Below are positions 1-64,000 of a stretch of DNA of 64,000 nt, one piece after another; the stretch's first letter is position 1, and each line of letters begins with the position of its first letter. Source of the stretch: Candidatus Gastranaerophilales bacterium (lineage in GTDB: Bacteria > Cyanobacteriota > Vampirovibrionia > Gastranaerophilales > Gastranaerophilaceae). The DNA is taken from positions 1-64,000 of the forward strand of contig CANQLG010000005.1 of assembly GCA_947624645.1 (NCBI GenBank), in the 5' to 3' direction. A model generated the notes under the pieces. It ran no database searches. It was not told the origin of the DNA and was given only the letters and a program-made list of their open reading frames with translations. A program made the translations under genes and the position numbers.

Positions 1-143
1 GGTTGTTGAACCTCTTGTTTTGGTTGTTGAGCCTCTGATTTTGATTGCTGAGCTTCTGTTTTTGGTTGTTGAGCCTCTGATTTTGGTTGTTGAGCTTCTG
101 TATTTGGTTGCTGAGCTTCTGTTTTTGGTTGTTGAGCCTCTTG
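1..143 (-). repeat. 21-bp tandem repeat encoding EAQQPKT-like heptads
   Basis: Nearly seven consecutive 21-bp units are visible, each coding for seven residues: Q/T/S-E-A-Q-Q-P-K with small variations (PN, SK, EV). The repeat keeps the frame and continues past the window edge, so the total copy number is unknown. Differences between units are mostly silent or conservative, so the array is old enough to have drifted but is still selected in frame. A Q/P/K/E-rich array like this normally forms an extended, flexible linker. Confidence 0.9.
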
Positions 144-776
144 TGGCGTTTGGTTTTTTATTTTTAAATTAGCTATTATTTGTCCGCATTTTGTTCTTAA
201 AATACCAAAAGAATTTTTTATAGCTTTTGGTGAATTTTTTATACAAGCCCAAGTTGCTTGAAAAGGATTCATTTTTTCTGCACCTTGAATTTTAGCTCCT
301 TTTGCGGCAGATTTTGCACCGGCAATTGAACCTACAATAGCGCTCGTACCTGTTCCTATACCCTGCCAAGCTTGTTTTGCTTCGCTATCTGTTTTTGCGT
401 TATGTGCTTTATAAATACTTCTTCCAAGTTGTATACTACCCCCAACAACACCGGTAGTAACTAATAATGGTGCAATTGCTCCGCCGGTTGCAATTGTTAA
501 TGCAGTAACTCCTGCAATTGCTCCAATACTCATTATGAAATTCTTCGGAGATTTAAACATATAGGTAAAAGGTGTTATAATACCTTTTCCAAAATTAATT
601 AATTTATCTTTCGCAGAAATTTTTCCGTCATCTTTTGAATAGTCAAATTTATCATTTGTTAATTGAGCTGTAAATTTATAATTGTCAGAATTTTGCCTTA
701 TATATCCAACGGTTTTACTACTGCTAAAATCTTTGAATATTTCTTGTGCTTTTGTATTATTAAAATCTACATTCAT
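1..776 (-). CDS. Hypothetical protein with heptad-repeat tail (C-terminus outside window)
   Basis: This reading frame starts at an ATG at 776, behind a plausible AAGGG ribosome site, and runs open to the window edge, so the C-terminus is missing. About 258 codons are visible. I do not recognise the family. The N-terminal 75 residues are polar. Residues about 80-150 hold glycine/alanine-rich stretches that look membrane-associated (an IGAIAGVTALTIATGG segment, then VTTGVVGGS and IVGSIAGAKSAAKGAK). A basic linker follows, and then a tail of EAQQPKT-type heptads up to the edge. The Gly/Ala segments could insert in a membrane or mediate helix packing, which is inference only. It is monocistronic as far as visible, with AT-rich DNA upstream. 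The reading frame is certain, the function unknown. Confidence 0.8.
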   Translation of the reverse strand, partial: MNVDFNNTKAQEIFKDFSSSKTVGYIRQNSDNYKFTAQLTNDKFDYSKDDGKISAKDKLINFGKGIITPFTYMFKSPKNFIMSIGAIAGVTALTIATGGAIAPLLVTTGVVGGSIQLGRSIYKAHNAKTDSEAKQAWQGIGTGTSAIVGSIAGAKSAAKGAKIQGAEKMNPFQATWACIKNSPKAIKNSFGILRTKCGQIIANLKIKNQTPQEAQQPKTEAQQPNTEAQQPKSEAQQPKTEAQQSKSEAQQPKQEVQQ

Positions 777-1201
777 AAATTAAATCCCTTAATAATTATA
801 TTTATATAAAAACTTTTTTTAAAAAAATATTTACTAATATAACTCTTATTATTATTTTTAAATCGGGAAAAATCTCATATCTGCAATAATGAGTATATAT
901 TAAAAGAAAAGCGGATTTTGCCATATTGCAAACATTTAAAACCTTAATAATTAATTTAATAGATATATTTATCAGAATAGAAAAATATTAAAAGAGTTAG
1001 TTTTCAAAAAAATTTAGAAGCAAATAACTAATTATCTTCTGAATATCAAAACAACAACTTAACATTCCATTTTTTTAGTATTCCAAAGACTGCATGATTT
1101 CATTTAATACTAAATCTATGTATTAAAATATAATATGGATACAGAATGGACACAAGAAATAATTAAAATAGTCAATAGCGGTATATGATAGGAAAGAGAA
1201 A
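777..1201. other. AT-rich intergenic stretch, no gene seen
   Basis: About 425 bases separate the truncated gene from tRNA-Glu. The sequence is very AT-rich with long A and T runs. A TATAAT-like element lies upstream of the gene that starts at 776 and may be its promoter. A 17-codon open frame (1135-1188, plus) is too short to support. I see no structured RNA, repeat or coding frame. Confidence 0.5.
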
Positions 1202-1273
1202 CGGCGGTAACGGGATTTGAACCCGTGTCAACAGAATGAGAATCTGCTATCCTGACCCCTAGACGATACCGCT
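1202..1273 (-). tRNA. tRNA-Glu (anticodon CTC)
   Basis: On the minus strand the sequence folds as a 72-nt cloverleaf. It has an acceptor AGCGGTA/TACCGCC, the glutamate-type TCGTCTAG start of the D-arm, an anticodon stem GCAGA/TCTGT around the loop TTCTCAT (anticodon CTC), and a T-arm ACGGG-TTCAAAT-CCCGT. The discriminator base is G, as usual for tRNA-Glu. CCA is not encoded. The first acceptor pair reads A1:C72, a mismatch where glutamate tRNAs normally have G:C. Confidence 0.93.
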
Positions 1274-1331
1274 ATGTGTCTATATAAATATTGTAAACCT
1301 CAAAAAATTATTTGCAAGCTAATTATAAAAA

Positions 1332-1360
1332 CAATTGGATAAATTACTTTATCCAATTGT
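1332..1360 (-). terminator. Rho-independent terminator, bidirectional
   Basis: A perfect 12-bp stem CAATTGGATAAA/TTTATCCAATTG with a 4-nt loop (1332-1359) is followed by a T run on both strands. It lies just after the stop of the minus-strand gene at 1384 and probably ends that transcript. Confidence 0.75.
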
Positions 1361-1383
1361 TTTAAATATATTGTTTGTTGTAA

Positions 1384-1743
1384 TTATCTTGAAAGCAAAC
1401 TGCTAAATACTTTAGACAGATAATTTTTCGGAGAATTTTTTTCAATGGTAACTCCGTCTTTAACATAAGGAATAGTCATTTTGCTTTGGTCTAAAGAATT
1501 TCCGTTTGCGGAATTTGTTCTGATTGTTTTTGAAACAGTATATAACTGAACATTAGGTTTATCGTCGATCGAATGAAGATTACTTATATTTATTTCAATG
1601 GTATCATTAGGTGTTTTATATTTTTTCCCTAATTCTTCAAAATATGCTCTATCTTTCTTTGATAATAAATCCTCGGGAGCATTGATTTTTGTTTGAGCCT
1701 TAAATCCAAGTGCGTTGTTTGCAGATATTTTTGAGATGTTCAT
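1384..1743 (-). CDS. Orphan hypothetical protein with N-terminal GFKA motif
   Basis: This is a 119-residue protein with no recognisable domain, transmembrane helix or signal peptide. The N-terminus (MNISKISANNALGFKAQ) carries a short hydrophobic-F-K-A motif at residues 13-16. Similar motifs occur near the N-termini of the orphan proteins ending at 45413 and starting at 46290. The middle is charged and probably helical (residues 25-45, SKKDRAYFEELGKKYK), and the second half looks mixed beta. A GGAAAGGA-like ribosome site precedes the ATG. The gene is bracketed by terminators at 1332-1360 and 1773-1801, so it is probably transcribed alone. Function unknown; probably lineage-restricted. Confidence 0.7.
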   Translation of the reverse strand: MNISKISANNALGFKAQTKINAPEDLLSKKDRAYFEELGKKYKTPNDTIEINISNLHSIDDKPNVQLYTVSKTIRTNSANGNSLDQSKMTIPYVKDGVTIEKNSPKNYLSKVFSSLLSR

Positions 1744-1772
1744 ATAAATCCTTTCCGTTTATTTAATTTAAT

Positions 1773-1801
1773 AAAAAAGAGGGTATTATACCCTCTTTTT
1801 T
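1773..1801 (-). terminator. Terminator of the hydrogenase operon
   Basis: A stem GAGGGTA/TACCCTC extended by A/T pairs, with a 3-nt loop and a U-rich run on the minus strand, overlaps the stop codon of the hydrogenase catalytic subunit. It also lies upstream of the minus-strand gene that starts at 1743, separating the two transcripts. Confidence 0.8.
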
Positions 1802-3554
1802 ATTTGATATCCTTGTATGATCCTGTGAATCTGTCCATATATGTTGTATGCAATAAGTGATGAGCTATTTCACTTCCGGGTTTACCGCCAAGGCATTCCG
1901 CATACAGCTTTTTGATATCGGGATTTGTATGTGATTTTCTGTATTCAAGATTTTTATCTTCTTCATATAAACCTTGAGCACGTTTTTCTTTAATTGTTGA
2001 ATCTAAACAGCTTGTCGGTTGTCCGCCGCCGTTTATGCATCCTCCCGGGCAAGCCATAACTTCCATAATATGGAAATCAGCTTTACCTGCTTTTAATTCC
2101 TTTAGGGATTTTTCAGCTTCTTTTAAGGTTGATACAACTCTTACTTTTACCTGTTTACCTTTTATATCAATTATTGTATCTTTTGTTCTTGAGTTTGCAT
2201 CAACCCCTCTTAACGGAGTTACATCTATATTGGAAAGTTCTTCACCTGTTACATAGTAATATGCTGTTCTGACCGCAGCTTCAGCTACTCCGCCTGATGC
2301 TCCGAATATTGTTCCTGCGCCCGAATATTGACCGAACGGTGAATTTGCTTGTTCTTCTTTTAAAGCTTTAAAGTTAATGCCCGCAGCCTTAATCATTTTT
2401 GCAAATTCTTGAGTTGTTAATACAAAGTCCGTTTCACCGTAAAGCTGTTCTCTTATTGCTTCATACTTTTTAGCCGTGCAAGGCATTACAGATACTACAA
2501 CTATATTTTCTTTTGTATAACCCTCATAATATTTGGGTAAAAATTCTTTCATAACCGGTGAAAGCATACCTTGAGGAGATTTGCAACTTGATAAATGTTT
2601 GATTAATTCGGGATGTTGAGTTTCTATATATCTTACCCAAGCTGGGCAGCATGATGTAAACATCGGTAATACTCCGCCTTTTGTCAATCTTTCAACAAAC
2701 TCGTTTGCTTCTTCAGTTATAGTTAAATCAGCTGAAAAGTTTGTGTCAAAGATTAAATCGAAACCTAATCTTCTCGCTGCCGCATAGATTTTACCTATTG
2801 TATTTTCTCCGGGTTCAAGGTTAAATTCTTCGCCTAAAGCAACTCTTACGGATGGTGCAAATTGAACAACAACTTTCTTTTCAGGGTCATTGATTTTTTT
2901 CCATACTTCATCAATGGATGATTTAATTGAAATAGCACCTGTCGGGCAAACTGCTTGACATTGCCCGCAAAATACACAGTCGACTTGTGATAAGCATCTG
3001 CCGTTCATGGGTTCTACTCTAGTATTTGAACCTCTGTTTACAAACCCTAAAACACTGTGTCCTTGGAACTCAGAGCAAGCTCTAACGCACGCTCCGCAAA
3101 GTATACACTTAGATGGGTCTCTTACTAAAGACGGGTTCATACTGTCAACGGGCAGATAATCTTTTTCTTCCAGTTTTGGGAATCTTATTTCATCAATACC
3201 GTATTCCGCTGCATATTTTTGAAGTTCGCAGTTACCTGATTTATTGCAGGTTAAACATTCTCTTTTATGATTTGCAAGTAGTAATTCAAGAATTGTTTTT
3301 CTTATTTTGCGAACTTTTTCAGAATTTGTTTCAATTCTTATGCCTTCTTTTGGCGGCATTGTGCAAGATGCTTGAATATATTTCCCGTCTTGTTCTATAA
3401 TACACATTCTGCAAGCACCGAATTGTGTTAAATCGGGACGGTGGCAAAATGTCGGAACATCAAAACCGTTATTACGGATGACTTCCAATACTGTCTTTTC
3501 GTTTGTATATTCAACTTCCGTGTTGTTTATAAATAATGTCTTTTTATCGCTCAT
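1800..3554 (-). CDS. hydA: [FeFe] hydrogenase catalytic subunit (HydA/HndD type)
   Basis: The 584-residue protein has the full modular set of a multimeric [FeFe] hydrogenase. An N-terminal [2Fe-2S] plant-type ferredoxin domain uses Cys 37, 48, 51 and 64. A His-Cys3 [4Fe-4S] site follows (His96, Cys100, 103, 109), then two [4Fe-4S] ferredoxin motifs (Cys150-160 and Cys193-203). The H-cluster domain has all three signatures: TSCCPAW at 300-306, MPCTAKK at 357-363 and MACPGGC at 500-506. The C-terminal small-subunit segment is also present. It reduces protons or oxidises hydrogen in the cytoplasm. It is the last gene of the hydC-hydB-hydA operon, 15 bases after hydB. The domain set and partners match trimeric NAD(P)-linked, potentially electron-bifurcating enzymes; bifurcation itself is inferred. 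Confidence 0.96.
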   Translation of the reverse strand: MSDKKTLFINNTEVEYTNEKTVLEVIRNNGFDVPTFCHRPDLTQFGACRMCIIEQDGKYIQASCTMPPKEGIRIETNSEKVRKIRKTILELLLANHKRECLTCNKSGNCELQKYAAEYGIDEIRFPKLEEKDYLPVDSMNPSLVRDPSKCILCGACVRACSEFQGHSVLGFVNRGSNTRVEPMNGRCLSQVDCVFCGQCQAVCPTGAISIKSSIDEVWKKINDPEKKVVVQFAPSVRVALGEEFNLEPGENTIGKIYAAARRLGFDLIFDTNFSADLTITEEANEFVERLTKGGVLPMFTSCCPAWVRYIETQHPELIKHLSSCKSPQGMLSPVMKEFLPKYYEGYTKENIVVVSVMPCTAKKYEAIREQLYGETDFVLTTQEFAKMIKAAGINFKALKEEQANSPFGQYSGAGTIFGASGGVAEAAVRTAYYYVTGEELSNIDVTPLRGVDANSRTKDTIIDIKGKQVKVRVVSTLKEAEKSLKELKAGKADFHIMEVMACPGGCINGGGQPTSCLDSTIKEKRAQGLYEEDKNLEYRKSHTNPDIKKLYAECLGGKPGSEIAHHLLHTTYMDRFTGSYKDIK

Positions 3555-3569
3555 TTTCTTTATCCTTAC

Positions 3570-5429
3570 CTATTTTGTTACTATTGCTTTAAACGGACAA
3601 TTGTCTTTGCAAGCTCCGCATTTGATACATTTTTCCTGATTAATCTTGTGCGGTTCTTTTATTGTGCCTTCAATAGCTCCAACAGGGCAGTTTCTTGCAC
3701 ATTTTGTACAGCCTTTGCATTTATCTGCTTCAATTTCATATTGTTTTAAAGCGCTGCATACGCCCGCAGGACATTTTTTGTCTTTTATATGAGCAATATA
3801 TTCATCTCTAAAGTATTTTAACGTTGATAGAACTGGGTTAGGAGCAGATTTGCCCAATCCGCATAAAGAACCTGCTTTTATTACTTCTCCCAGTTCTTGA
3901 AGCATATCAAGGTCCTCCATTTTGCCTTGACCTTTAACTATTCTTTCAAGTATAGCTAACATCTGCTTTGTCCCCTCACGGCAAGGTGTGCATTTTCCGC
4001 AGCTTTCGTGTTGTGTAAAGTTCATAAAGAATCTTGCAACTTCAACTATGCATGTATCTTCATTCATAACAACAAGACCGCCTGAACCTACCATGGCGCC
4101 TACTTTTGTCAATTGGTCGTAGTCCATAGGCATATCTAAGTGTTCTTCAGTTAAACATCCGCCTGATGGCCCGCCTATTTGAACGGCTTTAAATTTCTTT
4201 CCGTTACGTATTCCGCCTCCTAAGTCAAATACAATTTGTCTTAGGGTTGTATTCATAGGTACTTCGATTAAACCCGTATTATTAACTTCACCCGTCAGGG
4301 CAAATGTTTTGGTACCTTTAGATTTCTCCGTTCCCATGGATGCGAACCAGCTTGCTCCGTTTAATATTATTAAAGGCACGTTTGCAAATGTTTCTACGTT
4401 GTTTAATAATGTAGGTCGTTTAAATAAACCGCATTCTGCCATGTGAATATTTTTTGGTCTTGGCATCCCTCGTTCGCCTTCAATAGAAGCGATTAAAGCA
4501 GATGATTCACCGCAAACAAATGCTCCGGCACCTTCTTTTATATGTATATGGAAACTAAAATTGCTCCCCATAATATCAGAACCCAAGAGGTGTCTTTCTT
4601 CTGCCGCTTTTATTGCCATTTTTAAACGTTTAATTGCTAACGGGTATTCTGCTCTTACGTATATATAACCCTCATCAGCACCTACTGCAAATGCAGCTAT
4701 TGCCATACCTTCAAGTAATTTGTGCGGATCATCTTCCATTACACTTCTATCCATAAATGCACCGGGGTCTCCTTCATCTCCGTTACAGATTACGTATGAT
4801 TTTCCACCTTGATGCCTGTTTACGCTTCTCCATTTCTTTCCGGTTGCGAAACCTCCGCCGCCTCTGCCTCTTAGGCCTGAGTCTTCTATTTCCTTAAGAA
4901 CATATTCCTGTTCATTTATTTCCAAAACTTTTGATAAGGCACTGTATGCACCTGCTGCTATTGCTTCATCTATACTTTCAGGATTTATTATACCGCAGTT
5001 CCTCAGTGCCGTTCTTGTTTGTTTTGCGTAAAAGTTCATTTCTTCATTGTTAACAATTTTTTTGTTAAGTGCAGGGTCTACATATAACAGTCTTTCTACT
5101 ACCGTACCGTTTTTTAATGAATTGTATATTTCTTCTACATCTTCTTTTTTAACGTGTACGTATGTAAGTTTTTTGTCGGGTATTACAACAAGACAACCTT
5201 GTTCGCAAAAACCTATACACCCTGTTGGTATTACGCTCATTTTTACTTCATTTGTCAGTATATCAGCATTAGCTCCAAGCTTCTTAAATTCTTCAATAAG
5301 CTCTAATGCCCCGTTTGCCAAGCATCCTGTTGATGCGCAAACAAGTATTCTTCTGCCTTGTTTTTTTATTATTTCTTGAGCTTTTAATTGCTCTTGTTTT
5401 ATATCAATATTTAATTTTACTTTTTCCAT
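3570..5429 (-). CDS. hydB: NuoF-like hydrogenase subunit (HydB/HndC type)
   Basis: This 619-residue flavoprotein is the NAD(P)H-facing subunit of the hydrogenase. An N-terminal thioredoxin-like [2Fe-2S] domain has Cys31, 36, 71 and 75. The NuoF core follows with the glycine-rich NADH/FMN motif GLRGRGGGGF (about 185-195) and NGDEGDPGAFMD, then an SLBB-type region. The [4Fe-4S] motif ESCGKCTPCREGT comes next, and the C-terminus holds two ferredoxin-type [4Fe-4S] motifs (CKGCTKCARNCP and CIKCGACKDNCP). It passes electrons between NAD(P)H, FMN and the Fe-S chain of HydA. It starts one base after the hydC stop codon, so the two are likely translationally coupled. Subunit identity is secure; NAD versus NADP preference cannot be read from the sequence. 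Confidence 0.95.
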   Translation of the reverse strand: MEKVKLNIDIKQEQLKAQEIIKKQGRRILVCASTGCLANGALELIEEFKKLGANADILTNEVKMSVIPTGCIGFCEQGCLVVIPDKKLTYVHVKKEDVEEIYNSLKNGTVVERLLYVDPALNKKIVNNEEMNFYAKQTRTALRNCGIINPESIDEAIAAGAYSALSKVLEINEQEYVLKEIEDSGLRGRGGGGFATGKKWRSVNRHQGGKSYVICNGDEGDPGAFMDRSVMEDDPHKLLEGMAIAAFAVGADEGYIYVRAEYPLAIKRLKMAIKAAEERHLLGSDIMGSNFSFHIHIKEGAGAFVCGESSALIASIEGERGMPRPKNIHMAECGLFKRPTLLNNVETFANVPLIILNGASWFASMGTEKSKGTKTFALTGEVNNTGLIEVPMNTTLRQIVFDLGGGIRNGKKFKAVQIGGPSGGCLTEEHLDMPMDYDQLTKVGAMVGSGGLVVMNEDTCIVEVARFFMNFTQHESCGKCTPCREGTKQMLAILERIVKGQGKMEDLDMLQELGEVIKAGSLCGLGKSAPNPVLSTLKYFRDEYIAHIKDKKCPAGVCSALKQYEIEADKCKGCTKCARNCPVGAIEGTIKEPHKINQEKCIKCGACKDNCPFKAIVTK

Positions 5430-5430
5430 A

Positions 5431-5922
5431 TTACACGTTCTCTTTCAATATTGTGTCAATAACAATTTCAGCAGCAGCTGCCGTCATTTTTGGATAAATT
5501 TTTCCGTTTATTACCATTGCAGGTGCTAAAGAACATGCACCTAAACAACTTACCGTTTCAAGTGAAAACATTCCGTTTTCGGTTGTCATTTTGCCGTTTT
5601 TTAAATTTATTTTTCTTTTTACTGCATCTAATACGGGCATTGAACCTCTAACGTGGCAAGCGGTTCCGTCACATACTTTTATTTCGTACTTACCTTTCGG
5701 CTCTAATGAAAATTGTGCATAAAAAGTTGCTACGCCGAATACCGTTGCGGGTGATATACCGTCTATACGGCTTCCTATATATGTCATCGCATCTTCAGGT
5801 AAATACTTATATATTTCTTGTACTTTTTGTAATATGGCAATTAAATTTGTCTTCTTGCCTTCAAATTGTCGGATTATTTCATCCAATTTCCCCGTATCTA
5901 TTGGGGGAGTTGATGTTGTCAT
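5431..5922 (-). CDS. hydC: NuoE-like [2Fe-2S] hydrogenase subunit (HydC/HndA type)
   Basis: A 163-residue thioredoxin-fold [2Fe-2S] protein of the NuoE/HndA family. The four ligands are visible as CDGTAC (Cys-x4-Cys) and CLGAC (Cys-x3-Cys) in the second half. The N-terminal half is the usual helical bundle (YLPEDAMTYI, PATVFGVATFYAQF). It is the first gene of the hydrogenase operon and has a good AGGAGA ribosome site. The promoter must lie in the 150-base gap shared with the divergent TPR gene. The protein accepts electrons from the NuoF-like subunit. Length and motifs are normal for the family. Confidence 0.94.
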   Translation of the reverse strand: MTTSTPPIDTGKLDEIIRQFEGKKTNLIAILQKVQEIYKYLPEDAMTYIGSRIDGISPATVFGVATFYAQFSLEPKGKYEIKVCDGTACHVRGSMPVLDAVKRKINLKNGKMTTENGMFSLETVSCLGACSLAPAMVINGKIYPKMTAAAAEIVIDTILKENV

Positions 5923-6071
5923 TCTCTTTCTCCTGTTGTCTGTCAGCCTCTTTATAAAATTATATCATCCACATAAAAAAATTGGTAACTTATTTTGATA
6001 TTATTCTTTTAACTATATGATTATTCCTTTTATTGGTATAAAATAAAATTATTAATGGAGCTTGATGATTT

Positions 6072-8192
6072 ATGAAAAAACTGTTTTTCTTCTTTTTAAG
6101 TATACTTTTATTTCAGGAAGCCGGGTTTTCACAGCCTGTATATGATGATAATTATGTTGAAAATCCAAATTATATTCAGGGGAATAAGTTTCTTCAAAGC
6201 TCTCAGTATTCAAGTGCAATAAATGAATTTAAAAAGGCTATAAGGACTAATCCCAATGATGTTTCTGCATTAATTGCGCTTTCTAATGCATACAATATGC
6301 GTGCCGTTTATTATAATAATACTGCTAAATCAACGGAAAACGCTATTTCTGATACAAAGTCCGCATTATTCTTTTCAAAATATTATTCTAATTCAAGTGC
6401 ATCGTCACCTCAATCAATAGCTGCAATGCAAAAAAATCTGTCAACCTTAGAAAGTGCTACGGGTTCACCCGTTTCTTCTGAATCCAGATATAATACCGCA
6501 AAAACGTACAGGACAAAAGGAGAATTTGCGGCTGCCGCTTATGATTATTATCAATTATTAAATGATCCGAAATATGTTTTTGAGGCTAATTCCGCACTCG
6601 GTGACATTTATAAAATATTTAACAGACCTGATATGTCAGTTAATTTCTATAAAACCGCTCAAAAATATAATCCCGATAATTCCGATATTCATTTAAAACT
6701 TGCAAGGGTTTATGAACAAATAAATGATTTTTCTTCTGCTCTTAATGAATACGGGTTTGCGATAAATAATTCTTCCGAACGGGAAGATATATTAAATTCG
6801 CTTGAGCGTATTTGGCAGAAAAAAGTCGATGAAAACCCTAAAGATGCTGAAGTTCATGCTAACCTTGGAGTAGTTTTTCAAAAACAGAAACGATACTCTG
6901 AAGCCTTAGCCGAATATCAAAAAGCAGAATCTTTAAATCCGTCAAATGTTAATACTAAACTTAATATAGCCACTTTATTTCAGGAACAAAAACGCTATAA
7001 TGATGCTTTAAATATTTATAATCAAATATTGAAAACACAACCAAATAATGTTTCGGTTCTTATATATAAAGCGGAATGTTTAAAGGCTTTAAATAAAAAT
7101 GATGATGCAGTTTCAACATTTAAAGCCGCTCTAAATCTTGATCCTAAAAATACAAACGCTAAAGCTGAATTGTTTGAACTTTTAAAAGATACTATGCCCG
7201 CTGAGCAAGTTTTGGATTTTCTGTATAAAAATGTTCAAAATTCTCCTATGAATGCCGATTCATACTACGAATTTGCATATGAATTACATAAAAACGGCAA
7301 AATTGATGATGCAATTACTTACTATTTGCAAACTATTAAGCTTGATAACAAAAAAATTGATGCATATATTAACTTATCTCAAGCATACAGACAAAAACAA
7401 AATTATAATGATGCCTACGCAATAATAAAGAAAGCACAAACGATTGCGCCCGATAATGAACTTGTTAAAAAACAGTTGGATATTGTTGCAAAAGAATATG
7501 ATACTAATAATTATAATTTAGCTTCCAATATGTTTCAAAGCGGTGATTATGAGAAAGCAATAGAAGAATATAAAAAAATCAATCCGCCCACGGCTGATTC
7601 TTTAATAGGAATTGCGGCCGCATATCAATCCTTAAAAAATAATACGCAGGCAATTACATATTATAAAAAAGCAATGGAACTTGATTCTAAAAATTCTGAT
7701 TTACCTTATTACATTGCTTCTATTTATTCTAATGACGGAGATATTCAAAATGCCAAAACATATATTGATATGGCATTGGCTAAAAATCCTTCAAATAAGC
7801 CCGCTAAAGAGCTTGCGGAATATATAAAAGCAAAACAAGCAGAAGCTCTTATTTCCCAAGCTTCTAAATTATACGACGAAAAGAAGTATACGGAAGCGCT
7901 TCAAATATATAATCAAATTTTGAAAGATATGCCTTCAAATGCTTCGATATATTATTATCGGGCTATGGCTTATGATGCCGTTAATAACTACAAAGCCGCC
8001 ATAGCCGACTATAAATCTACATTAAAATATGCGCCTGATATGGTAATTGCATATTATTCCATTGCGGTTGATTATGATGCGTTAGAAAATTATCAGGCGG
8101 CAAAAGAAAATTATAAAAAATATCTTGAAACGGTGTCCGAAGATAATGATTATACACGTTATGCCAAATCAAGAATTGATGAGATTAAATAA
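6072..8192 (+). CDS. Exported TPR-repeat protein
   Basis: A 706-residue protein beginning with a classical signal peptide (MKKLFFFFLSILLF, cleavage likely around GFSQP). The rest is a chain of at least ten tetratricopeptide repeats of the form A-x-x-x-L-G-x-x-F-x-x-x-x-x-Y-x-x-A-x-x-x-Y-x-x-A-x-x-x-x-P, for example around residues 255-330 and 500-700. TPR arrays are protein-binding scaffolds, so this one probably acts in the periplasm or is surface exposed. It is divergent from the hydrogenase operon, and its TAA overlaps the ATG of dusB (TAATG), so the two are coupled. There is no catalytic domain. The ligand is unknown. Confidence 0.88.
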   Translation: MKKLFFFFLSILLFQEAGFSQPVYDDNYVENPNYIQGNKFLQSSQYSSAINEFKKAIRTNPNDVSALIALSNAYNMRAVYYNNTAKSTENAISDTKSALFFSKYYSNSSASSPQSIAAMQKNLSTLESATGSPVSSESRYNTAKTYRTKGEFAAAAYDYYQLLNDPKYVFEANSALGDIYKIFNRPDMSVNFYKTAQKYNPDNSDIHLKLARVYEQINDFSSALNEYGFAINNSSEREDILNSLERIWQKKVDENPKDAEVHANLGVVFQKQKRYSEALAEYQKAESLNPSNVNTKLNIATLFQEQKRYNDALNIYNQILKTQPNNVSVLIYKAECLKALNKNDDAVSTFKAALNLDPKNTNAKAELFELLKDTMPAEQVLDFLYKNVQNSPMNADSYYEFAYELHKNGKIDDAITYYLQTIKLDNKKIDAYINLSQAYRQKQNYNDAYAIIKKAQTIAPDNELVKKQLDIVAKEYDTNNYNLASNMFQSGDYEKAIEEYKKINPPTADSLIGIAAAYQSLKNNTQAITYYKKAMELDSKNSDLPYYIASIYSNDGDIQNAKTYIDMALAKNPSNKPAKELAEYIKAKQAEALISQASKLYDEKKYTEALQIYNQILKDMPSNASIYYYRAMAYDAVNNYKAAIADYKSTLKYAPDMVIAYYSIAVDYDALENYQAAKENYKKYLETVSEDNDYTRYAKSRIDEIK

Positions 8193-9175
8193 TGCAAAAT
8201 ACTCTTTGTAAAAAAATAAATATAGGCAATCTGACAATTAACAGTGTTGCGGCATTAGCACCTCTGGCGGGTATAACGGATTATGTTTTAAGGCATTTGA
8301 TTAGAGAATATTCCAAAACTTGTTTAATCATGACCGAGATGATAAGTTCTGAAGCTTTAGTACAAAAACCTGATTGCAATATTTCGTATACTGATGATGC
8401 GGAAGCTCCGATTTCGTTTCAAATAGAAGGGCATAAACCCGAATTGATGGCAAAATCCGCAAAACTTCTTGAAAAAAAAGCATCTGTTATAGATATAAAT
8501 ATGGGCTGTCCCATAAATAAAATTGTAAAAGGTAATGACGGTTGTTCTTTAATGAAAAACCCAAAACTTGCAAAAGATATTGTTACAGCAGTTAAAGAAT
8601 CCGTAAATATACCCGTAACTTGTAAATTCCGCTTGGGATGGAGTTTGGACAGCAAAAATTTTATAGAATTTGCTCAATTAATGCAAGAAGCGGGAGCTTC
8701 GGCAGTGACTGTTCATGCCAGAACACGTACTCAATTATATTCGGGAAAAGCTGATTGGTCAGAGCTATCAAAGCTTAAAGGGGAAATTGATATTCCTTTT
8801 TATGCAAACGGTGATATAGTTAGTCCTCAAACGGCTTTAGAAAGTCTTGAACTTTCAAAAGCAGACGGTATTGCAATAGGCAGAGCAGCAATGGGGGATT
8901 TATCTTTAATACATAGAATTGAAACATATATTAATAAAGGTATTTTATTGCCTGAACCAGATTTATCCGAAAAAATATCTATGCTGAAAAAACACCTTGA
9001 TGCTGAAATCGCATTTCGTGGTGAAGAAACGGGAATTAAATTCTTCCGCAAGTTTTATCCTTGCTATATAAAAAACATTAGAGGCGGAAGTGTATACAGA
9101 TACAGACTTGTTACCGAACTTAATTATGATAATATTTTAAATATTTTGAAAGAAATTCTGCATAATGGACAATAA
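8192..9175 (+). CDS. dusB: tRNA-dihydrouridine synthase
   Basis: A 327-residue FMN-dependent enzyme that reduces uridines in the tRNA D-loop. Typical signatures are present: APLAGITD near residue 23, INMGCPINKIVKG with the catalytic cysteine at about 106, TVHARTRTQLYSG around 175, and the FMN/phosphate motifs YANGDI and GIAIGRAAMG. The length is normal for the DusB/DusA-like group. The start overlaps the previous stop as TAATG, and the end overlaps the GIY-YIG gene by 11 bases. The Dus family is certain; the B subclass is the default for this type of bacterium and is less certain. Confidence 0.93.
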   Translation: MQNTLCKKINIGNLTINSVAALAPLAGITDYVLRHLIREYSKTCLIMTEMISSEALVQKPDCNISYTDDAEAPISFQIEGHKPELMAKSAKLLEKKASVIDINMGCPINKIVKGNDGCSLMKNPKLAKDIVTAVKESVNIPVTCKFRLGWSLDSKNFIEFAQLMQEAGASAVTVHARTRTQLYSGKADWSELSKLKGEIDIPFYANGDIVSPQTALESLELSKADGIAIGRAAMGDLSLIHRIETYINKGILLPEPDLSEKISMLKKHLDAEIAFRGEETGIKFFRKFYPCYIKNIRGGSVYRYRLVTELNYDNILNILKEILHNGQ

Positions 9176-9443
9176 TAAAAAATACTATGTTTATATAATC
9201 CTCACCGTAAATAATAAACTTTATTGCGGATATACCGATGATGTTCAAAAAAGATATAAACTCCATAAAGAGGGAAAAGGTGCTAAATATACCAGAGCAA
9301 ATAAACCTTTTAAACTTGTATATGTTAAAGGGTTTGATTCCAAGCAGCAAGCCCAAAAAGAAGAGTATAGAATTAAACATCTTACAAGAAAACAAAAAGA
9401 ACAGCTTTTTGTCATGCCTTCTGATGACATTATCATTTGTTAA
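9165..9443 (+). CDS. GIY-YIG domain protein (YhbQ/UPF0213-like)
   Basis: A 92-residue single-domain GIY-YIG nuclease-fold protein. The motif appears as YYVYIIL...KLYCGYTDD at residues 7-27, with the conserved arginine (VQKRYKLH), a lysine-rich AKYTRANKPF segment and the late glutamate in QKEEYRIKHL. Small stand-alone members of this family are common in bacteria and their substrate is generally unclear, possibly structured DNA. It overlaps the dusB end by 11 bases and is therefore coupled to it. It is not inserted in another gene and carries no extra DNA-binding domain, so a homing endonuclease is unlikely. Confidence 0.88.
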   Translation: MDNNKKYYVYIILTVNNKLYCGYTDDVQKRYKLHKEGKGAKYTRANKPFKLVYVKGFDSKQQAQKEEYRIKHLTRKQKEQLFVMPSDDIIIC

Positions 9444-9530
9444 TATTTCTTAATAATTTAATAAAATAAATCAATTTTGATTCTTCATTTGTTTTGTAAG
9501 TGTACTAGCTATTTAATAAGGAGGTATGGT

Positions 9531-9950
9531 ATGACAATGGTCTCTGGCGTACAAGGTGCAAATTACGGATATGTTAATCGAGTTAGCAAAAGAGAACAAA
9601 AATTAGATGAAAAAGTTTTTGCTGAAGCTCAAAAACAGGTTAAAAAAGCAGAAGTTAGAAATGCTGATTGGGGGCTTTATGCAGCTCAAAATTGTTTGGC
9701 TCGTGACCTTGTTAATGCTGACCCTGAAGAATGCAACTTAATTATGGAAAAAATGGATTATATTCAAAGTTGTATGAATAAAAATATTATGTTAGATGCA
9801 GATATATATAACGGAAAAACTAAAGGCAAAAGTGAATTAATGGCAGCAAGATCTCAAATGCTTAAAACAGGTTGTGACGGATTATCCGGCGTTATGAATT
9901 CGACTGCCGATGTCGTTAAATCCGTACCGAAATTTAGTTTAGTCGCATAA
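9531..9950 (+). CDS. Orphan hypothetical helical protein
   Basis: I chose the ATG at 9531 because an excellent AAGGAGG ribosome site sits 6-12 bases upstream. The same frame continues upstream to 9477, but that start has no such site. The product is 139 residues, mainly helical, with no signal peptide or membrane segment and four cysteines (in NCLARD, ECNLI, SCMNK and GCDGL). I do not recognise a family. The strong ribosome site suggests an abundant protein. A strong bidirectional terminator follows directly. The gap to the upstream GIY-YIG gene is about 90 bases, so it probably has its own promoter. Confidence 0.75.
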   Translation: MTMVSGVQGANYGYVNRVSKREQKLDEKVFAEAQKQVKKAEVRNADWGLYAAQNCLARDLVNADPEECNLIMEKMDYIQSCMNKNIMLDADIYNGKTKGKSELMAARSQMLKTGCDGLSGVMNSTADVVKSVPKFSLVA

Positions 9951-9962
9951 TTAAAAGTATGT

Positions 9963-10010
9963 AAAAGAACGCTCGGGAAATAATTTGTATTATTTCTTGA
10001 GCGTTCTTTT
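9963..10010. terminator. Strong bidirectional terminator
   Basis: A 22-bp stem (AAAAGAACGCTC... paired with ...GAGCGTTCTTTT, including two G-T pairs) with a 4-nt loop is followed by more T. It separates the plus-strand orphan gene from the minus-strand queH, whose stop codon is at 10012-10014, and can end both transcripts. Confidence 0.88.
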
Positions 10011-10011
10011 T

Positions 10012-10551
10012 TTATTTAAACATACTAAACTCGCATCCGCAGTAATTCTGACGGTAAAAATTTTCCGTTTTCGCTATTTGCATAGTTTTTAAAAAACCGT
10101 TTTCTTTTTTAAAATCAATATCTAAAAAAGTCAGTTCATATTTATCTGCCAACTGTTTTGCAATATCAAATATTACCTTTGATTGTTTATGTGGGCTTAC
10201 TGTCAGTGTGGTTGTAAAATACTTATATTCTAATTGAAATGCTTTTAATGCAGTATATAACAGCCTGTATTCAAAGCACCTGTGGCAGCGTCTGCCTCGT
10301 TCGGGTTCATTTTCTAACCCTGCTATTGCGTTATACCAGCTTTCTATGTCGTGTTTTTCCAATATTAATTCAATATTTTTTTTATCGGCATATTTTTTTA
10401 ACTCTTCATATCGCCTTTTTAATTCTTCAGGGGGATATATATTTGGATTAAAAAAGTATAATACAGGTTCATATTCGAGCTCTTTTAGCTTTTCTATCGG
10501 ATATGCGCTGCATACTGCGCAGCAGGCATGCAATAATACCTTATTGTTCAT
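10012..10551 (-). CDS. queH: Epoxyqueuosine reductase QueH
   Basis: A 179-residue member of the QueH (formerly DUF208) family, which carries out the last step of queuosine synthesis, reduction of epoxyqueuosine in tRNA. It is the cobalamin-independent alternative to QueG. Visible signatures are LLHACCAVCS at residues 5-14, YFFNPNIYPPEE, RRCHRCFEYRL around residue 90 and the C-terminal NYCGCEFS. These cysteines bind the metal sites. The start overlaps the end of the VKOR-DsbA gene by 11 bases. queC, the first dedicated step after the preQ0 precursor, is at 60852 in the same window, so the cell probably makes queuosine or salvages part of the pathway. Confidence 0.93.
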   Translation of the reverse strand: MNNKVLLHACCAVCSAYPIEKLKELEYEPVLYFFNPNIYPPEELKRRYEELKKYADKKNIELILEKHDIESWYNAIAGLENEPERGRRCHRCFEYRLLYTALKAFQLEYKYFTTTLTVSPHKQSKVIFDIAKQLADKYELTFLDIDFKKENGFLKTMQIAKTENFYRQNYCGCEFSMFK

Positions 10552-11722
10552 TAACAGCCTTTTCTATTCCGCCTTGTTCGATAATATATTGCTTAAATTC
10601 AGGGTATGTTTTTACTCCCGTCTTTAACTTCATTCCGGATATAAAAGAGGGTGTTCCGTCTACATTATTTCTGCTTGCTTCTTCTACCGATTCTTTGATT
10701 TCTTTCTTTATTTCTTCACTGTTTGCATCTTCTTTTAGTTTTTTAATATCAAAATCCAAAAGTCTTGCTTCTTCTATAATCTCTTTTTCGGTATTGACTT
10801 TTTCCAAAAATAAAATATCAGCCATCTGCCAGTACATATTCTGTTTTTTTGCGGCAAGAGCATAACTGGTTTTTAGGCAGGAATTTTCATGTCCTTCAAA
10901 TTGCATATTAGGGTTACATGCCTTTTGTAAAGGCAAGTTATGCTGAATGAATTTTACATTTTCAAATTCATCTGTTATTCTGTGGGTATATAGATTCGCT
11001 AAAAAACAGCCTGAACAATTAAAATCAACGTATTCGTGGATTACTACATCAGCATTTTTTGGCCCCAGTTCATTTCCGTCAGCTAAACCCGTATAAATAT
11101 TAAAATACTGCTTTAACTCTTTTTGTTTTGCTAATTGAGGGGCTAAAACATTTGATATAGATGTATATACTAATACCGATGCTGCTATTATTACTGTTAT
11201 TGCAAGTAATATTGCATTTTTTGGCACCTTTATTGCCTCTATAAAATCATTAAATGAATTTTTTATTTCGTATAATGCACCTTTTCCCCAATTTTTAGCG
11301 GTCAGGGCTATTATTAAATCCAGCAAATAGGTCATAAAGCAAAATATACAGATAGAATTTATTTTAAATATTGATATACATCCCAATATCATTGATAATA
11401 CAAATGAGATAATTCCTATTACAAATATGTATGATGTCGGATTTTTAAATATTTTATTAAAAAACGGTATTTTTTCTACGTATGTCATAAATAAAAAGAA
11501 CAGATAGAGTATTATTCCCCATAATGAAAGCGGAACTCCAAAAAACTGAGAAAATGATGTTTTTGCTACCCCGTCACAATCCATTGCTTCATTTATGGCA
11601 CAGATGCTCGGATGTGCATTTTGTGCAAAATTCGCATTATAATATACAAAGCATAATTCTATTGATAATGCTAAACCTATTAAAGGTAAAATTGTTAATA
11701 ATATACGTTTTGTTTTTGTCAT
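10541..11722 (-). CDS. VKOR-DsbA fusion, disulfide bond formation protein
   Basis: An integral-membrane vitamin K epoxide reductase domain is fused to an extracytoplasmic thioredoxin-fold domain. The start is the ATG at 11722, with AGGTG six bases upstream, rather than the GTG three codons earlier (11731). Residues about 1-150 contain four or five transmembrane segments and the VKOR features CAINEAMDCDG, the conserved serine/tryptophan segment (PLSLWG) and the CIFC active site. A further membrane segment at about 170-190 precedes the DsbA-like domain with its CSGC motif. The fused pair oxidises exported proteins and is reoxidised by quinone. This fusion is characteristic of cyanobacteria and some other lineages. 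It follows korB by nine bases and overlaps queH. Confidence 0.92.
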   Translation of the reverse strand: MTKTKRILLTILPLIGLALSIELCFVYYNANFAQNAHPSICAINEAMDCDGVAKTSFSQFFGVPLSLWGIILYLFFLFMTYVEKIPFFNKIFKNPTSYIFVIGIISFVLSMILGCISIFKINSICIFCFMTYLLDLIIALTAKNWGKGALYEIKNSFNDFIEAIKVPKNAILLAITVIIAASVLVYTSISNVLAPQLAKQKELKQYFNIYTGLADGNELGPKNADVVIHEYVDFNCSGCFLANLYTHRITDEFENVKFIQHNLPLQKACNPNMQFEGHENSCLKTSYALAAKKQNMYWQMADILFLEKVNTEKEIIEEARLLDFDIKKLKEDANSEEIKKEIKESVEEASRNNVDGTPSFISGMKLKTGVKTYPEFKQYIIEQGGIEKAVNEQ

Positions 11723-11731
11723 ATTTATCAC

Positions 11732-12577
11732 CTATTGAAATTGTTTCATAACATCTTGTATTGTAACATTATCGCCTGATAATTGTTTAGCTTTTGCGAT
11801 AACTTCTTTATATCTTTCTTCGTAGGTTGGGCGTTCTGTTTGATAAAATACCCCGGTATAAACTCCCTCGGGAGCAAAAGCATATTTCATCGCATTAACT
11901 CTGTCTTGTTTATCATGATCAGCCGGTAATTCTCTAACCAACTCTTTTATTTTTTCAAAAGAAGATACCTTGTTGTATTGTACACAAGGGGAAATGATGT
12001 GGATAAAAGCAAAACCTTTATGTTCTAATCCGCCTAAAATTAGTTCTTCAAGCTGTTTTACGTCGCCGGAATATCCTCTTGCCACATAAGAGGCATTAAA
12101 AGACAGTGCCATTAAAACAGGATTAATTCTGTCTGCTGTCCAAGCGTAGGGATTGCATTTTGTGGTTGTTCCGATTCTTGATGTCGGTGAACATTGACCT
12201 TTTGTTAATGCATATATTTCATTATCCATCATTATATATGTAATATTGGGATTTTTTCTGCCTGCATGGATAAAATGGTTGCCTCCGATACTTAACCCGT
12301 CGCCATCACCGCCTACTGCAATGACATTTATTTCGGGTTTTGCCTGTTTTAATCCTATTGCAACGGGAAGTGCTCTCCCGTGTATTGAGTGAAAGCCGTA
12401 TGTCGACATAAAAAACGGAAATCTGCTTGAACATCCTATTCCTGATACTATTGCTGTTTCATGCGTGGGCATATTCAATCTTGCCATTGCTTTTTTTAGT
12501 GCCATTAATACAGCATGATTTCCGCATCCCGGACACCATGACGGTTTTACCCTGCCTTTATAATCATTTGCTTCCAT
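11732..12577 (-). CDS. korB: 2-oxoacid:ferredoxin oxidoreductase beta subunit
   Basis: The 281-residue thiamine-diphosphate-binding subunit. Diagnostic motifs are WCPGCGNHAVLMAL at the N-terminus, the TPP/Mg motif GGDGDGLSIGGNH and MDNEIYALTKGQCSPTS. Together with KorA it converts a 2-oxoacid, most likely 2-oxoglutarate, plus CoA to acyl-CoA, CO2 and reduced ferredoxin. It lies 14 bases downstream of korA with an AAGGA ribosome site. No separate ferredoxin (delta) subunit is nearby. Assignment to 2-oxoglutarate rather than pyruvate follows from the KorAB-type architecture and is not proven by residues. Confidence 0.93.
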   Translation of the reverse strand: MEANDYKGRVKPSWCPGCGNHAVLMALKKAMARLNMPTHETAIVSGIGCSSRFPFFMSTYGFHSIHGRALPVAIGLKQAKPEINVIAVGGDGDGLSIGGNHFIHAGRKNPNITYIMMDNEIYALTKGQCSPTSRIGTTTKCNPYAWTADRINPVLMALSFNASYVARGYSGDVKQLEELILGGLEHKGFAFIHIISPCVQYNKVSSFEKIKELVRELPADHDKQDRVNAMKYAFAPEGVYTGVFYQTERPTYEERYKEVIAKAKQLSGDNVTIQDVMKQFQ

Positions 12578-12591
12578 TGTTGTTCCTTTTA

Positions 12592-14382
12592 TTAAAAATG
12601 TGTGTGTTTGTTTGTTAGTATCTCATGTTTTTCGTTTTGTATTTTTGCTACTTTCTCTATTTCTTCAAGAATTTCTTCAGGGGTAAAAGGAGTGCCGTCA
12701 TATTTTAAAAATTCCAATACTTCGGTTCCTTTATTGATATTAGTGCATCTTTCTACAATTGTTGATTTAAATTGTGCGTTATAATTTGCTTCTATGACTA
12801 TAACTACGTCTTTATTTTTAACAAAACCCTTAATCCAATCTGTCGGAAGCGGATATAATGTTCTGGGATACAGAGCTTGTACTTCTATCCCTTTTTCTTT
12901 TGCCGCATCGATAGCTTCAAATACAGGGCCTGACGTTGAACCCCAGCTTATTATTCCTATTGATGCATTATCACTTCCGTATGTTTTGGCTTTAGAAAAT
13001 TGACCTGCCGCAGTTTCAAGTTTTCTGAAACGCTTTTCTGTCATTTGCCTGTGGACTTTTGCTTCAGGAGTAGGTGCGTTGCTTTCTGTGTGTTCAAGCC
13101 CCGTTATTACGTGTTCGCCATATTTATCACCGGGTGAACTAATAGGAGATATTCCGCTCGGGGTATCATTGTATCTGTTATATTCGCAGCCCTCTTTAAG
13201 CTCAGGCTTTTCTCTGTTTACTATCGTCAATTTATCAAAGTCTATTAAATCTACGCACTCACGTCTTGGCCCTAGCGAAGCATCTGATAATATAATTACC
13301 GGAACCTGATATTTTTCGGCAAAATTAAATGCATTAATTGTTTGGTAGAAACAATCAGCTACATTCATGGGTGCTAATACTATTTTTGGACAATCACCAT
13401 GCGTACCGTACATTGCCGCAAATAAATCACTTTGCTCTGTTTTTGTAGGTACACCCGTAGACGGACCGCATCTTTGTACATCTGCCACTACTATCGGAAG
13501 TTCTGCCATTGATGCTAAGCCTAAAGCTTCCTGCATTAACGAAAACCCCGGCCCTGATGTCGCTGTCATTGCCTTTACTCCTGCGTATGATGCGCCTAAC
13601 GCATAGTTTATTGCCGCAATTTCATCTTCACATTGAATCATTTTTCCGCCGAATTTTGGTAATTCTTTTGCCAGCCATTCCATTATTTCCGTGGCGGGGG
13701 TTATAGGGTATCCTGCAAAAAATCTGCATCCTGCTGCTATTGCGGCAAGACCTATTGCTTCATTCCCTGACATTATCAGTTTTGCACCTGTTGATTTTAT
13801 TTTTACATTCTCATAGTTATCTTTTCTTTGTAATTTTTCTTTTGCATATTTTATGCCTGCGTTTAGTGCTTGTTTATTTGATTCTATTACTTCTTTAGGC
13901 TTTAATTTATAACGTAATTCTATATCTTTTAGTATTTGTTCTTCTAAATTCAGATTTTTTAATATCTCTACCGCTATGCCGAGTGCTACCATATTTCTTG
14001 AACGCTCGGAACCGAGTTCTTTTGATATAGCAGTTATAGGGAGTCCGTATGTAATAATATCTTCTTTATTTTCTTTCGGTTCGGTTACTATGTCTTTATC
14101 ATATATAAGTATCCCGCCGTTTTTTATTTTGTTAAGTCCTTCATATATTGTATCTTCATCAAGACATATTAATATATCCGTATCACCTGTTGCGGTTAAA
14201 GCTTGATGTTCACTTATTCTTAAAGTGTAATAGCATTTTCCGTCACCTCTGATTTCTGACGGAAATGCTCTGTATGTTGTTACATAATAGCCTTTTCTTG
14301 CCGTTGCGTACGACAATATATCTCCTGAACTTATTATTCCTTGTCCTGATGTACCTGTTATTTTTATTATTAAGTCTTTCAT
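12592..14382 (-). CDS. korA: 2-oxoacid:ferredoxin oxidoreductase alpha subunit with fused gamma domain
   Basis: A 596-residue fusion. Residues about 1-190 are the gamma domain (ITGTSGQGIISSGDIL motif). From about 205 the alpha subunit begins with MSGNEAIGLAAIAAGCRFFAGYPITPATE. The pyrimidine-binding region TATSGPGFSLMQEALG and the C-terminal transketolase-like segment follow. Gamma-alpha fusions of this order are normal for KorA. It is the first gene of a minus-strand unit korA-korB-VKOR-queH. An AGGAGG site lies 12 bases before the ATG, slightly far but usable. The reduced ferredoxin it makes is a plausible substrate for the hydrogenase at 1800-5922, although coupling is inferred. Confidence 0.94.
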   Translation of the reverse strand: MKDLIIKITGTSGQGIISSGDILSYATARKGYYVTTYRAFPSEIRGDGKCYYTLRISEHQALTATGDTDILICLDEDTIYEGLNKIKNGGILIYDKDIVTEPKENKEDIITYGLPITAISKELGSERSRNMVALGIAVEILKNLNLEEQILKDIELRYKLKPKEVIESNKQALNAGIKYAKEKLQRKDNYENVKIKSTGAKLIMSGNEAIGLAAIAAGCRFFAGYPITPATEIMEWLAKELPKFGGKMIQCEDEIAAINYALGASYAGVKAMTATSGPGFSLMQEALGLASMAELPIVVADVQRCGPSTGVPTKTEQSDLFAAMYGTHGDCPKIVLAPMNVADCFYQTINAFNFAEKYQVPVIILSDASLGPRRECVDLIDFDKLTIVNREKPELKEGCEYNRYNDTPSGISPISSPGDKYGEHVITGLEHTESNAPTPEAKVHRQMTEKRFRKLETAAGQFSKAKTYGSDNASIGIISWGSTSGPVFEAIDAAKEKGIEVQALYPRTLYPLPTDWIKGFVKNKDVVIVIEANYNAQFKSTIVERCTNINKGTEVLEFLKYDGTPFTPEEILEEIEKVAKIQNEKHEILTNKHTHF

Positions 14383-14449
14383 GGATTTTCTAATCCTCCT
14401 AATCTAATTTTATTACTAAATTTCAAATAGGAAAATTTTTAAAGTTTAT

Positions 14450-15787
14450 TCATACAGACTTATTTTTATATGCATCAATTATCTCTTTTATCTTTTTAGT
14501 GTGCTTTTTTGCGTCAGGACCTCTGTTTACATTTAAATACTTTGTTTTGTTCGGATATTTCATTTTGTTATATTTATCCGTTGCGTGGATTATTCTGTTT
14601 TTACCTGATAGGTATGTTTTACATTCTTTAAAATATTTGAGTAATGTATCTTCTATAAATTTTGTTTCTTCTTTTGTAGTTATTATGAACAATTCTTGTG
14701 TTGTAAAATCTGTCAAATTGATTAGTAATTCAGTTTCATTTTTATTTTGGTTTAAAATGTCATCATAATTGAATATTATTGTGCAGTTTGAATTTAGTCT
14801 GTATTTTGCAAAATCATCATATATTGCTCTATATATGTATGATTCGGATATATTTTCATCATTTACAAGAGGATATATTAATGCCGTCATAATTTGATTT
14901 AACTCGTTTTTGTGTATGTAATTATAATATTCATCACATTTTTCACAGTCATCCGTGTATACAAATTTAATAATATCTTTGTTTTTATCATATATTGCAT
15001 ATTCTCTTGCAGCTTCTCCGATTAATAATATTTGATTACAATTTTCTTTATTTATTAAATTGTTTATATCTTCAAATATTTTTTCTTTTTCTTCCGTAAG
15101 ATTATAATCATAGTATTTTTTAGTATAGTGTTTTTCGTATTTACATAAAATTTTATCAAGTATATTTAATGCTGTCTTGAAAAAGCCAAATTTACATATT
15201 AATAAACATATTTCCATTTGTATAAAATATACGAGCCAATTTTTTATGGGAATTATGCTCATTAATTTTTCGGTTTGCATTCTGTTTAAATAATATTCTT
15301 TAAGTTCTTTTCTGGGAATTATTTTTGTTAATTCCATTGAACTAAAATATGTTTTAAACATACTGCGTATTTGATTTATCATTTTATATGAATTTAAACT
15401 TAATGCTTCAAAATCATAAAGTATCCAATTTCCGTTTGTATATGTGTAATTGTTTGGCAATAAATCAAATGCATAAATATTATCTTTTAATAAAGTTTTG
15501 CATAATTTGATTGTAAGTCTTGCAATATCATAATTCATTGATTCCGTATATTCTCCCGAATATATTATGGGAGTAGTTATATATTTATGCTCAAGCAAAT
15601 TATCTTCATATGATAATATTTTTGTTTCTACAATATGTTTACCGAATAATCCGTTTTTAGTTATTATTTCTATCAATTTCGGATATTCATTAATATTAGA
15701 TACCAATCTGATAATTTTACCGTTTTCAAGTTTTACGGTTGGAGAAAATACATTTTCTTTTTTATAATCAAATATAGCAGTTTCCAT
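14450..15787 (-). CDS. Putative kinase-like/methyltransferase-like fusion protein
   Basis: I do not recognise this 445-residue protein with certainty. Residues about 90-140 resemble the catalytic loop of kinase-fold proteins: DNIYAFDLLPNNYTY followed by GNWILYDFEALSL, like the D-x-x-x-x-N and D-F-E pattern of sugar or lipopolysaccharide kinases. From about 245 a segment (QILLIGEAAREYAIYDK, then KFVYTDDCEKCDEYYNYIHK) resembles a degenerate Rossmann methyltransferase. Kinase-like plus methyltransferase-like fusions occur in glycan-related proteins such as the NoeA type. The glycine-rich SAM loop is poor, so activity is doubtful. The C-terminus is basic and lysine-rich. It sits between korA and the aminotransferase with no obvious ribosome site. 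A surface-sugar role is only a guess. Confidence 0.5.
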   Translation of the reverse strand: METAIFDYKKENVFSPTVKLENGKIIRLVSNINEYPKLIEIITKNGLFGKHIVETKILSYEDNLLEHKYITTPIIYSGEYTESMNYDIARLTIKLCKTLLKDNIYAFDLLPNNYTYTNGNWILYDFEALSLNSYKMINQIRSMFKTYFSSMELTKIIPRKELKEYYLNRMQTEKLMSIIPIKNWLVYFIQMEICLLICKFGFFKTALNILDKILCKYEKHYTKKYYDYNLTEEKEKIFEDINNLINKENCNQILLIGEAAREYAIYDKNKDIIKFVYTDDCEKCDEYYNYIHKNELNQIMTALIYPLVNDENISESYIYRAIYDDFAKYRLNSNCTIIFNYDDILNQNKNETELLINLTDFTTQELFIITTKEETKFIEDTLLKYFKECKTYLSGKNRIIHATDKYNKMKYPNKTKYLNVNRGPDAKKHTKKIKEIIDAYKNKSV

Positions 15788-15812
15788 ATTTTATTTTTAT
15801 TCTGTTAAAATC

Positions 15813-16994
15813 TTATAATTCCGCAATGGTTTCCGCTAAGCGTTTTATACCTGTCTTTATTGTTTCTTCGTTAGCATTTGTGTAGTTAAGTCTTAATGTA
15901 TTGACTTTGTCGGGGTTAACATAAAAAGGATGCCCCGGAACAAAAGCTACTTTCCTTGCAATCGCTTTATCAAAAAGTTTTAAAACATCACTGCCTTCTT
16001 CAAGTGTAACCCAAGTAAACATTCCGCCTTTAGGATGTGTAAATTTAACGGTTTTTGGAAAATATTCTTCCATTGCGCTAACCATTGCATTTGCTTGTGA
16101 TTTATATAATTTTTTAATTTTTTCTATATGTTTATCTAAGTCATTATTGTGTAAGTATTCCGAAATTAAATATTGACCGAATATATTTGAGTGTAAATCG
16201 GATGCTTGTTTTGCGGTTTCAAGCATTCTGATAATTTCTTTATTTGCTATAATATACCCTAATCTCATCCCCGGAGTTACTATTTTTGAGAAAGAACCTA
16301 AATAAATATTCTTTTCTGTTTGGTTTACTCCGATATAGGGTATTCGTTCTCCATCCTCAAAACGAAGTTCTCCATACGGGTCATCTTGTACCAGTATCAT
16401 ATCTTCATCTTTTATTGCTTCAAATACTTGTGCTCTGTTTTCACGTGTATATGTTAATCCCGTCGGGTTTTGAAAGTTGGGTATTAAATAAGCCAATTTG
16501 GGCTTATATTTTTTTAAGGTATTTTTTAAATCTTCAATATCAAGACCGTCATCGTTTAATTGTGTTTGCACAAAGTTTGCTCTGTACATGCAAAATGCTT
16601 GTAAAAGCCCCAGGTATGAGGGTTTTTCTACCATTACATTGTCGCCCTCATCAATAAATACTTTGCCTATTAAATCAAGTGCTTGCTGAGAACCTGTTGT
16701 TATTATAACATTATCAATTGTTATATCCATTTTGTGTATTTTTTTGTATCGGTCAACTATGTATTGTCTTAAACTGTCTAAGCCCATTGTTGTTGAATAT
16801 TGATATATTTTAGCTCCATACTTATCTGCTATTGCATTCATGGAGATTTTAAGTTCTTCCTGCGGAAAAGATATAGGATTGGGTAAACCGCCAGCAAATG
16901 AGATAATTTCGGGATTCTGCGTAACTTTTAATATCTCTCTTATAAATGACGGTGATGTACTTTTTATTCTTTGTGAAAAATATTTTTCAAACAT
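15813..16994 (-). CDS. PLP-dependent aminotransferase, class I/II (aminoadipate/MocR-like fold)
   Basis: A 393-residue fold-type I aminotransferase without the GntR domain of full MocR proteins. Motifs seen: FAGGLPNPISFP at the N-terminus, TTGSQQALDLIG, PNFQNPTG (cofactor/substrate arginine region), DDPYGELRF with the PLP-binding aspartate, and LGSFSKIVTPGMRLGYI with the Schiff-base lysine. The closest well-known group is 2-aminoadipate or multi-substrate aromatic/branched-chain transaminases (LysN type). The substrate cannot be fixed from sequence. A GAGGGA ribosome site precedes the ATG, and nth is divergent 58 bases away. Confidence 0.9.
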   Translation of the reverse strand: MFEKYFSQRIKSTSPSFIREILKVTQNPEIISFAGGLPNPISFPQEELKISMNAIADKYGAKIYQYSTTMGLDSLRQYIVDRYKKIHKMDITIDNVIITTGSQQALDLIGKVFIDEGDNVMVEKPSYLGLLQAFCMYRANFVQTQLNDDGLDIEDLKNTLKKYKPKLAYLIPNFQNPTGLTYTRENRAQVFEAIKDEDMILVQDDPYGELRFEDGERIPYIGVNQTEKNIYLGSFSKIVTPGMRLGYIIANKEIIRMLETAKQASDLHSNIFGQYLISEYLHNNDLDKHIEKIKKLYKSQANAMVSAMEEYFPKTVKFTHPKGGMFTWVTLEEGSDVLKLFDKAIARKVAFVPGHPFYVNPDKVNTLRLNYTNANEETIKTGIKRLAETIAEL

Positions 16995-17052
16995 ATCTGT
17001 TCCCTCAATCCCAATTTTTAGCTTATAATTTTATATTATAACAAAAATAACT

Positions 17053-17697
17053 ATGATAAAGAATTTTAACAAAATTATTAACGGAATTAAGGATATGAAT
17101 TTGCCTCAAACCGAATTTGTCAGGTTTATGGAAGATATTCATGACCCGTTTATTGTTTTAATTGCGTGTATACTTTCTTTAAGAACAAATGACAGGACTA
17201 CATATCCCGCTACGATGAGAATGCTCAAACTTGGCAAAACTCCGAAAGACTTTCTCAATGTTTCATTGGAAGATTTGCAAAACGCTATTTATCCCGTAGG
17301 ATTTTATAAAAATAAGGCTAAACAAATTCTCGATATTGCTTATGAGCTATATCATAATTATAACAGTATAGTACCTGATAGAATTGATGAACTTGTAAAA
17401 TTTAAAGGAGTCGGAAGAAAAACCGCTAATCTTGTTCAATCAAAGGGTTATAACTTGCCGAGTATTTGTGTTGATGTTCATGTCCACAGAATATCTAATC
17501 GTTTGGGCATAGTATCTACAAAAGAGCCCGAAGATACTGAATTTGCTCTTAAAAATAATTTGCCCAAATCTTGTTGGAGTGAAATTAATACACTTTTTGT
17601 AACCTTGGGGCAAAATGTATGCAAGCCGACTAAACCGGAATGTTCCAAATGTAAATTGACGGCATATTGTTTATACTATAAAAATACTACTCTCTAG
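17053..17697 (+). CDS. nth: Endonuclease III, DNA glycosylase/AP lyase
   Basis: A 214-residue base-excision repair enzyme that removes oxidised pyrimidines and cleaves the abasic site. The helix-hairpin-helix FKGVGRKTANLV contains the catalytic lysine. The catalytic aspartate lies in VDVHVHRISNR. The C-terminal [4Fe-4S] site has the canonical Cys-x6-Cys-x2-Cys-x5-Cys spacing (CKPTKPECSKCKLTAYC). The length matches the family. It is divergent from the aminotransferase, and its end overlaps the convergent SEC-C gene by 11 bases. Confidence 0.95.
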   Translation: MIKNFNKIINGIKDMNLPQTEFVRFMEDIHDPFIVLIACILSLRTNDRTTYPATMRMLKLGKTPKDFLNVSLEDLQNAIYPVGFYKNKAKQILDIAYELYHNYNSIVPDRIDELVKFKGVGRKTANLVQSKGYNLPSICVDVHVHRISNRLGIVSTKEPEDTEFALKNNLPKSCWSEINTLFVTLGQNVCKPTKPECSKCKLTAYCLYYKNTTL

Positions 17698-19000
17698 GCA
17701 TGCAGCAGTTTTTATATTTTTTACCGCTTCCGCACGGGCATTTATCGTTTCTGCCTACATTTGTATAGTCTATACCTTCTTTATGTTTTTGAACCTGTTC
17801 TTCTTTTGTCGATACCGCATTCATCATTTGTTCAAATATTTTTGAGGTATATAATACACTTGCGGATGAATATATTTTCTTTTCCAATGAATCGGGCTTA
17901 TAATAATTTAAAAGTTCGTCAAATGTGTATGATGTCCCCAGTATTTCATTTGTTCTTTCCATAAAACAGGGATATTTGTTTGCTATTCTTTTAATTATAT
18001 TGGCATTAATCTTGTCATTTTCAAGAAAACTTTTAATGCAATCTTTGTATCCTTGTATTGTTTTATAATCTTCAACTTCGTATATCTTACATAATGTCTG
18101 ATAAAAAGGCAGAACAAAAAGCCCCAGCTCTTTATCATATATTATTGCAATATCATAGACGCCCGAATGAGATGAAAATCCCTCCAGAGATTTTTCCATA
18201 AAGTTTGAATAATTATTTTTAAAATCCTCTACCGTATAATATCTGTTGGTTTCAACCTGTTTGATGTTTGCTTCAATTTCATCTTTACTCGGTTTTATGC
18301 CCTCATCACAGTATGTGTTAAATATATTTATTAAATTATCGGCATATACGTTAGTGGTTATAATTTCGTCACAGTTAAAACATTCTTCAAATTTCTTAGC
18401 AAAATCTTTTACGACGGTTTCTACCTGCTCAAGTTTTTTGGGATTCCCCTCATAGGCATCTTCGGGTCTTTCAATAATTTTTGCTATTGCATATTTATAA
18501 ACTTCTTCTTTATTAATGCTTGATATAACGTTGGAAACCTCAAGCAGATAGTATTCATCTCTCATCGGGAAAATTCTGCATAGCGTGTATTGCCCGGGGG
18601 TTATACCTCTAAAATTATTCATTTTGACCAATGATAATATCCTGTACATTTTTTCATTTACAAGATTAAATAATTCAAACCCGTTGCTTAATACCCTCCT
18701 GACTTCAAATATCGAGGAGAATGATTTTGAAAGTGACTGTAATATTTCTTTTTCTTCTTTTATAATATCGGGATTTTTTTCTTCATATAGTTCAATTATG
18801 GTTTTTTTATCCGAAGTCAGACGGCGTTCAAATATATATGGTATTAATAATGATTGAATTTTTGCACTGTCGGCATTTTTTGCCGATAAAGTTGTTAAAT
18901 ATTCATCAAAATCAGGTTTGACCGTTTCATCCGTCAGAGCAAAATTCATTAATTTTGTTACCGTATCCGAAATAACAGCTAATTTTTCTATAACTGACAT
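17687..19000 (-). CDS. SEC-C motif protein of unknown function
   Basis: A 437-residue protein. Only the last 25 residues are recognisable: NDKCPCGSGKKYKNCC, a SEC-C zinc motif like that at the end of SecA, which binds zinc and sometimes ribosomes or SecB. The preceding 400 residues are helical and charged with no signal peptide or membrane segment, and I do not recognise them. SEC-C tails occur on many otherwise unrelated cytoplasmic proteins, so the motif alone does not define a role. It is convergent with nth (11-base overlap) and lies 15 bases upstream of the start side of pgeF on the same strand. Confidence 0.8.
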   Translation of the reverse strand: MSVIEKLAVISDTVTKLMNFALTDETVKPDFDEYLTTLSAKNADSAKIQSLLIPYIFERRLTSDKKTIIELYEEKNPDIIKEEKEILQSLSKSFSSIFEVRRVLSNGFELFNLVNEKMYRILSLVKMNNFRGITPGQYTLCRIFPMRDEYYLLEVSNVISSINKEEVYKYAIAKIIERPEDAYEGNPKKLEQVETVVKDFAKKFEECFNCDEIITTNVYADNLINIFNTYCDEGIKPSKDEIEANIKQVETNRYYTVEDFKNNYSNFMEKSLEGFSSHSGVYDIAIIYDKELGLFVLPFYQTLCKIYEVEDYKTIQGYKDCIKSFLENDKINANIIKRIANKYPCFMERTNEILGTSYTFDELLNYYKPDSLEKKIYSSASVLYTSKIFEQMMNAVSTKEEQVQKHKEGIDYTNVGRNDKCPCGSGKKYKNCCMPRE

Positions 19001-19015
19001 ATATCTATCCCCTTT

Positions 19016-19750
19016 TTATTTTTTTATCTTTACTACGGCAGAGTGCCTTGCAGTTTTTCCTTTTTCTTTTCTATATGAAAAAAATATATCAGACATGCAG
19101 CATGTGCAATAGCTACAAATGTCTATATCCTCAACTCCCGCTTTTATCAATTGATTATAATTTAACAATTTTAAATCTATAAAATATTTATCATTCTTTT
19201 TTTCATATAAATCAATTTTTGAACTGTCTTTAATTAATTGTTTAAATACGTTTTCATCCGTTTCAAAACAGCATTTACCGATAGCAGGCCCAATTAGAGC
19301 AGTCAATTCTTTTGGATTAATATTCAATTCTTTTTCCATCTTTGCTATTGTTTTCTGCGCTATATTTAATGCGGTTCCCCGCCAGCCGGCATGGACTATT
19401 GACCCTATATTGTCTTTTTTATCATATAAAATTATCGGTACGCAATCAGCAAAATTCATTATTAATATTTTATCGGGTTTGTCTGTTATCAGGGCATCAG
19501 TATCTTCATAAAATGTTTTATCATCTACTACCGCTGATATATTGTCACTATGGATTTGATTTGCACTTATAATTTGTTTACAGTTAAGCTTATTTTTAAG
19601 AAATTCTCTGTTTTTTAAACATATATCCTCTAAGTCGTTTCTGTCTTTTGAAGTGAGAGGAAATTCTCTCGTCGTAAAAAAGCAGTCATAGTCACTTAAA
19701 AATGTAGATTTTAGTATTTTTTTTCCGTAAAAATTATCAAAATAAAACAT
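19016..19750 (-). CDS. pgeF: Laccase-domain purine nucleoside phosphorylase/peptidoglycan editing factor (YfiH)
   Basis: A 244-residue YfiH/PgeF family protein. Family signatures are the metal-binding motifs SANQIHSDNI, NFADCVPIILYD, VHAGWRGTALNI and GPAIGKCCFETDENV. Members have been described as zinc-dependent purine nucleoside phosphorylase/adenosine deaminase enzymes and as peptidoglycan editing factors; the older name polyphenol oxidase is misleading. Its ATG shares a base with the stop of upp (TAATG), so it is coupled to pyrimidine salvage, which fits a nucleoside role. The enzyme family is secure, the in vivo substrate is not. Confidence 0.92.
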   Translation of the reverse strand: MFYFDNFYGKKILKSTFLSDYDCFFTTREFPLTSKDRNDLEDICLKNREFLKNKLNCKQIISANQIHSDNISAVVDDKTFYEDTDALITDKPDKILIMNFADCVPIILYDKKDNIGSIVHAGWRGTALNIAQKTIAKMEKELNINPKELTALIGPAIGKCCFETDENVFKQLIKDSSKIDLYEKKNDKYFIDLKLLNYNQLIKAGVEDIDICSYCTCCMSDIFFSYRKEKGKTARHSAVVKIKK

Positions 19751-20412
19751 TAATTTTCTACCGTATTAAAAATTCTGTCACCCGCATCACCAAGTCCGGG
19801 TCTTATATATCCGTGTTCATTAAGGCAATTATCTATGCTTGCCGTTATTATTTTTACGTCGGGGAAAAGCTGTTGTACCTTATTTAATCCTTCGGGCGCA
19901 CTAATTAAACTTACAAATTTTATATTTTTTTGCGGAACTTTTTTCCCCGTAAACAGTTTTATCGCATCTGTTGCAGAGTTACCAGTGGCTAACATAGGGT
20001 CCAATATAAATATTATTTTATCTTGAGGATTTTCAAATTCTATCGGAATCTTATTGTAATACCAAATAGGTGTTAATGTGTTTTCATCTCTGTACATGCC
20101 GATATGTCTTACAGTAGCAAACGGCATAATATCATTTGCAATATCGGAAAATATTAACCCTGCTCGCAGTATTGGGGCTATTATTATCTCTTTTTTATTG
20201 CTTAATACTTTACTATTACATTCTTCTAAGGGAGTTGTTATTTTTATTTCTTCGGTTTCCAATTCTTCGGAAGCTTTATAAAATAATAAATAAGTAATTC
20301 TTTTTACGGCACTTCTAAAAACTTCCGCTGTTGTATTTTTATCTCTTATTATGCTGAGGTTATGCTCGCATAATGGATGATTTATTACGGATACGTTTTT
20401 ATAACTATTCAT
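19750..20412 (-). CDS. upp: Uracil phosphoribosyltransferase
   Basis: Forms UMP from uracil and PRPP in pyrimidine salvage. I place the start at the ATG at 20412, giving 220 residues beginning MNSYKNVSVINHPL, where homologs begin. The longer frame adds a basic 16-residue tail with no family match. Signatures are the ILRAGLIFSD substrate segment, the flexible loop RDENTLTP and the PRPP-binding loop FILDPMLATGNSATDA. The C-terminal uracil-binding part NEHGYIRPGLGDAGDR is intact. The start overlaps the stop of the MCE gene by eight bases, and the stop overlaps the pgeF start, so all three are probably co-translated. Confidence 0.95.
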   Translation of the reverse strand: MNSYKNVSVINHPLCEHNLSIIRDKNTTAEVFRSAVKRITYLLFYKASEELETEEIKITTPLEECNSKVLSNKKEIIIAPILRAGLIFSDIANDIMPFATVRHIGMYRDENTLTPIWYYNKIPIEFENPQDKIIFILDPMLATGNSATDAIKLFTGKKVPQKNIKFVSLISAPEGLNKVQQLFPDVKIITASIDNCLNEHGYIRPGLGDAGDRIFNTVEN

Positions 20413-21064
20413 CTTCTTTAACCTCTGTTTCAAGTTCTTGTATTGTTTCTTTCGGCTCATAATTCAAGGTATTTTCGCTTAAATTATAAATGAAAACCGT
20501 TTGAGATTTATTTATATCATCTGTTTTTGTAATAATTTTTTCAAGCAGTGAATTTTGTTTAAGATATTGTTTATTTTCTACTAATTTTGTTGAATTTATT
20601 GTACGCCCGATAGCACCGTATATATTAATCATTACTTCGGCGGTTAATTTTTGTCCGTCCCAAAAATCCTGTACTCTATATGCTTTTGACGGAATAATTT
20701 CTTCATTTATATCATCTGATGTCGGGATTTTAGGCGTTAATTCCAAGGATGTGGAACCGCCCAGCCCGTAGAATGATATATTTGCCGTTGCGCACTTCGG
20801 CAGACTTAAATCTTTCCTTGTAACAAGAAATGATACAAACACTTTATTGTCAAATATTTTTATCTGTCTTATATATCCTATATCTATTCCCATCAATCTG
20901 ACATTGGAGCCTTTTACAAGCCCGTTGGCATCATCGACAAACAGATAATATATATTTTGTGCATTTGATTTTACCGCCGTTTTATATATAAATCCGAATA
21001 CGCTTATACTGATTATAAGAAGCCATACAATTATTTCTATCAACCAAATATATTTTTTCTTCAT
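20405..21064 (-). CDS. MlaD-type MCE domain lipid-transport protein
   Basis: A membrane-anchored MCE protein. The ATG at 21064 gives MKKKYIWLIEIIVWLLI, a basic start followed by one transmembrane helix at about residues 5-25. The longer frame to 21133 overlaps lgt by 34 bases and adds no sensible sequence. The MCE domain follows (about 35-115): FVDDANGLVKGSNVRLMGIDIGYI and ISFYGLGGSTSLELTPK. Such proteins form hexameric rings that carry lipids between the inner and outer membranes, usually with an ABC transporter (MlaE/MlaF), neither of which is nearby. The remaining 90 residues are probably helical. It lies between lgt and upp in a compact minus-strand unit. Confidence 0.85.
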   Translation of the reverse strand: MKKKYIWLIEIIVWLLIISISVFGFIYKTAVKSNAQNIYYLFVDDANGLVKGSNVRLMGIDIGYIRQIKIFDNKVFVSFLVTRKDLSLPKCATANISFYGLGGSTSLELTPKIPTSDDINEEIIPSKAYRVQDFWDGQKLTAEVMINIYGAIGRTINSTKLVENKQYLKQNSLLEKIITKTDDINKSQTVFIYNLSENTLNYEPKETIQELETEVKEDE

Positions 21065-21099
21065 TCTTTCATTATAATTCAAATTGATTATAAATAGTC

Positions 21100-21885
21100 T
21101 TAATTTTGCTTTTTGTAAATAATACCCGTACAAATTGCGGCAATAATTATAAATATTAGTGATGTTATGTGTGCTATATGGAATACTCCTATATTAAGAA
21201 CACTGTCGATTCTGATTGTTTCAACTATTATTCTTGCAGCAGAATACAGCATTATATAAAGAAAAAATATAAATCCGTTTTTCCTTTGCTTATAAAATTT
21301 TAATACGAGTAAAAGTATAATCAGTATAAAGATACTTAAAACGGATTCGTACAAAAAAGCAGGGTGAAAATAATTATAATTTATATAATCTAATGGTCTT
21401 GACGCTAACGGAATATATAATTTCCAAGGTAAATCGCAAGGCAGACCGAAGGCTTCGGAATTAAAAAAATTGCCCCATCTGCCGATAATTTGCCCGGTAA
21501 CGAGTCCGAAAGTAAATAAATCCGCACAATATAAAAAACTGAGATTATGCTTTTTTGTGTACCATAATCCTGCCAGAACGGCGCCTATTATTGCGCCTTG
21601 TATAGATATTCCGCCGTTCCATACGGCACCGATTTCAATCGGATGCGCAATAAAAAATTTATAATCCGCCAATACAAAGTATAATCTTGCTCCTACTAAC
21701 CCCCATATTATTGAGTTTAATGCCAAATCATATATATTATCTTGTGAAATCTCTTTAAATACACGTTTTTGTAGTATTAATACGGCTATTATTCCTGCTA
21801 ACATTGATAAAGACATAATAATACCGTAGTAATGAATGTCAATATTCCAAAAACTGTAAGCAATTGCTCCGGGTGATTTAAACAT
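21100..21885 (-). CDS. lgt: Prolipoprotein diacylglyceryl transferase
   Basis: A 261-residue polytopic inner-membrane enzyme that attaches diacylglycerol to the lipobox cysteine of prolipoproteins. About seven transmembrane helices are visible. The family signature GRWGNFFNSEAFG (Lgt GRxGNFxN motif) is intact, and the upstream conserved segments GGISIQGAIIGAVLA and YGI near the N-terminus are present. The gene lies eight bases downstream of a TPR lipoprotein gene, which encodes a likely substrate. It is followed by the MCE gene, giving an envelope-biogenesis context. Confidence 0.95.
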   Translation of the reverse strand: MFKSPGAIAYSFWNIDIHYYGIIMSLSMLAGIIAVLILQKRVFKEISQDNIYDLALNSIIWGLVGARLYFVLADYKFFIAHPIEIGAVWNGGISIQGAIIGAVLAGLWYTKKHNLSFLYCADLFTFGLVTGQIIGRWGNFFNSEAFGLPCDLPWKLYIPLASRPLDYINYNYFHPAFLYESVLSIFILIILLLVLKFYKQRKNGFIFFLYIMLYSAARIIVETIRIDSVLNIGVFHIAHITSLIFIIIAAICTGIIYKKQN

Positions 21886-21893
21886 AATTCCTC

Positions 21894-22433
21894 TTATTCA
21901 ATAAGAGATGCATATTCTTTAATTTTTTCATTTAATTCCGCAATCTTGCCGTTTATTTGTTCGGAATCTTTAGCATCAGGTTTTTTTGCCAGATATGTAT
22001 TATACGCATCAATAGCTTCAGTCGCTGTGTTTGTAAAATTAGTAATAATATCTGATGTTAATTTTAAAGGATTTCCGTTTTCATCTTGGTTATTTTCTAT
22101 GACCTCATAGGCAAGAGCTTCTTTTACAAGCCCTAAAGTATAATATGTATCAGCAAATTCTGCATTTAATGCAATTGTTTTATTTAATTCTTCAATAGAA
22201 TTTTCATAATCAGCTATACTGTTATAGGCAACAGCCAAATTATAATGAGTTTGATATACATTATTATCTAAATCCAAACTGGACTTTAATCTGCATATAG
22301 CAGTTTCTGCATCACCGCTGTTTATATATGTTTCAGCTTTATTATTAAGTTCTTGTATAGCTAAATTATTTATACATGCTGTTGTTATTACCGAAACAAA
22401 CAATACTGTAAATAACAAAAGTATTTTTTTCAT
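21894..22433 (-). CDS. TPR lipoprotein
   Basis: A 179-residue protein with a lipoprotein signal (MKKILLLFTVLFVSVITTAC; the lipobox ends at Cys20) followed by two or three tetratricopeptide repeats (for example VYQTHYNLAVAYNSIADYE and ADTYYTLGLVKEAL). It is probably anchored in a membrane and acts as a periplasmic protein-interaction module. An AGGGGA ribosome site precedes the ATG. It is the first gene of the lgt-MCE-upp-pgeF minus-strand run and diverges from the ClpX-zinc-finger gene at 22539. The partner is unknown. Confidence 0.85.
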   Translation of the reverse strand: MKKILLLFTVLFVSVITTACINNLAIQELNNKAETYINSGDAETAICRLKSSLDLDNNVYQTHYNLAVAYNSIADYENSIEELNKTIALNAEFADTYYTLGLVKEALAYEVIENNQDENGNPLKLTSDIITNFTNTATEAIDAYNTYLAKKPDAKDSEQINGKIAELNEKIKEYASLIE

Positions 22434-22538
22434 AAAAATCCCCTAACAATTTTTTTCACTATAACGGAAATCAGAAAATTTTGCAATATTTTGAAAATAG
22501 TATACAATAAATGGAGTATATTAAAAAAAGAGATAAAT

Positions 22539-22814
22539 ATGAGTGATTCTGAAAAAATTGTATCCTTAAAAAGTGCCAGAAATTCAAAAGTAAAAGAACA
22601 CAAGAAAGAAGAGCACAGCGAAAATTCTGAATTGGTTTATTGCAGTTTCTGCGGCAGACCTAATACTCAAGTGGCTAAAATGGTTCAGGGCCCGGGGGTT
22701 AATATTTGTTCGGAATGTACAATGATTGCGGTTCAATATTTAATATTAGAAGATAAACTTCCATCAGGTGAAGCTCAAAAAATACTTGATATCTTTTGGA
22801 GCAAAATTAAATAA
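22539..22814 (+). CDS. Stand-alone ClpX-type C4 zinc-finger protein
   Basis: The ATG at 22539 is chosen because an AAAGAGA ribosome site precedes it; the frame upstream to 22491 has none. The product is 91 residues. After a lysine-rich N-terminus, residues about 32-66 match the dimerising zinc-binding domain of ClpX: VYCSFCGRP, then KMVQGPGVNICSECTMIA, with the four cysteines at CxxC and CxxC. In ClpX this domain binds substrates and adaptors such as SspB, but here no AAA+ module follows. The protein may therefore compete with or recruit ClpX partners, which is inference. Its stop overlaps the start of the next gene (TAATG). Confidence 0.85.
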   Translation: MSDSEKIVSLKSARNSKVKEHKKEEHSENSELVYCSFCGRPNTQVAKMVQGPGVNICSECTMIAVQYLILEDKLPSGEAQKILDIFWSKIK

Positions 22815-24451
22815 TGGCTAAATTATCAAAACTACAAATAAGAGCTAAAGTATTGGCTTGTGTTTCCGAAATCAAGCTCCTTTCTTCTCTTGATGAAGTT
22901 AAATATAACCAAATTATTAAAGAACTTTCGGAAATTGATGATACTCAATCCTTACTAGATATATTTATTAAAGAATTTATCAAAATGGATGAACAGGAAT
23001 ATACATTGGCTGCTTGTATTATCAAGGAAGTAATTCCCTTACAAATTATAAGTGATAAGGTATTTGAATATTTAAAGTCTTCTTCATACAATGATGAGTC
23101 TAAATATAAACTTGTTCAATTGCTCCGTATAGCTGGTGAAACAACTAATTATGACGATATCCCGAAATATTTTGATAATCCTGAAGAAGTTTTGGATATT
23201 GAAACAAAAAAACTCTTAAACAGTGCAGTATTTAATCCCGAATCTATGCTTGATTTTTTGGATTTTATATATGCGGTTAATTATAAGGATAGAGATATAC
23301 TTTTGAAATCACTTTGTTTGGATTATACGGGGGATATATTGGCTAATATCTTATATCCAGTATTATATTCGGATTTTGAAGATTCATTTTTATTGCAGAT
23401 TATATCTGTTTTGTCCGATTCAAAATCGTCACTTGCTTTAGCTCCGTTTGAATATTTAATTAAAACTTCCGATAATATTGAAATTGTAAAGGCGTGCAAA
23501 AACGGTTTAAAAAAATTAAAATTTTCAGGCGCCTCAGAGCAAATTGCACAAGAGTATTTTAAAAATATTGTTAAAAACTCTAAACCCTATAAATTTTATG
23601 TAACGATTCCTGACGGAAACGGTAATCAGGCGCTATTAATTTCAAGAATTTTAGAAGATAATAATTGTTCTTTATCTGCGGTTGTTATCAATGACAAACT
23701 TGGTGTTATTGATTGCTTCGGATTTTATAATATATCTGATGAGGAATTAACTAAAATTATTACCAGATTTAACTCCGATGACGGAAAATATATAGTTTCT
23801 CCCGAATATGTTAAATCTAAAATTAATTTTGCCATCGATAAAACAATTGAAAAAAAACGTAAATTCCCTTATGAATTTATTTGTTGGAATCCGATGCTGA
23901 GTGATATAGGTACTTTGAATTTTTCTTTTAAGGATTTTAGTAAAGAAAATTTCAAAATTCATCAAATATCTAAACAAACAGTTTTAGAATTTTTAACAAA
24001 TGATTATCTTAATAAATGGTTTATTACTCCGAGTGAAAATGATGTATTAAATTCAATCGTAGAAGATATATATAACCTTGAAGAATTTGATATAAATAAT
24101 ATCAATGACAGATTGTTAAATGAATATGATAAAGTTTTTGATGATGAAACTACTTCAATATGGAAAAATAAAATATACGATTTGGTGTATCTTCTAAAAA
24201 CAAATAATATGATTGAAGATGCAGATATAATTTATAATATGCTTGAAAATAAAGAGCATTTCAGAACCTTTAAACTTGTAATTATCCAAAAAAGTGTATT
24301 TAACCATTTTATTGCATTAATATGCAAGACAAAAGAATTATCCAAAACTGCAAATATATTCAGCAAAAAAGGTACTCAGGATAATATATATGATATTCAA
24401 AAACTGGAATTTATAGTACATAATTTAGATAAGAATTGGATAAATGAATAA
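22814..24451 (+). CDS. Helical-repeat hypothetical protein
   Basis: A 545-residue, acidic, leucine-rich protein with no signal peptide or membrane helix. The first 240 residues consist of helix pairs suggestive of HEAT-like repeats (for example LLQIISVLSDSKSSLALAPFEYLIK). The C-terminal half has mixed composition with no recognisable catalytic motif. It is translationally coupled both ways: TAATG overlap with the zinc-finger gene and an eight-base overlap with ruvX. A scaffold role is inferred from the repeat character only. It probably belongs to a conserved lineage operon rather than a known family. Confidence 0.7.
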   Translation: MAKLSKLQIRAKVLACVSEIKLLSSLDEVKYNQIIKELSEIDDTQSLLDIFIKEFIKMDEQEYTLAACIIKEVIPLQIISDKVFEYLKSSSYNDESKYKLVQLLRIAGETTNYDDIPKYFDNPEEVLDIETKKLLNSAVFNPESMLDFLDFIYAVNYKDRDILLKSLCLDYTGDILANILYPVLYSDFEDSFLLQIISVLSDSKSSLALAPFEYLIKTSDNIEIVKACKNGLKKLKFSGASEQIAQEYFKNIVKNSKPYKFYVTIPDGNGNQALLISRILEDNNCSLSAVVINDKLGVIDCFGFYNISDEELTKIITRFNSDDGKYIVSPEYVKSKINFAIDKTIEKKRKFPYEFICWNPMLSDIGTLNFSFKDFSKENFKIHQISKQTVLEFLTNDYLNKWFITPSENDVLNSIVEDIYNLEEFDINNINDRLLNEYDKVFDDETTSIWKNKIYDLVYLLKTNNMIEDADIIYNMLENKEHFRTFKLVIIQKSVFNHFIALICKTKELSKTANIFSKKGTQDNIYDIQKLEFIVHNLDKNWINE

Positions 24452-24848
24452 AATAATAGGTTTAGATATAGGTAAAAAACGGATAGGCATTGCAATGAGC
24501 GATATAATGGGATTAATAGCTCATCCGGTTGAAACTATATCCAGAGAGCCCGAAAAGTCAGCGATTGAAAAAATCAAGCAAATTTGTAAAGATAATGATG
24601 TAAAAAAAATAGTGGCAGGTTTGCCAAAAAATATGAATAATACAATAGGCGAACAGGCTCAGGATTGTATTAGTTTTGCCGATAACTTTAAAGATGAATA
24701 TGAAGTAATCTTTGAAGATGAAAGGCTTTCCAGTAAACAGGCAGAATATATTCTTGCGCAAACAGGACATAAATATACTAAAAATAAACAACTGGTAGAT
24801 TTAAAAAGTGCGTGTTTAATTTTACAACAATATTTAGATAGAAAGTGA
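24444..24848 (+). CDS. ruvX: RNase H-fold pre-16S rRNA nuclease/resolvase-like protein
   Basis: A 134-residue YqgF/RuvX family protein. The RNase H-like fold is marked by GLDIGKKRIGIAMSD at the N-terminus with the first catalytic aspartate, VAGLPKNMNNTIGEQA in the middle, the glutamate in EDERLSSKQAE and the late aspartate near LVDLKSACLILQ. The family acts in 16S rRNA 5' end maturation and was earlier named a putative Holliday junction resolvase. It overlaps the upstream gene by eight bases. The downstream DUF1292 gene is a frequent neighbour of ruvX in Firmicutes, and the same arrangement is seen here. Confidence 0.92.
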   Translation: MNKIIGLDIGKKRIGIAMSDIMGLIAHPVETISREPEKSAIEKIKQICKDNDVKKIVAGLPKNMNNTIGEQAQDCISFADNFKDEYEVIFEDERLSSKQAEYILAQTGHKYTKNKQLVDLKSACLILQQYLDRK

Positions 24849-24854
24849 GAAAAA

Positions 24855-25124
24855 ATGGCTGACCAAAAAGAAGATATAATAGAAACCTTTGATGAACAAG
24901 GGAACAAAGTTTCTTTTGAACTCGTGGATATTGTTACTGTTGATGATATTGAGTATGCTCTGCTTCTTCCCATCGGAATTGAAGATAATAACGATGAAGA
25001 ATTACTTGTCATGAGATTAAAAAAAGAAGGTGAAGAATTTTCTTTTGAAGCTATCGAAGATGACGATGAATTAAATAAAGTAGCTCAATATGTAGAAGAA
25101 CTGGAAGACGAAATTGATGACTGA
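24855..25124 (+). CDS. DUF1292 family protein
   Basis: An 89-residue acidic protein matching the DUF1292 (UPF0473/YrzB) pattern: an N-terminal D-x-x-x-E-T-F-D-E-Q-G-N, the FELVDIVTVDDIEYALLLP core and an acidic end. No enzymatic role is known for the family. It starts six bases after ruvX, behind a GTGAGAAAA sequence, and its end overlaps the following gene by eight bases. The conserved pairing with ruvX suggests a shared expression programme, perhaps ribosome- or nucleic-acid-related, but that is not established. Confidence 0.85.
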   Translation: MADQKEDIIETFDEQGNKVSFELVDIVTVDDIEYALLLPIGIEDNNDEELLVMRLKKEGEEFSFEAIEDDDELNKVAQYVEELEDEIDD

Positions 25125-25998
25125 TACAAAGGTATCCAAAGCAAAAACTGATGAAAAAAATATAGTTCTTGCTTCTGATAGCGGTATAGGTAATCGTATT
25201 TTCTTTATGGCTTCCGTTATAAGAATATATGATATGAAAGATTTTACGCTTTGGTGGCCGGATAATGGCTGGGTAAGCGCAAAATTCTTTGATTTATTCC
25301 GGTTTGATTGGGATTATGATGTCATTGAGCAAAATGAGACTTTAATAGAACGAAATTTATTTACTCCCGATAATAAACCTTTATGTTATACCGAAGGATG
25401 GCGTTTATACATTTCAAAAAATGACGGTTTAAAAAAGCATTTTGCATATTTGTATAGAGATACTCCAAACGGGTACAGTATTGATTTAGAGTATAACAGA
25501 ATCCCCGAAAAAATAAAAAATATATATCGGCCGTTCTTTAGCAGATTAAAACCCTCAAAGACGGTAACAGAAAGAATTAATTCAATAATATCCGTAGCAA
25601 AAGAAAATATAATTGCCGTTCAAATTCGTAATAATTTTGATTGGTCAAAACATAATCGAAATGTTGATATAAATGTATATTTTAGTATCCTCGATAAATA
25701 TCCTAAGGATACGAAGTTTTATATCAGTACAATGAATGTTGAAGATTTAAATAAATTCATTGAAAGATACGGACAAAGAGTTATATATCTGCCGAATAAG
25801 GACTATAACTCAATGACAGATGCCGCAGCGGACTTATTTATGTTATCGAAATGTAATAAAATGGTTGTCAGTTACGAATCGACGTTCCCCGCTTTAGCAT
25901 GGTGGATTGGCGGAGCTAATGCGCAAGTTACAATAGCGGGACTTCCGTCACGAACTAAATTAATATGTCGTAAATTCAAAAATTTAATCAAGTTTTAA
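25117..25998 (+). CDS. Putative glycosyltransferase, fucosyltransferase-like (NodZ/GT23-type features)
   Basis: A 293-residue protein, started at the ATG at 25117 (the TTG one codon earlier is less likely). The early motif DSGIGNRIFFMAS resembles the G-x-G-N-R/Q loop of fucosyltransferase-like GT-B enzymes. The later NIIAVQIRNNFDWSKHNR resembles their sugar-nucleotide-binding H-x-R-R-x-D segment. The C-terminal part (CNKMVVSYESTFPALAWWIGG) resembles the donor-binding end. There is no signal peptide or membrane helix, so it should act in the cytoplasm on a sugar or lipid-linked acceptor. The family call is by motif resemblance only and could be wrong. It overlaps DUF1292 by eight bases and is convergent with gdhA. 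Confidence 0.55.
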   Translation: MTDTKVSKAKTDEKNIVLASDSGIGNRIFFMASVIRIYDMKDFTLWWPDNGWVSAKFFDLFRFDWDYDVIEQNETLIERNLFTPDNKPLCYTEGWRLYISKNDGLKKHFAYLYRDTPNGYSIDLEYNRIPEKIKNIYRPFFSRLKPSKTVTERINSIISVAKENIIAVQIRNNFDWSKHNRNVDINVYFSILDKYPKDTKFYISTMNVEDLNKFIERYGQRVIYLPNKDYNSMTDAAADLFMLSKCNKMVVSYESTFPALAWWIGGANAQVTIAGLPSRTKLICRKFKNLIKF

Positions 25999-27381
<1,383 letters not shown>

Positions 27382-28791
27382 TTACTTTGTGTTTATACTA
27401 ATCATATAATTTTCTAAGCTCTTTTTTATTGATAATGCAGCCTTTTTTTGAAATTCTTCTTCTTGCAGTTTCAGATATTCTTCAGGATTTATCATATAAG
27501 CAATTTCCACTAAAACTGATACCGGATTTGTCGAACGATTAAGTGCAAAACTCGATTTATGAACTCCGTTATCTTTAAGATTTAAATCTTTAACAAGATT
27601 TTTTTGAATTATTTCGGCAAGCTTTTTTGCATTTTCGTTGTAATAATGAACTTCTGTTCCGTGCAACATATAGGGGTCTTTACCGCTTGGTAGGGCATTA
27701 TTATGTATGCTGATTGATATCATGGCATTATTATCTTTTGCTTTTTTTACCCTGTCATAAAGGCTGACTTTTGTATCATCAATTCTTGAATATGATACCT
27801 TTGCTCCGTCTGATTGTAAATAATTTATAAGGTATTTGCTTATTGCAAGGTTAATATCTTTTTCATTAATCCTTGTCGGCCCAATCGAACCTTTTTCACT
27901 TCCGCCATGACCTGCATCTACAAATACTTTTACATTTTTAAGCGGCGAATTTACATCAAACTCAGGAAGCTTTGCCTTTTTGAATATGAAATTTCCGTCT
28001 TCATAATATCCGTCATAACCTTGTATCGGGCTGTCATATCCAAAATTATGTTCGTAATTTGTTTTTTTTGAGCCGTCTTTATCTTCTTGTATTATGCCGT
28101 ATAATGTCAATTTTATGCTGTTTGCGTTTTGATTTAGTGTATACATTACGGGATGCGAAAGATAAAACTTGCTGTAATCATAATTTTCATCGGAATAATG
28201 TTTTATTTTTTTTAATGTAGGATTCATCTTCTTTTGCATTTGTATGGGGTCAATAATATTAGATTTATGAATCCAAAATTCTTTTATGGAATTTTCATCT
28301 ATTTTATAATAATCCCCCTTGTGACCCGTAAGGTATAATACAACATTTTTTTGTAAGTCAATGACCCTGTTTGAAGCTTTTGAGGGTTTCTCTCTTACGG
28401 TAGCTCTGTCATTTATTGTTTTTGAATATAGAACACTATCAGGGCTTTTTTGTATAAATTCACTTTTTACGGCTGGTTGTGCCAAGGGCTTATTTCTTGT
28501 TATTGTATAAATAACGGATTCAGAATTATTGTTATACTTTGAGGTTAATTTTATTTCGTTTTTTCCGTATTTTAAAGGAATTACGTGTACAAAAAAATTA
28601 TTATCCCATAACTTTACACTTTCGGAATTGATAAAAAAATCAGCACCTTTATCGGTATTTCCCATAAAATATACTGATGGTGCATTTATTGTTGTATTTT
28701 TTTGTGTGGGATAAACAACATCTATTTTTGCTTGAGCAAAATTTATAAATTGTATCAGTACCAAAAAGTAAAAAATAATGTTTCTTAGCAT
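27382..28791 (-). CDS. N-acetylmuramoyl-L-alanine amidase (Amidase_3) with SH3-like domain
   Basis: A 469-residue exported cell-wall hydrolase. A signal peptide (MLRNIIFYFLVLIQFINFAQA) is followed by a beta-rich domain (about 22-95) and an SH3b-like segment (about 125-175, DRATVREKPSKASNRVIDLQKN). After a linker comes the zinc-dependent Amidase_3 catalytic domain from about 285: FVDAGHGGSEKG (first zinc histidine), the glutamate in RINEKDINLAI, SISIHNNALPSG (second histidine) and the final VLVEIAYMINPEE glutamate. It cleaves the amide between MurNAc and the stem peptide, usually in daughter-cell separation. All catalytic residues are present. It is divergent from fixC by about 90 bases. Confidence 0.92.
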   Translation of the reverse strand: MLRNIIFYFLVLIQFINFAQAKIDVVYPTQKNTTINAPSVYFMGNTDKGADFFINSESVKLWDNNFFVHVIPLKYGKNEIKLTSKYNNNSESVIYTITRNKPLAQPAVKSEFIQKSPDSVLYSKTINDRATVREKPSKASNRVIDLQKNVVLYLTGHKGDYYKIDENSIKEFWIHKSNIIDPIQMQKKMNPTLKKIKHYSDENYDYSKFYLSHPVMYTLNQNANSIKLTLYGIIQEDKDGSKKTNYEHNFGYDSPIQGYDGYYEDGNFIFKKAKLPEFDVNSPLKNVKVFVDAGHGGSEKGSIGPTRINEKDINLAISKYLINYLQSDGAKVSYSRIDDTKVSLYDRVKKAKDNNAMISISIHNNALPSGKDPYMLHGTEVHYYNENAKKLAEIIQKNLVKDLNLKDNGVHKSSFALNRSTNPVSVLVEIAYMINPEEYLKLQEEEFQKKAALSIKKSLENYMISINTK

Positions 28792-28884
28792 GGTTATAGT
28801 TTAGTGTATATTACTTTAATTATCAAATAACTTTACAATGTAAACAGGTTGCTATAAGCGAAATAAAGATAGTATAATAAATAT

Positions 28885-30180
28885 ATGGAAAATAATAGAG
28901 CTGAAGTAATAATAGTAGGGGCGGGGCCGGCTGGTGTAAGTGCCGCAACAGTACTTGCAAGAGCAGGCAAAAAAGTTTTGCTTATAGATAGAGCCGATAA
29001 GGCCGGTGATAAAAATATGTTCGGCGGCTGTATTTATGCAAAACAAACGGCAGAAATTTTCCCACAGTTTTGGCAAAGTGCCCCCGTTGAACGCTCGGTT
29101 ACGGAACAAAAAATTGTTATGCTCACCGATTATGATTCTACTCAATATTCATACAGATATTCTTCAAAAGGTTCATATAAGGCTTTTACGGTAATACGTT
29201 CCAAGTGGGATAATTGGTGTGTTAAAGAAGCACAAAAAGCAGGAGCTTATTTCGCTCCTAAGACATTGGTAAAAGAGCTCCTTATTGAAAACGGAAAAGT
29301 TGTCGGGGTTAAAACCCAATTTGAAAATTATTATGCGGATATTGTCATAATTGCAGACGGAGTTAATTCTTTACTTGCAAAACAAATAGGATTAAGAAAA
29401 GAATTTAATGATGAAGATCTTACAATAAATGTTAAAGAAGTAATAAAACTTCATCCTGAACGTTTGCAAGACAGATTCCAATTGGATGAAAACCAAGGCT
29501 GTGCCGTCAGAATTTTGGGCGGGCCTTTAAAAGATATCTTTGCAATGGGATTTTTGTATACAAATAAAGATACTGTTTCAATCGGGTTAGGCGTATCTCT
29601 TGATGAATTAAAAAAGAAAAAAATCCCGATATATGAAATGCTTGAAGAATTAAAATCTCATCCGTCAATAGCACCTTACATTAAAGACGGAGAAGTTATT
29701 GAATACAGCGCACACATGATACCCGAGGGCAGTTTTAATAATATACCAAAAGTATATGATAACAGGGTTATGGTAATAGGTGATGCTGCAGGATTCGTTA
29801 ATAATATACATTTAGAGGGAACAAATCTTGCAATGTTGAGCGGCAGGCTTGCTGCCGAAACCGCAATATTTGCAATAGAAAAAGGTGATTTTTCTGCTTC
29901 AACTCTTTCTTTATATTATCAAAAACTTAAAAACAGTATTATTATTAAAGATTTAAGAACTCATAATAACACTGTTAAATTTATGAAAAAACATATTAAA
30001 ACACTTACAGGCTTATTGCCTGAAATTGCGTGCGATTTTTTTGAAGTATTATCAAGTGCCGATGAAATACCAAAAAGGGCAAAATACAGAAGATTGGTTT
30101 CCAAAATATTAAGGTCGGGGCTAATATTGAAGATGATACCTTTTGCATTTTTTGCTATGGAGAAATGTATAAAAAGATGA
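28885..30180 (+). CDS. fixC: FixC-like electron-transfer flavoprotein:quinone oxidoreductase
   Basis: A 431-residue FAD protein of the FixC/geranylgeranyl-reductase group. The dinucleotide-binding motif VIIVGAGPAGVSAATVLARAG and the RADKAGDKNMFGGCIYA segment open the protein. The FAD-ribityl motif VMVIGDAAGFVNN and the following GTNLAMLSGRLAAETA are FixC-like. In FixABCX systems it takes electrons from the FixAB flavoprotein to quinone or another acceptor. fixX follows with an ATGA overlap, which supports FixC over a true geranylgeranyl reductase. fixA and fixB are not adjacent. The ribosome site is weak. Confidence 0.88.
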   Translation: MENNRAEVIIVGAGPAGVSAATVLARAGKKVLLIDRADKAGDKNMFGGCIYAKQTAEIFPQFWQSAPVERSVTEQKIVMLTDYDSTQYSYRYSSKGSYKAFTVIRSKWDNWCVKEAQKAGAYFAPKTLVKELLIENGKVVGVKTQFENYYADIVIIADGVNSLLAKQIGLRKEFNDEDLTINVKEVIKLHPERLQDRFQLDENQGCAVRILGGPLKDIFAMGFLYTNKDTVSIGLGVSLDELKKKKIPIYEMLEELKSHPSIAPYIKDGEVIEYSAHMIPEGSFNNIPKVYDNRVMVIGDAAGFVNNIHLEGTNLAMLSGRLAAETAIFAIEKGDFSASTLSLYYQKLKNSIIIKDLRTHNNTVKFMKKHIKTLTGLLPEIACDFFEVLSSADEIPKRAKYRRLVSKILRSGLILKMIPFAFFAMEKCIKR

Positions 30181-30452
30181 ATATTAATGATAAACTTGCT
30201 ACATTAAAATATAATAAAAGTAATGAAAGTCATTTATCGGCTGATAACGATATATGCATGAGATGTCATGATAAACCTTGTACATATATATGTCCTGCTC
30301 AGGTATATAGCTGGGATGAGGAAAAATGTATTTTACATATAAGATATGAAAATTGTTTGGAATGCGGAGCTTGTAAAGTTGCTTGTCCAAAAAAGAATAT
30401 CATTTGGAAGTATCCGGAGCCTGAATACGGAGTAAAATTTAAAAACGGCTAA
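30177..30452 (+). CDS. fixX: FixX-like ferredoxin
   Basis: A 91-residue ferredoxin-like partner of FixC. I use the ATG at 30177, which overlaps the fixC stop as ATGA and begins MNINDKLATLKYNKSNESHL, like FixX. A start 12 bases upstream is also possible, because GGAG lies at 30159-30162. Cysteine clusters CMRCHDKPCTYICP and CLECGACKVACP carry the [4Fe-4S] ligands, and a conserved YENCLECG segment follows. It passes electrons from FixC towards the final acceptor. Confidence 0.9.
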   Translation: MNINDKLATLKYNKSNESHLSADNDICMRCHDKPCTYICPAQVYSWDEEKCILHIRYENCLECGACKVACPKKNIIWKYPEPEYGVKFKNG

Positions 30453-30468
30453 TAAGAAAGAGGTAAAA

Positions 30469-30861
30469 ATGAAAGAAGAATATAATAATAAGCAAAGAAG
30501 ATGGTATGATAAAGATCCTATTTTATCACGCTCAATGCAGACTTTAGAAGCTTCGGATGATGAAACTCAAATAAAAGTTGCTTTAAATTTAATAAAAATA
30601 ATTGTCGAACATAATCTTGCATTCAGTGAATATACGGATGTTAATGAGATAATAGATGCGGTGGAAGAAGGTATGGATACACGTGCCAATTCCAGATGGT
30701 ACGATATAGACAGAACCGTTAGGGCTGCAATAAATATGCTGCAAAATTCTCCCGAAGAAACTCAAAAAATTGTGGCAAAAGAAATGGCAAAGATTGTCAT
30801 TGATAAAATCAAGGAAGATAAAGATATAGAAGCTTTAAAACATGAGCAAGAACAAGAATAA
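30469..30861 (+). CDS. Hypothetical protein with two copies of an RWYD helical module
   Basis: A 130-residue protein built of two related modules. Residues about 10-48 (RRWYDKDPILSRSMQTLEAS, then DDETQIKVALNLIKIIVE) align with about 75-115 (SRWYDIDRTVRAAINMLQNS, then PEETQKIVAKEMAKIVID). Each has an R-W-Y-D start, a helix, an E-x-Q turn and a second amphipathic helix. There is no signal peptide, membrane helix or known motif. It starts 16 bases after fixX with an AGAGG ribosome site and lies nine bases before recJ, so it is part of the same run. Function unknown. Confidence 0.78.
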   Translation: MKEEYNNKQRRWYDKDPILSRSMQTLEASDDETQIKVALNLIKIIVEHNLAFSEYTDVNEIIDAVEEGMDTRANSRWYDIDRTVRAAINMLQNSPEETQKIVAKEMAKIVIDKIKEDKDIEALKHEQEQE

Positions 30862-30870
30862 GATATAAAA

Positions 30871-33276
30871 ATGTCATTACAAAAAAAGTGGATTACAAAA
30901 GATAATGAGGTAACAGAAGAACTTATTGACAGCTGCGATGGGAATAGAGTTCTTGCTGTTTTGCTTAAAAACAGGGGGATTGATACTCCCGAAAAAATTT
31001 ATAAGTTTTTAAATCCGCTAAAGGCTGAATTTATCAATCCCGATGTATTTGTAGATATGGAAAAATCGGTTTCACGAATTGCTGATGCCGTAAATAACAA
31101 AGAACATATAACAGTATACGGAGATTTTGATGCCGATGGTGTTACATCAACTGCGATTTTGTTTTTGACTTTAAAAAAAATCGGTGCAGATGTTGATTAT
31201 TATTTGCCTGATAGGGCAACGGAAAGCCATGGGCTTAATACTAAAGCACTTGTAAAAATTATATCCAAACAAAAAACAAAACTTATTATAACGGTTGATT
31301 GCGGAATTTCTAATGTAAATGAAGTTAATTTCGCATCGGGATTTAAAACGGATGTAATAATAACCGATCACCATGAGGCTCCCGAAATATTGCCAAAAGC
31401 ATTTGCTGTAATAAATCCCAAAGTGAAAGATGCTATTGATGCCAATCTTGATTTGGATAAGATAAAAAGTTTAAGTTATTTGGCAGGAGTAGGTGTCGTA
31501 TTTAAACTTGTATGTAAACTCCTTGAAAAATATAAATGTGAAGAATATATTCATGAATTATTGCCTTTAGTAGCGGTGGGAACAATTGGAGATGTTGTTG
31601 AACTTTTAGATGAAAACAGAAGCCTTGTTTCCATGGGGTTGGAACTTATAAAAAAAGGTGCTCATAAGGGATTACAAAAACTGCTTGAAAGTGCTTCCGT
31701 TGATGATATAACAAAAATTACATCAGAAACGGTTGCTTTTACGGTTGTCCCCAGATTAAATGCGGCAGGAAGACTTGATTCTCCTCAAAGTGCTATTACT
31801 TTGCTGATTTCTGACAATGATGCCGCTATTGAAAATTCGGTTAAACATTTAAATGAGTTAAATACGCTAAGACAAAATTTGTGTGAAGAAACGTTTTTAT
31901 CAGCAAAAAAAATGTATGAGGCTGACATAAATAATAATAAAACAAGTATAATTATGCATAATTCCGAGTGGCATTTGGGTATTATTGGAATTGTTGCATC
32001 AAAGCTGGTTGAAACATATAATAAACCCGTTTTTTTAATGACAACTGATACAATAAATCCGAATATTATAAGATGCTCCTGCAGAAGTATATCGGGAATT
32101 AATATTCATAATGTTTTATCCGAACATAAAGAATTATTTGAGGGATTCGGCGGACACAAAATGGCTGCGGGTTTTTCATTTAATAAGGATAAAATAACGT
32201 TCGAAAACTTTAAAAAACTGCTTATTCAAACCTTAGAAGAACATTCACAGGGATTTGATTTATCAGTTTCGGTTGAGGCTGATATGGTATTGGAACCTTG
32301 TGATATTAATGTAAAAACAGTGGAATTAATTGATAAAATGCAGCCCTTTGGCGCAGGAAACCCTCCACCGTTATTTATTATGAATAACCTTGTTTTAAAT
32401 AGTTACAAAATGATGGGGCAAAATGCCAATCACTTAAAGATGTTTGTATCAAAAAACTCTTTAAACCCATTGGAATGTGTTAAATGGAATTGTTCCGAGT
32501 TTAATATTCCTGTTAATTCGCAATTGGATATTTTATTTTCTTTAAAACTCAATTTATTTAACAATAATACGATTGTTCAATTAATTTTGTCCGATATACA
32601 CACTGCTGCATTAAAAAAGACCGATATCAGGCTTTTGGATCACAGAAATAAAAAGAATATTTTAATGCAGGTGTTGGATTTTATTTTATCAACGAAAAAA
32701 TCAACGGCAATATTTTTAGAAAATCCGAATCTTAAAAAGAAATTAAATTTGCCTGAAAATATTGAAAATAAAATATTTTCTTCGGATAATATCCCCGAAA
32801 ATACGGAACAGATTATGTTTTTTGACTGCCCAAACAGTGTTAAAGACTTTTACAGAATATTAAAATATACCGATGCAAAGATTGTTCATTTGATGAATTT
32901 TGATATTAGCCAAGTACAGGAAGATGATTTTATATCAAAATTATCAGGTATGATAAAATATGCTCTGACTCATTTAGATGGTAAATTTAGTATAAAAAGG
33001 GCATCTTGTGCATTGGGTGTTGATAAGGAAATATTGGAATGTGCGCTTAATCTTTTGGAAAATACAGGTATGCTTCAAGTTGAACATATTGATGATAATG
33101 AATATAAAATTTTATCTATAAGTCCGATTGAATTATCAAAAATAAAAAATGATGATATGTACTTTACTTTAGATGAAATGATTAAAAATATAAATGATTT
33201 CAGGTCATATTATCTTAATTCTTCAACAGAAGCAATTAAAGCAGATATAGACGGAGAGTTAAAGCTTGAACTATGA
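30871..33276 (+). CDS. recJ: Single-stranded-DNA-specific exonuclease RecJ
   Basis: An 801-residue 5'-3' ssDNA exonuclease used in recombination and mismatch repair. The DHH-family motifs are in order: YGDFDADGVTST (84-94), TVDCGIS (141-147) and ITDHHEAP (164-171). The DHHA1 part with GIIGIVASKL and the glycine-rich GFGGHKMAAGF motif follows, and then the OB-fold. The protein is longer than the approximately 570 residues of E. coli RecJ. The extra C-terminal 230 residues have a different character and contain a helix-turn-helix-like stretch around 700-750 (KRASCALGVDKEILECALN). Its end overlaps the radical SAM gene by four bases (ATGA). Confidence 0.94.
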   Translation: MSLQKKWITKDNEVTEELIDSCDGNRVLAVLLKNRGIDTPEKIYKFLNPLKAEFINPDVFVDMEKSVSRIADAVNNKEHITVYGDFDADGVTSTAILFLTLKKIGADVDYYLPDRATESHGLNTKALVKIISKQKTKLIITVDCGISNVNEVNFASGFKTDVIITDHHEAPEILPKAFAVINPKVKDAIDANLDLDKIKSLSYLAGVGVVFKLVCKLLEKYKCEEYIHELLPLVAVGTIGDVVELLDENRSLVSMGLELIKKGAHKGLQKLLESASVDDITKITSETVAFTVVPRLNAAGRLDSPQSAITLLISDNDAAIENSVKHLNELNTLRQNLCEETFLSAKKMYEADINNNKTSIIMHNSEWHLGIIGIVASKLVETYNKPVFLMTTDTINPNIIRCSCRSISGINIHNVLSEHKELFEGFGGHKMAAGFSFNKDKITFENFKKLLIQTLEEHSQGFDLSVSVEADMVLEPCDINVKTVELIDKMQPFGAGNPPPLFIMNNLVLNSYKMMGQNANHLKMFVSKNSLNPLECVKWNCSEFNIPVNSQLDILFSLKLNLFNNNTIVQLILSDIHTAALKKTDIRLLDHRNKKNILMQVLDFILSTKKSTAIFLENPNLKKKLNLPENIENKIFSSDNIPENTEQIMFFDCPNSVKDFYRILKYTDAKIVHLMNFDISQVQEDDFISKLSGMIKYALTHLDGKFSIKRASCALGVDKEILECALNLLENTGMLQVEHIDDNEYKILSISPIELSKIKNDDMYFTLDEMIKNINDFRSYYLNSSTEAIKADIDGELKLEL

Positions 33277-34247
33277 TGTTTTTTAATAAAAAGAAAAAAT
33301 ATATAAGCTGCGATTTAATAGAACACGGATTAGATTTTTTTACGGACAGTATAAATTTTTGCTGCCGAATCCCGCCTACCGATAAAGGATATAAAAAAAT
33401 CATAGAAAATTACTATGGTGAAGTACTTGATTGGAAAAAATTTTTTAAGATAAAAAAAGAATACCGAAGACAAATGCAAAAGGGCAACATTATTCCCGAA
33501 TGTAAAGGGTGCATATATCTTCAGGAAAAGGAGTGGGATAATAAAGATTATATATCTTTTATAAATTTTAATAATTGGACAATATGTAATGAGCATTGTG
33601 TATATTGCTGGTTAAATGATGCCGATAAACCGCATCAAAAACAATATAATGTTTATCCTGTTATATTGGATATGGCAAAAAAAGGATATTTGAAAAAGGG
33701 CGGTCATATAACAATAGCGGGAGGAGAACCATCGGTTGCTCCCGAGTTTGATGATTTGATTCAATTGTTTATTGACTATGATTTGTCAAACATCAGGGTA
33801 CTTACAAATGCAACAAAATATAGTCCTATTGTTGAACGAGGCATAAAAGAGGGCAGAGTTAACATAGTTGTTTCCGTTGATTCGGGTACAAAAGAAACTT
33901 TTGTTAAAGTTAAACGTTTTGATTTCTATGATAAAGTTTGGGAAAATATTGCCAAATATGCTTTAGTTCAGCCTAAAGATGACAGAGTAAAAACAAAATT
34001 TATATTAATTCCCGATGTTAATGATACAAAAGAAGAAATTGATGCTTGGATAAATAAATCAATCAGCTCGGGAATAAAACATTTGGCATTTGATGTCGAG
34101 ATGATGTGGTATAACTCCAATAAAGATAACATCCCTAATCATATATATGAAATTGTAAATTATACGCTTGAAAAAATAAAGGAAAATAATTTGCAGGTTG
34201 AATTGATTGACAGGGGTTATATTCTTGCTAAAAATATAAAAAAATAG
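33273..34247 (+). CDS. Radical SAM protein
   Basis: A 324-residue radical SAM enzyme. The cluster motif is CNEHCVYC (Cys-x3-Cys-x2-Cys), followed by the SAM-binding segment HITIAGGEPSVAPEFDDL. Residues 1-100 form an unusual cysteine-containing N-terminal part (SCDLIEHG, FCCRIPP and ECKGCIYLQE) that might bind a second cluster. No C-terminal SPASM domain is seen. The order of the cysteines, with the extra ones first, is reminiscent of glycan-associated or uncharacterised radical SAM groups. The start overlaps recJ by four bases. The substrate is unknown. Confidence 0.85.
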   Translation: MMFFNKKKKYISCDLIEHGLDFFTDSINFCCRIPPTDKGYKKIIENYYGEVLDWKKFFKIKKEYRRQMQKGNIIPECKGCIYLQEKEWDNKDYISFINFNNWTICNEHCVYCWLNDADKPHQKQYNVYPVILDMAKKGYLKKGGHITIAGGEPSVAPEFDDLIQLFIDYDLSNIRVLTNATKYSPIVERGIKEGRVNIVVSVDSGTKETFVKVKRFDFYDKVWENIAKYALVQPKDDRVKTKFILIPDVNDTKEEIDAWINKSISSGIKHLAFDVEMMWYNSNKDNIPNHIYEIVNYTLEKIKENNLQVELIDRGYILAKNIKK

Positions 34248-34316
34248 TGTTTATATACAAAAGGTTAATTTTGCTTTTATAGAAATGTGTTATTTTCTAT
34301 ATGAAGGAGAAATAAA

Positions 34317-34667
34317 ATGAATTTAGTATTAAAATGGATTGCATATGCGCTTATAATTATGCTTATAGCTTGGGTAATCCCGGGGATAACGGTTACGGGA
34401 TTTTTAAGCGCCCTTTTTGTAGTTGTAATGATAAGTATAGTAAACTTATTTATAAGACCCTTGGTACAATTAATATCATTACCTTTGAATGTTTTTACAC
34501 TGGGATTATTCAGTTTGGTAATAAATGCTTTATTATTTTTATTAGTTGCTAAATTATCACCAGGATTTCAAATTGACGGATTTTGGAACGGATTTTTCGG
34601 CGCAATAATATTATCAGTGGCAACTCCTCTGATAGACAAAATAAATGTAAGAAAATCTCAATCATAA
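34317..34667 (+). CDS. YvlD-like/superfamily IV holin-type small membrane protein
   Basis: A 116-residue protein with four hydrophobic segments (about 6-24, 28-50, 52-80, 88-108) matching the YvlD/DUF360 family, which database names call phage holin superfamily IV. The marks are LAWVIPGI-type and NLFIRPLVQLISLPLNVFTLGLF motifs. No phage gene is near, so the holin label is inherited. It is likely a chromosomal inner-membrane protein with an envelope-stress or unknown role. An AAGGAGA ribosome site precedes the ATG, and it lies upstream of the aquaporin gene. Confidence 0.88.
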   Translation: MNLVLKWIAYALIIMLIAWVIPGITVTGFLSALFVVVMISIVNLFIRPLVQLISLPLNVFTLGLFSLVINALLFLLVAKLSPGFQIDGFWNGFFGAIILSVATPLIDKINVRKSQS

Positions 34668-34732
34668 GAATGGTTTATCGTATGGGGAAAAATGTTAAAC
34701 TTAGTTCGGTCTTTTCAAATGGAGGTTAATAT

Positions 34733-35377
34733 ATGAAAGAAAATTTGAAAAAGTATTTAACGGAGCTTATAGGAGCATTTTTCCTCGTATTGACGGTGGC
34801 AAGTACTGCTTTATTAGGTTCTGAAGGAGTGATAGCTCCATTGGCAATTGCTTCAGCGCTTATGATTATGGTATATGCAGGAGGACATATCTCAGGCGGA
34901 CACTATAATCCTGCCGTATCTTTAGCCGCAGCCATAAGAGGTGTACTATCGTGGAAACAATTAATCCCTTATATCATTGCACAATGTATCGGCGGTGTTT
35001 TGGCTGTTCTGATATTCGGATTAATGGCAAAAGGTTCAATAATAGTAATTGAACCTGCTAACTTTAATCTTAAGGGATTATTGATTGCTGAAATTTTATT
35101 TACCTTTGCTCTTTGTTATGTGGTATTACAAACAGCTACAACAAAAAATACGGAGGGTAATTCTTATTATGGTTTGGCAATCGGTTTTACCGTTTTAACA
35201 GGTGCATTTGCCGTTGGCGGAAGTCTTTGTGCCGGTGCATTTAATCCTGCCGTTGCATTATCGGTAGGTATGCTTGGTATTATACCTGTTTCTTTGGTAA
35301 TTTGGACAATTGCAGCCAACCTTATAGGCGGGATACTCGCAGCTATTGCTTTTAAATTAACTTATACAGAGGAATAA
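34733..35377 (+). CDS. Aquaporin/MIP family channel
   Basis: A 214-residue six-helix channel with both NPA boxes intact: HYNPAVSLAAA at about residue 60 and AFNPAVALSVG at about 177. Conserved helix residues GGHISGGH precede the first box. It conducts water or small neutral solutes across the inner membrane. The subclass, AqpZ or glycerol facilitator, cannot be fixed without aligning the selectivity filter. It has a TGGAGG ribosome site nine bases before the ATG. A strong terminator follows. Confidence 0.93.
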   Translation: MKENLKKYLTELIGAFFLVLTVASTALLGSEGVIAPLAIASALMIMVYAGGHISGGHYNPAVSLAAAIRGVLSWKQLIPYIIAQCIGGVLAVLIFGLMAKGSIIVIEPANFNLKGLLIAEILFTFALCYVVLQTATTKNTEGNSYYGLAIGFTVLTGAFAVGGSLCAGAFNPAVALSVGMLGIIPVSLVIWTIAANLIGGILAAIAFKLTYTEE

Positions 35378-35399
35378 TTTAGAAGCTATACTTAAAATT

Positions 35400-35432
35400 A
35401 AAGAGTGAATTCCATAATGGAGTTCACTCTTT
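35400..35432. terminator. Bidirectional terminator between aquaporin and leuS
   Basis: A 15-bp stem AAAGAGTGAATTCCA/TGGAGTTCACTCTTT with one G-T pair, a TAA loop and flanking A/T runs. It ends both the plus-strand aquaporin and the minus-strand leuS transcripts. Confidence 0.85.
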
Positions 35433-35451
35433 ATTATTGCAATTATTTTTA

Positions 35452-37938
35452 TTATTTAACAACTATATTAACAAGTTTCCCCGGTACTACTATTACTTTA
35501 ACAATTTGTTTCCCATCAGTAAGTTCTTTTATTTTAGGGCTGTTTAAAGCAATTTTTTCCAGTTGTTCTTTAGATGATTCTGCATCTACTTCAATTCTGT
35601 CTTTAACTTTACCGTTAATTTGAGCAACAAGAGTTATTGTAGAAGCTTTTGCCAGTGCTTCATCATATTTTGGCCATTCTAATTTGTGAATGGAGTCTTT
35701 ACCGCCAAGCCCCTCATAGATTTCTTCCGTCATATGAGGTAAAACGGGTGCTAACATCTTTAAAAACGTAACAAGTGCGTAGCTTAAGACTTGTTTATCT
35801 TCTGTGTTAAGCTCTTTCTTTACACTCAGATAGTCATAAAGAACATTTGTAAATTCTCTGTATTTTGAAATTACGGTATTGAATTGAAATTCATTTGCAA
35901 TATCCTGTGATACTTTCTTTATTGTCATATGAACTTCACGAATTAAATCATTATTTTCTTTAGATAACGATTTTACGTCAGGCAGTGAGCAATTCAAATC
36001 AATATTATTTTGATTATCGGAATATAATCTCCATAATCTGTTTAAGAATTTATAGCAGCCCTCAACGCCTGCATCCGACCAGTCAAAATCTCTGTTTGGC
36101 GGTGAATCTGACAAAATAAATAATCTTGCGGTATCAGCCCCGTAGTTAGCGAATATTTCATCAGGGTCTACCGTATTTCCTTTTGATTTTGACATTTTAG
36201 AACCGTCTTTTAATACCATACCTTGAGTTAACAGGTTCTTGAACGGTTCATCTATATTAATAATACCTAAATCTCTTAAAGCTTTTGTAAAAAATCTCGA
36301 ATATAATAAGTGCAATATTGCATGTTCTATACCGCCTACATATTGGTCAATAGGCGCCCAATAGTGGAGGATGTCTTTATCAAACGGGGCATCTTGATTC
36401 CTTGCATCGGTATATCTGTAAAAATACCAATTAGAACACATAAATGTATCCATTGTATCGGTTTCACGTTCTGCTTTGCCGCCGCATATCGGGCAAGTTG
36501 TATATTTAAAACTTTTGGAGGTTTTAACAGGCGACATACCTTTTACACTGAAATCAACATCTTCAGGAAGTAAAACGGGTAAATCTTTCTCGTCAACCGG
36601 TACTGTTCCGCATTTTGGACAATAAACGATTGGAATCGGAGTACCCCAATATCTTTGACGGGAAATTAACCAGTCACGAAGTCTGAATTGTACTTTGGCT
36701 TCTCCAAACCCGCCTTTTATTGCTTTATCAATAATTACCTGTTTTGCTTTTTCATTATCCAATCCGTTGCAATCCATCGAATTAATAAGTACGCCTTTAT
36801 CAACGTAAGCCTCTTTTAACTCGGTTAAGGGATTTTCCGGATTTTGAATAACTATTTTTATCGGAAGATTGTATTTTTTTGCAAAATCAAAGTCACGTTC
36901 ATCGTGTGCGGGAACGGCCATAACGGCACCTGTTCCGTATTCTGCCAAAGCATAATCTGCCGTCCAAATCGGAAATTCTTCGCCGTTTAGGGGGTTTATT
37001 AAGTGAGTACCCAAAGGAACTCCCGTTTTAATTCTTTCCGTAGATAAACGTTCAATTTCCGTCATTCTTCTGGCATTTTGTCTGTATGCTTCAACTGCTT
37101 GTTTATTTTCAGGTGTTGTTAATTTTTCAATGTCTTTGTATTCAGGTGCAACAACAAGGTAGGTAATACCGTAAGCGGTATCGGGTCTTGTTGTATAAAC
37201 GGGAACTTCCAAGCCTTCTATTTCTTTAACTTTAAATCTTAAAATAGCCCCCGTTGAGCGATCTATCCAATTTTTCTGCATTATTTTTACGCTGTCGGGC
37301 CAGCCTTTTAGCTTTTCTATATCATCTAAAAGCTCTTGTGCGTAGTCGGTTATTTTTAAAAACCATTGAGAAAGATATTTTTTCTCTACTTCTCCGTCGC
37401 ATCTCCAGCATTTGCCGTCAATAACCTGTTCGTTTGCGAGTACTGTTGCACAATTATTACACCAATTAACGGCAGCTTCTTTTTTATATGCCAAGCCTTT
37501 TTTGTACATTTGTATAAAGAAATATTGTGTCCACTTGTAATATTCGGGCAGACATGTCGTAACTTCTCTATCCCAATCTACCATTAACCCTAATTCTTTT
37601 AACTGCTTTTTCATATAAGCAATGTTATCTAAAGTCCATTTTTTGGGATTAGCACCGTGCTGTATAGCGGCATTTTCGGCAGGGAGCCCAAAACTGTCCC
37701 ATCCCATCGGATGAAGTACATTATAGCCGTTCATCCTTTTATATCTGGCTATAACGTCAGATATAGTGTAATTTCTGACATGTCCCATATGCAGTTTTCC
37801 TGACGGGTATGGCAGCATTGATAAAATATAATATTTTTCTTTATCTTTATCGTTATATACTTTATTTAATTTTGTTTCATCCCAGTGTTTTTGCCACTTT
37901 TTTTCAATTTCTTGCGGAAAATATCTGTCTTTCAGCAC
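35452..37938 (-). CDS. leuS: Leucyl-tRNA synthetase
   Basis: Charges tRNA-Leu with leucine. I place the start at a GTG at 37938, because a clear AGGAGA ribosome site lies about seven bases before it. The ATG seven codons upstream would put that site inside the coding sequence. The product is then 828 residues. The HIGH motif appears as PYPSGKLHMGHVRNY, the CP1 editing domain has TTRPDTAYGITYLVVAP and TGAVMAVPAHDERDFDFA, zinc-type cysteines occur at CPICGGKAERETDTMDTF, and the KMSKS loop reads GSKMSKSKGN. The C-terminal anticodon-binding and leucine-specific parts are complete. Confidence 0.97.
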   Translation of the reverse strand: MLKDRYFPQEIEKKWQKHWDETKLNKVYNDKDKEKYYILSMLPYPSGKLHMGHVRNYTISDVIARYKRMNGYNVLHPMGWDSFGLPAENAAIQHGANPKKWTLDNIAYMKKQLKELGLMVDWDREVTTCLPEYYKWTQYFFIQMYKKGLAYKKEAAVNWCNNCATVLANEQVIDGKCWRCDGEVEKKYLSQWFLKITDYAQELLDDIEKLKGWPDSVKIMQKNWIDRSTGAILRFKVKEIEGLEVPVYTTRPDTAYGITYLVVAPEYKDIEKLTTPENKQAVEAYRQNARRMTEIERLSTERIKTGVPLGTHLINPLNGEEFPIWTADYALAEYGTGAVMAVPAHDERDFDFAKKYNLPIKIVIQNPENPLTELKEAYVDKGVLINSMDCNGLDNEKAKQVIIDKAIKGGFGEAKVQFRLRDWLISRQRYWGTPIPIVYCPKCGTVPVDEKDLPVLLPEDVDFSVKGMSPVKTSKSFKYTTCPICGGKAERETDTMDTFMCSNWYFYRYTDARNQDAPFDKDILHYWAPIDQYVGGIEHAILHLLYSRFFTKALRDLGIINIDEPFKNLLTQGMVLKDGSKMSKSKGNTVDPDEIFANYGADTARLFILSDSPPNRDFDWSDAGVEGCYKFLNRLWRLYSDNQNNIDLNCSLPDVKSLSKENNDLIREVHMTIKKVSQDIANEFQFNTVISKYREFTNVLYDYLSVKKELNTEDKQVLSYALVTFLKMLAPVLPHMTEEIYEGLGGKDSIHKLEWPKYDEALAKASTITLVAQINGKVKDRIEVDAESSKEQLEKIALNSPKIKELTDGKQIVKVIVVPGKLVNIVVK

Positions 37939-38008
37939 TGTTTTTCTCCTAATTATCATTATTAATTATAATTTAAAAATAAAAAAACATGCATGCTATA
38001 ATATTTAG

Positions 38009-39466
38009 ATGAAAAAAAATTTTTTGATATATTTTGTAATCATATTTATTTATGCCGTAATAACTTTAATATGTTTACTTCATCATGAAATTTGGTCTGA
38101 TGAAGCACAGGTATGGCAGTTATGTAGTCATTTGTCACCGATTCAGTTGTTAAAACATCTCCATATTGAAGGACACCCTCCATTATTTTATTTTTGTGTA
38201 ATGCCTTTTGCCAAATTATCTTCAAATATAATCTTTATGCAGTTAATATGCTGGTTAGCTTCAGTATTTGCCGTTGTTTTATTATTTTATTTTTCACCTT
38301 TTAATATTTATGTAAAAATTTCTATTTTATTAAGTGCAGGCTTTTTTTATTTTTTCCCTGTTATAGCAAGAAGTTACTCTATCATTCCTGTTTTAGTATT
38401 TTTAGCTGCGATTTTATATTCAAAATCTAAACAACATCCTTTTTTGTATTGTATTTTATTATCATTAATTGCAAATACCCACGTAATTATGTTTGGTTTT
38501 TCGTGTATGCTTTTAGCGGATTTTATTTGGAATAATATTATTAAAAAATATAAAAATGAAAAAATTGTAAAGTATATTATTTCTTCTGTAATTGCGTTAG
38601 TATTAATATTTTATACGGTTTTTCAGCTTCATGATACGCTTTCTTTAAATCAATTTATTTCATTAAACGGAGCAGGTATTTTTTCAAATATATATAAAGT
38701 TTGTTTATCTTTCTTTATAAATTTGTATGATAAGGATATTTTTATATCCAATATTATTAAAATTTGGCAAATACCTTTTATTCTTACGGTTTTTATATTG
38801 TCCATATTATTATTTATATATTTACTTAAAAACAGTAAAAAGATGTTTTTTATTGCATTTGTGTCAATATTATTTCAGTTTGTTGTGTATATTCTGGCAT
38901 ACCCTTATATTTTTGTATGCAGAATATTTACGGCTTATATAATATTAATTTTTTGTTTTTGGATAGTGTATGAAACAAATGAAAATACCCTCCCCAGACT
39001 GAAATTGAATCTTATTTTGTTCTTTTTGTTTTCTCTTACAATTTATAACGGTATAAATTATTATATAAAAGATATTAAATATAATTATTCGGATGCAAAA
39101 ATTGTATCGGAGTGGATAAAAAAGAACATTAATCCAAATACGTCTGTTATTACAACGACTAATGAACCCTATACTGTTGCAATTGCTTATTATCTCGAAA
39201 ATTCTCCGTATCATATAGTTTCTTTGTTAAGAAATAGTAAGTTTAAATATGTAATTTGGGATGAAATTACAAATATTAATTTTACTCCATTGGCTCTAAA
39301 AGAATATTTAACTCAACACGGCTGGGATAATAAGAATATATTCATACTCCGCATAACTAATGATGATAAAAAATATGACTTTTCCCTAGATAAATCATTT
39401 ATAAAAGTATATGATTCAAAAGAATTCATTATTTATAAGTTAAATAATTGCAATAATCTTATCTAA
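38009..39466 (+). CDS. Polytopic membrane protein, GT39/GT-C glycosyltransferase-like
   Basis: A 485-residue protein with about nine to eleven transmembrane helices. The first periplasmic loop has HEIWSDEAQVWQLC and HIEGHPPLFYF, the acidic-pair and H-P-P-L pattern of GT-C enzymes that use polyprenyl-phosphate sugars (PMT/ArnT group). A C-terminal soluble segment (about 370-470) follows. It probably transfers a sugar to an envelope glycan or lipid at the periplasmic face. The substrate is unknown. It is the first gene of a surface-glycan-like stretch and is divergent from leuS. Confidence 0.75.
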   Translation: MKKNFLIYFVIIFIYAVITLICLLHHEIWSDEAQVWQLCSHLSPIQLLKHLHIEGHPPLFYFCVMPFAKLSSNIIFMQLICWLASVFAVVLLFYFSPFNIYVKISILLSAGFFYFFPVIARSYSIIPVLVFLAAILYSKSKQHPFLYCILLSLIANTHVIMFGFSCMLLADFIWNNIIKKYKNEKIVKYIISSVIALVLIFYTVFQLHDTLSLNQFISLNGAGIFSNIYKVCLSFFINLYDKDIFISNIIKIWQIPFILTVFILSILLFIYLLKNSKKMFFIAFVSILFQFVVYILAYPYIFVCRIFTAYIILIFCFWIVYETNENTLPRLKLNLILFFLFSLTIYNGINYYIKDIKYNYSDAKIVSEWIKKNINPNTSVITTTNEPYTVAIAYYLENSPYHIVSLLRNSKFKYVIWDEITNINFTPLALKEYLTQHGWDNKNIFILRITNDDKKYDFSLDKSFIKVYDSKEFIIYKLNNCNNLI

Positions 39467-39487
39467 ATCTATATTAAGATATTATAT

Positions 39488-39545
39488 CTTGTTACAGGTT
39501 GTTTGATATTTATCCCATAGACACGGTCTGCAATTTGCTGTATTT
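39488..39545 (-). pseudogene. Decayed remnant of a GT9 glycosyltransferase C-terminus
   Basis: In one minus-strand frame this short piece reads NCRPCLWDKYQTTCNKI followed by a stop. That matches the cysteine-rich end of the intact GT9 protein at 42858-43850 (DCRPCLWEKRQTTCKEL). No open frame exists around it. The remnant sits after an SGNH paralog, exactly as the intact GT9 gene sits beside the other SGNH gene, so it is the tail of a duplicated copy. Confidence 0.75.
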
Positions 39546-39558
39546 GTCAGGCAGAATA

Positions 39559-40479
39559 TTATAATCTTTTTGCTATTTTATCAGTTAACAAATCCCAAGC
39601 TATACCTGTGGGATGTCCATCTTCAGTCCGTTTATACGGTGGCTTATTTAAATCTGCATCAGTCAGCTCTTTTGTTTCAATTACTTTAAATCCGTTTTTT
39701 TCTAATTCTTTTTTTATTTCATCGGAATATTTTATATTTTCATACATAATTACCGTGAATTTAACTTTGTTACCCCAATTTTTTTCAAAATTATTTCGAC
39801 TGTCTATAAAATATTTTACGGTTAAATTAATTGGTAATTGCTTAAATTTTTCATTATTCAAAACAATTTGTGCCCATTTATGATTTATTTTTCTGGTTAT
39901 ATATAGTGACCTTATTAAATTTTGAAAATGATTATTATAATTATTCATTACAAATTTATTATTCCTTATTGAATAATGTAATAAATAATGATCACAATGA
40001 ATTTCAAAAAAGTCAACAAGAGCACGCCTTATCTGATCATCAATCATTATATATATTACGTTATTACATTTTGGAACAAGTTTATAAAAATCTTTTTGAG
40101 TTGATTGATAATACATATGTTGAAAACTTCCTGCAGGCAAAGCTCGATTTATTACAGGAACTTTTAAAAGTTTTGATAATTTATATTCAAATGTATCTTC
40201 TGTATTTATATATTGCCCATAAGCAAAAGAACATCCAAATACTGTTATTGGCTGCTTTTCGTAATCTACTCCTTCTATTATAGGCATTTTCCTGCCTAAA
40301 GCTTCTAAAGAAACTTCGTGAACTCTAAAATTCTTTATTAAATATGTTTTTTTCGAACTTTCACAGTACTCTGTTTTACATCTTTTCAGGTAATTTTTTG
40401 CGACAATATCATCTGTTATAAAAATTATTAAAACAATCAATATTATATTAATTATAATTATTTTTAATATTTTTTTCAT
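39559..40479 (-). CDS. SGNH-hydrolase-like protein, paralog 1
   Basis: A 306-residue protein with one N-terminal membrane anchor (about 5-25, IIIINIILIVLIIFI) and an outer SGNH-type domain. The block I motif is VFGCSFAYGQ (Ser in a G-x-S context). A middle block reads NRALPAGSFQHMYY, and the C-terminal acid/histidine motif is EDGHPTGIAWDLL. It is a close paralog of the protein at 41854-42840, sharing most blocks. SGNH folds include acetylesterases and O-acetyl-modifying enzymes of surface glycans. Here the GT9 neighbourhood supports a glycan role, but no substrate is known. Confidence 0.78.
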   Translation of the reverse strand: MKKILKIIIINIILIVLIIFITDDIVAKNYLKRCKTEYCESSKKTYLIKNFRVHEVSLEALGRKMPIIEGVDYEKQPITVFGCSFAYGQYINTEDTFEYKLSKLLKVPVINRALPAGSFQHMYYQSTQKDFYKLVPKCNNVIYIMIDDQIRRALVDFFEIHCDHYLLHYSIRNNKFVMNNYNNHFQNLIRSLYITRKINHKWAQIVLNNEKFKQLPINLTVKYFIDSRNNFEKNWGNKVKFTVIMYENIKYSDEIKKELEKNGFKVIETKELTDADLNKPPYKRTEDGHPTGIAWDLLTDKIAKRL

Positions 40480-40511
40480 TGATCATGCTCATTTATTTGT
40501 CTTTTATAAAT

Positions 40512-40740
40512 TTTATAATTTGTTCTGTACTTATATTGACACTTAAGTTTATTGCAGGTTATTTTGCGTTTATCACATAGACATAGTTGGCAATCTGTGG
40601 TATTTTTTACAGCTGTATATTTATCAGAAGCAGGAATATGTTTTTTCATCAATCGGATTTAATAATGAATGGCTTTTGTATCTGCGGCTATGCCTATATG
40701 AATGAACTGAATCCAAACACATAAATATTTCACTGCCTCG
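40512..40740 (-). pseudogene. Decayed GT9 glycosyltransferase fragment (C-terminal third)
   Basis: Translated in two minus-strand frames, this stretch matches the intact GT9 protein. First comes IHIGIAADTKAI (intact MHIGIATDTKTI), then a stop and a frameshift. Then come a K-x-I-P-A-S-D-K-Y run and DCQLCLCDKRKITCNKLKC (intact DCRPCLWEKRQTTCKELKC). The N-terminal two thirds are gone. The next gene downstream is SGNH paralog 1, mirroring the intact GT9-SGNH order. It is a pseudogene from duplication of the pair. Confidence 0.88.
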
Positions 40741-40859
40741 TATATAACTGTATTCCTAATATCTACAAGAATTATTATATTCTAAATACAAAAATATTAC
40801 AAAACTATTATTTTGGCTACCTGGCTGTCAATTAACTCAAAGATATATTTTTAAACTTT

Positions 40860-41828
40860 TTAAATATGATTACAGTAAAACTCCCATAGCAAAATGTAAG
40901 GAATTACAATCGGCGCACCGACTATTGCGACGACTCCCATAGCAACATTTGTACCGGCATTGGCGGCTATTCTTCCCGCTACTTTTCCTTTTTTTATGTA
41001 ATGCCATTTTCCGTCATACATTACTTCAATATTTTCACCGAAATTGCCTGTTTTAAGTTTCCCTATTCTTATATCTTCAAATTTAGCAGCCGTATGCATG
41101 CCTGTTTTTAAATCAAAAAGTCCGTATTTCCCGTTTTGTTTTAATTTTAAATAAGCACTGTTGAAACCTAATTGAGTTATTTCATCATAGATAAACTCTG
41201 TTTGTTCTTCGGCTTTATTGATATTTATAATCCCTAATTTGTTGTTTTTCTTTGCAACATAATATAAATTCGCATCATCTTTATTATATGCGGATAGTAT
41301 TTCATCATAAATATAAGGGATTGCTTCTTCGCTCTTATTTTCTGATGCATTATATTTAATAATGCCGAATTTACCGTTATTTTTTGCGGGTATATAAAAT
41401 GAATGCACATAATATTTCCAACTGTCGGAAATAAATTCGGCTCTTCTTATTGCGGGTGCAGTATCTTGTTGTCTATTAATTAAATAATAATTATCATCGG
41501 AAACTTGGAAAATTAAGTAGTTTGAATTTACTGGGATGATGTTTTTAAAAATAATGCTATAAGGACAAATGCCTTTTGTATTACAAACTCCCTTTTTACT
41601 GTTAATAGTTACTATGAATTCATTATTTCCAAAATATTTTATATCATCAAATTGTGCGGGAATTATAACATTATCATGTTTATCTTTTACCCCAAACTTA
41701 TTGTTATCTTCAAGTAAGTAAAAATGTTGACCGAGCGCTTTTTCATTATTATTTTTTTGTTCTGCAAAAGTGTAATTAGTCATATTGCAGATAAAAACTG
41801 TTAAAAAAAATATAATAAATTTTTTCAT
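40860..41828 (-). CDS. Exported WG-repeat protein
   Basis: The ATG at 41828, with an AAAGGA site, gives MKKFIIFFLTVFICN, a signal peptide (cleavage near TFAEQ), and 322 residues. The frame further upstream overlaps the SGNH gene. The body has at least four WG/KWG-type repeats of the form F-G-(V/I/L)-x(n)-Y-D-E-I or F-D-D-I (residues about 45-270). A hydrophobic segment at 290-315 (NVAMGVVAIVGAPIVIPYILL) could anchor the C-terminus. WG repeats are protein- or ligand-binding beta structures. It is inserted between the two GT9/SGNH copies. Confidence 0.82.
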   Translation of the reverse strand: MKKFIIFFLTVFICNMTNYTFAEQKNNNEKALGQHFYLLEDNNKFGVKDKHDNVIIPAQFDDIKYFGNNEFIVTINSKKGVCNTKGICPYSIIFKNIIPVNSNYLIFQVSDDNYYLINRQQDTAPAIRRAEFISDSWKYYVHSFYIPAKNNGKFGIIKYNASENKSEEAIPYIYDEILSAYNKDDANLYYVAKKNNKLGIININKAEEQTEFIYDEITQLGFNSAYLKLKQNGKYGLFDLKTGMHTAAKFEDIRIGKLKTGNFGENIEVMYDGKWHYIKKGKVAGRIAANAGTNVAMGVVAIVGAPIVIPYILLWEFYCNHI

Positions 41829-41853
41829 AAAATTAAATCCTTTATATAATAAG

Positions 41854-42840
41854 TTATTTAGGAAGATGTTCGGCAATAAGCGGGGTTAATAAATTCCAAG
41901 CTTCTTCACTCGGATGTCCGTCATTTTCTATGGAATATTTTTTATTTAATATTCCATTGTTTGTTATCTCTTTTGCATCAATAACATTAAAGCCGTTTTT
42001 TTTGAGTTTTAATTTTAAAATTTCTTCATAGGGCAGTATATCGTATATTATTACAGTAAAGTTGATTTTATGGTTATATCTTTTCTCAATATTTTTTCTT
42101 GTTTCTGTAAAATATAAAAGTTCAATATTCGTTATTTTATCAGCATTTTTACTGTTTTTTAAAAAATTATATACTAAAGAATGATTTAGAGCCTTTATTG
42201 TGTATAGCGATTTAAAAAAGTTTTTTATAGGATTTTTGTAATTATCCATAACAAGTTTGTTATTTTTTATGCAGTAGTGAAGCATAAAAAAATCAAGGTG
42301 CGGATAAAAAGAATATATAAGCATTCTTCTTGGATGATCACTCATTAGTATATATATAAAATCTTTTGCATTTGGTATGTAATCATAAAATTCCTCTTGA
42401 GTACTGAGAAAATACATGTGCTGTAAACCTCCAGCGGGAATAGCTCTGTTTATAACGGGCCTTTTCAGCAGCTGTTCAAGTTTGTATCCGAAGGTTTGAT
42501 TAAAATTTAATTTTCTTCCGTATGCATATGAACATCCGAATATTATAATCGGATTATTTTTAATTTGTGTTTTTGTTTTTTTTATATTAATTTTGTGTGG
42601 ATGAGGTGCAGGATGATAATTATAAAATTCACTTCTGCCTATATAACTTGCGTCAATTTCTCTTACCGGAGGGTTATTAAATAAATATGTTTTCTTGGCT
42701 TTCCATTGAGGATATTTCTTGCTCTCTTTTATGTATATATAATTATCTAATATAAAAAACAAAACAAGAAAGATTAAAATATTACAAGTAATTATTTTAA
42801 TATTTTTAAAATCAAATTGTAAAGGTTTGTTTTTTTTCAA
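41854..42840 (-). CDS. SGNH-hydrolase-like protein, paralog 2
   Basis: A 328-residue paralog of the protein at 39559-40479. The start is a TTG at 42840 with GGAG eight bases upstream. A membrane anchor lies at about 14-35 (IKIITCNILIFLVLFFIL). The SGNH block reads IIFGCSYAYGRK, the middle block NRAIPAGGLQHMYF and the C-terminal block ENDGHPSEEAWNLL. It lies 17 bases downstream of the intact GT9 gene on the same strand, so the two are probably co-transcribed. The role is likely an envelope-glycan modification, not proven. Confidence 0.78.
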   Translation of the reverse strand: MKKNKPLQFDFKNIKIITCNILIFLVLFFILDNYIYIKESKKYPQWKAKKTYLFNNPPVREIDASYIGRSEFYNYHPAPHPHKINIKKTKTQIKNNPIIIFGCSYAYGRKLNFNQTFGYKLEQLLKRPVINRAIPAGGLQHMYFLSTQEEFYDYIPNAKDFIYILMSDHPRRMLIYSFYPHLDFFMLHYCIKNNKLVMDNYKNPIKNFFKSLYTIKALNHSLVYNFLKNSKNADKITNIELLYFTETRKNIEKRYNHKINFTVIIYDILPYEEILKLKLKKNGFNVIDAKEITNNGILNKKYSIENDGHPSEEAWNLLTPLIAEHLPK

Positions 42841-42857
42841 AACTTTGCTCCGAAGGT

Positions 42858-43850
42858 TTAAGGATATATATATTTTATAATTTGTTCTGTATTTATATTA
42901 AGACATTTTAATTCTTTGCAGGTTGTTTGTCTTTTTTCCCACAAACAGGGACGGCAGTCTGAATTATTTGTTATTGCAATGAATTTTTCTGATTTGGGCA
43001 ATAATTTTTTTTCATCAGTCGGACCGAATATTGCAATCGTTTTTGTATCGGTAGCTATACCTATATGCATCGGAGCCGAATCTGAGCATATTAATACTTC
43101 ACTGCTTTTTATCAATTTTGCTAAATCCATAATGTTTTTAGTTTTACCGTACATATCAGTAAAATTACTTAAATCAATATTATTTAGAGCCTGACGTATT
43201 TTTGAAATACAAATTTCGTCATCGGGTCCGCCTGCCAATATCACTTTTTTACCGCTTTTTAGGAGTTTTTTTATAAGTTCGGCCCAAACTTCGGCATCAA
43301 ATATTTTAATTATATTTTTTGAAACACTTATTTTGCTTACCCCAGGATGAATCAATACCGAATTTTCAATTCTGGAGGAATCCTTGACATCTATTTTTGG
43401 CAGTTCAAACTCACCGTCTGTTATCGGTTTTGCCAAGTCAAAATACATTTTCGCAGCATATTGATTTTGATTTAATTCAACGGCATGGGTCAAAAGTTTT
43501 AAACTTAATTTTGATGTTTTGTATCCGACTCGTGTTTTTATCCCCGTAAAAAACAGTAAAAGACTGATTAAAGGGTTTGCACCCGAAGATATAACTAAAT
43601 CATACCCGCCAGTTAAAGCTTTAAAGTATAATTTTAACATCTCAATATATTTATTTTTTGTTTTTATATCAATGCAGAAATACTCATTTATTAAATTTGT
43701 AAGATTAACAAAACTTTTACTTCTGCCCTCCAAACATAAAGTTATTTTAGCTTGGGGATATTTTTTTCTTAAACTTTGTATAACAGGCATAAAAAGTATC
43801 TCATCGCCTATTCCCCCAAAGTTTATCAGTAAAATATTATTATAAATCAT
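42858..43850 (-). CDS. Glycosyltransferase family 9 (heptosyltransferase-like)
   Basis: A 330-residue GT-B protein like lipopolysaccharide heptosyltransferases. It has the N-terminal NILLINFGGIGDEILFMPVIQSLRKKYP motif and a central SVLIHPGVS segment. The sugar-nucleotide-binding end is SEVLICSDSAPMHIGIATDTKTIAIFGPTD. The C-terminal CRPCLWEKRQTTCKELKC is a four-cysteine segment found in many GT9 proteins. It transfers a sugar from a nucleotide donor to an envelope acceptor in the cytoplasm. It lies one base downstream of the gene ending at 43852 and upstream of an SGNH gene. Two decayed copies of its C-terminus are found at 39488 and 40512. Confidence 0.9.
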   Translation of the reverse strand: MIYNNILLINFGGIGDEILFMPVIQSLRKKYPQAKITLCLEGRSKSFVNLTNLINEYFCIDIKTKNKYIEMLKLYFKALTGGYDLVISSGANPLISLLLFFTGIKTRVGYKTSKLSLKLLTHAVELNQNQYAAKMYFDLAKPITDGEFELPKIDVKDSSRIENSVLIHPGVSKISVSKNIIKIFDAEVWAELIKKLLKSGKKVILAGGPDDEICISKIRQALNNIDLSNFTDMYGKTKNIMDLAKLIKSSEVLICSDSAPMHIGIATDTKTIAIFGPTDEKKLLPKSEKFIAITNNSDCRPCLWEKRQTTCKELKCLNINTEQIIKYIYP

Positions 43851-43851
43851 T

Positions 43852-44199
43852 TTAGAACGGCTTTGTTTGATTTAATTTGTTTCTTAATTCTCTAAAACGG
43901 GCGATATCTTCCTGTGCTTTGCCTGTTTCTCTGAATACTACCTGACTTGAGGGGTGAACCATCATAATACAATCTATATGGATTTCTATAAAATTATATC
44001 TTCTGGGCGGCAGGTTGGAATTTCTTGCCAGTATTTCTGCATTGGTGACGGCTAAGAATCTCTTTTCCTTATCGTTTAATAAATCGGTAAGTTCTCTGTT
44101 CGTTTTAGTATATTTTGAAACATGAACGGTACCTTTAATTTCATGGTCTGCTGTTAATATAATAACCTCTATTGGTACTGTGTCTATATCTTTAGCCAT
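43852..44199 (-). CDS. Conserved hypothetical protein (DUF6812-like)
   Basis: A 115-residue protein beginning IDTVPIEVIILTADHEIKGTVHV, with NAEILARNSNLPPRRYNFIEIH around the middle. The beta-rich pattern, with a small-molecule- or RNA-binding look, resembles the conserved hypothetical group DUF6812, but I recognise it only by resemblance. There is no membrane segment. An AAGG ribosome site precedes the ATG, and TATAAT/TTGTAA-like elements lie between it and tRNA-Arg. It is one base from the GT9 start, so it leads that operon. Confidence 0.6.
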   Translation of the reverse strand: MAKDIDTVPIEVIILTADHEIKGTVHVSKYTKTNRELTDLLNDKEKRFLAVTNAEILARNSNLPPRRYNFIEIHIDCIMMVHPSSQVVFRETGKAQEDIARFRELRNKLNQTKPF

Positions 44200-44265
44200 A
44201 TTTTTACCTTCCGGAATAATCTTTAATAAAATTATATTATAAATTTACAATTAATGCCAGTATTT

Positions 44266-44339
44266 TGTGCCCGATGGGAGTTGAACCCACATCTAAAGAC
44301 TTCGGAGATCTTTGCTCTATCCAGTTAAGCTACGGACAC
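44266..44339 (-). tRNA. tRNA-Arg (anticodon CCG)
   Basis: A 74-nt cloverleaf on the minus strand. It has an acceptor GTGTCCG/CGGGCAC with one G-T pair, D-arm GTAGCTTAACTGGATAGAG and an anticodon stem around the loop CTCCGAA (anticodon CCG). The T-arm is ATGGG/CCCAT-type with the TTCAACT loop, and the discriminator is A. CCA is not encoded. Confidence 0.93.
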
Positions 44340-44369
44340 AAGCGTTATATTTATTATATTTATAAAAAA

Positions 44370-45416
44370 CTAAATTCTCAAGCCGTTGGTTTGAGATTGA
44401 TATGTATTAAAATTACTGAAGGGATTCGGCTTTATTCTTATTTGAGCAGGTGGTTTATCAGGCTCATTCTTTATATTATGATTTATTAAATTGTTAAATA
44501 CACTGTTTTCTTCGGGTTTTAAAATCGGATTATTTGTATATGCAAACCGTTTTTTTCTTTTTAAACTTTCTTTTGTTTCACCCATTTTTGCAAGCTGCTT
44601 TTCGTATTCTCTGTTTGCAAGTTTATTTTTCAGTATCGGCATTATTATATTACTTGCAATAATTGTATATGCGAGGGTAGTCATAATTAAAATACCGTTA
44701 TTCATTCCGCAAAGATCATCATATGCGCTTCCGTTTCTGAATAGTTTAGTAATTTTAGAACTTACAAGTCCTTCTTTTGCATAATTATCAACATCTGTTG
44801 CAATATCTTCCAATGTCGGAACAGGTATTTTTTCGGCATAGTTAGGCAGGTGTGTCTTTAATTTTGTATCAGCATTTTTTAAAATATTTTCAACTCTTTT
44901 AGGTAACTTTTTAGTATTTTTTAATATGCTTGATGTTATATTTGACAGTAATGAAGTTACTGTTTCCTTAAGACTTTTTATATGGTCAATACTGTATAAT
45001 TCATCTCTTGAAGCTCCGACTATCGGTGCTGCTACGTTAATTAATTTTTCACGTGCTTCTTTTGTTGTTAAGACTCCTGATTCTAATTTCTTTTTTAAAT
45101 AATTATTAATTAAAAACGGAGGTATGATTGTAAATATAAGATCCAATCCAAGCTCTTTTTTCTCTTGAGTTATTAAATAATCTTTATTTTCTCTTTTACT
45201 TTTTTTAAGCCCGCCAATCTGCGATATATGGCTTGATAATATTGAAACTGCATTAAAGAACAACATAATAAATGCTGTTTCTTTACTGCAATTAAATACA
45301 AAATTTGCTACATTTTTACAATATTGATGCAAAGCGCTTTTGCTCAAATAATTTTTGTAAAATCTGTGTACCGGAACTATTACGTAATCCTGCAAATAAT
45401 TTAACGGAGTTTTCAT
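44370..45416 (-). CDS. Orphan membrane protein
   Basis: A 348-residue protein with hydrophobic segments at about 50-70, 92-112 and 240-262 (MTTLAYTIIASNIIMPILK). The linkers between them are lysine-rich, and the C-terminal 60 residues are polar. I do not recognise a family. Its start overlaps the end of the gene at 45413 (ATGA), so the two are a coupled pair. It has the composition of lineage-specific integral proteins. Function unknown. Confidence 0.65.
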   Translation of the reverse strand: MKTPLNYLQDYVIVPVHRFYKNYLSKSALHQYCKNVANFVFNCSKETAFIMLFFNAVSILSSHISQIGGLKKSKRENKDYLITQEKKELGLDLIFTIIPPFLINNYLKKKLESGVLTTKEAREKLINVAAPIVGASRDELYSIDHIKSLKETVTSLLSNITSSILKNTKKLPKRVENILKNADTKLKTHLPNYAEKIPVPTLEDIATDVDNYAKEGLVSSKITKLFRNGSAYDDLCGMNNGILIMTTLAYTIIASNIIMPILKNKLANREYEKQLAKMGETKESLKRKKRFAYTNNPILKPEENSVFNNLINHNIKNEPDKPPAQIRIKPNPFSNFNTYQSQTNGLRI

Positions 45417-46135
45417 GTTTTATGTTCCTCCGTGGCTTTATTTTCAGGTACATCTTCAGATAAGGCTTTCAGAACTTTTTTAATTTTATTTTCAATATTT
45501 AGTATGGAATCTTTCTTTCTTGTGAACCAAGTTTTAATTTTATCAGTTCGGGCATTTAATACATCGTGAATGGATTTTGGCCAAGATTTATTTTCTTTAG
45601 CTATACCGCTGATTATATCTTGCAAATCACTTGTAAACGGTACATCTATTTTCGAGTTAGAAAATAAAATCATAAATACAACTGCAAACAATGTTCCTAA
45701 AGTATTACAATATTGTTTCATTCGTATGTTTGCCATAGCATTACTGCTCTCTCTCATAATAATGGCATCATCAGGAAAAAAGTGGCGATTCAGGAAATTG
45801 TGTTTGTTAAATCCTATAAAATGTTTGGTAATATTAGAAAATAAAGCTCTTATTAAAACTCCGGTAAATCCTCCTGCCATTGCTTTTGAAGCTGATTTTA
45901 TTGCGGCATCTGTTTTCTTTTCATCATCTGCAAATTTTAAGTCTATCATAGGCTGAAACATTAAAGCAGTAGTAGCCAGAAACAATTTTTGCTCCGGCGT
46001 ATTTACGTATTCCCCTACAACTTTTCCGAGTTTTCCAACTATATTCGGCATGTATATCGGTGTTTCGGGAATACCTTTAAAGGACTGAATAGGGATAATT
46101 CTGTCCTGTTTATCGAAAGATGAACTTATTTTCAT
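45413..46135 (-). CDS. Orphan membrane-associated protein with N-terminal SFKG motif
   Basis: The ATG at 46135, with an AGG site seven to nine bases upstream, gives 240 residues beginning MKISSSFDKQDRIIPIQSFKGIPE. The S-F-K-G motif lies at 18-21. Hydrophobic stretches occur around 50-65, 95-110 and 140-160 (LFAVVFMILFSN). I do not recognise a domain. It is coupled by a four-base overlap to the downstream orphan at 44370, suggesting the two act together in a membrane. Confidence 0.65.
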   Translation of the reverse strand: MKISSSFDKQDRIIPIQSFKGIPETPIYMPNIVGKLGKVVGEYVNTPEQKLFLATTALMFQPMIDLKFADDEKKTDAAIKSASKAMAGGFTGVLIRALFSNITKHFIGFNKHNFLNRHFFPDDAIIMRESSNAMANIRMKQYCNTLGTLFAVVFMILFSNSKIDVPFTSDLQDIISGIAKENKSWPKSIHDVLNARTDKIKTWFTRKKDSILNIENKIKKVLKALSEDVPENKATEEHKT

Positions 46136-46289
46136 ATACCTGAAGATAGCCTTACTTTTCACAAATCTAAAAAATATGAATATTTTTTATTGATAATTTA
46201 TTTCAAATTGTTAATTTTTTTTTACATCTTTTAATTTACAGGCAAATTTTATATTTTTGTATTTTGTAGAAAATGTTAAGGAGTATGTA

Positions 46290-47162
46290 ATGAGAATTCC
46301 CCCTGTTATTAATTTTAAAAATTCTTTTTCCCATAATATGAAAAAAAACTCTGACAAAGTTTCTTTTAAAAGTGTTTATGTAGAAGATATAGTTGATTTG
46401 GGAAGTGTTTCAGAAAATACTACTCCTCCTAAGTTTTTAAAAAAAGACGCACTTTTATTAAATGAAATAGCTCAAGAATATCCTAATCAGGATTGTTTTA
46501 TACGTAAAGGTTATGCAGGTTTGCCAAGATTAGAATATAGAGAACGACCTCCGGAAGTTCAAGTATTTACGGAAACACTTGCCAAACAATTTAAGACCTC
46601 TATTGATCCCAATGACAGTGAATATCCCGTTGAACCGTTATTGTTATACGCAGATTCAAGATTAAACAGATTTATCGGTATGACTTCATTTATATCTTTG
46701 AACCCGTCATTACCATATACGGTAAAAGTAGGGTTTGAACTTCATAAAAAGTTGATTGAAAAAAAATATCAAATTATGGATGTTGTTGGTAAGTCTGATA
46801 ATTTAAATTTAGGTGAAGAAACTCTTATACAAAAAGCACATAAAGCAATTGAAGATGTTGAAACAGCCGTAACAAGATATTTACTGGAAGCATCCTATGC
46901 GGCATTAACGGATAGAGCTTCGGCAAGTCAGATATATGCATCTAATTATCCTAAAGTTCAGTCAAGGTTAGATGCAAAAAGAAGATTAGATTTAATAACC
47001 AGTATAGCAAATCGTCCGGAGTTGGATGTTGAAGCTATGAAAAAAAATAAAATTGATATTTGTGATTTAGCGGTTAAAAATTATCCGAATACGGAAGAAA
47101 ATAAAGCCAGAATAGAAGAACTATCCGAATATATGGCTCAAAACGGAATTGTAATAGGATAA
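46290..47162 (+). CDS. Orphan hypothetical protein with N-terminal FK motifs
   Basis: The ATG at 46290 has an AAGGAG site; the frame to 46257 has none. The product is 290 residues starting MRIPPVINFKNSF, with a second motif VSFKSVYVED at 24-33. There is no signal peptide or membrane helix. The body is mainly helical, with a charged segment around 180-240. No known family is recognised. It is convergent with rnpB, whose 3' end abuts the stop codon. Related N-terminal signatures occur in the proteins at 1384 and 45413. Confidence 0.68.
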   Translation: MRIPPVINFKNSFSHNMKKNSDKVSFKSVYVEDIVDLGSVSENTTPPKFLKKDALLLNEIAQEYPNQDCFIRKGYAGLPRLEYRERPPEVQVFTETLAKQFKTSIDPNDSEYPVEPLLLYADSRLNRFIGMTSFISLNPSLPYTVKVGFELHKKLIEKKYQIMDVVGKSDNLNLGEETLIQKAHKAIEDVETAVTRYLLEASYAALTDRASASQIYASNYPKVQSRLDAKRRLDLITSIANRPELDVEAMKKNKIDICDLAVKNYPNTEENKARIEELSEYMAQNGIVIG

Positions 47163-47494
47163 AAAGAGCAGATCATAAGCCGGATTCTGTTTCTAAACAA
47201 TCATCTGTCTTGGCATTAAGTTGCCCTAATGCTCGTTGCGATTTTTCAAAAGACGGCGGGTCACCTTAACCTTTTTGTCAATCTTGCACCCGAACGGAGT
47301 TTACCGAGCAGGTATTTCTCAATACCTCTGGTAGTCTTTTACACTACCGTTGCACCTGAACCTTATAGGTTGTTTACTTTTCTGTGGCACTTGTCCTAAA
47401 GTCACCTTCGGCGGATGTTATCCGTCGTTCTGCCCTTGGGTGTCCGGACTTTCCTCATATAATTTCTTATACGCGATTGTTCGTCTGCTCTTTT
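47163..47494 (-). ncRNA. rnpB: RNase P RNA, bacterial class A
   Basis: The minus strand carries the diagnostic class A elements. These are a 5' P1 helix AGAGCAGAC pairing with GATCTGCTCT at the 3' end, the conserved GAGGAAAGTCCGGAC near the 5' end, CAGAACGACGGATAAC, the AGGTGACTTTAGGACAAGTGCCACAG region, and the 3' conserved ACAGAATCCGGCTTAT. The length is about 330 nt. It is the catalytic RNA that matures tRNA 5' ends. The T run after P1 (CTCTTTTTAT) probably terminates it. The boundaries are within a few bases. Confidence 0.95.
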
Positions 47495-47510
47495 ATATTA
47501 TTGCATAAAA

Positions 47511-48290
47511 TTACATATCTTTAAACTTATCAATAATTTCTTTTGGTAATTTAACGTTTTGCATCGACATTTGAAATTTTTTTATTTCTGCGAGTTTTTT
47601 TTGCTCTTCTTCCAAATCACGTTTGGGTTTTTTCAATTGTTTTAGAGTTCTTTCAAATTCTGATTCGGCATTACCTGATTCTATATGCATTATTATATCA
47701 TCTATATTAGAGTAATGAGTAGAATATATTTCGTTCAGGCTCTTAGCACTTGAACCGTACGGCAGATTATATAACCATAACAGTGATGCTATATCCCTTT
47801 TTGATAAGTTTACTACCCCGTATTGATGAGGGGTATACATTATATCTTCGGGATTATTTGAATGCCCAAGACCCAGTGCGTGCCCGATTTCGTGTAAAAT
47901 TGTATGATATACTTCATTTTCATCCATATATTTTCTGTGAATAATACCGTCAGATATACCTATTGAAACTTCTGCCGAATATAATCTTGATTCTTTATCA
48001 TAATTAAATGTGCAGTTTCCTAAAGATTTTCTGTCCACTCTTCGCCATTCAACATTCATTTGTGACTCATTCATTGTGTTCACAAGATAAAAAGATATTT
48101 TGCCTGCACTTACACTCTCCCAAGTATTTAATGCTTCTATGACCATATTTATATATATATATCTGTCGGCTTCCGATAATGAATACCAACTGCAAGGCGC
48201 AATATATACGGGCATGGGAAAACACTGTTCGGGCCATCTTATAAGACAGCCTTTTTTTAAATTTTCATTTAAATATGTATACCTGTGCAT
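47511..48290 (-). CDS. Matrixin-like zinc metalloprotease
   Basis: A 259-residue metzincin. I use the ATG at 48290, right after the stop of the upstream zinc-protein gene; the longer frame runs antisense-like through that gene. The active site is HTILHEIGHALGLGHSNNPEDIMY, the HExxHxxGxxH zinc motif followed by the Met-turn (IMY) of matrixins. The front half (GCLIRWPEQCFPMPVYIAP, then VIEALNTWESVSAGKISF) fits the matrixin fold. The C-terminal 70 residues are charged and helical. No signal peptide is visible, so either the enzyme stays in the cytoplasm or export is non-classical. Confidence 0.85.
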   Translation of the reverse strand: MHRYTYLNENLKKGCLIRWPEQCFPMPVYIAPCSWYSLSEADRYIYINMVIEALNTWESVSAGKISFYLVNTMNESQMNVEWRRVDRKSLGNCTFNYDKESRLYSAEVSIGISDGIIHRKYMDENEVYHTILHEIGHALGLGHSNNPEDIMYTPHQYGVVNLSKRDIASLLWLYNLPYGSSAKSLNEIYSTHYSNIDDIIMHIESGNAESEFERTLKQLKKPKRDLEEEQKKLAEIKKFQMSMQNVKLPKEIIDKFKDM

Positions 48291-48294
48291 ATTA

Positions 48295-48615
48295 TTAATT
48301 CGTTTCTCTTTTTTCTTGCTGTTTAATGTACTCGCACATTTCTTCAAGTCGTGTGTCTTCCATTGCATTTATCAGGTCATTTGCTGTTTTAAATTTACCC
48401 AGTGCAAATCCGGTTTCTGCCAAAAGTACGCAGTCATTACACAGTCTGTATTTGCCGTATTGTATAGAGCCTGCCGGTGACTTCGTTTTCCCGCAGCAAG
48501 AACATTCAAACTCTTTGTTTGCTAAAGACGGATCTTCTTCTAAATCATCCAGCCGCATTTGCTCGACTACCGCCTGCATATCTTTTATTATTTTTAATTG
48601 TTCTTCTTTATCCAT
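48295..48615 (-). CDS. Small four-cysteine zinc-ribbon-like protein
   Basis: A 106-residue protein with an acidic helical N-terminus (MDKEEQLKIIKDMQAVVEQM) and a central CSCCGKTKSPAGSIQYGKYRLCNDC. That is a C-x-C-C and C-x-x-C zinc-binding pattern, close to but not identical with the ClpX-type zinc domain. A helical C-terminus follows. It is four bases upstream of the matrixin gene in the same direction. The pair may be functionally linked, for example an adaptor with a protease. Function unknown. Confidence 0.7.
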   Translation of the reverse strand: MDKEEQLKIIKDMQAVVEQMRLDDLEEDPSLANKEFECSCCGKTKSPAGSIQYGKYRLCNDCVLLAETGFALGKFKTANDLINAMEDTRLEEMCEYIKQQEKRETN

Positions 48616-48686
48616 ATAATTCCCGAAACTTTTAAATATTTATTAAAAGTATATCATGATGTAACTTTTTGCACTAAAATATAATT

Positions 48687-49823
48687 ATGAAATTTCAAAG
48701 ACTTTCTAATATAAATACAAAACGTGATGCTTGGGTCGAAATCAATTTAGATGCCATTGAACACAATATTAATGAATTAAAGAATTTTATAAAGCCTGAT
48801 TCTAAAATTCTTGCAGTCGTAAAAGCCGATGCATACGGGCATGGCAGTTCTATGATAACTCCGACATTATTGGCTTCGGGTGTTGATTATCTCGGTGTCG
48901 CATCTGTTGATGAGGGATTAGAGCTGAGAAATAATAAATTTTCCTGCCCTATATTAGTACTTGGAGCAGCACCTGTTTGGGCTTTTGATTATGCGGCAAA
49001 AAATGATATATCTTTATCTATATTTCTTGATAATCATTTGGAAGCTGCCGATATTACATATAAAAAAACCGGATTAAAGACTAAAGCTCATATTAAACTT
49101 GATACGGGAATGAACAGAATCGGTGTTCCGAAAGAGTTTGCCGTGGACTATATAAAAAAAGTTCAGTCTATGAAATCTATTGAACTTCAGGGCATTTTTA
49201 CACATTTGGCCTGCGCCGAAGATGAACTTAAAACACAACGTCAATTCCAAATTTGGGATAGTATCATAAGTCAAGTCAAAACTGATAATCTTTTGCTTCA
49301 TTGTTTTAATACTGCCGCAAATATAGCTCAATACAAAAATAATGATTATAATATGGTCAGATTAGGACTTGCAATATACGGTTTAATTCCTGATTTACCT
49401 AAATTTGTTAAAAAAATACCAAATCTTATTCCCTCAATGAGTTTAAGAGGAAGAATTACAAATATACATATCGCAAATGTTGATGAGGGTGTCAGCTATT
49501 CTCATACATTTGTTGCCAAAAAATCTACTTTGGTTGCAACAATCCCTATCGGTTATGCTGATGGAGTTGACAGAAAACTTTCAAATAAAATTTGTGGGAT
49601 TTTAAAAGGCAGAAAAATTCCGCAAATCGGTAATATTACTATGGATCAAATGATGTTTGATATCACGGGTATTGATGCCAAGGAGGGTGATGTCATTACT
49701 TTATTAGGTCAGGATGAGAATAATTTTATTTCAATTGATTCTTGGGCTGAAATTTTAAATACTATTAACTACGAATTGCTTTGCAGACTTAAGGTTCGGC
49801 TGTCCAGAGTTTATACAAGGTAA
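48687..49823 (+). CDS. alr: Alanine racemase
   Basis: A 378-residue PLP enzyme giving D-alanine for peptidoglycan. The PLP lysine sits in ILAVVKADAYGHG, the substrate arginine region reads KLDTGMNRIGV, the second catalytic tyrosine lies in VSYSHTF, and the C-terminal MDQMMFDITG is family-typical. The length is normal. A lysine-rich N-terminal stretch is short and unusual but the domain is complete. It has no obvious operon partner. Confidence 0.95.
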   Translation: MKFQRLSNINTKRDAWVEINLDAIEHNINELKNFIKPDSKILAVVKADAYGHGSSMITPTLLASGVDYLGVASVDEGLELRNNKFSCPILVLGAAPVWAFDYAAKNDISLSIFLDNHLEAADITYKKTGLKTKAHIKLDTGMNRIGVPKEFAVDYIKKVQSMKSIELQGIFTHLACAEDELKTQRQFQIWDSIISQVKTDNLLLHCFNTAANIAQYKNNDYNMVRLGLAIYGLIPDLPKFVKKIPNLIPSMSLRGRITNIHIANVDEGVSYSHTFVAKKSTLVATIPIGYADGVDRKLSNKICGILKGRKIPQIGNITMDQMMFDITGIDAKEGDVITLLGQDENNFISIDSWAEILNTINYELLCRLKVRLSRVYTR

Positions 49824-49857
49824 AAATTTTTTGAGTAAATTTGAGGTAAAATTTTGA

Positions 49858-49895
49858 AAAAAATGAAAAATTGATAAAATATTTTTCATTTTTTT
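49858..49895 (+). terminator. Possible A/T-only terminator after alr
   Basis: An A-rich stretch GAAAAAAATGAAAAATT can pair with the following ATTTTTCATTTTTTT, ending in a T run. The stem lacks G-C pairs except at ATGAAAA/TTTTCAT, so the hairpin is weak. It lies about 35 bases after the alr stop, where a terminator would be expected. Confidence 0.4.
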
Positions 49896-49987
49896 AAATT
49901 TTTATACTAAAAAATTAAAAAGTTGAATATAAAAAATTCAATTTTGAAAAATATTGTTTAAAAAATTAAAGAAAATTGATAAAAATC

Positions 49988-50016
49988 TGGACAAAACTAC
50001 AATAATAGTATATAAT
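49988..50016 (+). promoter_or_regulatory. Sigma70-type promoter of the orphan gene at 50040
   Basis: TGGACA at 49988-49993 and TATAAT at 50011-50016 are separated by exactly 17 bases. The -10 box is perfect and the -35 box matches TTGACA in five of six positions. The gene start is 24 bases downstream, with an AAGGAAGG ribosome site between. Confidence 0.75.
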
Positions 50017-50039
50017 ATAATTAAGGAAGGCGAGGTATT

Positions 50040-50453
50040 ATGAATGTTTCTGCGGTTGGCTTTTTGTTCCAAACAAGAATGAAAAGTAATGGTTTTTACG
50101 GTAATAATTATACTTGCGTTATACACAAAATGAAACAAGACGGCAATTTTACAAGAAATTATATAACTTCTCCTTTAATAAAAGAAACTAAAACCCATGT
50201 TGTCTCCCCTGAAGCTGCCGAAGCTGATGTTTTATTATCTTTGTTAGCTATTACCGATAAAAAGAATAAGGCAACCAAGTTTATTGGTGCTACCGTTAAA
50301 GATGGAGTGAAAGAAACTGAAATCCATTCTTTAATTTCTGATAAATTATATGCAGTCAGGACAAAAGATGATGCAGGAAAAAATCATTTCCGTATTATGG
50401 GAAGAAAGAAAACTAAAAGTTTACTTTCAAGAAACCTTAATTTAAATGCTTGA
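50040..50453 (+). CDS. Orphan hypothetical protein
   Basis: A 137-residue basic protein with no signal peptide, membrane helix or known motif. The first 35 residues are unusual (MNVSAVGFLFQTRMKSNGFYGNNY), and the rest is beta/helical mixed with a basic C-terminus (GRKKTKSLLSRNLNLNA). An AAGGAAGG ribosome site and a near-consensus promoter (49988-50016) suggest strong expression. It is convergent with ccdA, and the two ends overlap by 12 bases. Function unknown, likely lineage-specific. Confidence 0.7.
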   Translation: MNVSAVGFLFQTRMKSNGFYGNNYTCVIHKMKQDGNFTRNYITSPLIKETKTHVVSPEAAEADVLLSLLAITDKKNKATKFIGATVKDGVKETEIHSLISDKLYAVRTKDDAGKNHFRIMGRKKTKSLLSRNLNLNA

Positions 50454-51152
50454 AAATATGGAATAGTATATATAACATCCTGTAAGAATAAGCAATATAC
50501 CGCTAATCTTCATTAAAATTGAAGTATATTTTGCGAGTGCACTCATATGCTTTAGAGTAGAAGTGAATAAAGCAAAAAATATCACTATTATGCATTGACC
50601 TAATGCAAAGCAAAATAATAATGCTATTGAAAACAATATGTTGGATGATATTGTTGCGACAGCCATAATTGCGGCTAAAATCGGAGAAGAACAAGGGCTT
50701 GATGCCAAGGCAAAAAAAGCTCCCACTAAAAACGGGAATATAAATAAATTTCCGCCCCTGTTTTGGGGCATCTTTTTTATTATTGACGGAAATTGTATTT
50801 CTATTACTCCAAGTAAATTTAATCCTAATATTACTATTACCGATGCAAATATTAAAATTACTATCGGTGAAGCTACGGATGTAAAAGCCCTGCCCGTCAG
50901 AGCACATATTATTCCTATTATGCTTAATATTAATGATAATCCAAACGAAAAAGAAAGCATTTGTATAAATAGTTTTTTGTTGCTCTCTTTTGAGTATCCT
51001 CCAACATATCCGATTATTAGAGGCAATATACCTAAACTGCAAGGTGTCAGTGATGCCAAAATCCCTGATAAAAATGCTATACCAAGCAATATTGGGTATA
51101 TGTAATTATTGTTTGCAGAATAGAGAGAAAATGCCTGAACCAAATTATCCAT
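50442..51152 (-). CDS. ccdA: CcdA/DsbD-type thiol-disulfide membrane transporter
   Basis: A 236-residue protein with about six transmembrane helices. The two reducing cysteines are in SLTPCSLGILPLIIGY (first helix) and SSPCSSPILAAIM (fourth helix), as in CcdA. It carries reducing equivalents from cytoplasmic thioredoxin to the outside of the inner membrane. The start overlaps the stop of the adjacent thioredoxin-like gene by eight bases, with a GAGGAAG ribosome site. It pairs with that protein, its likely extracytoplasmic partner. Confidence 0.9.
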   Translation of the reverse strand: MDNLVQAFSLYSANNNYIYPILLGIAFLSGILASLTPCSLGILPLIIGYVGGYSKESNKKLFIQMLSFSFGLSLILSIIGIICALTGRAFTSVASPIVILIFASVIVILGLNLLGVIEIQFPSIIKKMPQNRGGNLFIFPFLVGAFFALASSPCSSPILAAIMAVATISSNILFSIALLFCFALGQCIIVIFFALFTSTLKHMSALAKYTSILMKISGILLILTGCYIYYSIFSSI

Positions 51153-51546
51153 TAATTGCTTCCTCTAGCTCATTTATAAGCTCTTCTTTCGGGATGAATC
51201 CTTCGATTTTATTTATTTGATTTCCGCTTCTATCCAGAAATATCATTGTCGGCACAAGAGTTACCTGATATTTTTTTATTGCATTTTGTATATTTCTGTC
51301 TTTGGCTAAAGCATTGTATCCTATAAAATTTATTTTATCCTCATAAGTCGGTTGAACTTCATTTAATACTGCTTTTAACTTCTTGCAATCTGCACACATA
51401 TTTGAAGTAAATGTTATTAGTGTTGGGTTATCGTTTACTTTTGCTATTGCACTGAAATTTTCGGAATTTTTACTCATTATCAGATATATACTGACGGGAA
51501 GTATTAGTATTAATACCATCGTTATAATGTTTTTCATATTTCTCAT
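51145..51546 (-). CDS. Membrane-anchored thioredoxin-like protein
   Basis: A 133-residue protein with an N-terminal membrane anchor or uncleaved signal (IITMVLILILPVSIYLIM) and a thioredoxin-fold domain. The redox site is TSNMCADCKKLKAVL (CADC). The cis-proline segment is VTLVPTMIFLDRSG and the fold end is INKIEGFIPKEEL. It is coupled to ccdA by an eight-base overlap, so it probably receives electrons from CcdA and reduces disulfides outside the inner membrane. The VKOR-DsbA protein at 10541 supplies the oxidising side. Confidence 0.9.
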   Translation of the reverse strand: MRNMKNIITMVLILILPVSIYLIMSKNSENFSAIAKVNDNPTLITFTSNMCADCKKLKAVLNEVQPTYEDKINFIGYNALAKDRNIQNAIKKYQVTLVPTMIFLDRSGNQINKIEGFIPKEELINELEEAING

Positions 51547-51616
51547 GTTTTTTCCTCCTATGATTAAACATTACATCTTCAAAGTATAAACTAAATTCTC
51601 TATATGGGTATACTTG

Positions 51617-51787
51617 TTATATATCTTCAGGTAAATATAATTCAATATTATTAAGTTTATCTCTTATTTCATTATAATTTAGACATCCCGTTGTTACACA
51701 TTGATATTCTCTTACAATATTAATAATATCATTTGCATTTAATCTGATATTTCTTCTGCCGAATTCGTTTTCTAAAATTTTTGCCAT
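51617..51787 (-). CDS. 56-residue protein with a Cys-x4-Cys pair
   Basis: This short gene has an ATG at 51787 preceded by a strong CAGGAGGAAATT ribosome site and ends with TAA at 51617-51619. The product begins MAKILENEFGRRNIRLNAND, continues with IINIVREYQCVTTGC and ends IELYLPEDI. It is mainly amphipathic helix with cysteines at 30 and 35 and an acidic C-terminus. I know no family. It lies 70 bases upstream of the thioredoxin-ccdA pair on the same strand and is divergent from a radical SAM gene 164 bases away. It could be a redox partner, a small regulator or a modified peptide; none is shown. Confidence 0.7.
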   Translation of the reverse strand: MAKILENEFGRRNIRLNANDIINIVREYQCVTTGCLNYNEIRDKLNNIELYLPEDI

Positions 51788-51951
51788 AATTTCCTCCTGT
51801 ATTTTTATATTCGGAAATTATTTATTTATATTTAATAAAATCATCTTTGTGTATTATTTATTTCCCTTATGGTTATATACATATGTCTAATTTATTACGC
51901 AAATTTTAAGTGCTATTAGTTATTCTGAAGAATTGGTAAGAGGATTTTTTT

Positions 51952-52809
51952 ATGAATAAAACAATTATTAAAGCACCTTGTGTAAACATGTCGAAACTGG
52001 AATCTTTATTTATTGAAATGACAAATCAAAATTGTAATTTAAGATGTAAATATTGCTATATTGATTTTAAAGACAAAAAAATCAAAGATTTTATTCCAAT
52101 TGATAAAATAAAACAGGCATTATGCACAATTGATAAAAATGAACTTCAATATATACATCTAACCGGAGCAGAACCTATGCTGCATCCTGACTTTAATCAT
52201 ATTTTAAGATTATGCCTAAAATATTCTTCTGTTGTTATTCATACTAATGCACTTAATATTAATGATAAAAAAGCGAGATTTTTAAAAAAAGTTGAAGAAG
52301 AAAATAATTTGGGCAATGAAATTATTTTTATGATTAGTATTGATCATTATCTTGAGAAAGAAAATGATTTACAACGAGGCAGAGGAGCATACAGAAAAGC
52401 TGTGCATGCTATCCAAAGTCTTATTAAATATGATTTTAATCCTATTTTATCAATAGTGAATTATTTAAATATTAATGAAAATGAATTGAAATCCGAGTTT
52501 CAAGATTTATGTTCATCAATAAATTTTGAAACATCGGATATTAATTTTAAAATAATACCTTTAATGAATAAGAATTGTTCTTGGGAAATTTCAGCTGATA
52601 CTGATTTTGAGAATTTAAATACAGAATGTTCAAAAAGCAGAACATTAACCGTAAACGGTGTATTTACCTGTCCCCTATTATCTTGTGATAACAGGGGAAA
52701 ATGCGGAAGTGATTTTACTGATTATTCTAAGCGAAGCTATTTAGAAACACAGTATTGTTCCCAGTGTATAAAATATAATAAATCTTTATTCTCATTAGAT
52801 ATTGTATAA
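51952..52809 (+). CDS. Radical SAM protein with cysteine-rich C-terminus
   Basis: A 285-residue radical SAM enzyme. The cluster motif is CNLRCKYC (Cys-x3-Cys-x2-Cys) at about residues 27-34, followed by YIHLTGAEPMLHPDF with the SAM-binding segment. The C-terminal 75 residues hold seven cysteines, ending CPLLSCDNRGKCGSD and QYCSQC, suggesting at least one auxiliary Fe-S cluster of the SPASM/Twitch kind. An AGAGGA ribosome site precedes the ATG. Such proteins modify peptides or small molecules. The divergent neighbour is the 56-residue cysteine protein, a possible but unproven partner. Confidence 0.85.
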   Translation: MNKTIIKAPCVNMSKLESLFIEMTNQNCNLRCKYCYIDFKDKKIKDFIPIDKIKQALCTIDKNELQYIHLTGAEPMLHPDFNHILRLCLKYSSVVIHTNALNINDKKARFLKKVEEENNLGNEIIFMISIDHYLEKENDLQRGRGAYRKAVHAIQSLIKYDFNPILSIVNYLNINENELKSEFQDLCSSINFETSDINFKIIPLMNKNCSWEISADTDFENLNTECSKSRTLTVNGVFTCPLLSCDNRGKCGSDFTDYSKRSYLETQYCSQCIKYNKSLFSLDIV

Positions 52810-52942
52810 TCTGTTTATATGGATAATATTTAAACAATATATATAAATTGTAACAATTTCTTAATAAATTGTTTAAAAAAGTCATGAATTGAAAACAAAA
52901 ATTTTTCATGTATATAAGAGGAAAATAACCGAGGATAGAAAA

Positions 52943-53383
52943 ATGGGATACGCATTATTTGCACAGCGAAAATTAGTTTTGGATATGCAGTTAAATACTG
53001 CCCAAATGCTGCAAACTCAAAGAGCTAACGAACAGATGGCACTGGCAACTCAACATACAAGCTGGGATCAAAACTTATCAAGTATGCAGGCATCACTTTC
53101 TCAAGAATTAGCAGTAATGTATGACAATCTGGCTAAAGCTGATGATGAAGATAAAGAAGACATACAAAATGAGATAAAATCAAGAGAAAACGATTTCCAA
53201 GGTGATGTAGATGAAATTAATCGAGAAATATATCAGGTATCAATCAGAGAAAATGCAATAGAATTAGAAGTTAAACGACTTGATACTCAGGTAACGGCTC
53301 TCGAAAAACAATTAGATGCCATTCAAGAAGCAGAAGGCAAGGCTATCGACAGGGCAACTCCAAAATTCGCCGGATTACAGTAA
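52943..53383 (+). CDS. MGYALFA-family coiled-coil protein, paralog 1
   Basis: The ATG at 52943 has a GAGG site 8-11 bases upstream and gives 146 residues; the upstream extension has no site. The protein starts MGYALFAQRKLVLDMQLN and ends EAEGKAIDRATPKFAG. It shares both ends with the 172-residue protein at 62866-63384, while the centres differ. It is almost wholly helical (LATQHTSWDQNLSSMQASLS, IELEVKRLDTQVTALEKQLD), with heptad-like coiled-coil character and no signal peptide, membrane helix or cysteine. No known family is recognised. Conserved termini with a variable middle are typical of self-assembling or secreted structural subunits, an inference. A strong terminator follows. Confidence 0.8.
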   Translation: MGYALFAQRKLVLDMQLNTAQMLQTQRANEQMALATQHTSWDQNLSSMQASLSQELAVMYDNLAKADDEDKEDIQNEIKSRENDFQGDVDEINREIYQVSIRENAIELEVKRLDTQVTALEKQLDAIQEAEGKAIDRATPKFAGLQ

Positions 53384-53402
53384 TAAAACAAGTTATAGAT
53401 AT

Positions 53403-53438
53403 AAAAGGAGGATACAAATTGTATCCTCCTTTTTTTTG
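53403..53438 (+). terminator. Rho-independent terminator after MGYALFA paralog 1
   Basis: A 13-bp stem AAAAGGAGGATAC/GTATCCTCCTTTT with a 5-nt loop and a following run of T. It ends the plus-strand paralog gene 20 bases after the stop and isolates it from the Omp85 gene. Confidence 0.9.
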
Positions 53439-53491
53439 TATGTTTTTTTTGTATATGGTATAATTTCATTGAGATAATCTTGGAATAGTTA

Positions 53492-55357
53492 ATGAAAAAT
53501 ATCTTTAAACAGTTATATACGAGTATGGTTGCTATTAGTGCGGTGTTTCTAATATCGCCTAATATTATTTACGCAGCAGCTGATGATATCCAATCTGAGA
53601 TATCGGATTCTTCAAAAATTTCGAAGATTGAATTTGAAGGAAACCATCTTATTAAAGAATCTGATATTGTAAAAGTTATGAATATGCAGATTGGGGATAC
53701 ATACAGTAAAGATTTGGTACAACAAAATTTAAAAGCAATATATAAGACGGGATATTTCTCCGAAAAAATGAAAGCAATACCGATTCCAACTGATGAAGAT
53801 TCATTAACTTTAAGAATATATTTGGAAGAAAATATCCCTATAACAGGGTTTTCAGTTAGCGGAAATAGTGTGGTATCAACCGGTGCCATTTTAACAATAT
53901 TGAATCCATTGGAAGGTCAACCTCAAAATTTAACGACATTATCGGATGCTGTTGCAAAAATAGAGGATTTGTATGCATCTAAAGGGTATGTTTTGGCTAA
54001 AGTTTCTAATGTACAGGATGACCCTGACGGATGTGTTAATATTGAAATCGAAGAAGGTATAATTAATTCTATTGCATTTGAAGGTAATAAAAAGACTAAA
54101 GATTTCGTAATTGAAAGAAATATATTATCAACTCCGGGCAGTGTATATAATGAAAATACATTAAAAGCGGATTTAATGAGATTATACTCTACACAAGCTT
54201 TTAGAGATGTAAACAGAAAAATTGAGAAAAGTGATGAAGGTCCTAATTTGTATGATGTAACAATAGTATTGGAAGAACAAAGAACAGGTACAATATCATT
54301 AGGTGGTGGTTTGGATACTGCAACGGGGTTATTCGGACAAGCGGGTTTTGTTGAAAATAACTTTATGGGCAACGGTCAAAGGGTTGGAATAAACTTTATG
54401 GCAGGGACCGGCGTAATTATGTCAGATAGTTCAACATTAGATCATGCAAATTTACAAGCAGAAGTAAGTTTCTTTGAGCCAAGATTAAGAGGATCTGAAA
54501 ATTCATTGTTGGTTAAAGCTTTTGCCAGAGATTTCGGCAGTTATCAGGTGCCGTTAGCTATTGAACAAAGATTCGGTGCTGATGTTGTTGTATCACGTCC
54601 GTTTAAAACTTATAAAAATTTAACAGGTTCGATAAAATTTGGCGGTGAATATATAAAAGTAAAAGAAGGTGCAAGCAGCAAAATTGCTCGTTTGTATAAT
54701 GCTCACAATATTCCGATATCGGAGCGTTCTAAACAATTACAAGGCGGTACATATTTTACTCTCGGTCCGAGCTTGGTTTATGATACAAGAGATAATATGT
54801 TAAATCCCAGAAATGGTGTACTTGCTACTTTGAGATATAGCGAAAATGTTAATTTAACTGATTTGGATTATACCCATGGAACTTTGTCTGCCGGGATAAA
54901 AAAATATTTCCCTGTTATGAAAAAATCATCATTCTCGCTATTGGCTCGTGCTGCGGGTAAAATTCATGGGGATATGCCTGAAGTTATGGCATATAGTTTA
55001 GGCGGACCTTATACAGTAAGAGGTTACAGAATGAGTACAATCGGTACCGGTGAAGGATTTATGATGGCTAGTGCTGAGTTGACTACTCCGTTCTTTTTCT
55101 TAGATAGAATTGAAAAAGCTCAATTCTTGGATAATATCAAATTTACAATGTTTGTTGATGCGGGGCATTTGTTTAACGGCTCAATTACAAACAGATTATA
55201 TAATAGACCCGAATATGGTATTGCAGGCGGTATCGGTATCAAGATGTTTATCCCCGGTGTTGGTCCTTTATCTATTGATTATGGTATTCCGTTTACTAAT
55301 GTCGGCAGTGGCAATAAACGAGGTGCTTTCTCGTTTGGCGTCGGGGATATGTTCTAA
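53492..55357 (+). CDS. Omp85/BamA-family outer-membrane assembly protein
   Basis: A 621-residue outer-membrane protein. A signal peptide (cleavage near NIIYAA) is followed by three POTRA domains (about 40-110, 113-185, 190-265; motifs ISKIEFEGNHLIKESDI, ITGFSVSGNSVVSTGAIL and INSIAFEGNKKTKDFVI). The 16-strand barrel follows, with GGGLDTATGLFGQAGFVENNFMG and the conserved loop-6 motif YTVRGYRMS. The C-terminus ends in aromatic GVGDMF. BamA of E. coli has five POTRA domains, whereas cyanobacterial Omp85 has three, as seen here. It folds outer-membrane proteins or moves proteins across that membrane. The gene is coupled to tsaE (TAATG). Confidence 0.93.
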   Translation: MKNIFKQLYTSMVAISAVFLISPNIIYAAADDIQSEISDSSKISKIEFEGNHLIKESDIVKVMNMQIGDTYSKDLVQQNLKAIYKTGYFSEKMKAIPIPTDEDSLTLRIYLEENIPITGFSVSGNSVVSTGAILTILNPLEGQPQNLTTLSDAVAKIEDLYASKGYVLAKVSNVQDDPDGCVNIEIEEGIINSIAFEGNKKTKDFVIERNILSTPGSVYNENTLKADLMRLYSTQAFRDVNRKIEKSDEGPNLYDVTIVLEEQRTGTISLGGGLDTATGLFGQAGFVENNFMGNGQRVGINFMAGTGVIMSDSSTLDHANLQAEVSFFEPRLRGSENSLLVKAFARDFGSYQVPLAIEQRFGADVVVSRPFKTYKNLTGSIKFGGEYIKVKEGASSKIARLYNAHNIPISERSKQLQGGTYFTLGPSLVYDTRDNMLNPRNGVLATLRYSENVNLTDLDYTHGTLSAGIKKYFPVMKKSSFSLLARAAGKIHGDMPEVMAYSLGGPYTVRGYRMSTIGTGEGFMMASAELTTPFFFLDRIEKAQFLDNIKFTMFVDAGHLFNGSITNRLYNRPEYGIAGGIGIKMFIPGVGPLSIDYGIPFTNVGSGNKRGAFSFGVGDMF

Positions 55358-55824
55358 TGTCATTTTCCGTATTATGTAATAATTTAAATGACACGGAAAA
55401 TTTGGCTTCAAATTTTGCATCGGCAGTTAAAAATTCGGGAGCTTTCGTTTCTATGTTTGGTGATGTCGGAGCAGGCAAGACAGCTTTTGCTAAACTAGTG
55501 TGTAAGTATTTACAAGTTAAAGAAAAAGTTACCAGTCCCAGTTTTGTTATTTTGAATGAATATAAATCGGGTGAAATACCAGTTTATCATTTTGATTTAT
55601 ACAGATTGGAAAATGAGGGTATAAAAACAATTATTAATGAACTTGAAGAGTATTCTGAGGGTAAAATATTAACGTTTGTCGAATGGGCACAATTTTCTCG
55701 GGATACTTTGCCTTTTGACAGAATAGAGCTTAATATTAATTATATTGATGAAAATAAACGCGAATTTATTTTTACGGCTTTCGGGGCTAAAAGTTCAGAA
55801 ATTTTAAAAAGGTTGTCTGTATGA
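55357..55824 (+). CDS. tsaE: tRNA threonylcarbamoyladenosine synthesis ATPase TsaE
   Basis: A 155-residue P-loop ATPase required for N6-threonylcarbamoyladenosine in tRNA. The Walker A motif is FGDVGAGKTAFAKLV, and the family segments TSPSFVILNEYKSG, VYHFDLYRLEN and LTFVEWAQF are present. It works in a complex with TsaB and TsaD. The start overlaps the stop of the Omp85 gene, and tsaB follows with an ATGA overlap. tsaD is not in the window. Confidence 0.95.
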   Translation: MSFSVLCNNLNDTENLASNFASAVKNSGAFVSMFGDVGAGKTAFAKLVCKYLQVKEKVTSPSFVILNEYKSGEIPVYHFDLYRLENEGIKTIINELEEYSEGKILTFVEWAQFSRDTLPFDRIELNINYIDENKREFIFTAFGAKSSEILKRLSV

Positions 55825-56480
55825 ATATATTGGTTTTTGATACTTGTTTTGATAAATCATATATAGTCTTAAAAAAGGACGATAAAATTTTAGAGTCTAA
55901 AATATTGGTTAGTACAGACGATAATTATCATAGTGTTTTTTTAATACCTGAAATAAAAAATCTGCTATGTAAGTATAATTTATATATAAAAGATTTGGAT
56001 GCAATTGGAGTGGATATAGGACCGGGAAGTTTTACCGGGATTAGAGCAGGTATTACCATTGCAAGAGTGCTATGTCAGCAATTTAGTATAAAACTTTTGG
56101 GTTTTTCTTCTTTGAAAATATTATCGTGTCTATATAATACTGATGTTATAGTTGCTCTTGATGCCCGTAAAAATAAAGTATATTTTGCAAAATACTGTAA
56201 TAATGAAACGGTTATTCCTCCGACTTTGATTGATAAAAACGAGTTAATTAGTAATATTAAAAATGAAAAAATTATAACAGATGAGTCCATATATGATTTT
56301 TTAGCCGAAAATGGTATAAATTCTTTTAATTTTCAAAAATCAAATATTAATTTCGGAATTTACCTTGCTGAATTAGTTTCTTCAAATATTAATAAAGAAG
56401 ATTATAATTGGGCTAAAATAAAACCGTTATATATACAGCCGCCATCTATAACAAAAGTGAAAGAGAATAATAATGTATAA
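55821..56480 (+). CDS. tsaB: tRNA threonylcarbamoyladenosine synthesis protein TsaB
   Basis: A 219-residue ASKHA-fold partner of TsaD. Family features are the N-terminal ILVFDTCFDKSYIVLKKDD and the diagnostic IGVDIGPGSFTGIRAGITIARVL segment, followed by VALDARKNKVYFAKY. Like other TsaB proteins it has no catalytic metal site of its own and acts as a scaffold. It is coupled to tsaE by four bases and to the next small membrane-protein gene by eight. Confidence 0.94.
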   Translation: MNILVFDTCFDKSYIVLKKDDKILESKILVSTDDNYHSVFLIPEIKNLLCKYNLYIKDLDAIGVDIGPGSFTGIRAGITIARVLCQQFSIKLLGFSSLKILSCLYNTDVIVALDARKNKVYFAKYCNNETVIPPTLIDKNELISNIKNEKIITDESIYDFLAENGINSFNFQKSNINFGIYLAELVSSNINKEDYNWAKIKPLYIQPPSITKVKENNNV

Positions 56481-56754
56481 TTATCAATTATCAGGGTGTA
56501 TCAGTATATTTTTTATTTTACTTTTTGTTTTATTGTTCGCAAAACAGCTTTTTTTTATTGCACTTGCAATTTTTATACTAATAGTTGCAGCATATTACGT
56601 TTATTATTTATATGACATGATAAAAAGAAAAAATAAGGAAAAAGACTTAATGAACCCTCAAATGGGAGAAGTTTATAAAATATGTCCTTATTGTAATGCA
56701 AGTGTTAAAGTAACCGCTAAAACATGTCCTAATTGTAATCATGCGTTGAATTAA
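56473..56754 (+). CDS. Small membrane protein with C-terminal zinc ribbon
   Basis: A 93-residue protein with two adjacent hydrophobic helices (about 10-28 and 29-48, IFFILLFVLLFAKQLFF and IALAIFILIVAAYYVYY), a basic linker and a C-terminal zinc ribbon ICPYCNASVKVTAKTCPNCNH (two CPxC pairs). This membrane-plus-ribbon layout is common in uncharacterised bacterial proteins. It overlaps tsaB by eight bases. The function is not known, and the topology suggests a cytoplasmic zinc domain. Confidence 0.78.
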   Translation: MYNYQLSGCISIFFILLFVLLFAKQLFFIALAIFILIVAAYYVYYLYDMIKRKNKEKDLMNPQMGEVYKICPYCNASVKVTAKTCPNCNHALN

Positions 56755-56767
56755 AAAATAACAAATA

Positions 56768-56799
56768 AAAAACGGAGTCGATTGCTCAACTCCGTTTTT
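56768..56799. terminator. Bidirectional terminator
   Basis: An 11-bp stem AAAAACGGAGT/ACTCCGTTTTT with a 10-nt loop. It lies between the plus-strand zinc-ribbon gene (stop at 56754) and the minus-strand HU gene (stop at 56813) and can serve both. Confidence 0.85.
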
Positions 56800-56812
56800 A
56801 TAATAAAGACAA

Positions 56813-57085
56813 CTATTTTACAGCGTCTTTGAATTTTTTACCAGCTGAGAAAGCAGGAACTGTTTTAGCAGCGATTTTAATAGCTGCGCCTGTTTGAGGA
56901 TTACGACCTGTTCTAGCTTTTCTTTTACGAGCTTCGAAAGTACCAAAACCAACTAAAGTAACTTTCTTACCTTTAGCAACAGTTTTTTGTACTGTGTCAA
57001 TTGTTGCGCTTAATACATCAGCAGCAGCTTTTTGTGAAACTTTTGCTTTTTTTGCAACTTCTTTTACTAATTCTTCTTTGTTCAT
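56813..57085 (-). CDS. hup: HU-family DNA-binding protein
   Basis: A 90-residue nucleoid protein. The HU signature GFGTFEARKRKARTGRNPQTGAAIKI is complete, with the DNA-intercalating RNPQTG arm and the lysine-rich N-terminal helices (MNKEELVKEVAKKAKVSQKA). It bends and compacts DNA without strong sequence preference. A GAGGAGG ribosome site precedes the ATG, in line with high expression. It is convergent with the tsaB unit, separated by a terminator. Confidence 0.96.
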   Translation of the reverse strand: MNKEELVKEVAKKAKVSQKAAADVLSATIDTVQKTVAKGKKVTLVGFGTFEARKRKARTGRNPQTGAAIKIAAKTVPAFSAGKKFKDAVK

Positions 57086-57190
57086 ATGAACCTCCTCTTG
57101 TATTACAAATTTTATTATACTTATATTTCAAGTTTTGGCAATAGTTTTAACAAAAATTTATATGAAAATACTTGAAATGGTTTATTTTTG

Positions 57191-58717
57191 TTATTTTGTT
57201 ACAGTAAAAACAATAATTTCAGCAGGCTTCAATTTCGCTTTAAATGTCGAATTGGTAAAGATTTTATTATCTTTGTCTTTTATAAAATTAATTTTTGATT
57301 TATTATTAATGTTTTTTAAATTAACTGTTACATCTTCAGAATTAGCAAGATTTCTGTTAATAATTATTACAACGGCTCTGTTATTATATTTTCTTTGGTA
57401 GGCAAAAATTCTGTTGTTATTTGTTTTTAGCGGGATAAATTTACCTTTTGTAATTACATCCTTAAATTCATTTCTTAAATTCATAGCCGGAATCTGCTCT
57501 TTTACAAGAATATCCGAATCAGAACCCGGTTTTCTTGAAAAATTGAAAATATCAATTTGCCCTTGATGAACATAATAATATCCGTCATCAGTGTATGAAA
57601 CGGATGCTTTTTTATTTGAATAAGGATAAACATAATCATCTGCTTGCAAAAAACCATCCACATAATATGGGTTTAGGGGGAGTGTGGCATTAAGCCAAAT
57701 AATAATTTTTGAATAATTTTCACCGCCAACCAATAGGGGGCTTTTTTCGTCATGAGTTTCAAAACTGCCTATTACAGATTTTTTTTCATTATATTTTTTT
57801 AGTACTTTTGCTCTGCTTTCTATCGAGTTTTTTAAGTCATCCATAGTTGTCCAATGTTTTAACTCGAAAAAATCTCCGTAATATCCGTCAAATCCTGCTT
57901 CCAAAAGCTTTTTATAATCGGTAAAATATGCTTTATCGGACGCAGGTTTTGTCCAACTTTCTGAAGCTTCAGCTAAAAATAAAAAATCAGGATTCTTTTC
58001 TCTTGCAAATTTTATTAATTCTTTCCAAAATATAAATGGTTTAATTGTAGCTACATCAGCCCTGATTCCGTCAGCTCCGAGTTTTATTATCATACTTATA
58101 AATACTTTATGCAAAACAAATATATCAGAATTTAATAGTGAAGTGTCATCAGCAACTTTAAATAATCTGACATCAAACCAATCAGATGGTACATAAGGAG
58201 TTCCGTCTTCGTTCGTTACAAATAAATCAGGACGATTTATAAATAAATCATAGGCTCCGCAACTGGGTAAATCAATTATTACTTTTATTCCTCGGTCATG
58301 GCATGCCTGTATAAATAATTTTGCCTGCTCTTTTATATGCAAATCACTTTGAGAATCTTCAAGCTGTTTATTTAATGTTGTAAAATCCGAAATTGCATAC
58401 AAGGAACCTGCCGTACCAAGTGCTTTTATTTTACCGACAGGCGTAACGGGCAGAAGATGGATTGTATTTATTCCGAGGTTTTTTAATTCGTCCAGTCGAT
58501 CGATAGCATTTATAAATGAGCCTGAGTTTTCACCTAACGAAAAATCAATTATTCCGTTTCCGTTTTTATCATTGGCATTAAATGTTCTTATATTTAAAGA
58601 ATATATTACTGCTTCATTGTTTTGGAACATTTCACGCAGATTTTTTCCCTCTGAACAAGCAGGGTTTATTATTGAAAATAGAATTATTAACGATATTAAA
58701 ATTTTATTGATTCTCAT
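57191..58717 (-). CDS. Exported GH13 alpha-amylase-family protein
   Basis: The ATG at 58717 starts MRINKILISLIILFSI, a signal peptide ending near NPACSEG (the cysteine might be lipidated, though the lipobox is imperfect), and gives 508 residues. The GH13 barrel is clear: nucleophile aspartate in GADGIRADVATI, acid/base glutamate in LFLAEASESW and the third aspartate in SFETHDEKSP. Conserved region I, normally D-x-x-x-N-H, reads IDLPSCG here, without the asparagine and histidine. A beta C-terminal domain follows. It should act on alpha-glucans outside the cytoplasm, but the altered region I makes substrate and activity uncertain. Confidence 0.85.
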   Translation of the reverse strand: MRINKILISLIILFSIINPACSEGKNLREMFQNNEAVIYSLNIRTFNANDKNGNGIIDFSLGENSGSFINAIDRLDELKNLGINTIHLLPVTPVGKIKALGTAGSLYAISDFTTLNKQLEDSQSDLHIKEQAKLFIQACHDRGIKVIIDLPSCGAYDLFINRPDLFVTNEDGTPYVPSDWFDVRLFKVADDTSLLNSDIFVLHKVFISMIIKLGADGIRADVATIKPFIFWKELIKFAREKNPDFLFLAEASESWTKPASDKAYFTDYKKLLEAGFDGYYGDFFELKHWTTMDDLKNSIESRAKVLKKYNEKKSVIGSFETHDEKSPLLVGGENYSKIIIWLNATLPLNPYYVDGFLQADDYVYPYSNKKASVSYTDDGYYYVHQGQIDIFNFSRKPGSDSDILVKEQIPAMNLRNEFKDVITKGKFIPLKTNNNRIFAYQRKYNNRAVVIIINRNLANSEDVTVNLKNINNKSKINFIKDKDNKIFTNSTFKAKLKPAEIIVFTVTK

Positions 58718-58784
58718 AAAATTAGTATAACATGACATGAAATTATCTTTGTCTTATAATTTCTTAGGATAGTAAGAGGCTTTT

Positions 58785-59825
58785 ATGAAAGATAAATTAG
58801 AACAAATTTTAGTTGATGCGACCAAAGAGATTAATAATGCAGAATCAGTGCAATCACTTGATGATGTAAGATTGAAATATTTAAGCAGAAAAGGTGAACT
58901 TAATTCCATTAAGAAAAATCTTAAGGACTTATCAGATGAAGATAAAAGAATTGTAGGCTCACTCGCAAATACTGTTTCAAATCAACTTGAAGATTTAATA
59001 AAAAACAAAAGTGAAGAATTATATAAAATTGAATTAGATAAAAAATTAGAAAATGAAAAAATTGATATAACTTTACCTTCAGATTTTAGAATGCAAGGCA
59101 GGGTTCATCCTTTAACTCAGACTATTAATGAAATAGTTGAAATATTTAACGGTTTGGGTTTTTCCGTTATGGCTTCCGAAAACAGCCCCGAAGTTGAAAC
59201 CGAGTATATAAATTTTGACATGCTTAATTTCCCTCCGAATCACCCTGCAAAAGATATGCAAGATACATTCTATACAAAAGTTGCTCCGAATGTAATTTTA
59301 AGAAGCCAAACTTCAGGAGCACAGATTAGACAAATGCTTAATCAAAAACCTCCCGTAAGAGTTATATCTCCGGGACGTGTATACAGATGCGAGTCAGTTA
59401 GTGCAAGAAAAAATAATTTATTTCATCAAATAGAGGGATTGCTTGTTGATAAGGATATAACTTTTGCCGATTTAAAAGGTATATTAAATGAATTTATAAG
59501 ATTATATTTTGGTTCATCAAGACCTACAAGATTTAGAGCAAGCTATTTCCCGTTCACAGAACCCAGTGCGGAAGTTGATGTACAGTGTATTATGTGCGGT
59601 GGCAAGGGCTGCAGAACATGTTCCGGAACGGGTTGGCTCGAAGTTCTTGGGGCAGGCATGGTTCATGCTAATGTACTCAGAAATGTCGGAATTGATCCTG
59701 AAATATATTCGGGATTTGCTTTCGGCATGGGTGTTGAACGTCTTACTATGCTAAAATATGCTATAAATGATATCCGTTTATTTTTCAATAATGATAACAG
59801 ATTTCTTAATCAATTTAGGTTATAA
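58785..59825 (+). CDS. pheS: Phenylalanyl-tRNA synthetase alpha subunit
   Basis: A 346-residue subunit that binds ATP and phenylalanine. After the N-terminal coiled coil (LDDVRLKYLSRKGELNSIKK), the class II signatures appear as GFSVMASENSPEVETEYINFDMLNFP, DTFYTK, ILRSQTSGAQIR and RPTRFRASYFPFTEPSAEVDV. A cysteine-rich insertion CIMCGGKGCRTCSGTGWLEVLGAGMVH, found in many bacterial PheS proteins, is followed by GFAFGMGVERLTMLKY. pheT does not follow directly. An AGAGG ribosome site precedes the ATG. Confidence 0.96.
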   Translation: MKDKLEQILVDATKEINNAESVQSLDDVRLKYLSRKGELNSIKKNLKDLSDEDKRIVGSLANTVSNQLEDLIKNKSEELYKIELDKKLENEKIDITLPSDFRMQGRVHPLTQTINEIVEIFNGLGFSVMASENSPEVETEYINFDMLNFPPNHPAKDMQDTFYTKVAPNVILRSQTSGAQIRQMLNQKPPVRVISPGRVYRCESVSARKNNLFHQIEGLLVDKDITFADLKGILNEFIRLYFGSSRPTRFRASYFPFTEPSAEVDVQCIMCGGKGCRTCSGTGWLEVLGAGMVHANVLRNVGIDPEIYSGFAFGMGVERLTMLKYAINDIRLFFNNDNRFLNQFRL

Positions 59826-59884
59826 ATACTTGATATAGTTCTGTGTTTCTTATATCCTATACATGTAATAACATTGTGTATCGT

Positions 59885-60859
59885 ATGGAAGAACAAGAAA
59901 ATTTACCGTTTGAAAAGTTAGCTTTGGAGTGTGAAATTGTCGATTCTTCAAATCCTAAAGGGTCGATAGATAAAATTCTTTCCTTATCAAAAGATTACCC
60001 GAGTGAATATCTTGTATTAATATATAACTATTTTTTTGAACACTCAAATAACTATGAAATTTTAATGTTTCTTTTGCAAAAAATTGATAAATATAAGGAT
60101 AAATCTTCAAGAGGAGTATTAATAGATTCTCTTATAATGAAGGATAAACTTGCGCAAAGAATCAAAGACCCAGACAGTATTACAAGAATAAGAGTTAATA
60201 TTACAAAGGCACTGGCAAATACAAAAGATTCTCAAGCCGTTTATCCTTTATTGTATTGTTTAAACTCTAAAGATGAAAATTACAAAGTAAAATTGTCATG
60301 CGCTGATGCATTAGGTAAAATAGGCGATAAATATGCTGTATTACCTTTAATGAATATAGTTGAAGACGAAACGGAATCATCATTGTATGTAAAAGAATCG
60401 GCAGTATCGGCTCTCGGGATGATAGGTGACGAAAAGGCAGTTGACTCTTTGGTTTCAATATTGGAAAGTAAAAAAGGCTTGGTGGATAAATTTACTTTCT
60501 TAAAAGAAAGAGCATTGGAAGCTTTAAATAAATTAAATTTTAAAGGCGATAGAGTATTTAATGCCCTTGTTAAATCTTTGAGAGATGATTCACCTCAAGT
60601 AAGGATTAATGCTATTGAAGTATTAATGAACTCCGATGATGACAGGGCAGTTGATTTGATAAAAGGTATGCTTGATGATTCTAATAAAGATGTTGTTCAA
60701 AACGCTGTCATTGCTTTATATAATCTTTTAGGTGATGATGTTTTAAATGAAATAATAAATAATGAAAATATATCTCAAACTGCAAAGCAAGAAGCGATAA
60801 ATCTTCAGGAGGATTTACGAAAAGAAGATTTTGATGAGGAGAATAACTCAGATGAATAA
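59885..60859 (+). CDS. HEAT-repeat protein
   Basis: A 324-residue protein starting at the ATG at 59885 (MEEQENLPFEKLALE); the GTG upstream has no ribosome site. From about residue 120 it is a chain of HEAT repeats, for example YAVLPLMNIVEDETES, KAVDSLVSILESKKG and RAVDLIKGMLDDSNKD. It resembles scaffold proteins related to phycobilisome-lyase HEAT proteins in form, with no lyase residue claimed. The end overlaps queC by eight bases, so it is co-translated with it. There is no signal peptide. Function unknown. Confidence 0.82.
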   Translation: MEEQENLPFEKLALECEIVDSSNPKGSIDKILSLSKDYPSEYLVLIYNYFFEHSNNYEILMFLLQKIDKYKDKSSRGVLIDSLIMKDKLAQRIKDPDSITRIRVNITKALANTKDSQAVYPLLYCLNSKDENYKVKLSCADALGKIGDKYAVLPLMNIVEDETESSLYVKESAVSALGMIGDEKAVDSLVSILESKKGLVDKFTFLKERALEALNKLNFKGDRVFNALVKSLRDDSPQVRINAIEVLMNSDDDRAVDLIKGMLDDSNKDVVQNAVIALYNLLGDDVLNEIINNENISQTAKQEAINLQEDLRKEDFDEENNSDE

Positions 60860-61532
60860 GTCACTGATATTATTATCCGGGGGCTTAGATTCAGTAGTAA
60901 GCCTTGCTGTGACCATAAATGATTTTGATTCCGTTATGGCAATTACTTTTAATTACGGACAAAAAGCTTTTCTATCAGAAAGAAATGCTTCCGAAAATAT
61001 TGCAAAATTTTATAATATTGAACATAAAGTCATAGATTTACCTTGGTTAGAACAAATTTCAACTTCTTCATTAAATACAGATAAAGTGCCCGAAATTAAA
61101 AATACTGACCTTGATAATCCAGATATAACAAAAAAATCAGCCCAAAGCGTTTGGGTCCCGAATAGAAATGCTCTCTTTATAAATATAGCTGCTTGTTTTG
61201 CTGAAGCGTATGATTATAATTATATTATTCTTGGGGCTAATAAAGAAGAAGGTATGACCTTTAAAGATAATACAATCGAATTTATTAATGCTCAAAATAA
61301 TCTGTTAAAATATTCCGTTAATAAAGATATAAAATTAATTGCTCCTTTAATTGAATATTCAAAAAAACAAATAGTTCAAAAAGCAATTGAGCTTAATATC
61401 CCATTTGAATACATATACAGCTGCTATAAAAATGGCAAAAAACATTGCGGTGTTTGTGAATCTTGCCAAAGGTTAAAACGTTCTTTAGAATTAAATAACA
61501 GGCATGATATAATAAATAAAATATTTGATTAG
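60852..61532 (+). CDS. queC: 7-cyano-7-deazaguanine synthase QueC
   Basis: A 226-residue enzyme that makes preQ0, the first common precursor of queuosine. I use the ATG at 60852, which has a GAGGAG site eight bases upstream; the frame upstream only adds MMRRITQ. The PP-loop motif LLSGGLDSVVSLAV, the family segment WVPNRNALFINIAACFAEAY and the zinc site KHCGVCESCQRLKRS are all intact. It overlaps the HEAT-repeat gene by eight bases, and DUF366 follows after 12. Together with queH at 10012 it supports queuosine synthesis, although queD, queE and queF are not in view. Confidence 0.95.
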   Translation: MNKSLILLSGGLDSVVSLAVTINDFDSVMAITFNYGQKAFLSERNASENIAKFYNIEHKVIDLPWLEQISTSSLNTDKVPEIKNTDLDNPDITKKSAQSVWVPNRNALFINIAACFAEAYDYNYIILGANKEEGMTFKDNTIEFINAQNNLLKYSVNKDIKLIAPLIEYSKKQIVQKAIELNIPFEYIYSCYKNGKKHCGVCESCQRLKRSLELNNRHDIINKIFD

Positions 61533-61544
61533 GAACTTTGTGTT

Positions 61545-62108
61545 ATGGAAATATTATTTATTGATAAAGAACTTAAATATGATGGTACTCAGCTTAGTCC
61601 GCATTGGATATATAAAAATTTTAAAATTAAAGGTGATGCAGTTGTAGCTTTTGTCGGAGAATGTGAAGTTAAACTTGAACATATGGTAGATATAGAAGAT
61701 GTTATTAACAATGAACCAATATACAGTAAAAAAATGCTTAATATAATAGAAGAAAATTTTCAATCTTCGCTTATAGAAACCGTATATAGACAAAGGCTGC
61801 TTGTAACAATAACAAAAGAACTGATAGAGAAAAATTATCCTCAGGTAAATATAACGAGAAGCGGGGATGATTTATATATAAAAGATAAAAAATTATCAGT
61901 ATCAATAGCAACTAAATCAATAACATCCACTTTAATACATTTTGGAATAAACATAAATGCAGAAGGTGCCCCTATTGATGCAGCTGATTTGGTTAGTGAT
62001 GTTGGTGTAAAAGATATTAAAAAATTTGCAAATGATTTGATTAGTGAATATAAAAAAGAAATTGAAGATATAAAATCTGCGACATCAAAAGTTCGGGGAG
62101 TAATATAA
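61545..62108 (+). CDS. DUF366 family protein
   Basis: A 187-residue protein resembling the DUF366 group. Its start is MEILFIDKELKYDGTQLSPHWIY, with GDAVVAFVGECEVKLEHMVDIEDV, the SSLIETVYRQRLLVTITKEL block and a C-terminal GININAEGAPIDAADL. The biochemical role is not known to me. It lies 12 bases after queC with an AGGAA ribosome site and overlaps the SPOR gene (TAATG). A link to deazaguanine chemistry is suggested by position only. Confidence 0.72.
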   Translation: MEILFIDKELKYDGTQLSPHWIYKNFKIKGDAVVAFVGECEVKLEHMVDIEDVINNEPIYSKKMLNIIEENFQSSLIETVYRQRLLVTITKELIEKNYPQVNITRSGDDLYIKDKKLSVSIATKSITSTLIHFGININAEGAPIDAADLVSDVGVKDIKKFANDLISEYKKEIEDIKSATSKVRGVI

Positions 62109-62803
62109 TGTCAAATGAAGATATGCCTATAAAAAGAAAAAAACGTAAAAAAAAGAAAAGCTATGGTTTTGTATATTTATTTGCAGTCGTTTTTGTGGGT
62201 GCACTATATTTGATTACGAATTTAATAAATTTATATTCTCCGAATATAGATGTAACAATTGGTGAAAATCCTGATTTAACATTAACTGATTCAGATATGG
62301 ATGTAGAAATAAAATCGGTTGATGAGCGTTTGAAGTGGATTCAAATGGAAGATGATATGCCAACGGTGTCGGTAAAAGCATCTGAACTTAATAATACGGA
62401 TGAAATAAAAGATTTTGATGATATTAATGTATCAGAGTCGGATAGTAATAAAGATAAAAAACAAGAAAATAAGATTATATCATCTCCGCCAAAACCTACT
62501 ATGACAGAAATAAAAAATGATAAAGATTTAAGGAAGGAAACTTCTTCGAATAAAGCTGTTGTACCATTACCTTCACCAAGTGTTACAAAAGTATATTTAG
62601 GGAAATTTTCCGGTATAGAAGAGGCAATGAATATTCAGAATAAAATAAGTAATGAAAATTCATCCATAATGCCGTTTGTAAAAGCATCAGACGGCGGGTA
62701 TATTGTACAATTAGGCTCATTTTCAGATCCGCAAAAAGCTCAAGCTTTAATTGATGAATTAACCTCAAAAGGATATTCTCCCAAAAAGCTTATAGAAAAT
62801 TAA
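62108..62803 (+). CDS. SPOR-domain membrane protein
   Basis: A 231-residue bitopic protein. A lysine-rich cytoplasmic start (MSNEDMPIKRKKRKKKKSYGF) is followed by one transmembrane helix (about 20-40) and a long acidic linker. The SPOR domain at about 155-230 contains KVYLGKFSGIEEAMNIQNKI and YIVQLGSFSDPQKAQALIDEL. SPOR domains bind denuded peptidoglycan at division sites, so it is likely a cell-division or wall-remodelling factor. It is coupled to DUF366 by a TAATG overlap, and a terminator follows. Confidence 0.9.
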   Translation: MSNEDMPIKRKKRKKKKSYGFVYLFAVVFVGALYLITNLINLYSPNIDVTIGENPDLTLTDSDMDVEIKSVDERLKWIQMEDDMPTVSVKASELNNTDEIKDFDDINVSESDSNKDKKQENKIISSPPKPTMTEIKNDKDLRKETSSNKAVVPLPSPSVTKVYLGKFSGIEEAMNIQNKISNENSSIMPFVKASDGGYIVQLGSFSDPQKAQALIDELTSKGYSPKKLIEN

Positions 62804-62805
62804 AA

Positions 62806-62828
62806 AAAACGACCTATAAGGTCGTTTT
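62806..62828 (+). terminator. Rho-independent terminator after the SPOR gene
   Basis: A stem CGACCT/AGGTCG extended by A-T pairs, with a 3-nt ATA loop and a T run, three bases after the stop of the SPOR gene. A flanking A run means it can also act on the opposite strand, towards which the MGYALFA paralog is transcribed. Confidence 0.85.
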
Positions 62829-62865
62829 ATAATTAGGTTAGTTTTTGTTAATTAATAAATTTTGT

Positions 62866-63384
62866 TTAGCCTACACCGCTATATTTTGGAGTAGCATTGT
62901 CTATTGCCTTGCCTTCAGCGTCTTTAACAGACTCAAGTTCTTTCTGTGCTGCTGTTAATTTAGTTTCAATTTTCTGTTGCTGCATATCCAATTGATTCTC
63001 AAGTACTTCTAATTTTTTATTATATTGTTTTGAATATGCTTCATTAACTGGTTTATTTAGCATTTCAGCTATCGCAGCAAGATATTCTTCACTGTCATTT
63101 TGTTCCATTGCCAATGCACCAATTTCACTTGTTGTAGTTGCACAACCGCCATCGGCATCAGCTGTATCGACATATGCTTGTGCACCTTCCCAGTATTCAT
63201 AATAATTGTTTAAATTTGTTGGATCTGATGCTATTTCTTCAACGGTTACTTGTCCATCAGCAATATTAGCAGAGAAAGTTAACAAATTCATTTTCTGTTG
63301 CATGATGTTATCTAACTGTTGTTGAAGAGAAAACACTAAATCAGTGTAATAAATCTTTCGATTTGCAAATAATGCATAACCCAT
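62866..63384 (-). CDS. MGYALFA-family coiled-coil protein, paralog 2
   Basis: A 172-residue paralog of the protein at 52943-53383. It starts MGYALFANRKIYYTDLVFSL and ends DAEGKAIDNATPKYSG. The last 45 residues (LEVLENQLDMQQQKIETKLT, ELESVKDAEG) match the same part of paralog 1. The middle (about 30-115) is a different, acidic region with one cysteine, rich in Y, D and E (NNYYEYWEGAQAYVDTAD). There is no signal peptide or membrane helix. The matching termini and unmatched middle look like a structural or secreted subunit. An AGGT-containing ribosome site precedes the ATG. Confidence 0.82.
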   Translation of the reverse strand: MGYALFANRKIYYTDLVFSLQQQLDNIMQQKMNLLTFSANIADGQVTVEEIASDPTNLNNYYEYWEGAQAYVDTADADGGCATTTSEIGALAMEQNDSEEYLAAIAEMLNKPVNEAYSKQYNKKLEVLENQLDMQQQKIETKLTAAQKELESVKDAEGKAIDNATPKYSGVG

Positions 63385-63642
63385 AACTAACCTACCTTCA
63401 TTTTAATTTTGAACTACCACACATTTATATAAAAAATTTTTTTAAGTGAAAATTGCTTAAATGCTTTCTCTTCTTGTTAAAACTTGGTAAATCTCCCTTA
63501 AAACATTGTGTTTATTTAAGTTTGAACGTTTTTTATCCGGAATTTATATATAAATATTAAATATTAATTATCTTTTGGATATATTTAAATTATATAAAAA
63601 ATATATAAAAAAATTAAAAAATCAAGTTTACAAAACTTAATA
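63385..63642. other. AT-rich intergenic region upstream of MGYALFA paralog 2
   Basis: About 260 bases between the paralog start and the stop of the LptF/G-like gene, both on the minus strand. A TATATA-like -10 element lies roughly 55 bases upstream of the paralog start. I see no gene, repeat or strong hairpin. It probably holds the paralog promoter and the end of the upstream transcript. Confidence 0.4.
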
Positions 63643-64000
63643 TTAAATTTTTTCTGTTTTTGCTTTATATAAATAATAACCAATAATACCAATAATTAAA
63701 TTGGGTAAATTTGCTGCAATAAAAGCAGAAAGCGTATAGTTGTATCCAAGTGCAAGAGAAAAAGCTCTAATAATATAATAGAAGAAAATAATACCGATGC
63801 TGAATAAAAGTCCTCTGTTGTGTCTGACTCTTGGAGGAGTTATAGCAAGCGGAATGCCAATTAAAACAAAGAGTATAGTTGTAACAGGCAGAGCAAGCTT
63901 TTCCCAAAAACATACTTTATATTTTGCACGAGTTTTTGGGCTTAAATTAGAATGATTATCATTTAAATATGGCAAGAGCTGAACAAAATTTAAGTCAGTG
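63643..64000 (-). CDS. LptF/LptG-family lipopolysaccharide export permease (C-terminal part)
   Basis: The frame is open to the window edge, so only the C-terminal 118 residues are visible. They form the last cytoplasmic loop and three transmembrane helices of the YjgP/YjgQ family: KYKVCFWEKLALPVTTILFVLIGIPLA, RGLLFSIGIIFFYYIIRAF and AANLPNLIIGIIGYYLY. LptF and LptG pull lipopolysaccharide from the inner membrane with the ATPase LptB. It shows that the cell has an outer membrane, consistent with the Omp85 gene. The start lies beyond position 64000, and an internal TTG at 63975 is not a true start. Confidence 0.88.
   Translation of the reverse strand, partial: TDLNFVQLLPYLNDNHSNLSPKTRAKYKVCFWEKLALPVTTILFVLIGIPLAITPPRVRHNRGLLFSIGIIFFYYIIRAFSLALGYNYTLSAFIAANLPNLIIGIIGYYLYKAKTEKI

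Follow-up and report, generated by a model that had tools for sequence, protein, structure and literature searches.

The window analyzed here is a 64,000-nucleotide stretch of contig CANQLG010000005.1 (GenBank assembly GCA_947624645.1) from a member of Candidatus Gastranaerophilales, common uncultured gut relatives of cyanobacteria. On its minus strand it encodes a CcdA protein of 236 aa (50442-51152) and a membrane-anchored thioredoxin-fold protein of 133 aa (51145-51546) with the active site CADC, and the two genes overlap, as a first-pass annotation made from the sequence alone had reported; the overlap is 8 nt. Upstream on the same strand lies a gene for a 56-residue soluble protein (51617-51787), here called sp56, and the earlier description of it as a 56-codon gene with a strong ribosome site and cysteines at positions 30 and 35 is borne out in full, with an ATG start preceded by AGGAGG. 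A radical SAM gene of 285 aa (51952-52809) runs on the plus strand and diverges from sp56 across a 164-bp intergenic control region (51788-51951). Homologous loci come almost entirely from records that likewise carry the name Gastranaerophilales (Melainabacteria), including Avigastranaerophilus and Scatousia, and we found nothing in the open-access literature on a ccdA-thioredoxin-sp56-radical SAM locus. One locus labelled Brachyspira (L195, ONYB01000006.1) has an sp56 of the Gastranaerophilales type and probably derives from a mislabelled metagenome bin.

CcdA matches the DsbD_TM family of membrane electron carriers (Pfam, 8.2e-22), has seven predicted hydrophobic segments with cysteines in TPCS and SPCS, and has an orthologue in 72 of the 74 genomes of the order that were sampled. 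The thioredoxin (Pfam Thioredoxin, 4.2e-14) has one N-terminal hydrophobic segment that serves as its membrane anchor, and its CxxC domain presumably lies on the outer side of the membrane. A DsbD_TM-type carrier with paired cysteines next to a thioredoxin fold with a CxxC motif, the latter with this presumed outward placement, is the composition of a CcdA/thioredoxin reductive pathway, and the pair resembles the ResA/CcsX/Etrx-type CcdA systems in that a carrier of this family overlaps a CxxC thioredoxin anchored by a single N-terminal segment. Unlike in those systems, ccdA and the thioredoxin gene were not seen next to any cytochrome c maturation gene here.

The radical SAM enzyme

The enzyme matches the radical SAM family (Pfam, 3.6e-16) and belongs to the radical SAM superfamily by its CX3CX2C motif (C28/C32/C35) and (β/α) barrel, with fold matches to the same effect. 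Its model resembles BlsE (VIA Z 16.1) and SkfB (Z 16.0), and the structural matches include the peptide maturases SkfB and SuiB. The first-pass annotation had credited the enzyme with a seven-cysteine C-terminus, and seven cysteines are indeed present after residue 205 (C209, C226, C240, C245, C251, C269, and C272), but only four of these, C226, C240, C269, and C272, are invariant in 60/60 sequences together with C28, C32, and C35. The resulting C-terminal pattern is CX9GX3C-28-CX2C. The SPASM motif reads CX9-15GX4C-gap-CX2CX5CX3C-gap-C (PMC6231123), and we rejected assignment to this seven-cysteine class, the enzyme having only four invariant C-terminal cysteines and no cysteine after C272. 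The four invariant cysteines come in the right order for a twitch domain, but CX9GX3C is one residue short of the CX9-15GX4C element (PMC6231123). With this proviso, the cysteine pattern and the structural model fit a putative twitch-type enzyme with a single auxiliary cluster.

In its CX3CX2C motif, its barrel, and its C-terminal CX9GX3C-gap-CX2C with four predicted ligands, the enzyme is like the twitch and SPASM proteins BlsE, SkfB, BtrN, and MoaA. It differs from the known families in scoring below every NCBIfam cut-off (the best being the Rv1681 family, at 75.6 bits against 380), in lacking an N-terminal RRE, since the model begins at the radical core, and in being confined to Gastranaerophilales among the genomes sampled. 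Three samples bear on its distribution: 52/58 genomes of the order in the first, 57/60 in the second, and, in the third, 62/62 genomes of the family against 0/84 outside. Nearly all sampled Gastranaerophilales genomes carry one copy of it, and beyond the order the matches were weak ones at superfamily level. The enzyme would form an order-restricted twitch subfamily.

The known substrates of twitch enzymes include both peptides and small molecules, so the fold does not reveal the substrate of this one. A search for a neighboring gene that might reveal the substrate gave no candidate, the enzyme's neighbors in other families being pilus-type (PilM/PilO-like) or unrelated genes. In loci L085-L103, from families f2-f4, the twitch radical SAM gene and PilM/PilO-like pilus genes are transcribed toward each other, and at L095 a single genome (G053) has two twitch radical SAM copies, oppositely oriented and separated by about 2 kb.

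The sp56 family

A single copy of sp56 was found in 33/35 genomes of the window's genus and in 47/58 related genomes, and the gene occurs in at least 10 families of the class, among them f10 and f51, where a profile search recovered it with E values of 1e-11 to 4e-16. A strong ribosome site precedes the gene in nearly all homologues, and dN/dS lies between 0.02 and 0.22 in 12 sequence pairs, the only ones with a finite dS. sp56 is a genuine, old gene under purifying selection and not a chance open reading frame. Conservation of the small frame in relatives, near thioredoxin or radical SAM genes, was the test on which the first-pass annotation had staked its proposal, and the frame passes it: in several genera, homologues adjoin the thioredoxin-ccdA genes and the gene of the radical SAM enzyme. 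In 77 Cyanobacteriia genomes we found no sp56 using a profile that included outgroup members, an absence that is no more than suggestive, because the class-level positives were scored with a related profile and there was no positive control in Cyanobacteriia. In one 94%-complete genus member (G005), sp56, the radical SAM gene, and ccdA are all missing, through joint loss or an assembly gap.

Sequence profiles from Pfam, NCBIfam, PHROGs, and PDB gave no convincing match to sp56; weak matches (T4-type Dam at E 0.07, DUF7801, and others) were treated as chance, and a phage origin was rejected, there being no match among 50,697 phage records or viral contigs. It is a previously undescribed small protein family, and with the radical SAM enzyme it makes two lineage-defining Gastranaerophilales genes, neither of which is a family in Pfam or NCBIfam.

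The AlphaFold model of sp56 (pLDDT 82) has its elements in the order strand-strand-helix-helix, a β-hairpin followed by two helices of which the second is short, with Cys30 and Cys35 in the loop between the helices. Fold searches returned nothing significant (Foldseek best E 2.7; VIA Z 3.5) and no match pointing to DNA binding, though a missing fold match is no proof of a new fold. Neither a signal peptide nor a membrane helix is predicted, and the protein is acidic, with a pI of 4.9 in this genome and a median of 5.6. Conservation extends along the full length with both ends included, the conserved residues being M1-A2, R11, R12, D20, Q29, L45, P53, and E54.

Gene neighborhoods and the intergenic block

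Within the genus, the divergent sp56-enzyme pair was found in 33/33 loci, spaced by about 160-180 bp except at one locus (346 bp). In 28 of the 33, the thioredoxin and ccdA genes lie downstream of sp56 in the same orientation, two of these loci having a 1-kb insert. The divergent pair is also kept in three other genera (g30, g39, and g41), and g41 retains thioredoxin-ccdA as well. A different part of the arrangement, sp56 followed by thioredoxin-ccdA with no adjacent enzyme, characterizes the Scatousia-like genera g18, g20, g22, g24, g26, g27, and g28 (in g22, 2/3 genomes), often then with ribH, murQ, and gpsA. In all, sp56 lies directly upstream of thioredoxin-ccdA in nine genera, and none of the other genes flanking the locus in the window is retained in the genera that keep this linkage.

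Elsewhere the neighbors change with the lineage. Thioredoxin-ccdA lies about 3 kb from sp56 in f4; in part of f1 the neighbor is thioredoxin-ccdA or the twitch enzyme, and in 14 of the sampled f1 genera sp56 and ccdA are not linked. In f3 and f7 sp56 neighbors an AI-2E-type transporter or a large radical SAM gene, and in f10 and f51 it diverges from rsmH, with leuS adjoining in f10. The enzyme occurs without sp56 in g34, g35, g38, g40, g43, and family f6, and sp56 occurs without an enzyme orthologue in the f10 genomes; each being found alone, neither partner is obligate. No universal genomic partner of sp56 emerged, as rsmH, thioredoxin-ccdA, and the twitch enzyme each cover part of the tree. 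The neighborhood is a mosaic, and the locus appears to join three separately conserved units.

The rsmH gene (mraW), usually the first gene of the division cluster, lies about 140-200 nt upstream of sp56 in the f10 and f51 loci (L207, L208, L209, L210, and L211), and ftsZ lies about 3 kb from sp56 in two f7 loci (L034 and L037). A link between sp56 and cell division genes is possible.

The strongest rival to the regulatory or adaptor role that we propose below draws directly on this variation. It holds that sp56 is a housekeeping protein unrelated to either neighbor and that the gene order at the locus was simply inherited; shared neighborhoods can indeed persist by common descent with no functional link. 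The changing neighbors and the cases of separation from ccdA count in favor of this explanation. Against it, both linkages of sp56 have outlasted strong divergence, at identities of 44-60% for the enzyme and 45-58% for ccdA, while all other flanking genes were exchanged, and the divergent pair has also kept a shared intergenic block, described next. We regard mere inheritance of the order as possible but doubtful. As sp56 and the enzyme have been shown to be real, old, and partly coupled, they are concrete targets for further work.

The conserved block, AAATTAGACATATGTATATAAC, occupies positions 51872-51893 on the minus strand, about 103 nt upstream of sp56, and contains the near-dyad TTAnACA-N2-TGTnTAA. 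Across 35 genus loci it is conserved as AAATTAGACAgttGTATAaAAT, about 101-134 nt before sp56 and inside the intergenic gap, in the form AAATTAGACA-N3-GTATA-N-AAT. With up to 4 substitutions allowed, it was also found in 12/17 loci (L104-L124) from the four genera that have the divergent pair; one of these 12 comes from another member of the window's genus. No other locus tested, sp56 and the enzyme not being adjacent there, has the block. The sole exact match in the genome is the window copy; three other matches have two mismatches each and are no more than a reversed control pattern yields.

The near-dyad itself, with at most 2 mismatches, is present in 32/35 genus loci against about 2.4 expected in shuffles, a control that is not independent because the near-dyad had first been recognized in the alignment and only then tested. 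It is not present upstream of enzyme copies that are unlinked to sp56, and the exact full-consensus dyad does not recur elsewhere in the genome, which was a weak search since the window copy itself has one mismatch. The intergenic region gave no Rfam match to a structured RNA at gathering thresholds. Part of the near-dyad may simply be a -35 element, and since it was chosen after alignment and overlaps that possible -35, we treat its role as an operator only as a hypothesis.

Loop cysteines and the possible role of sp56

Among 103 sp56 sequences, Cys30 occurs in that of the window only, the Cys30/Cys35 pair is private to this genome, and 14 of the 35 genus sequences have no cysteine at all. 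With this, the main reason for pursuing sp56 as a redox protein or a RiPP precursor is gone. The loop is nevertheless unusual: 13.6% of residues 30-37 are cysteine, compared with 0.33% in the rest of the protein, an enrichment of about 40-fold, at least one loop cysteine is present in 70/103 sequences, and a vicinal CCYEH (Cys 36-37) is kept in 35/42 other Gastranaerophilaceae sequences. The positions drift (30, 31-38) and no single one is conserved, a pattern suggesting that the inter-helix loop prefers cysteine with its place not fixed, and given this recurrence the loop may have some thiol role.

One such role would be that of a thiol or metal sensor: the loop cysteines would respond to oxidants or to metal by switching a target in the cytosol, and the window's genus would be losing this function. 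The enrichment and the vicinal pair are consistent with this. The drift in position is not, nor is the absence of cysteine from g41 and most f10 members in addition to the 14 genus sequences. The presence of cysteine also does not track linkage to thioredoxin-ccdA: the sp56 of g30 and f3 has cysteine but is unlinked, whereas that of g41 and many g1 members is linked but has none. We consider a sensor of this kind unlikely.

The first-pass annotation had offered three roles for the small protein, and none of them fares well. That sp56 is a redox substrate or an electron carrier of the thioredoxin-CcdA pathway would accord with its place directly upstream of those genes, yet this is very improbable given a private cysteine pair, many orthologues devoid of cysteine, and a topology in which the anchored thioredoxin and sp56, with neither signal peptide nor membrane helix, would by the standard arrangement sit on opposite sides of the membrane. 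A role as a cluster chaperone finds no support for the first of these reasons and because sp56 and the enzyme each occur alone. There is likewise very little likelihood that sp56 is a RiPP precursor modified by the adjacent enzyme: it is a short frame that diverges from the gene of a twitch enzyme resembling SkfB and SuiB in structure, and the linkage is invariant in the genus, but sp56 is not divided into leader and core, its fold and both of its ends being conserved, its cysteine positions drift where modified residues would be conserved, the enzyme has no RRE, sp56 and the enzyme do not consistently co-occur (the enzyme is without sp56 in six genera or families), and neither a transporter nor a protease adjoins the pair. 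The private pair and the mosaic neighborhood thus make both a dedicated redox substrate and a RiPP precursor unlikely.

We therefore favor a reading in which sp56, its cysteine pair not being conserved and its neighbors varying by lineage, probably acts on its own as a small regulator or adaptor in a locus of three units, and we give this best explanation a probability of roughly one half. CcdA and the membrane-anchored thioredoxin would form an ordinary pathway conveying reducing power through the membrane to disulfides outside the cytoplasm, and the second unit would be the twitch-type radical SAM enzyme, single-copy nearly throughout the order as sampled. The third, sp56, would be a small soluble cytosolic protein, probably dimeric, that works through its conserved fold and surface and not through Cys30 and Cys35. 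In this genus it would be expressed with thioredoxin-ccdA and would share its divergent control region and near-dyad with the radical SAM gene. More tentative is the regulatory step itself, in which the near-dyad block might act as an operator bound by sp56 or by a partner. Against it stand the acidic pI of sp56 and the lack of any fold match suggestive of DNA binding; moreover, loci in which sp56 and the enzyme are apart do not have the block, and sp56 would have to use different sites in them.

A known protein with which sp56 may be compared is Haloferax CdrS, a small ribbon-helix-helix regulator of 61 aa. The two are alike in size, and the model of sp56 likewise places two helices after a strand; division-cluster genes are found in the vicinity of some sp56 genes (rsmH in f10/f51, ftsZ in f7). 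The conserved near-dyad close to the sp56 gene would be a candidate for the palindromic operator that a ribbon-helix-helix regulator binds. sp56 differs from CdrS in its two-strand hairpin, its short second helix, its lack of a fold match, and its acidic pI, that of CdrS being 9.5. The further proposal that sp56 represents a family of thiol-tunable, small-fold transcription factors of Vampirovibrionia that bind TTAnACA-N2-TGTnTAA is decidedly a long shot; if true, sp56 would set expression of the order-specific twitch enzyme together with that of the CcdA-thioredoxin pathway.

Other features of the window include a gene on the minus strand (47511-48368) for a protein, conserved in the genus, whose HEIGHALGLGH sequence is a zinc protease motif like that of matrixins, as well as a class A RNase P RNA (47160-47492, minus strand), a tRNA-Arg (44265-44340), and a tRNA-Glu (1201-1274).
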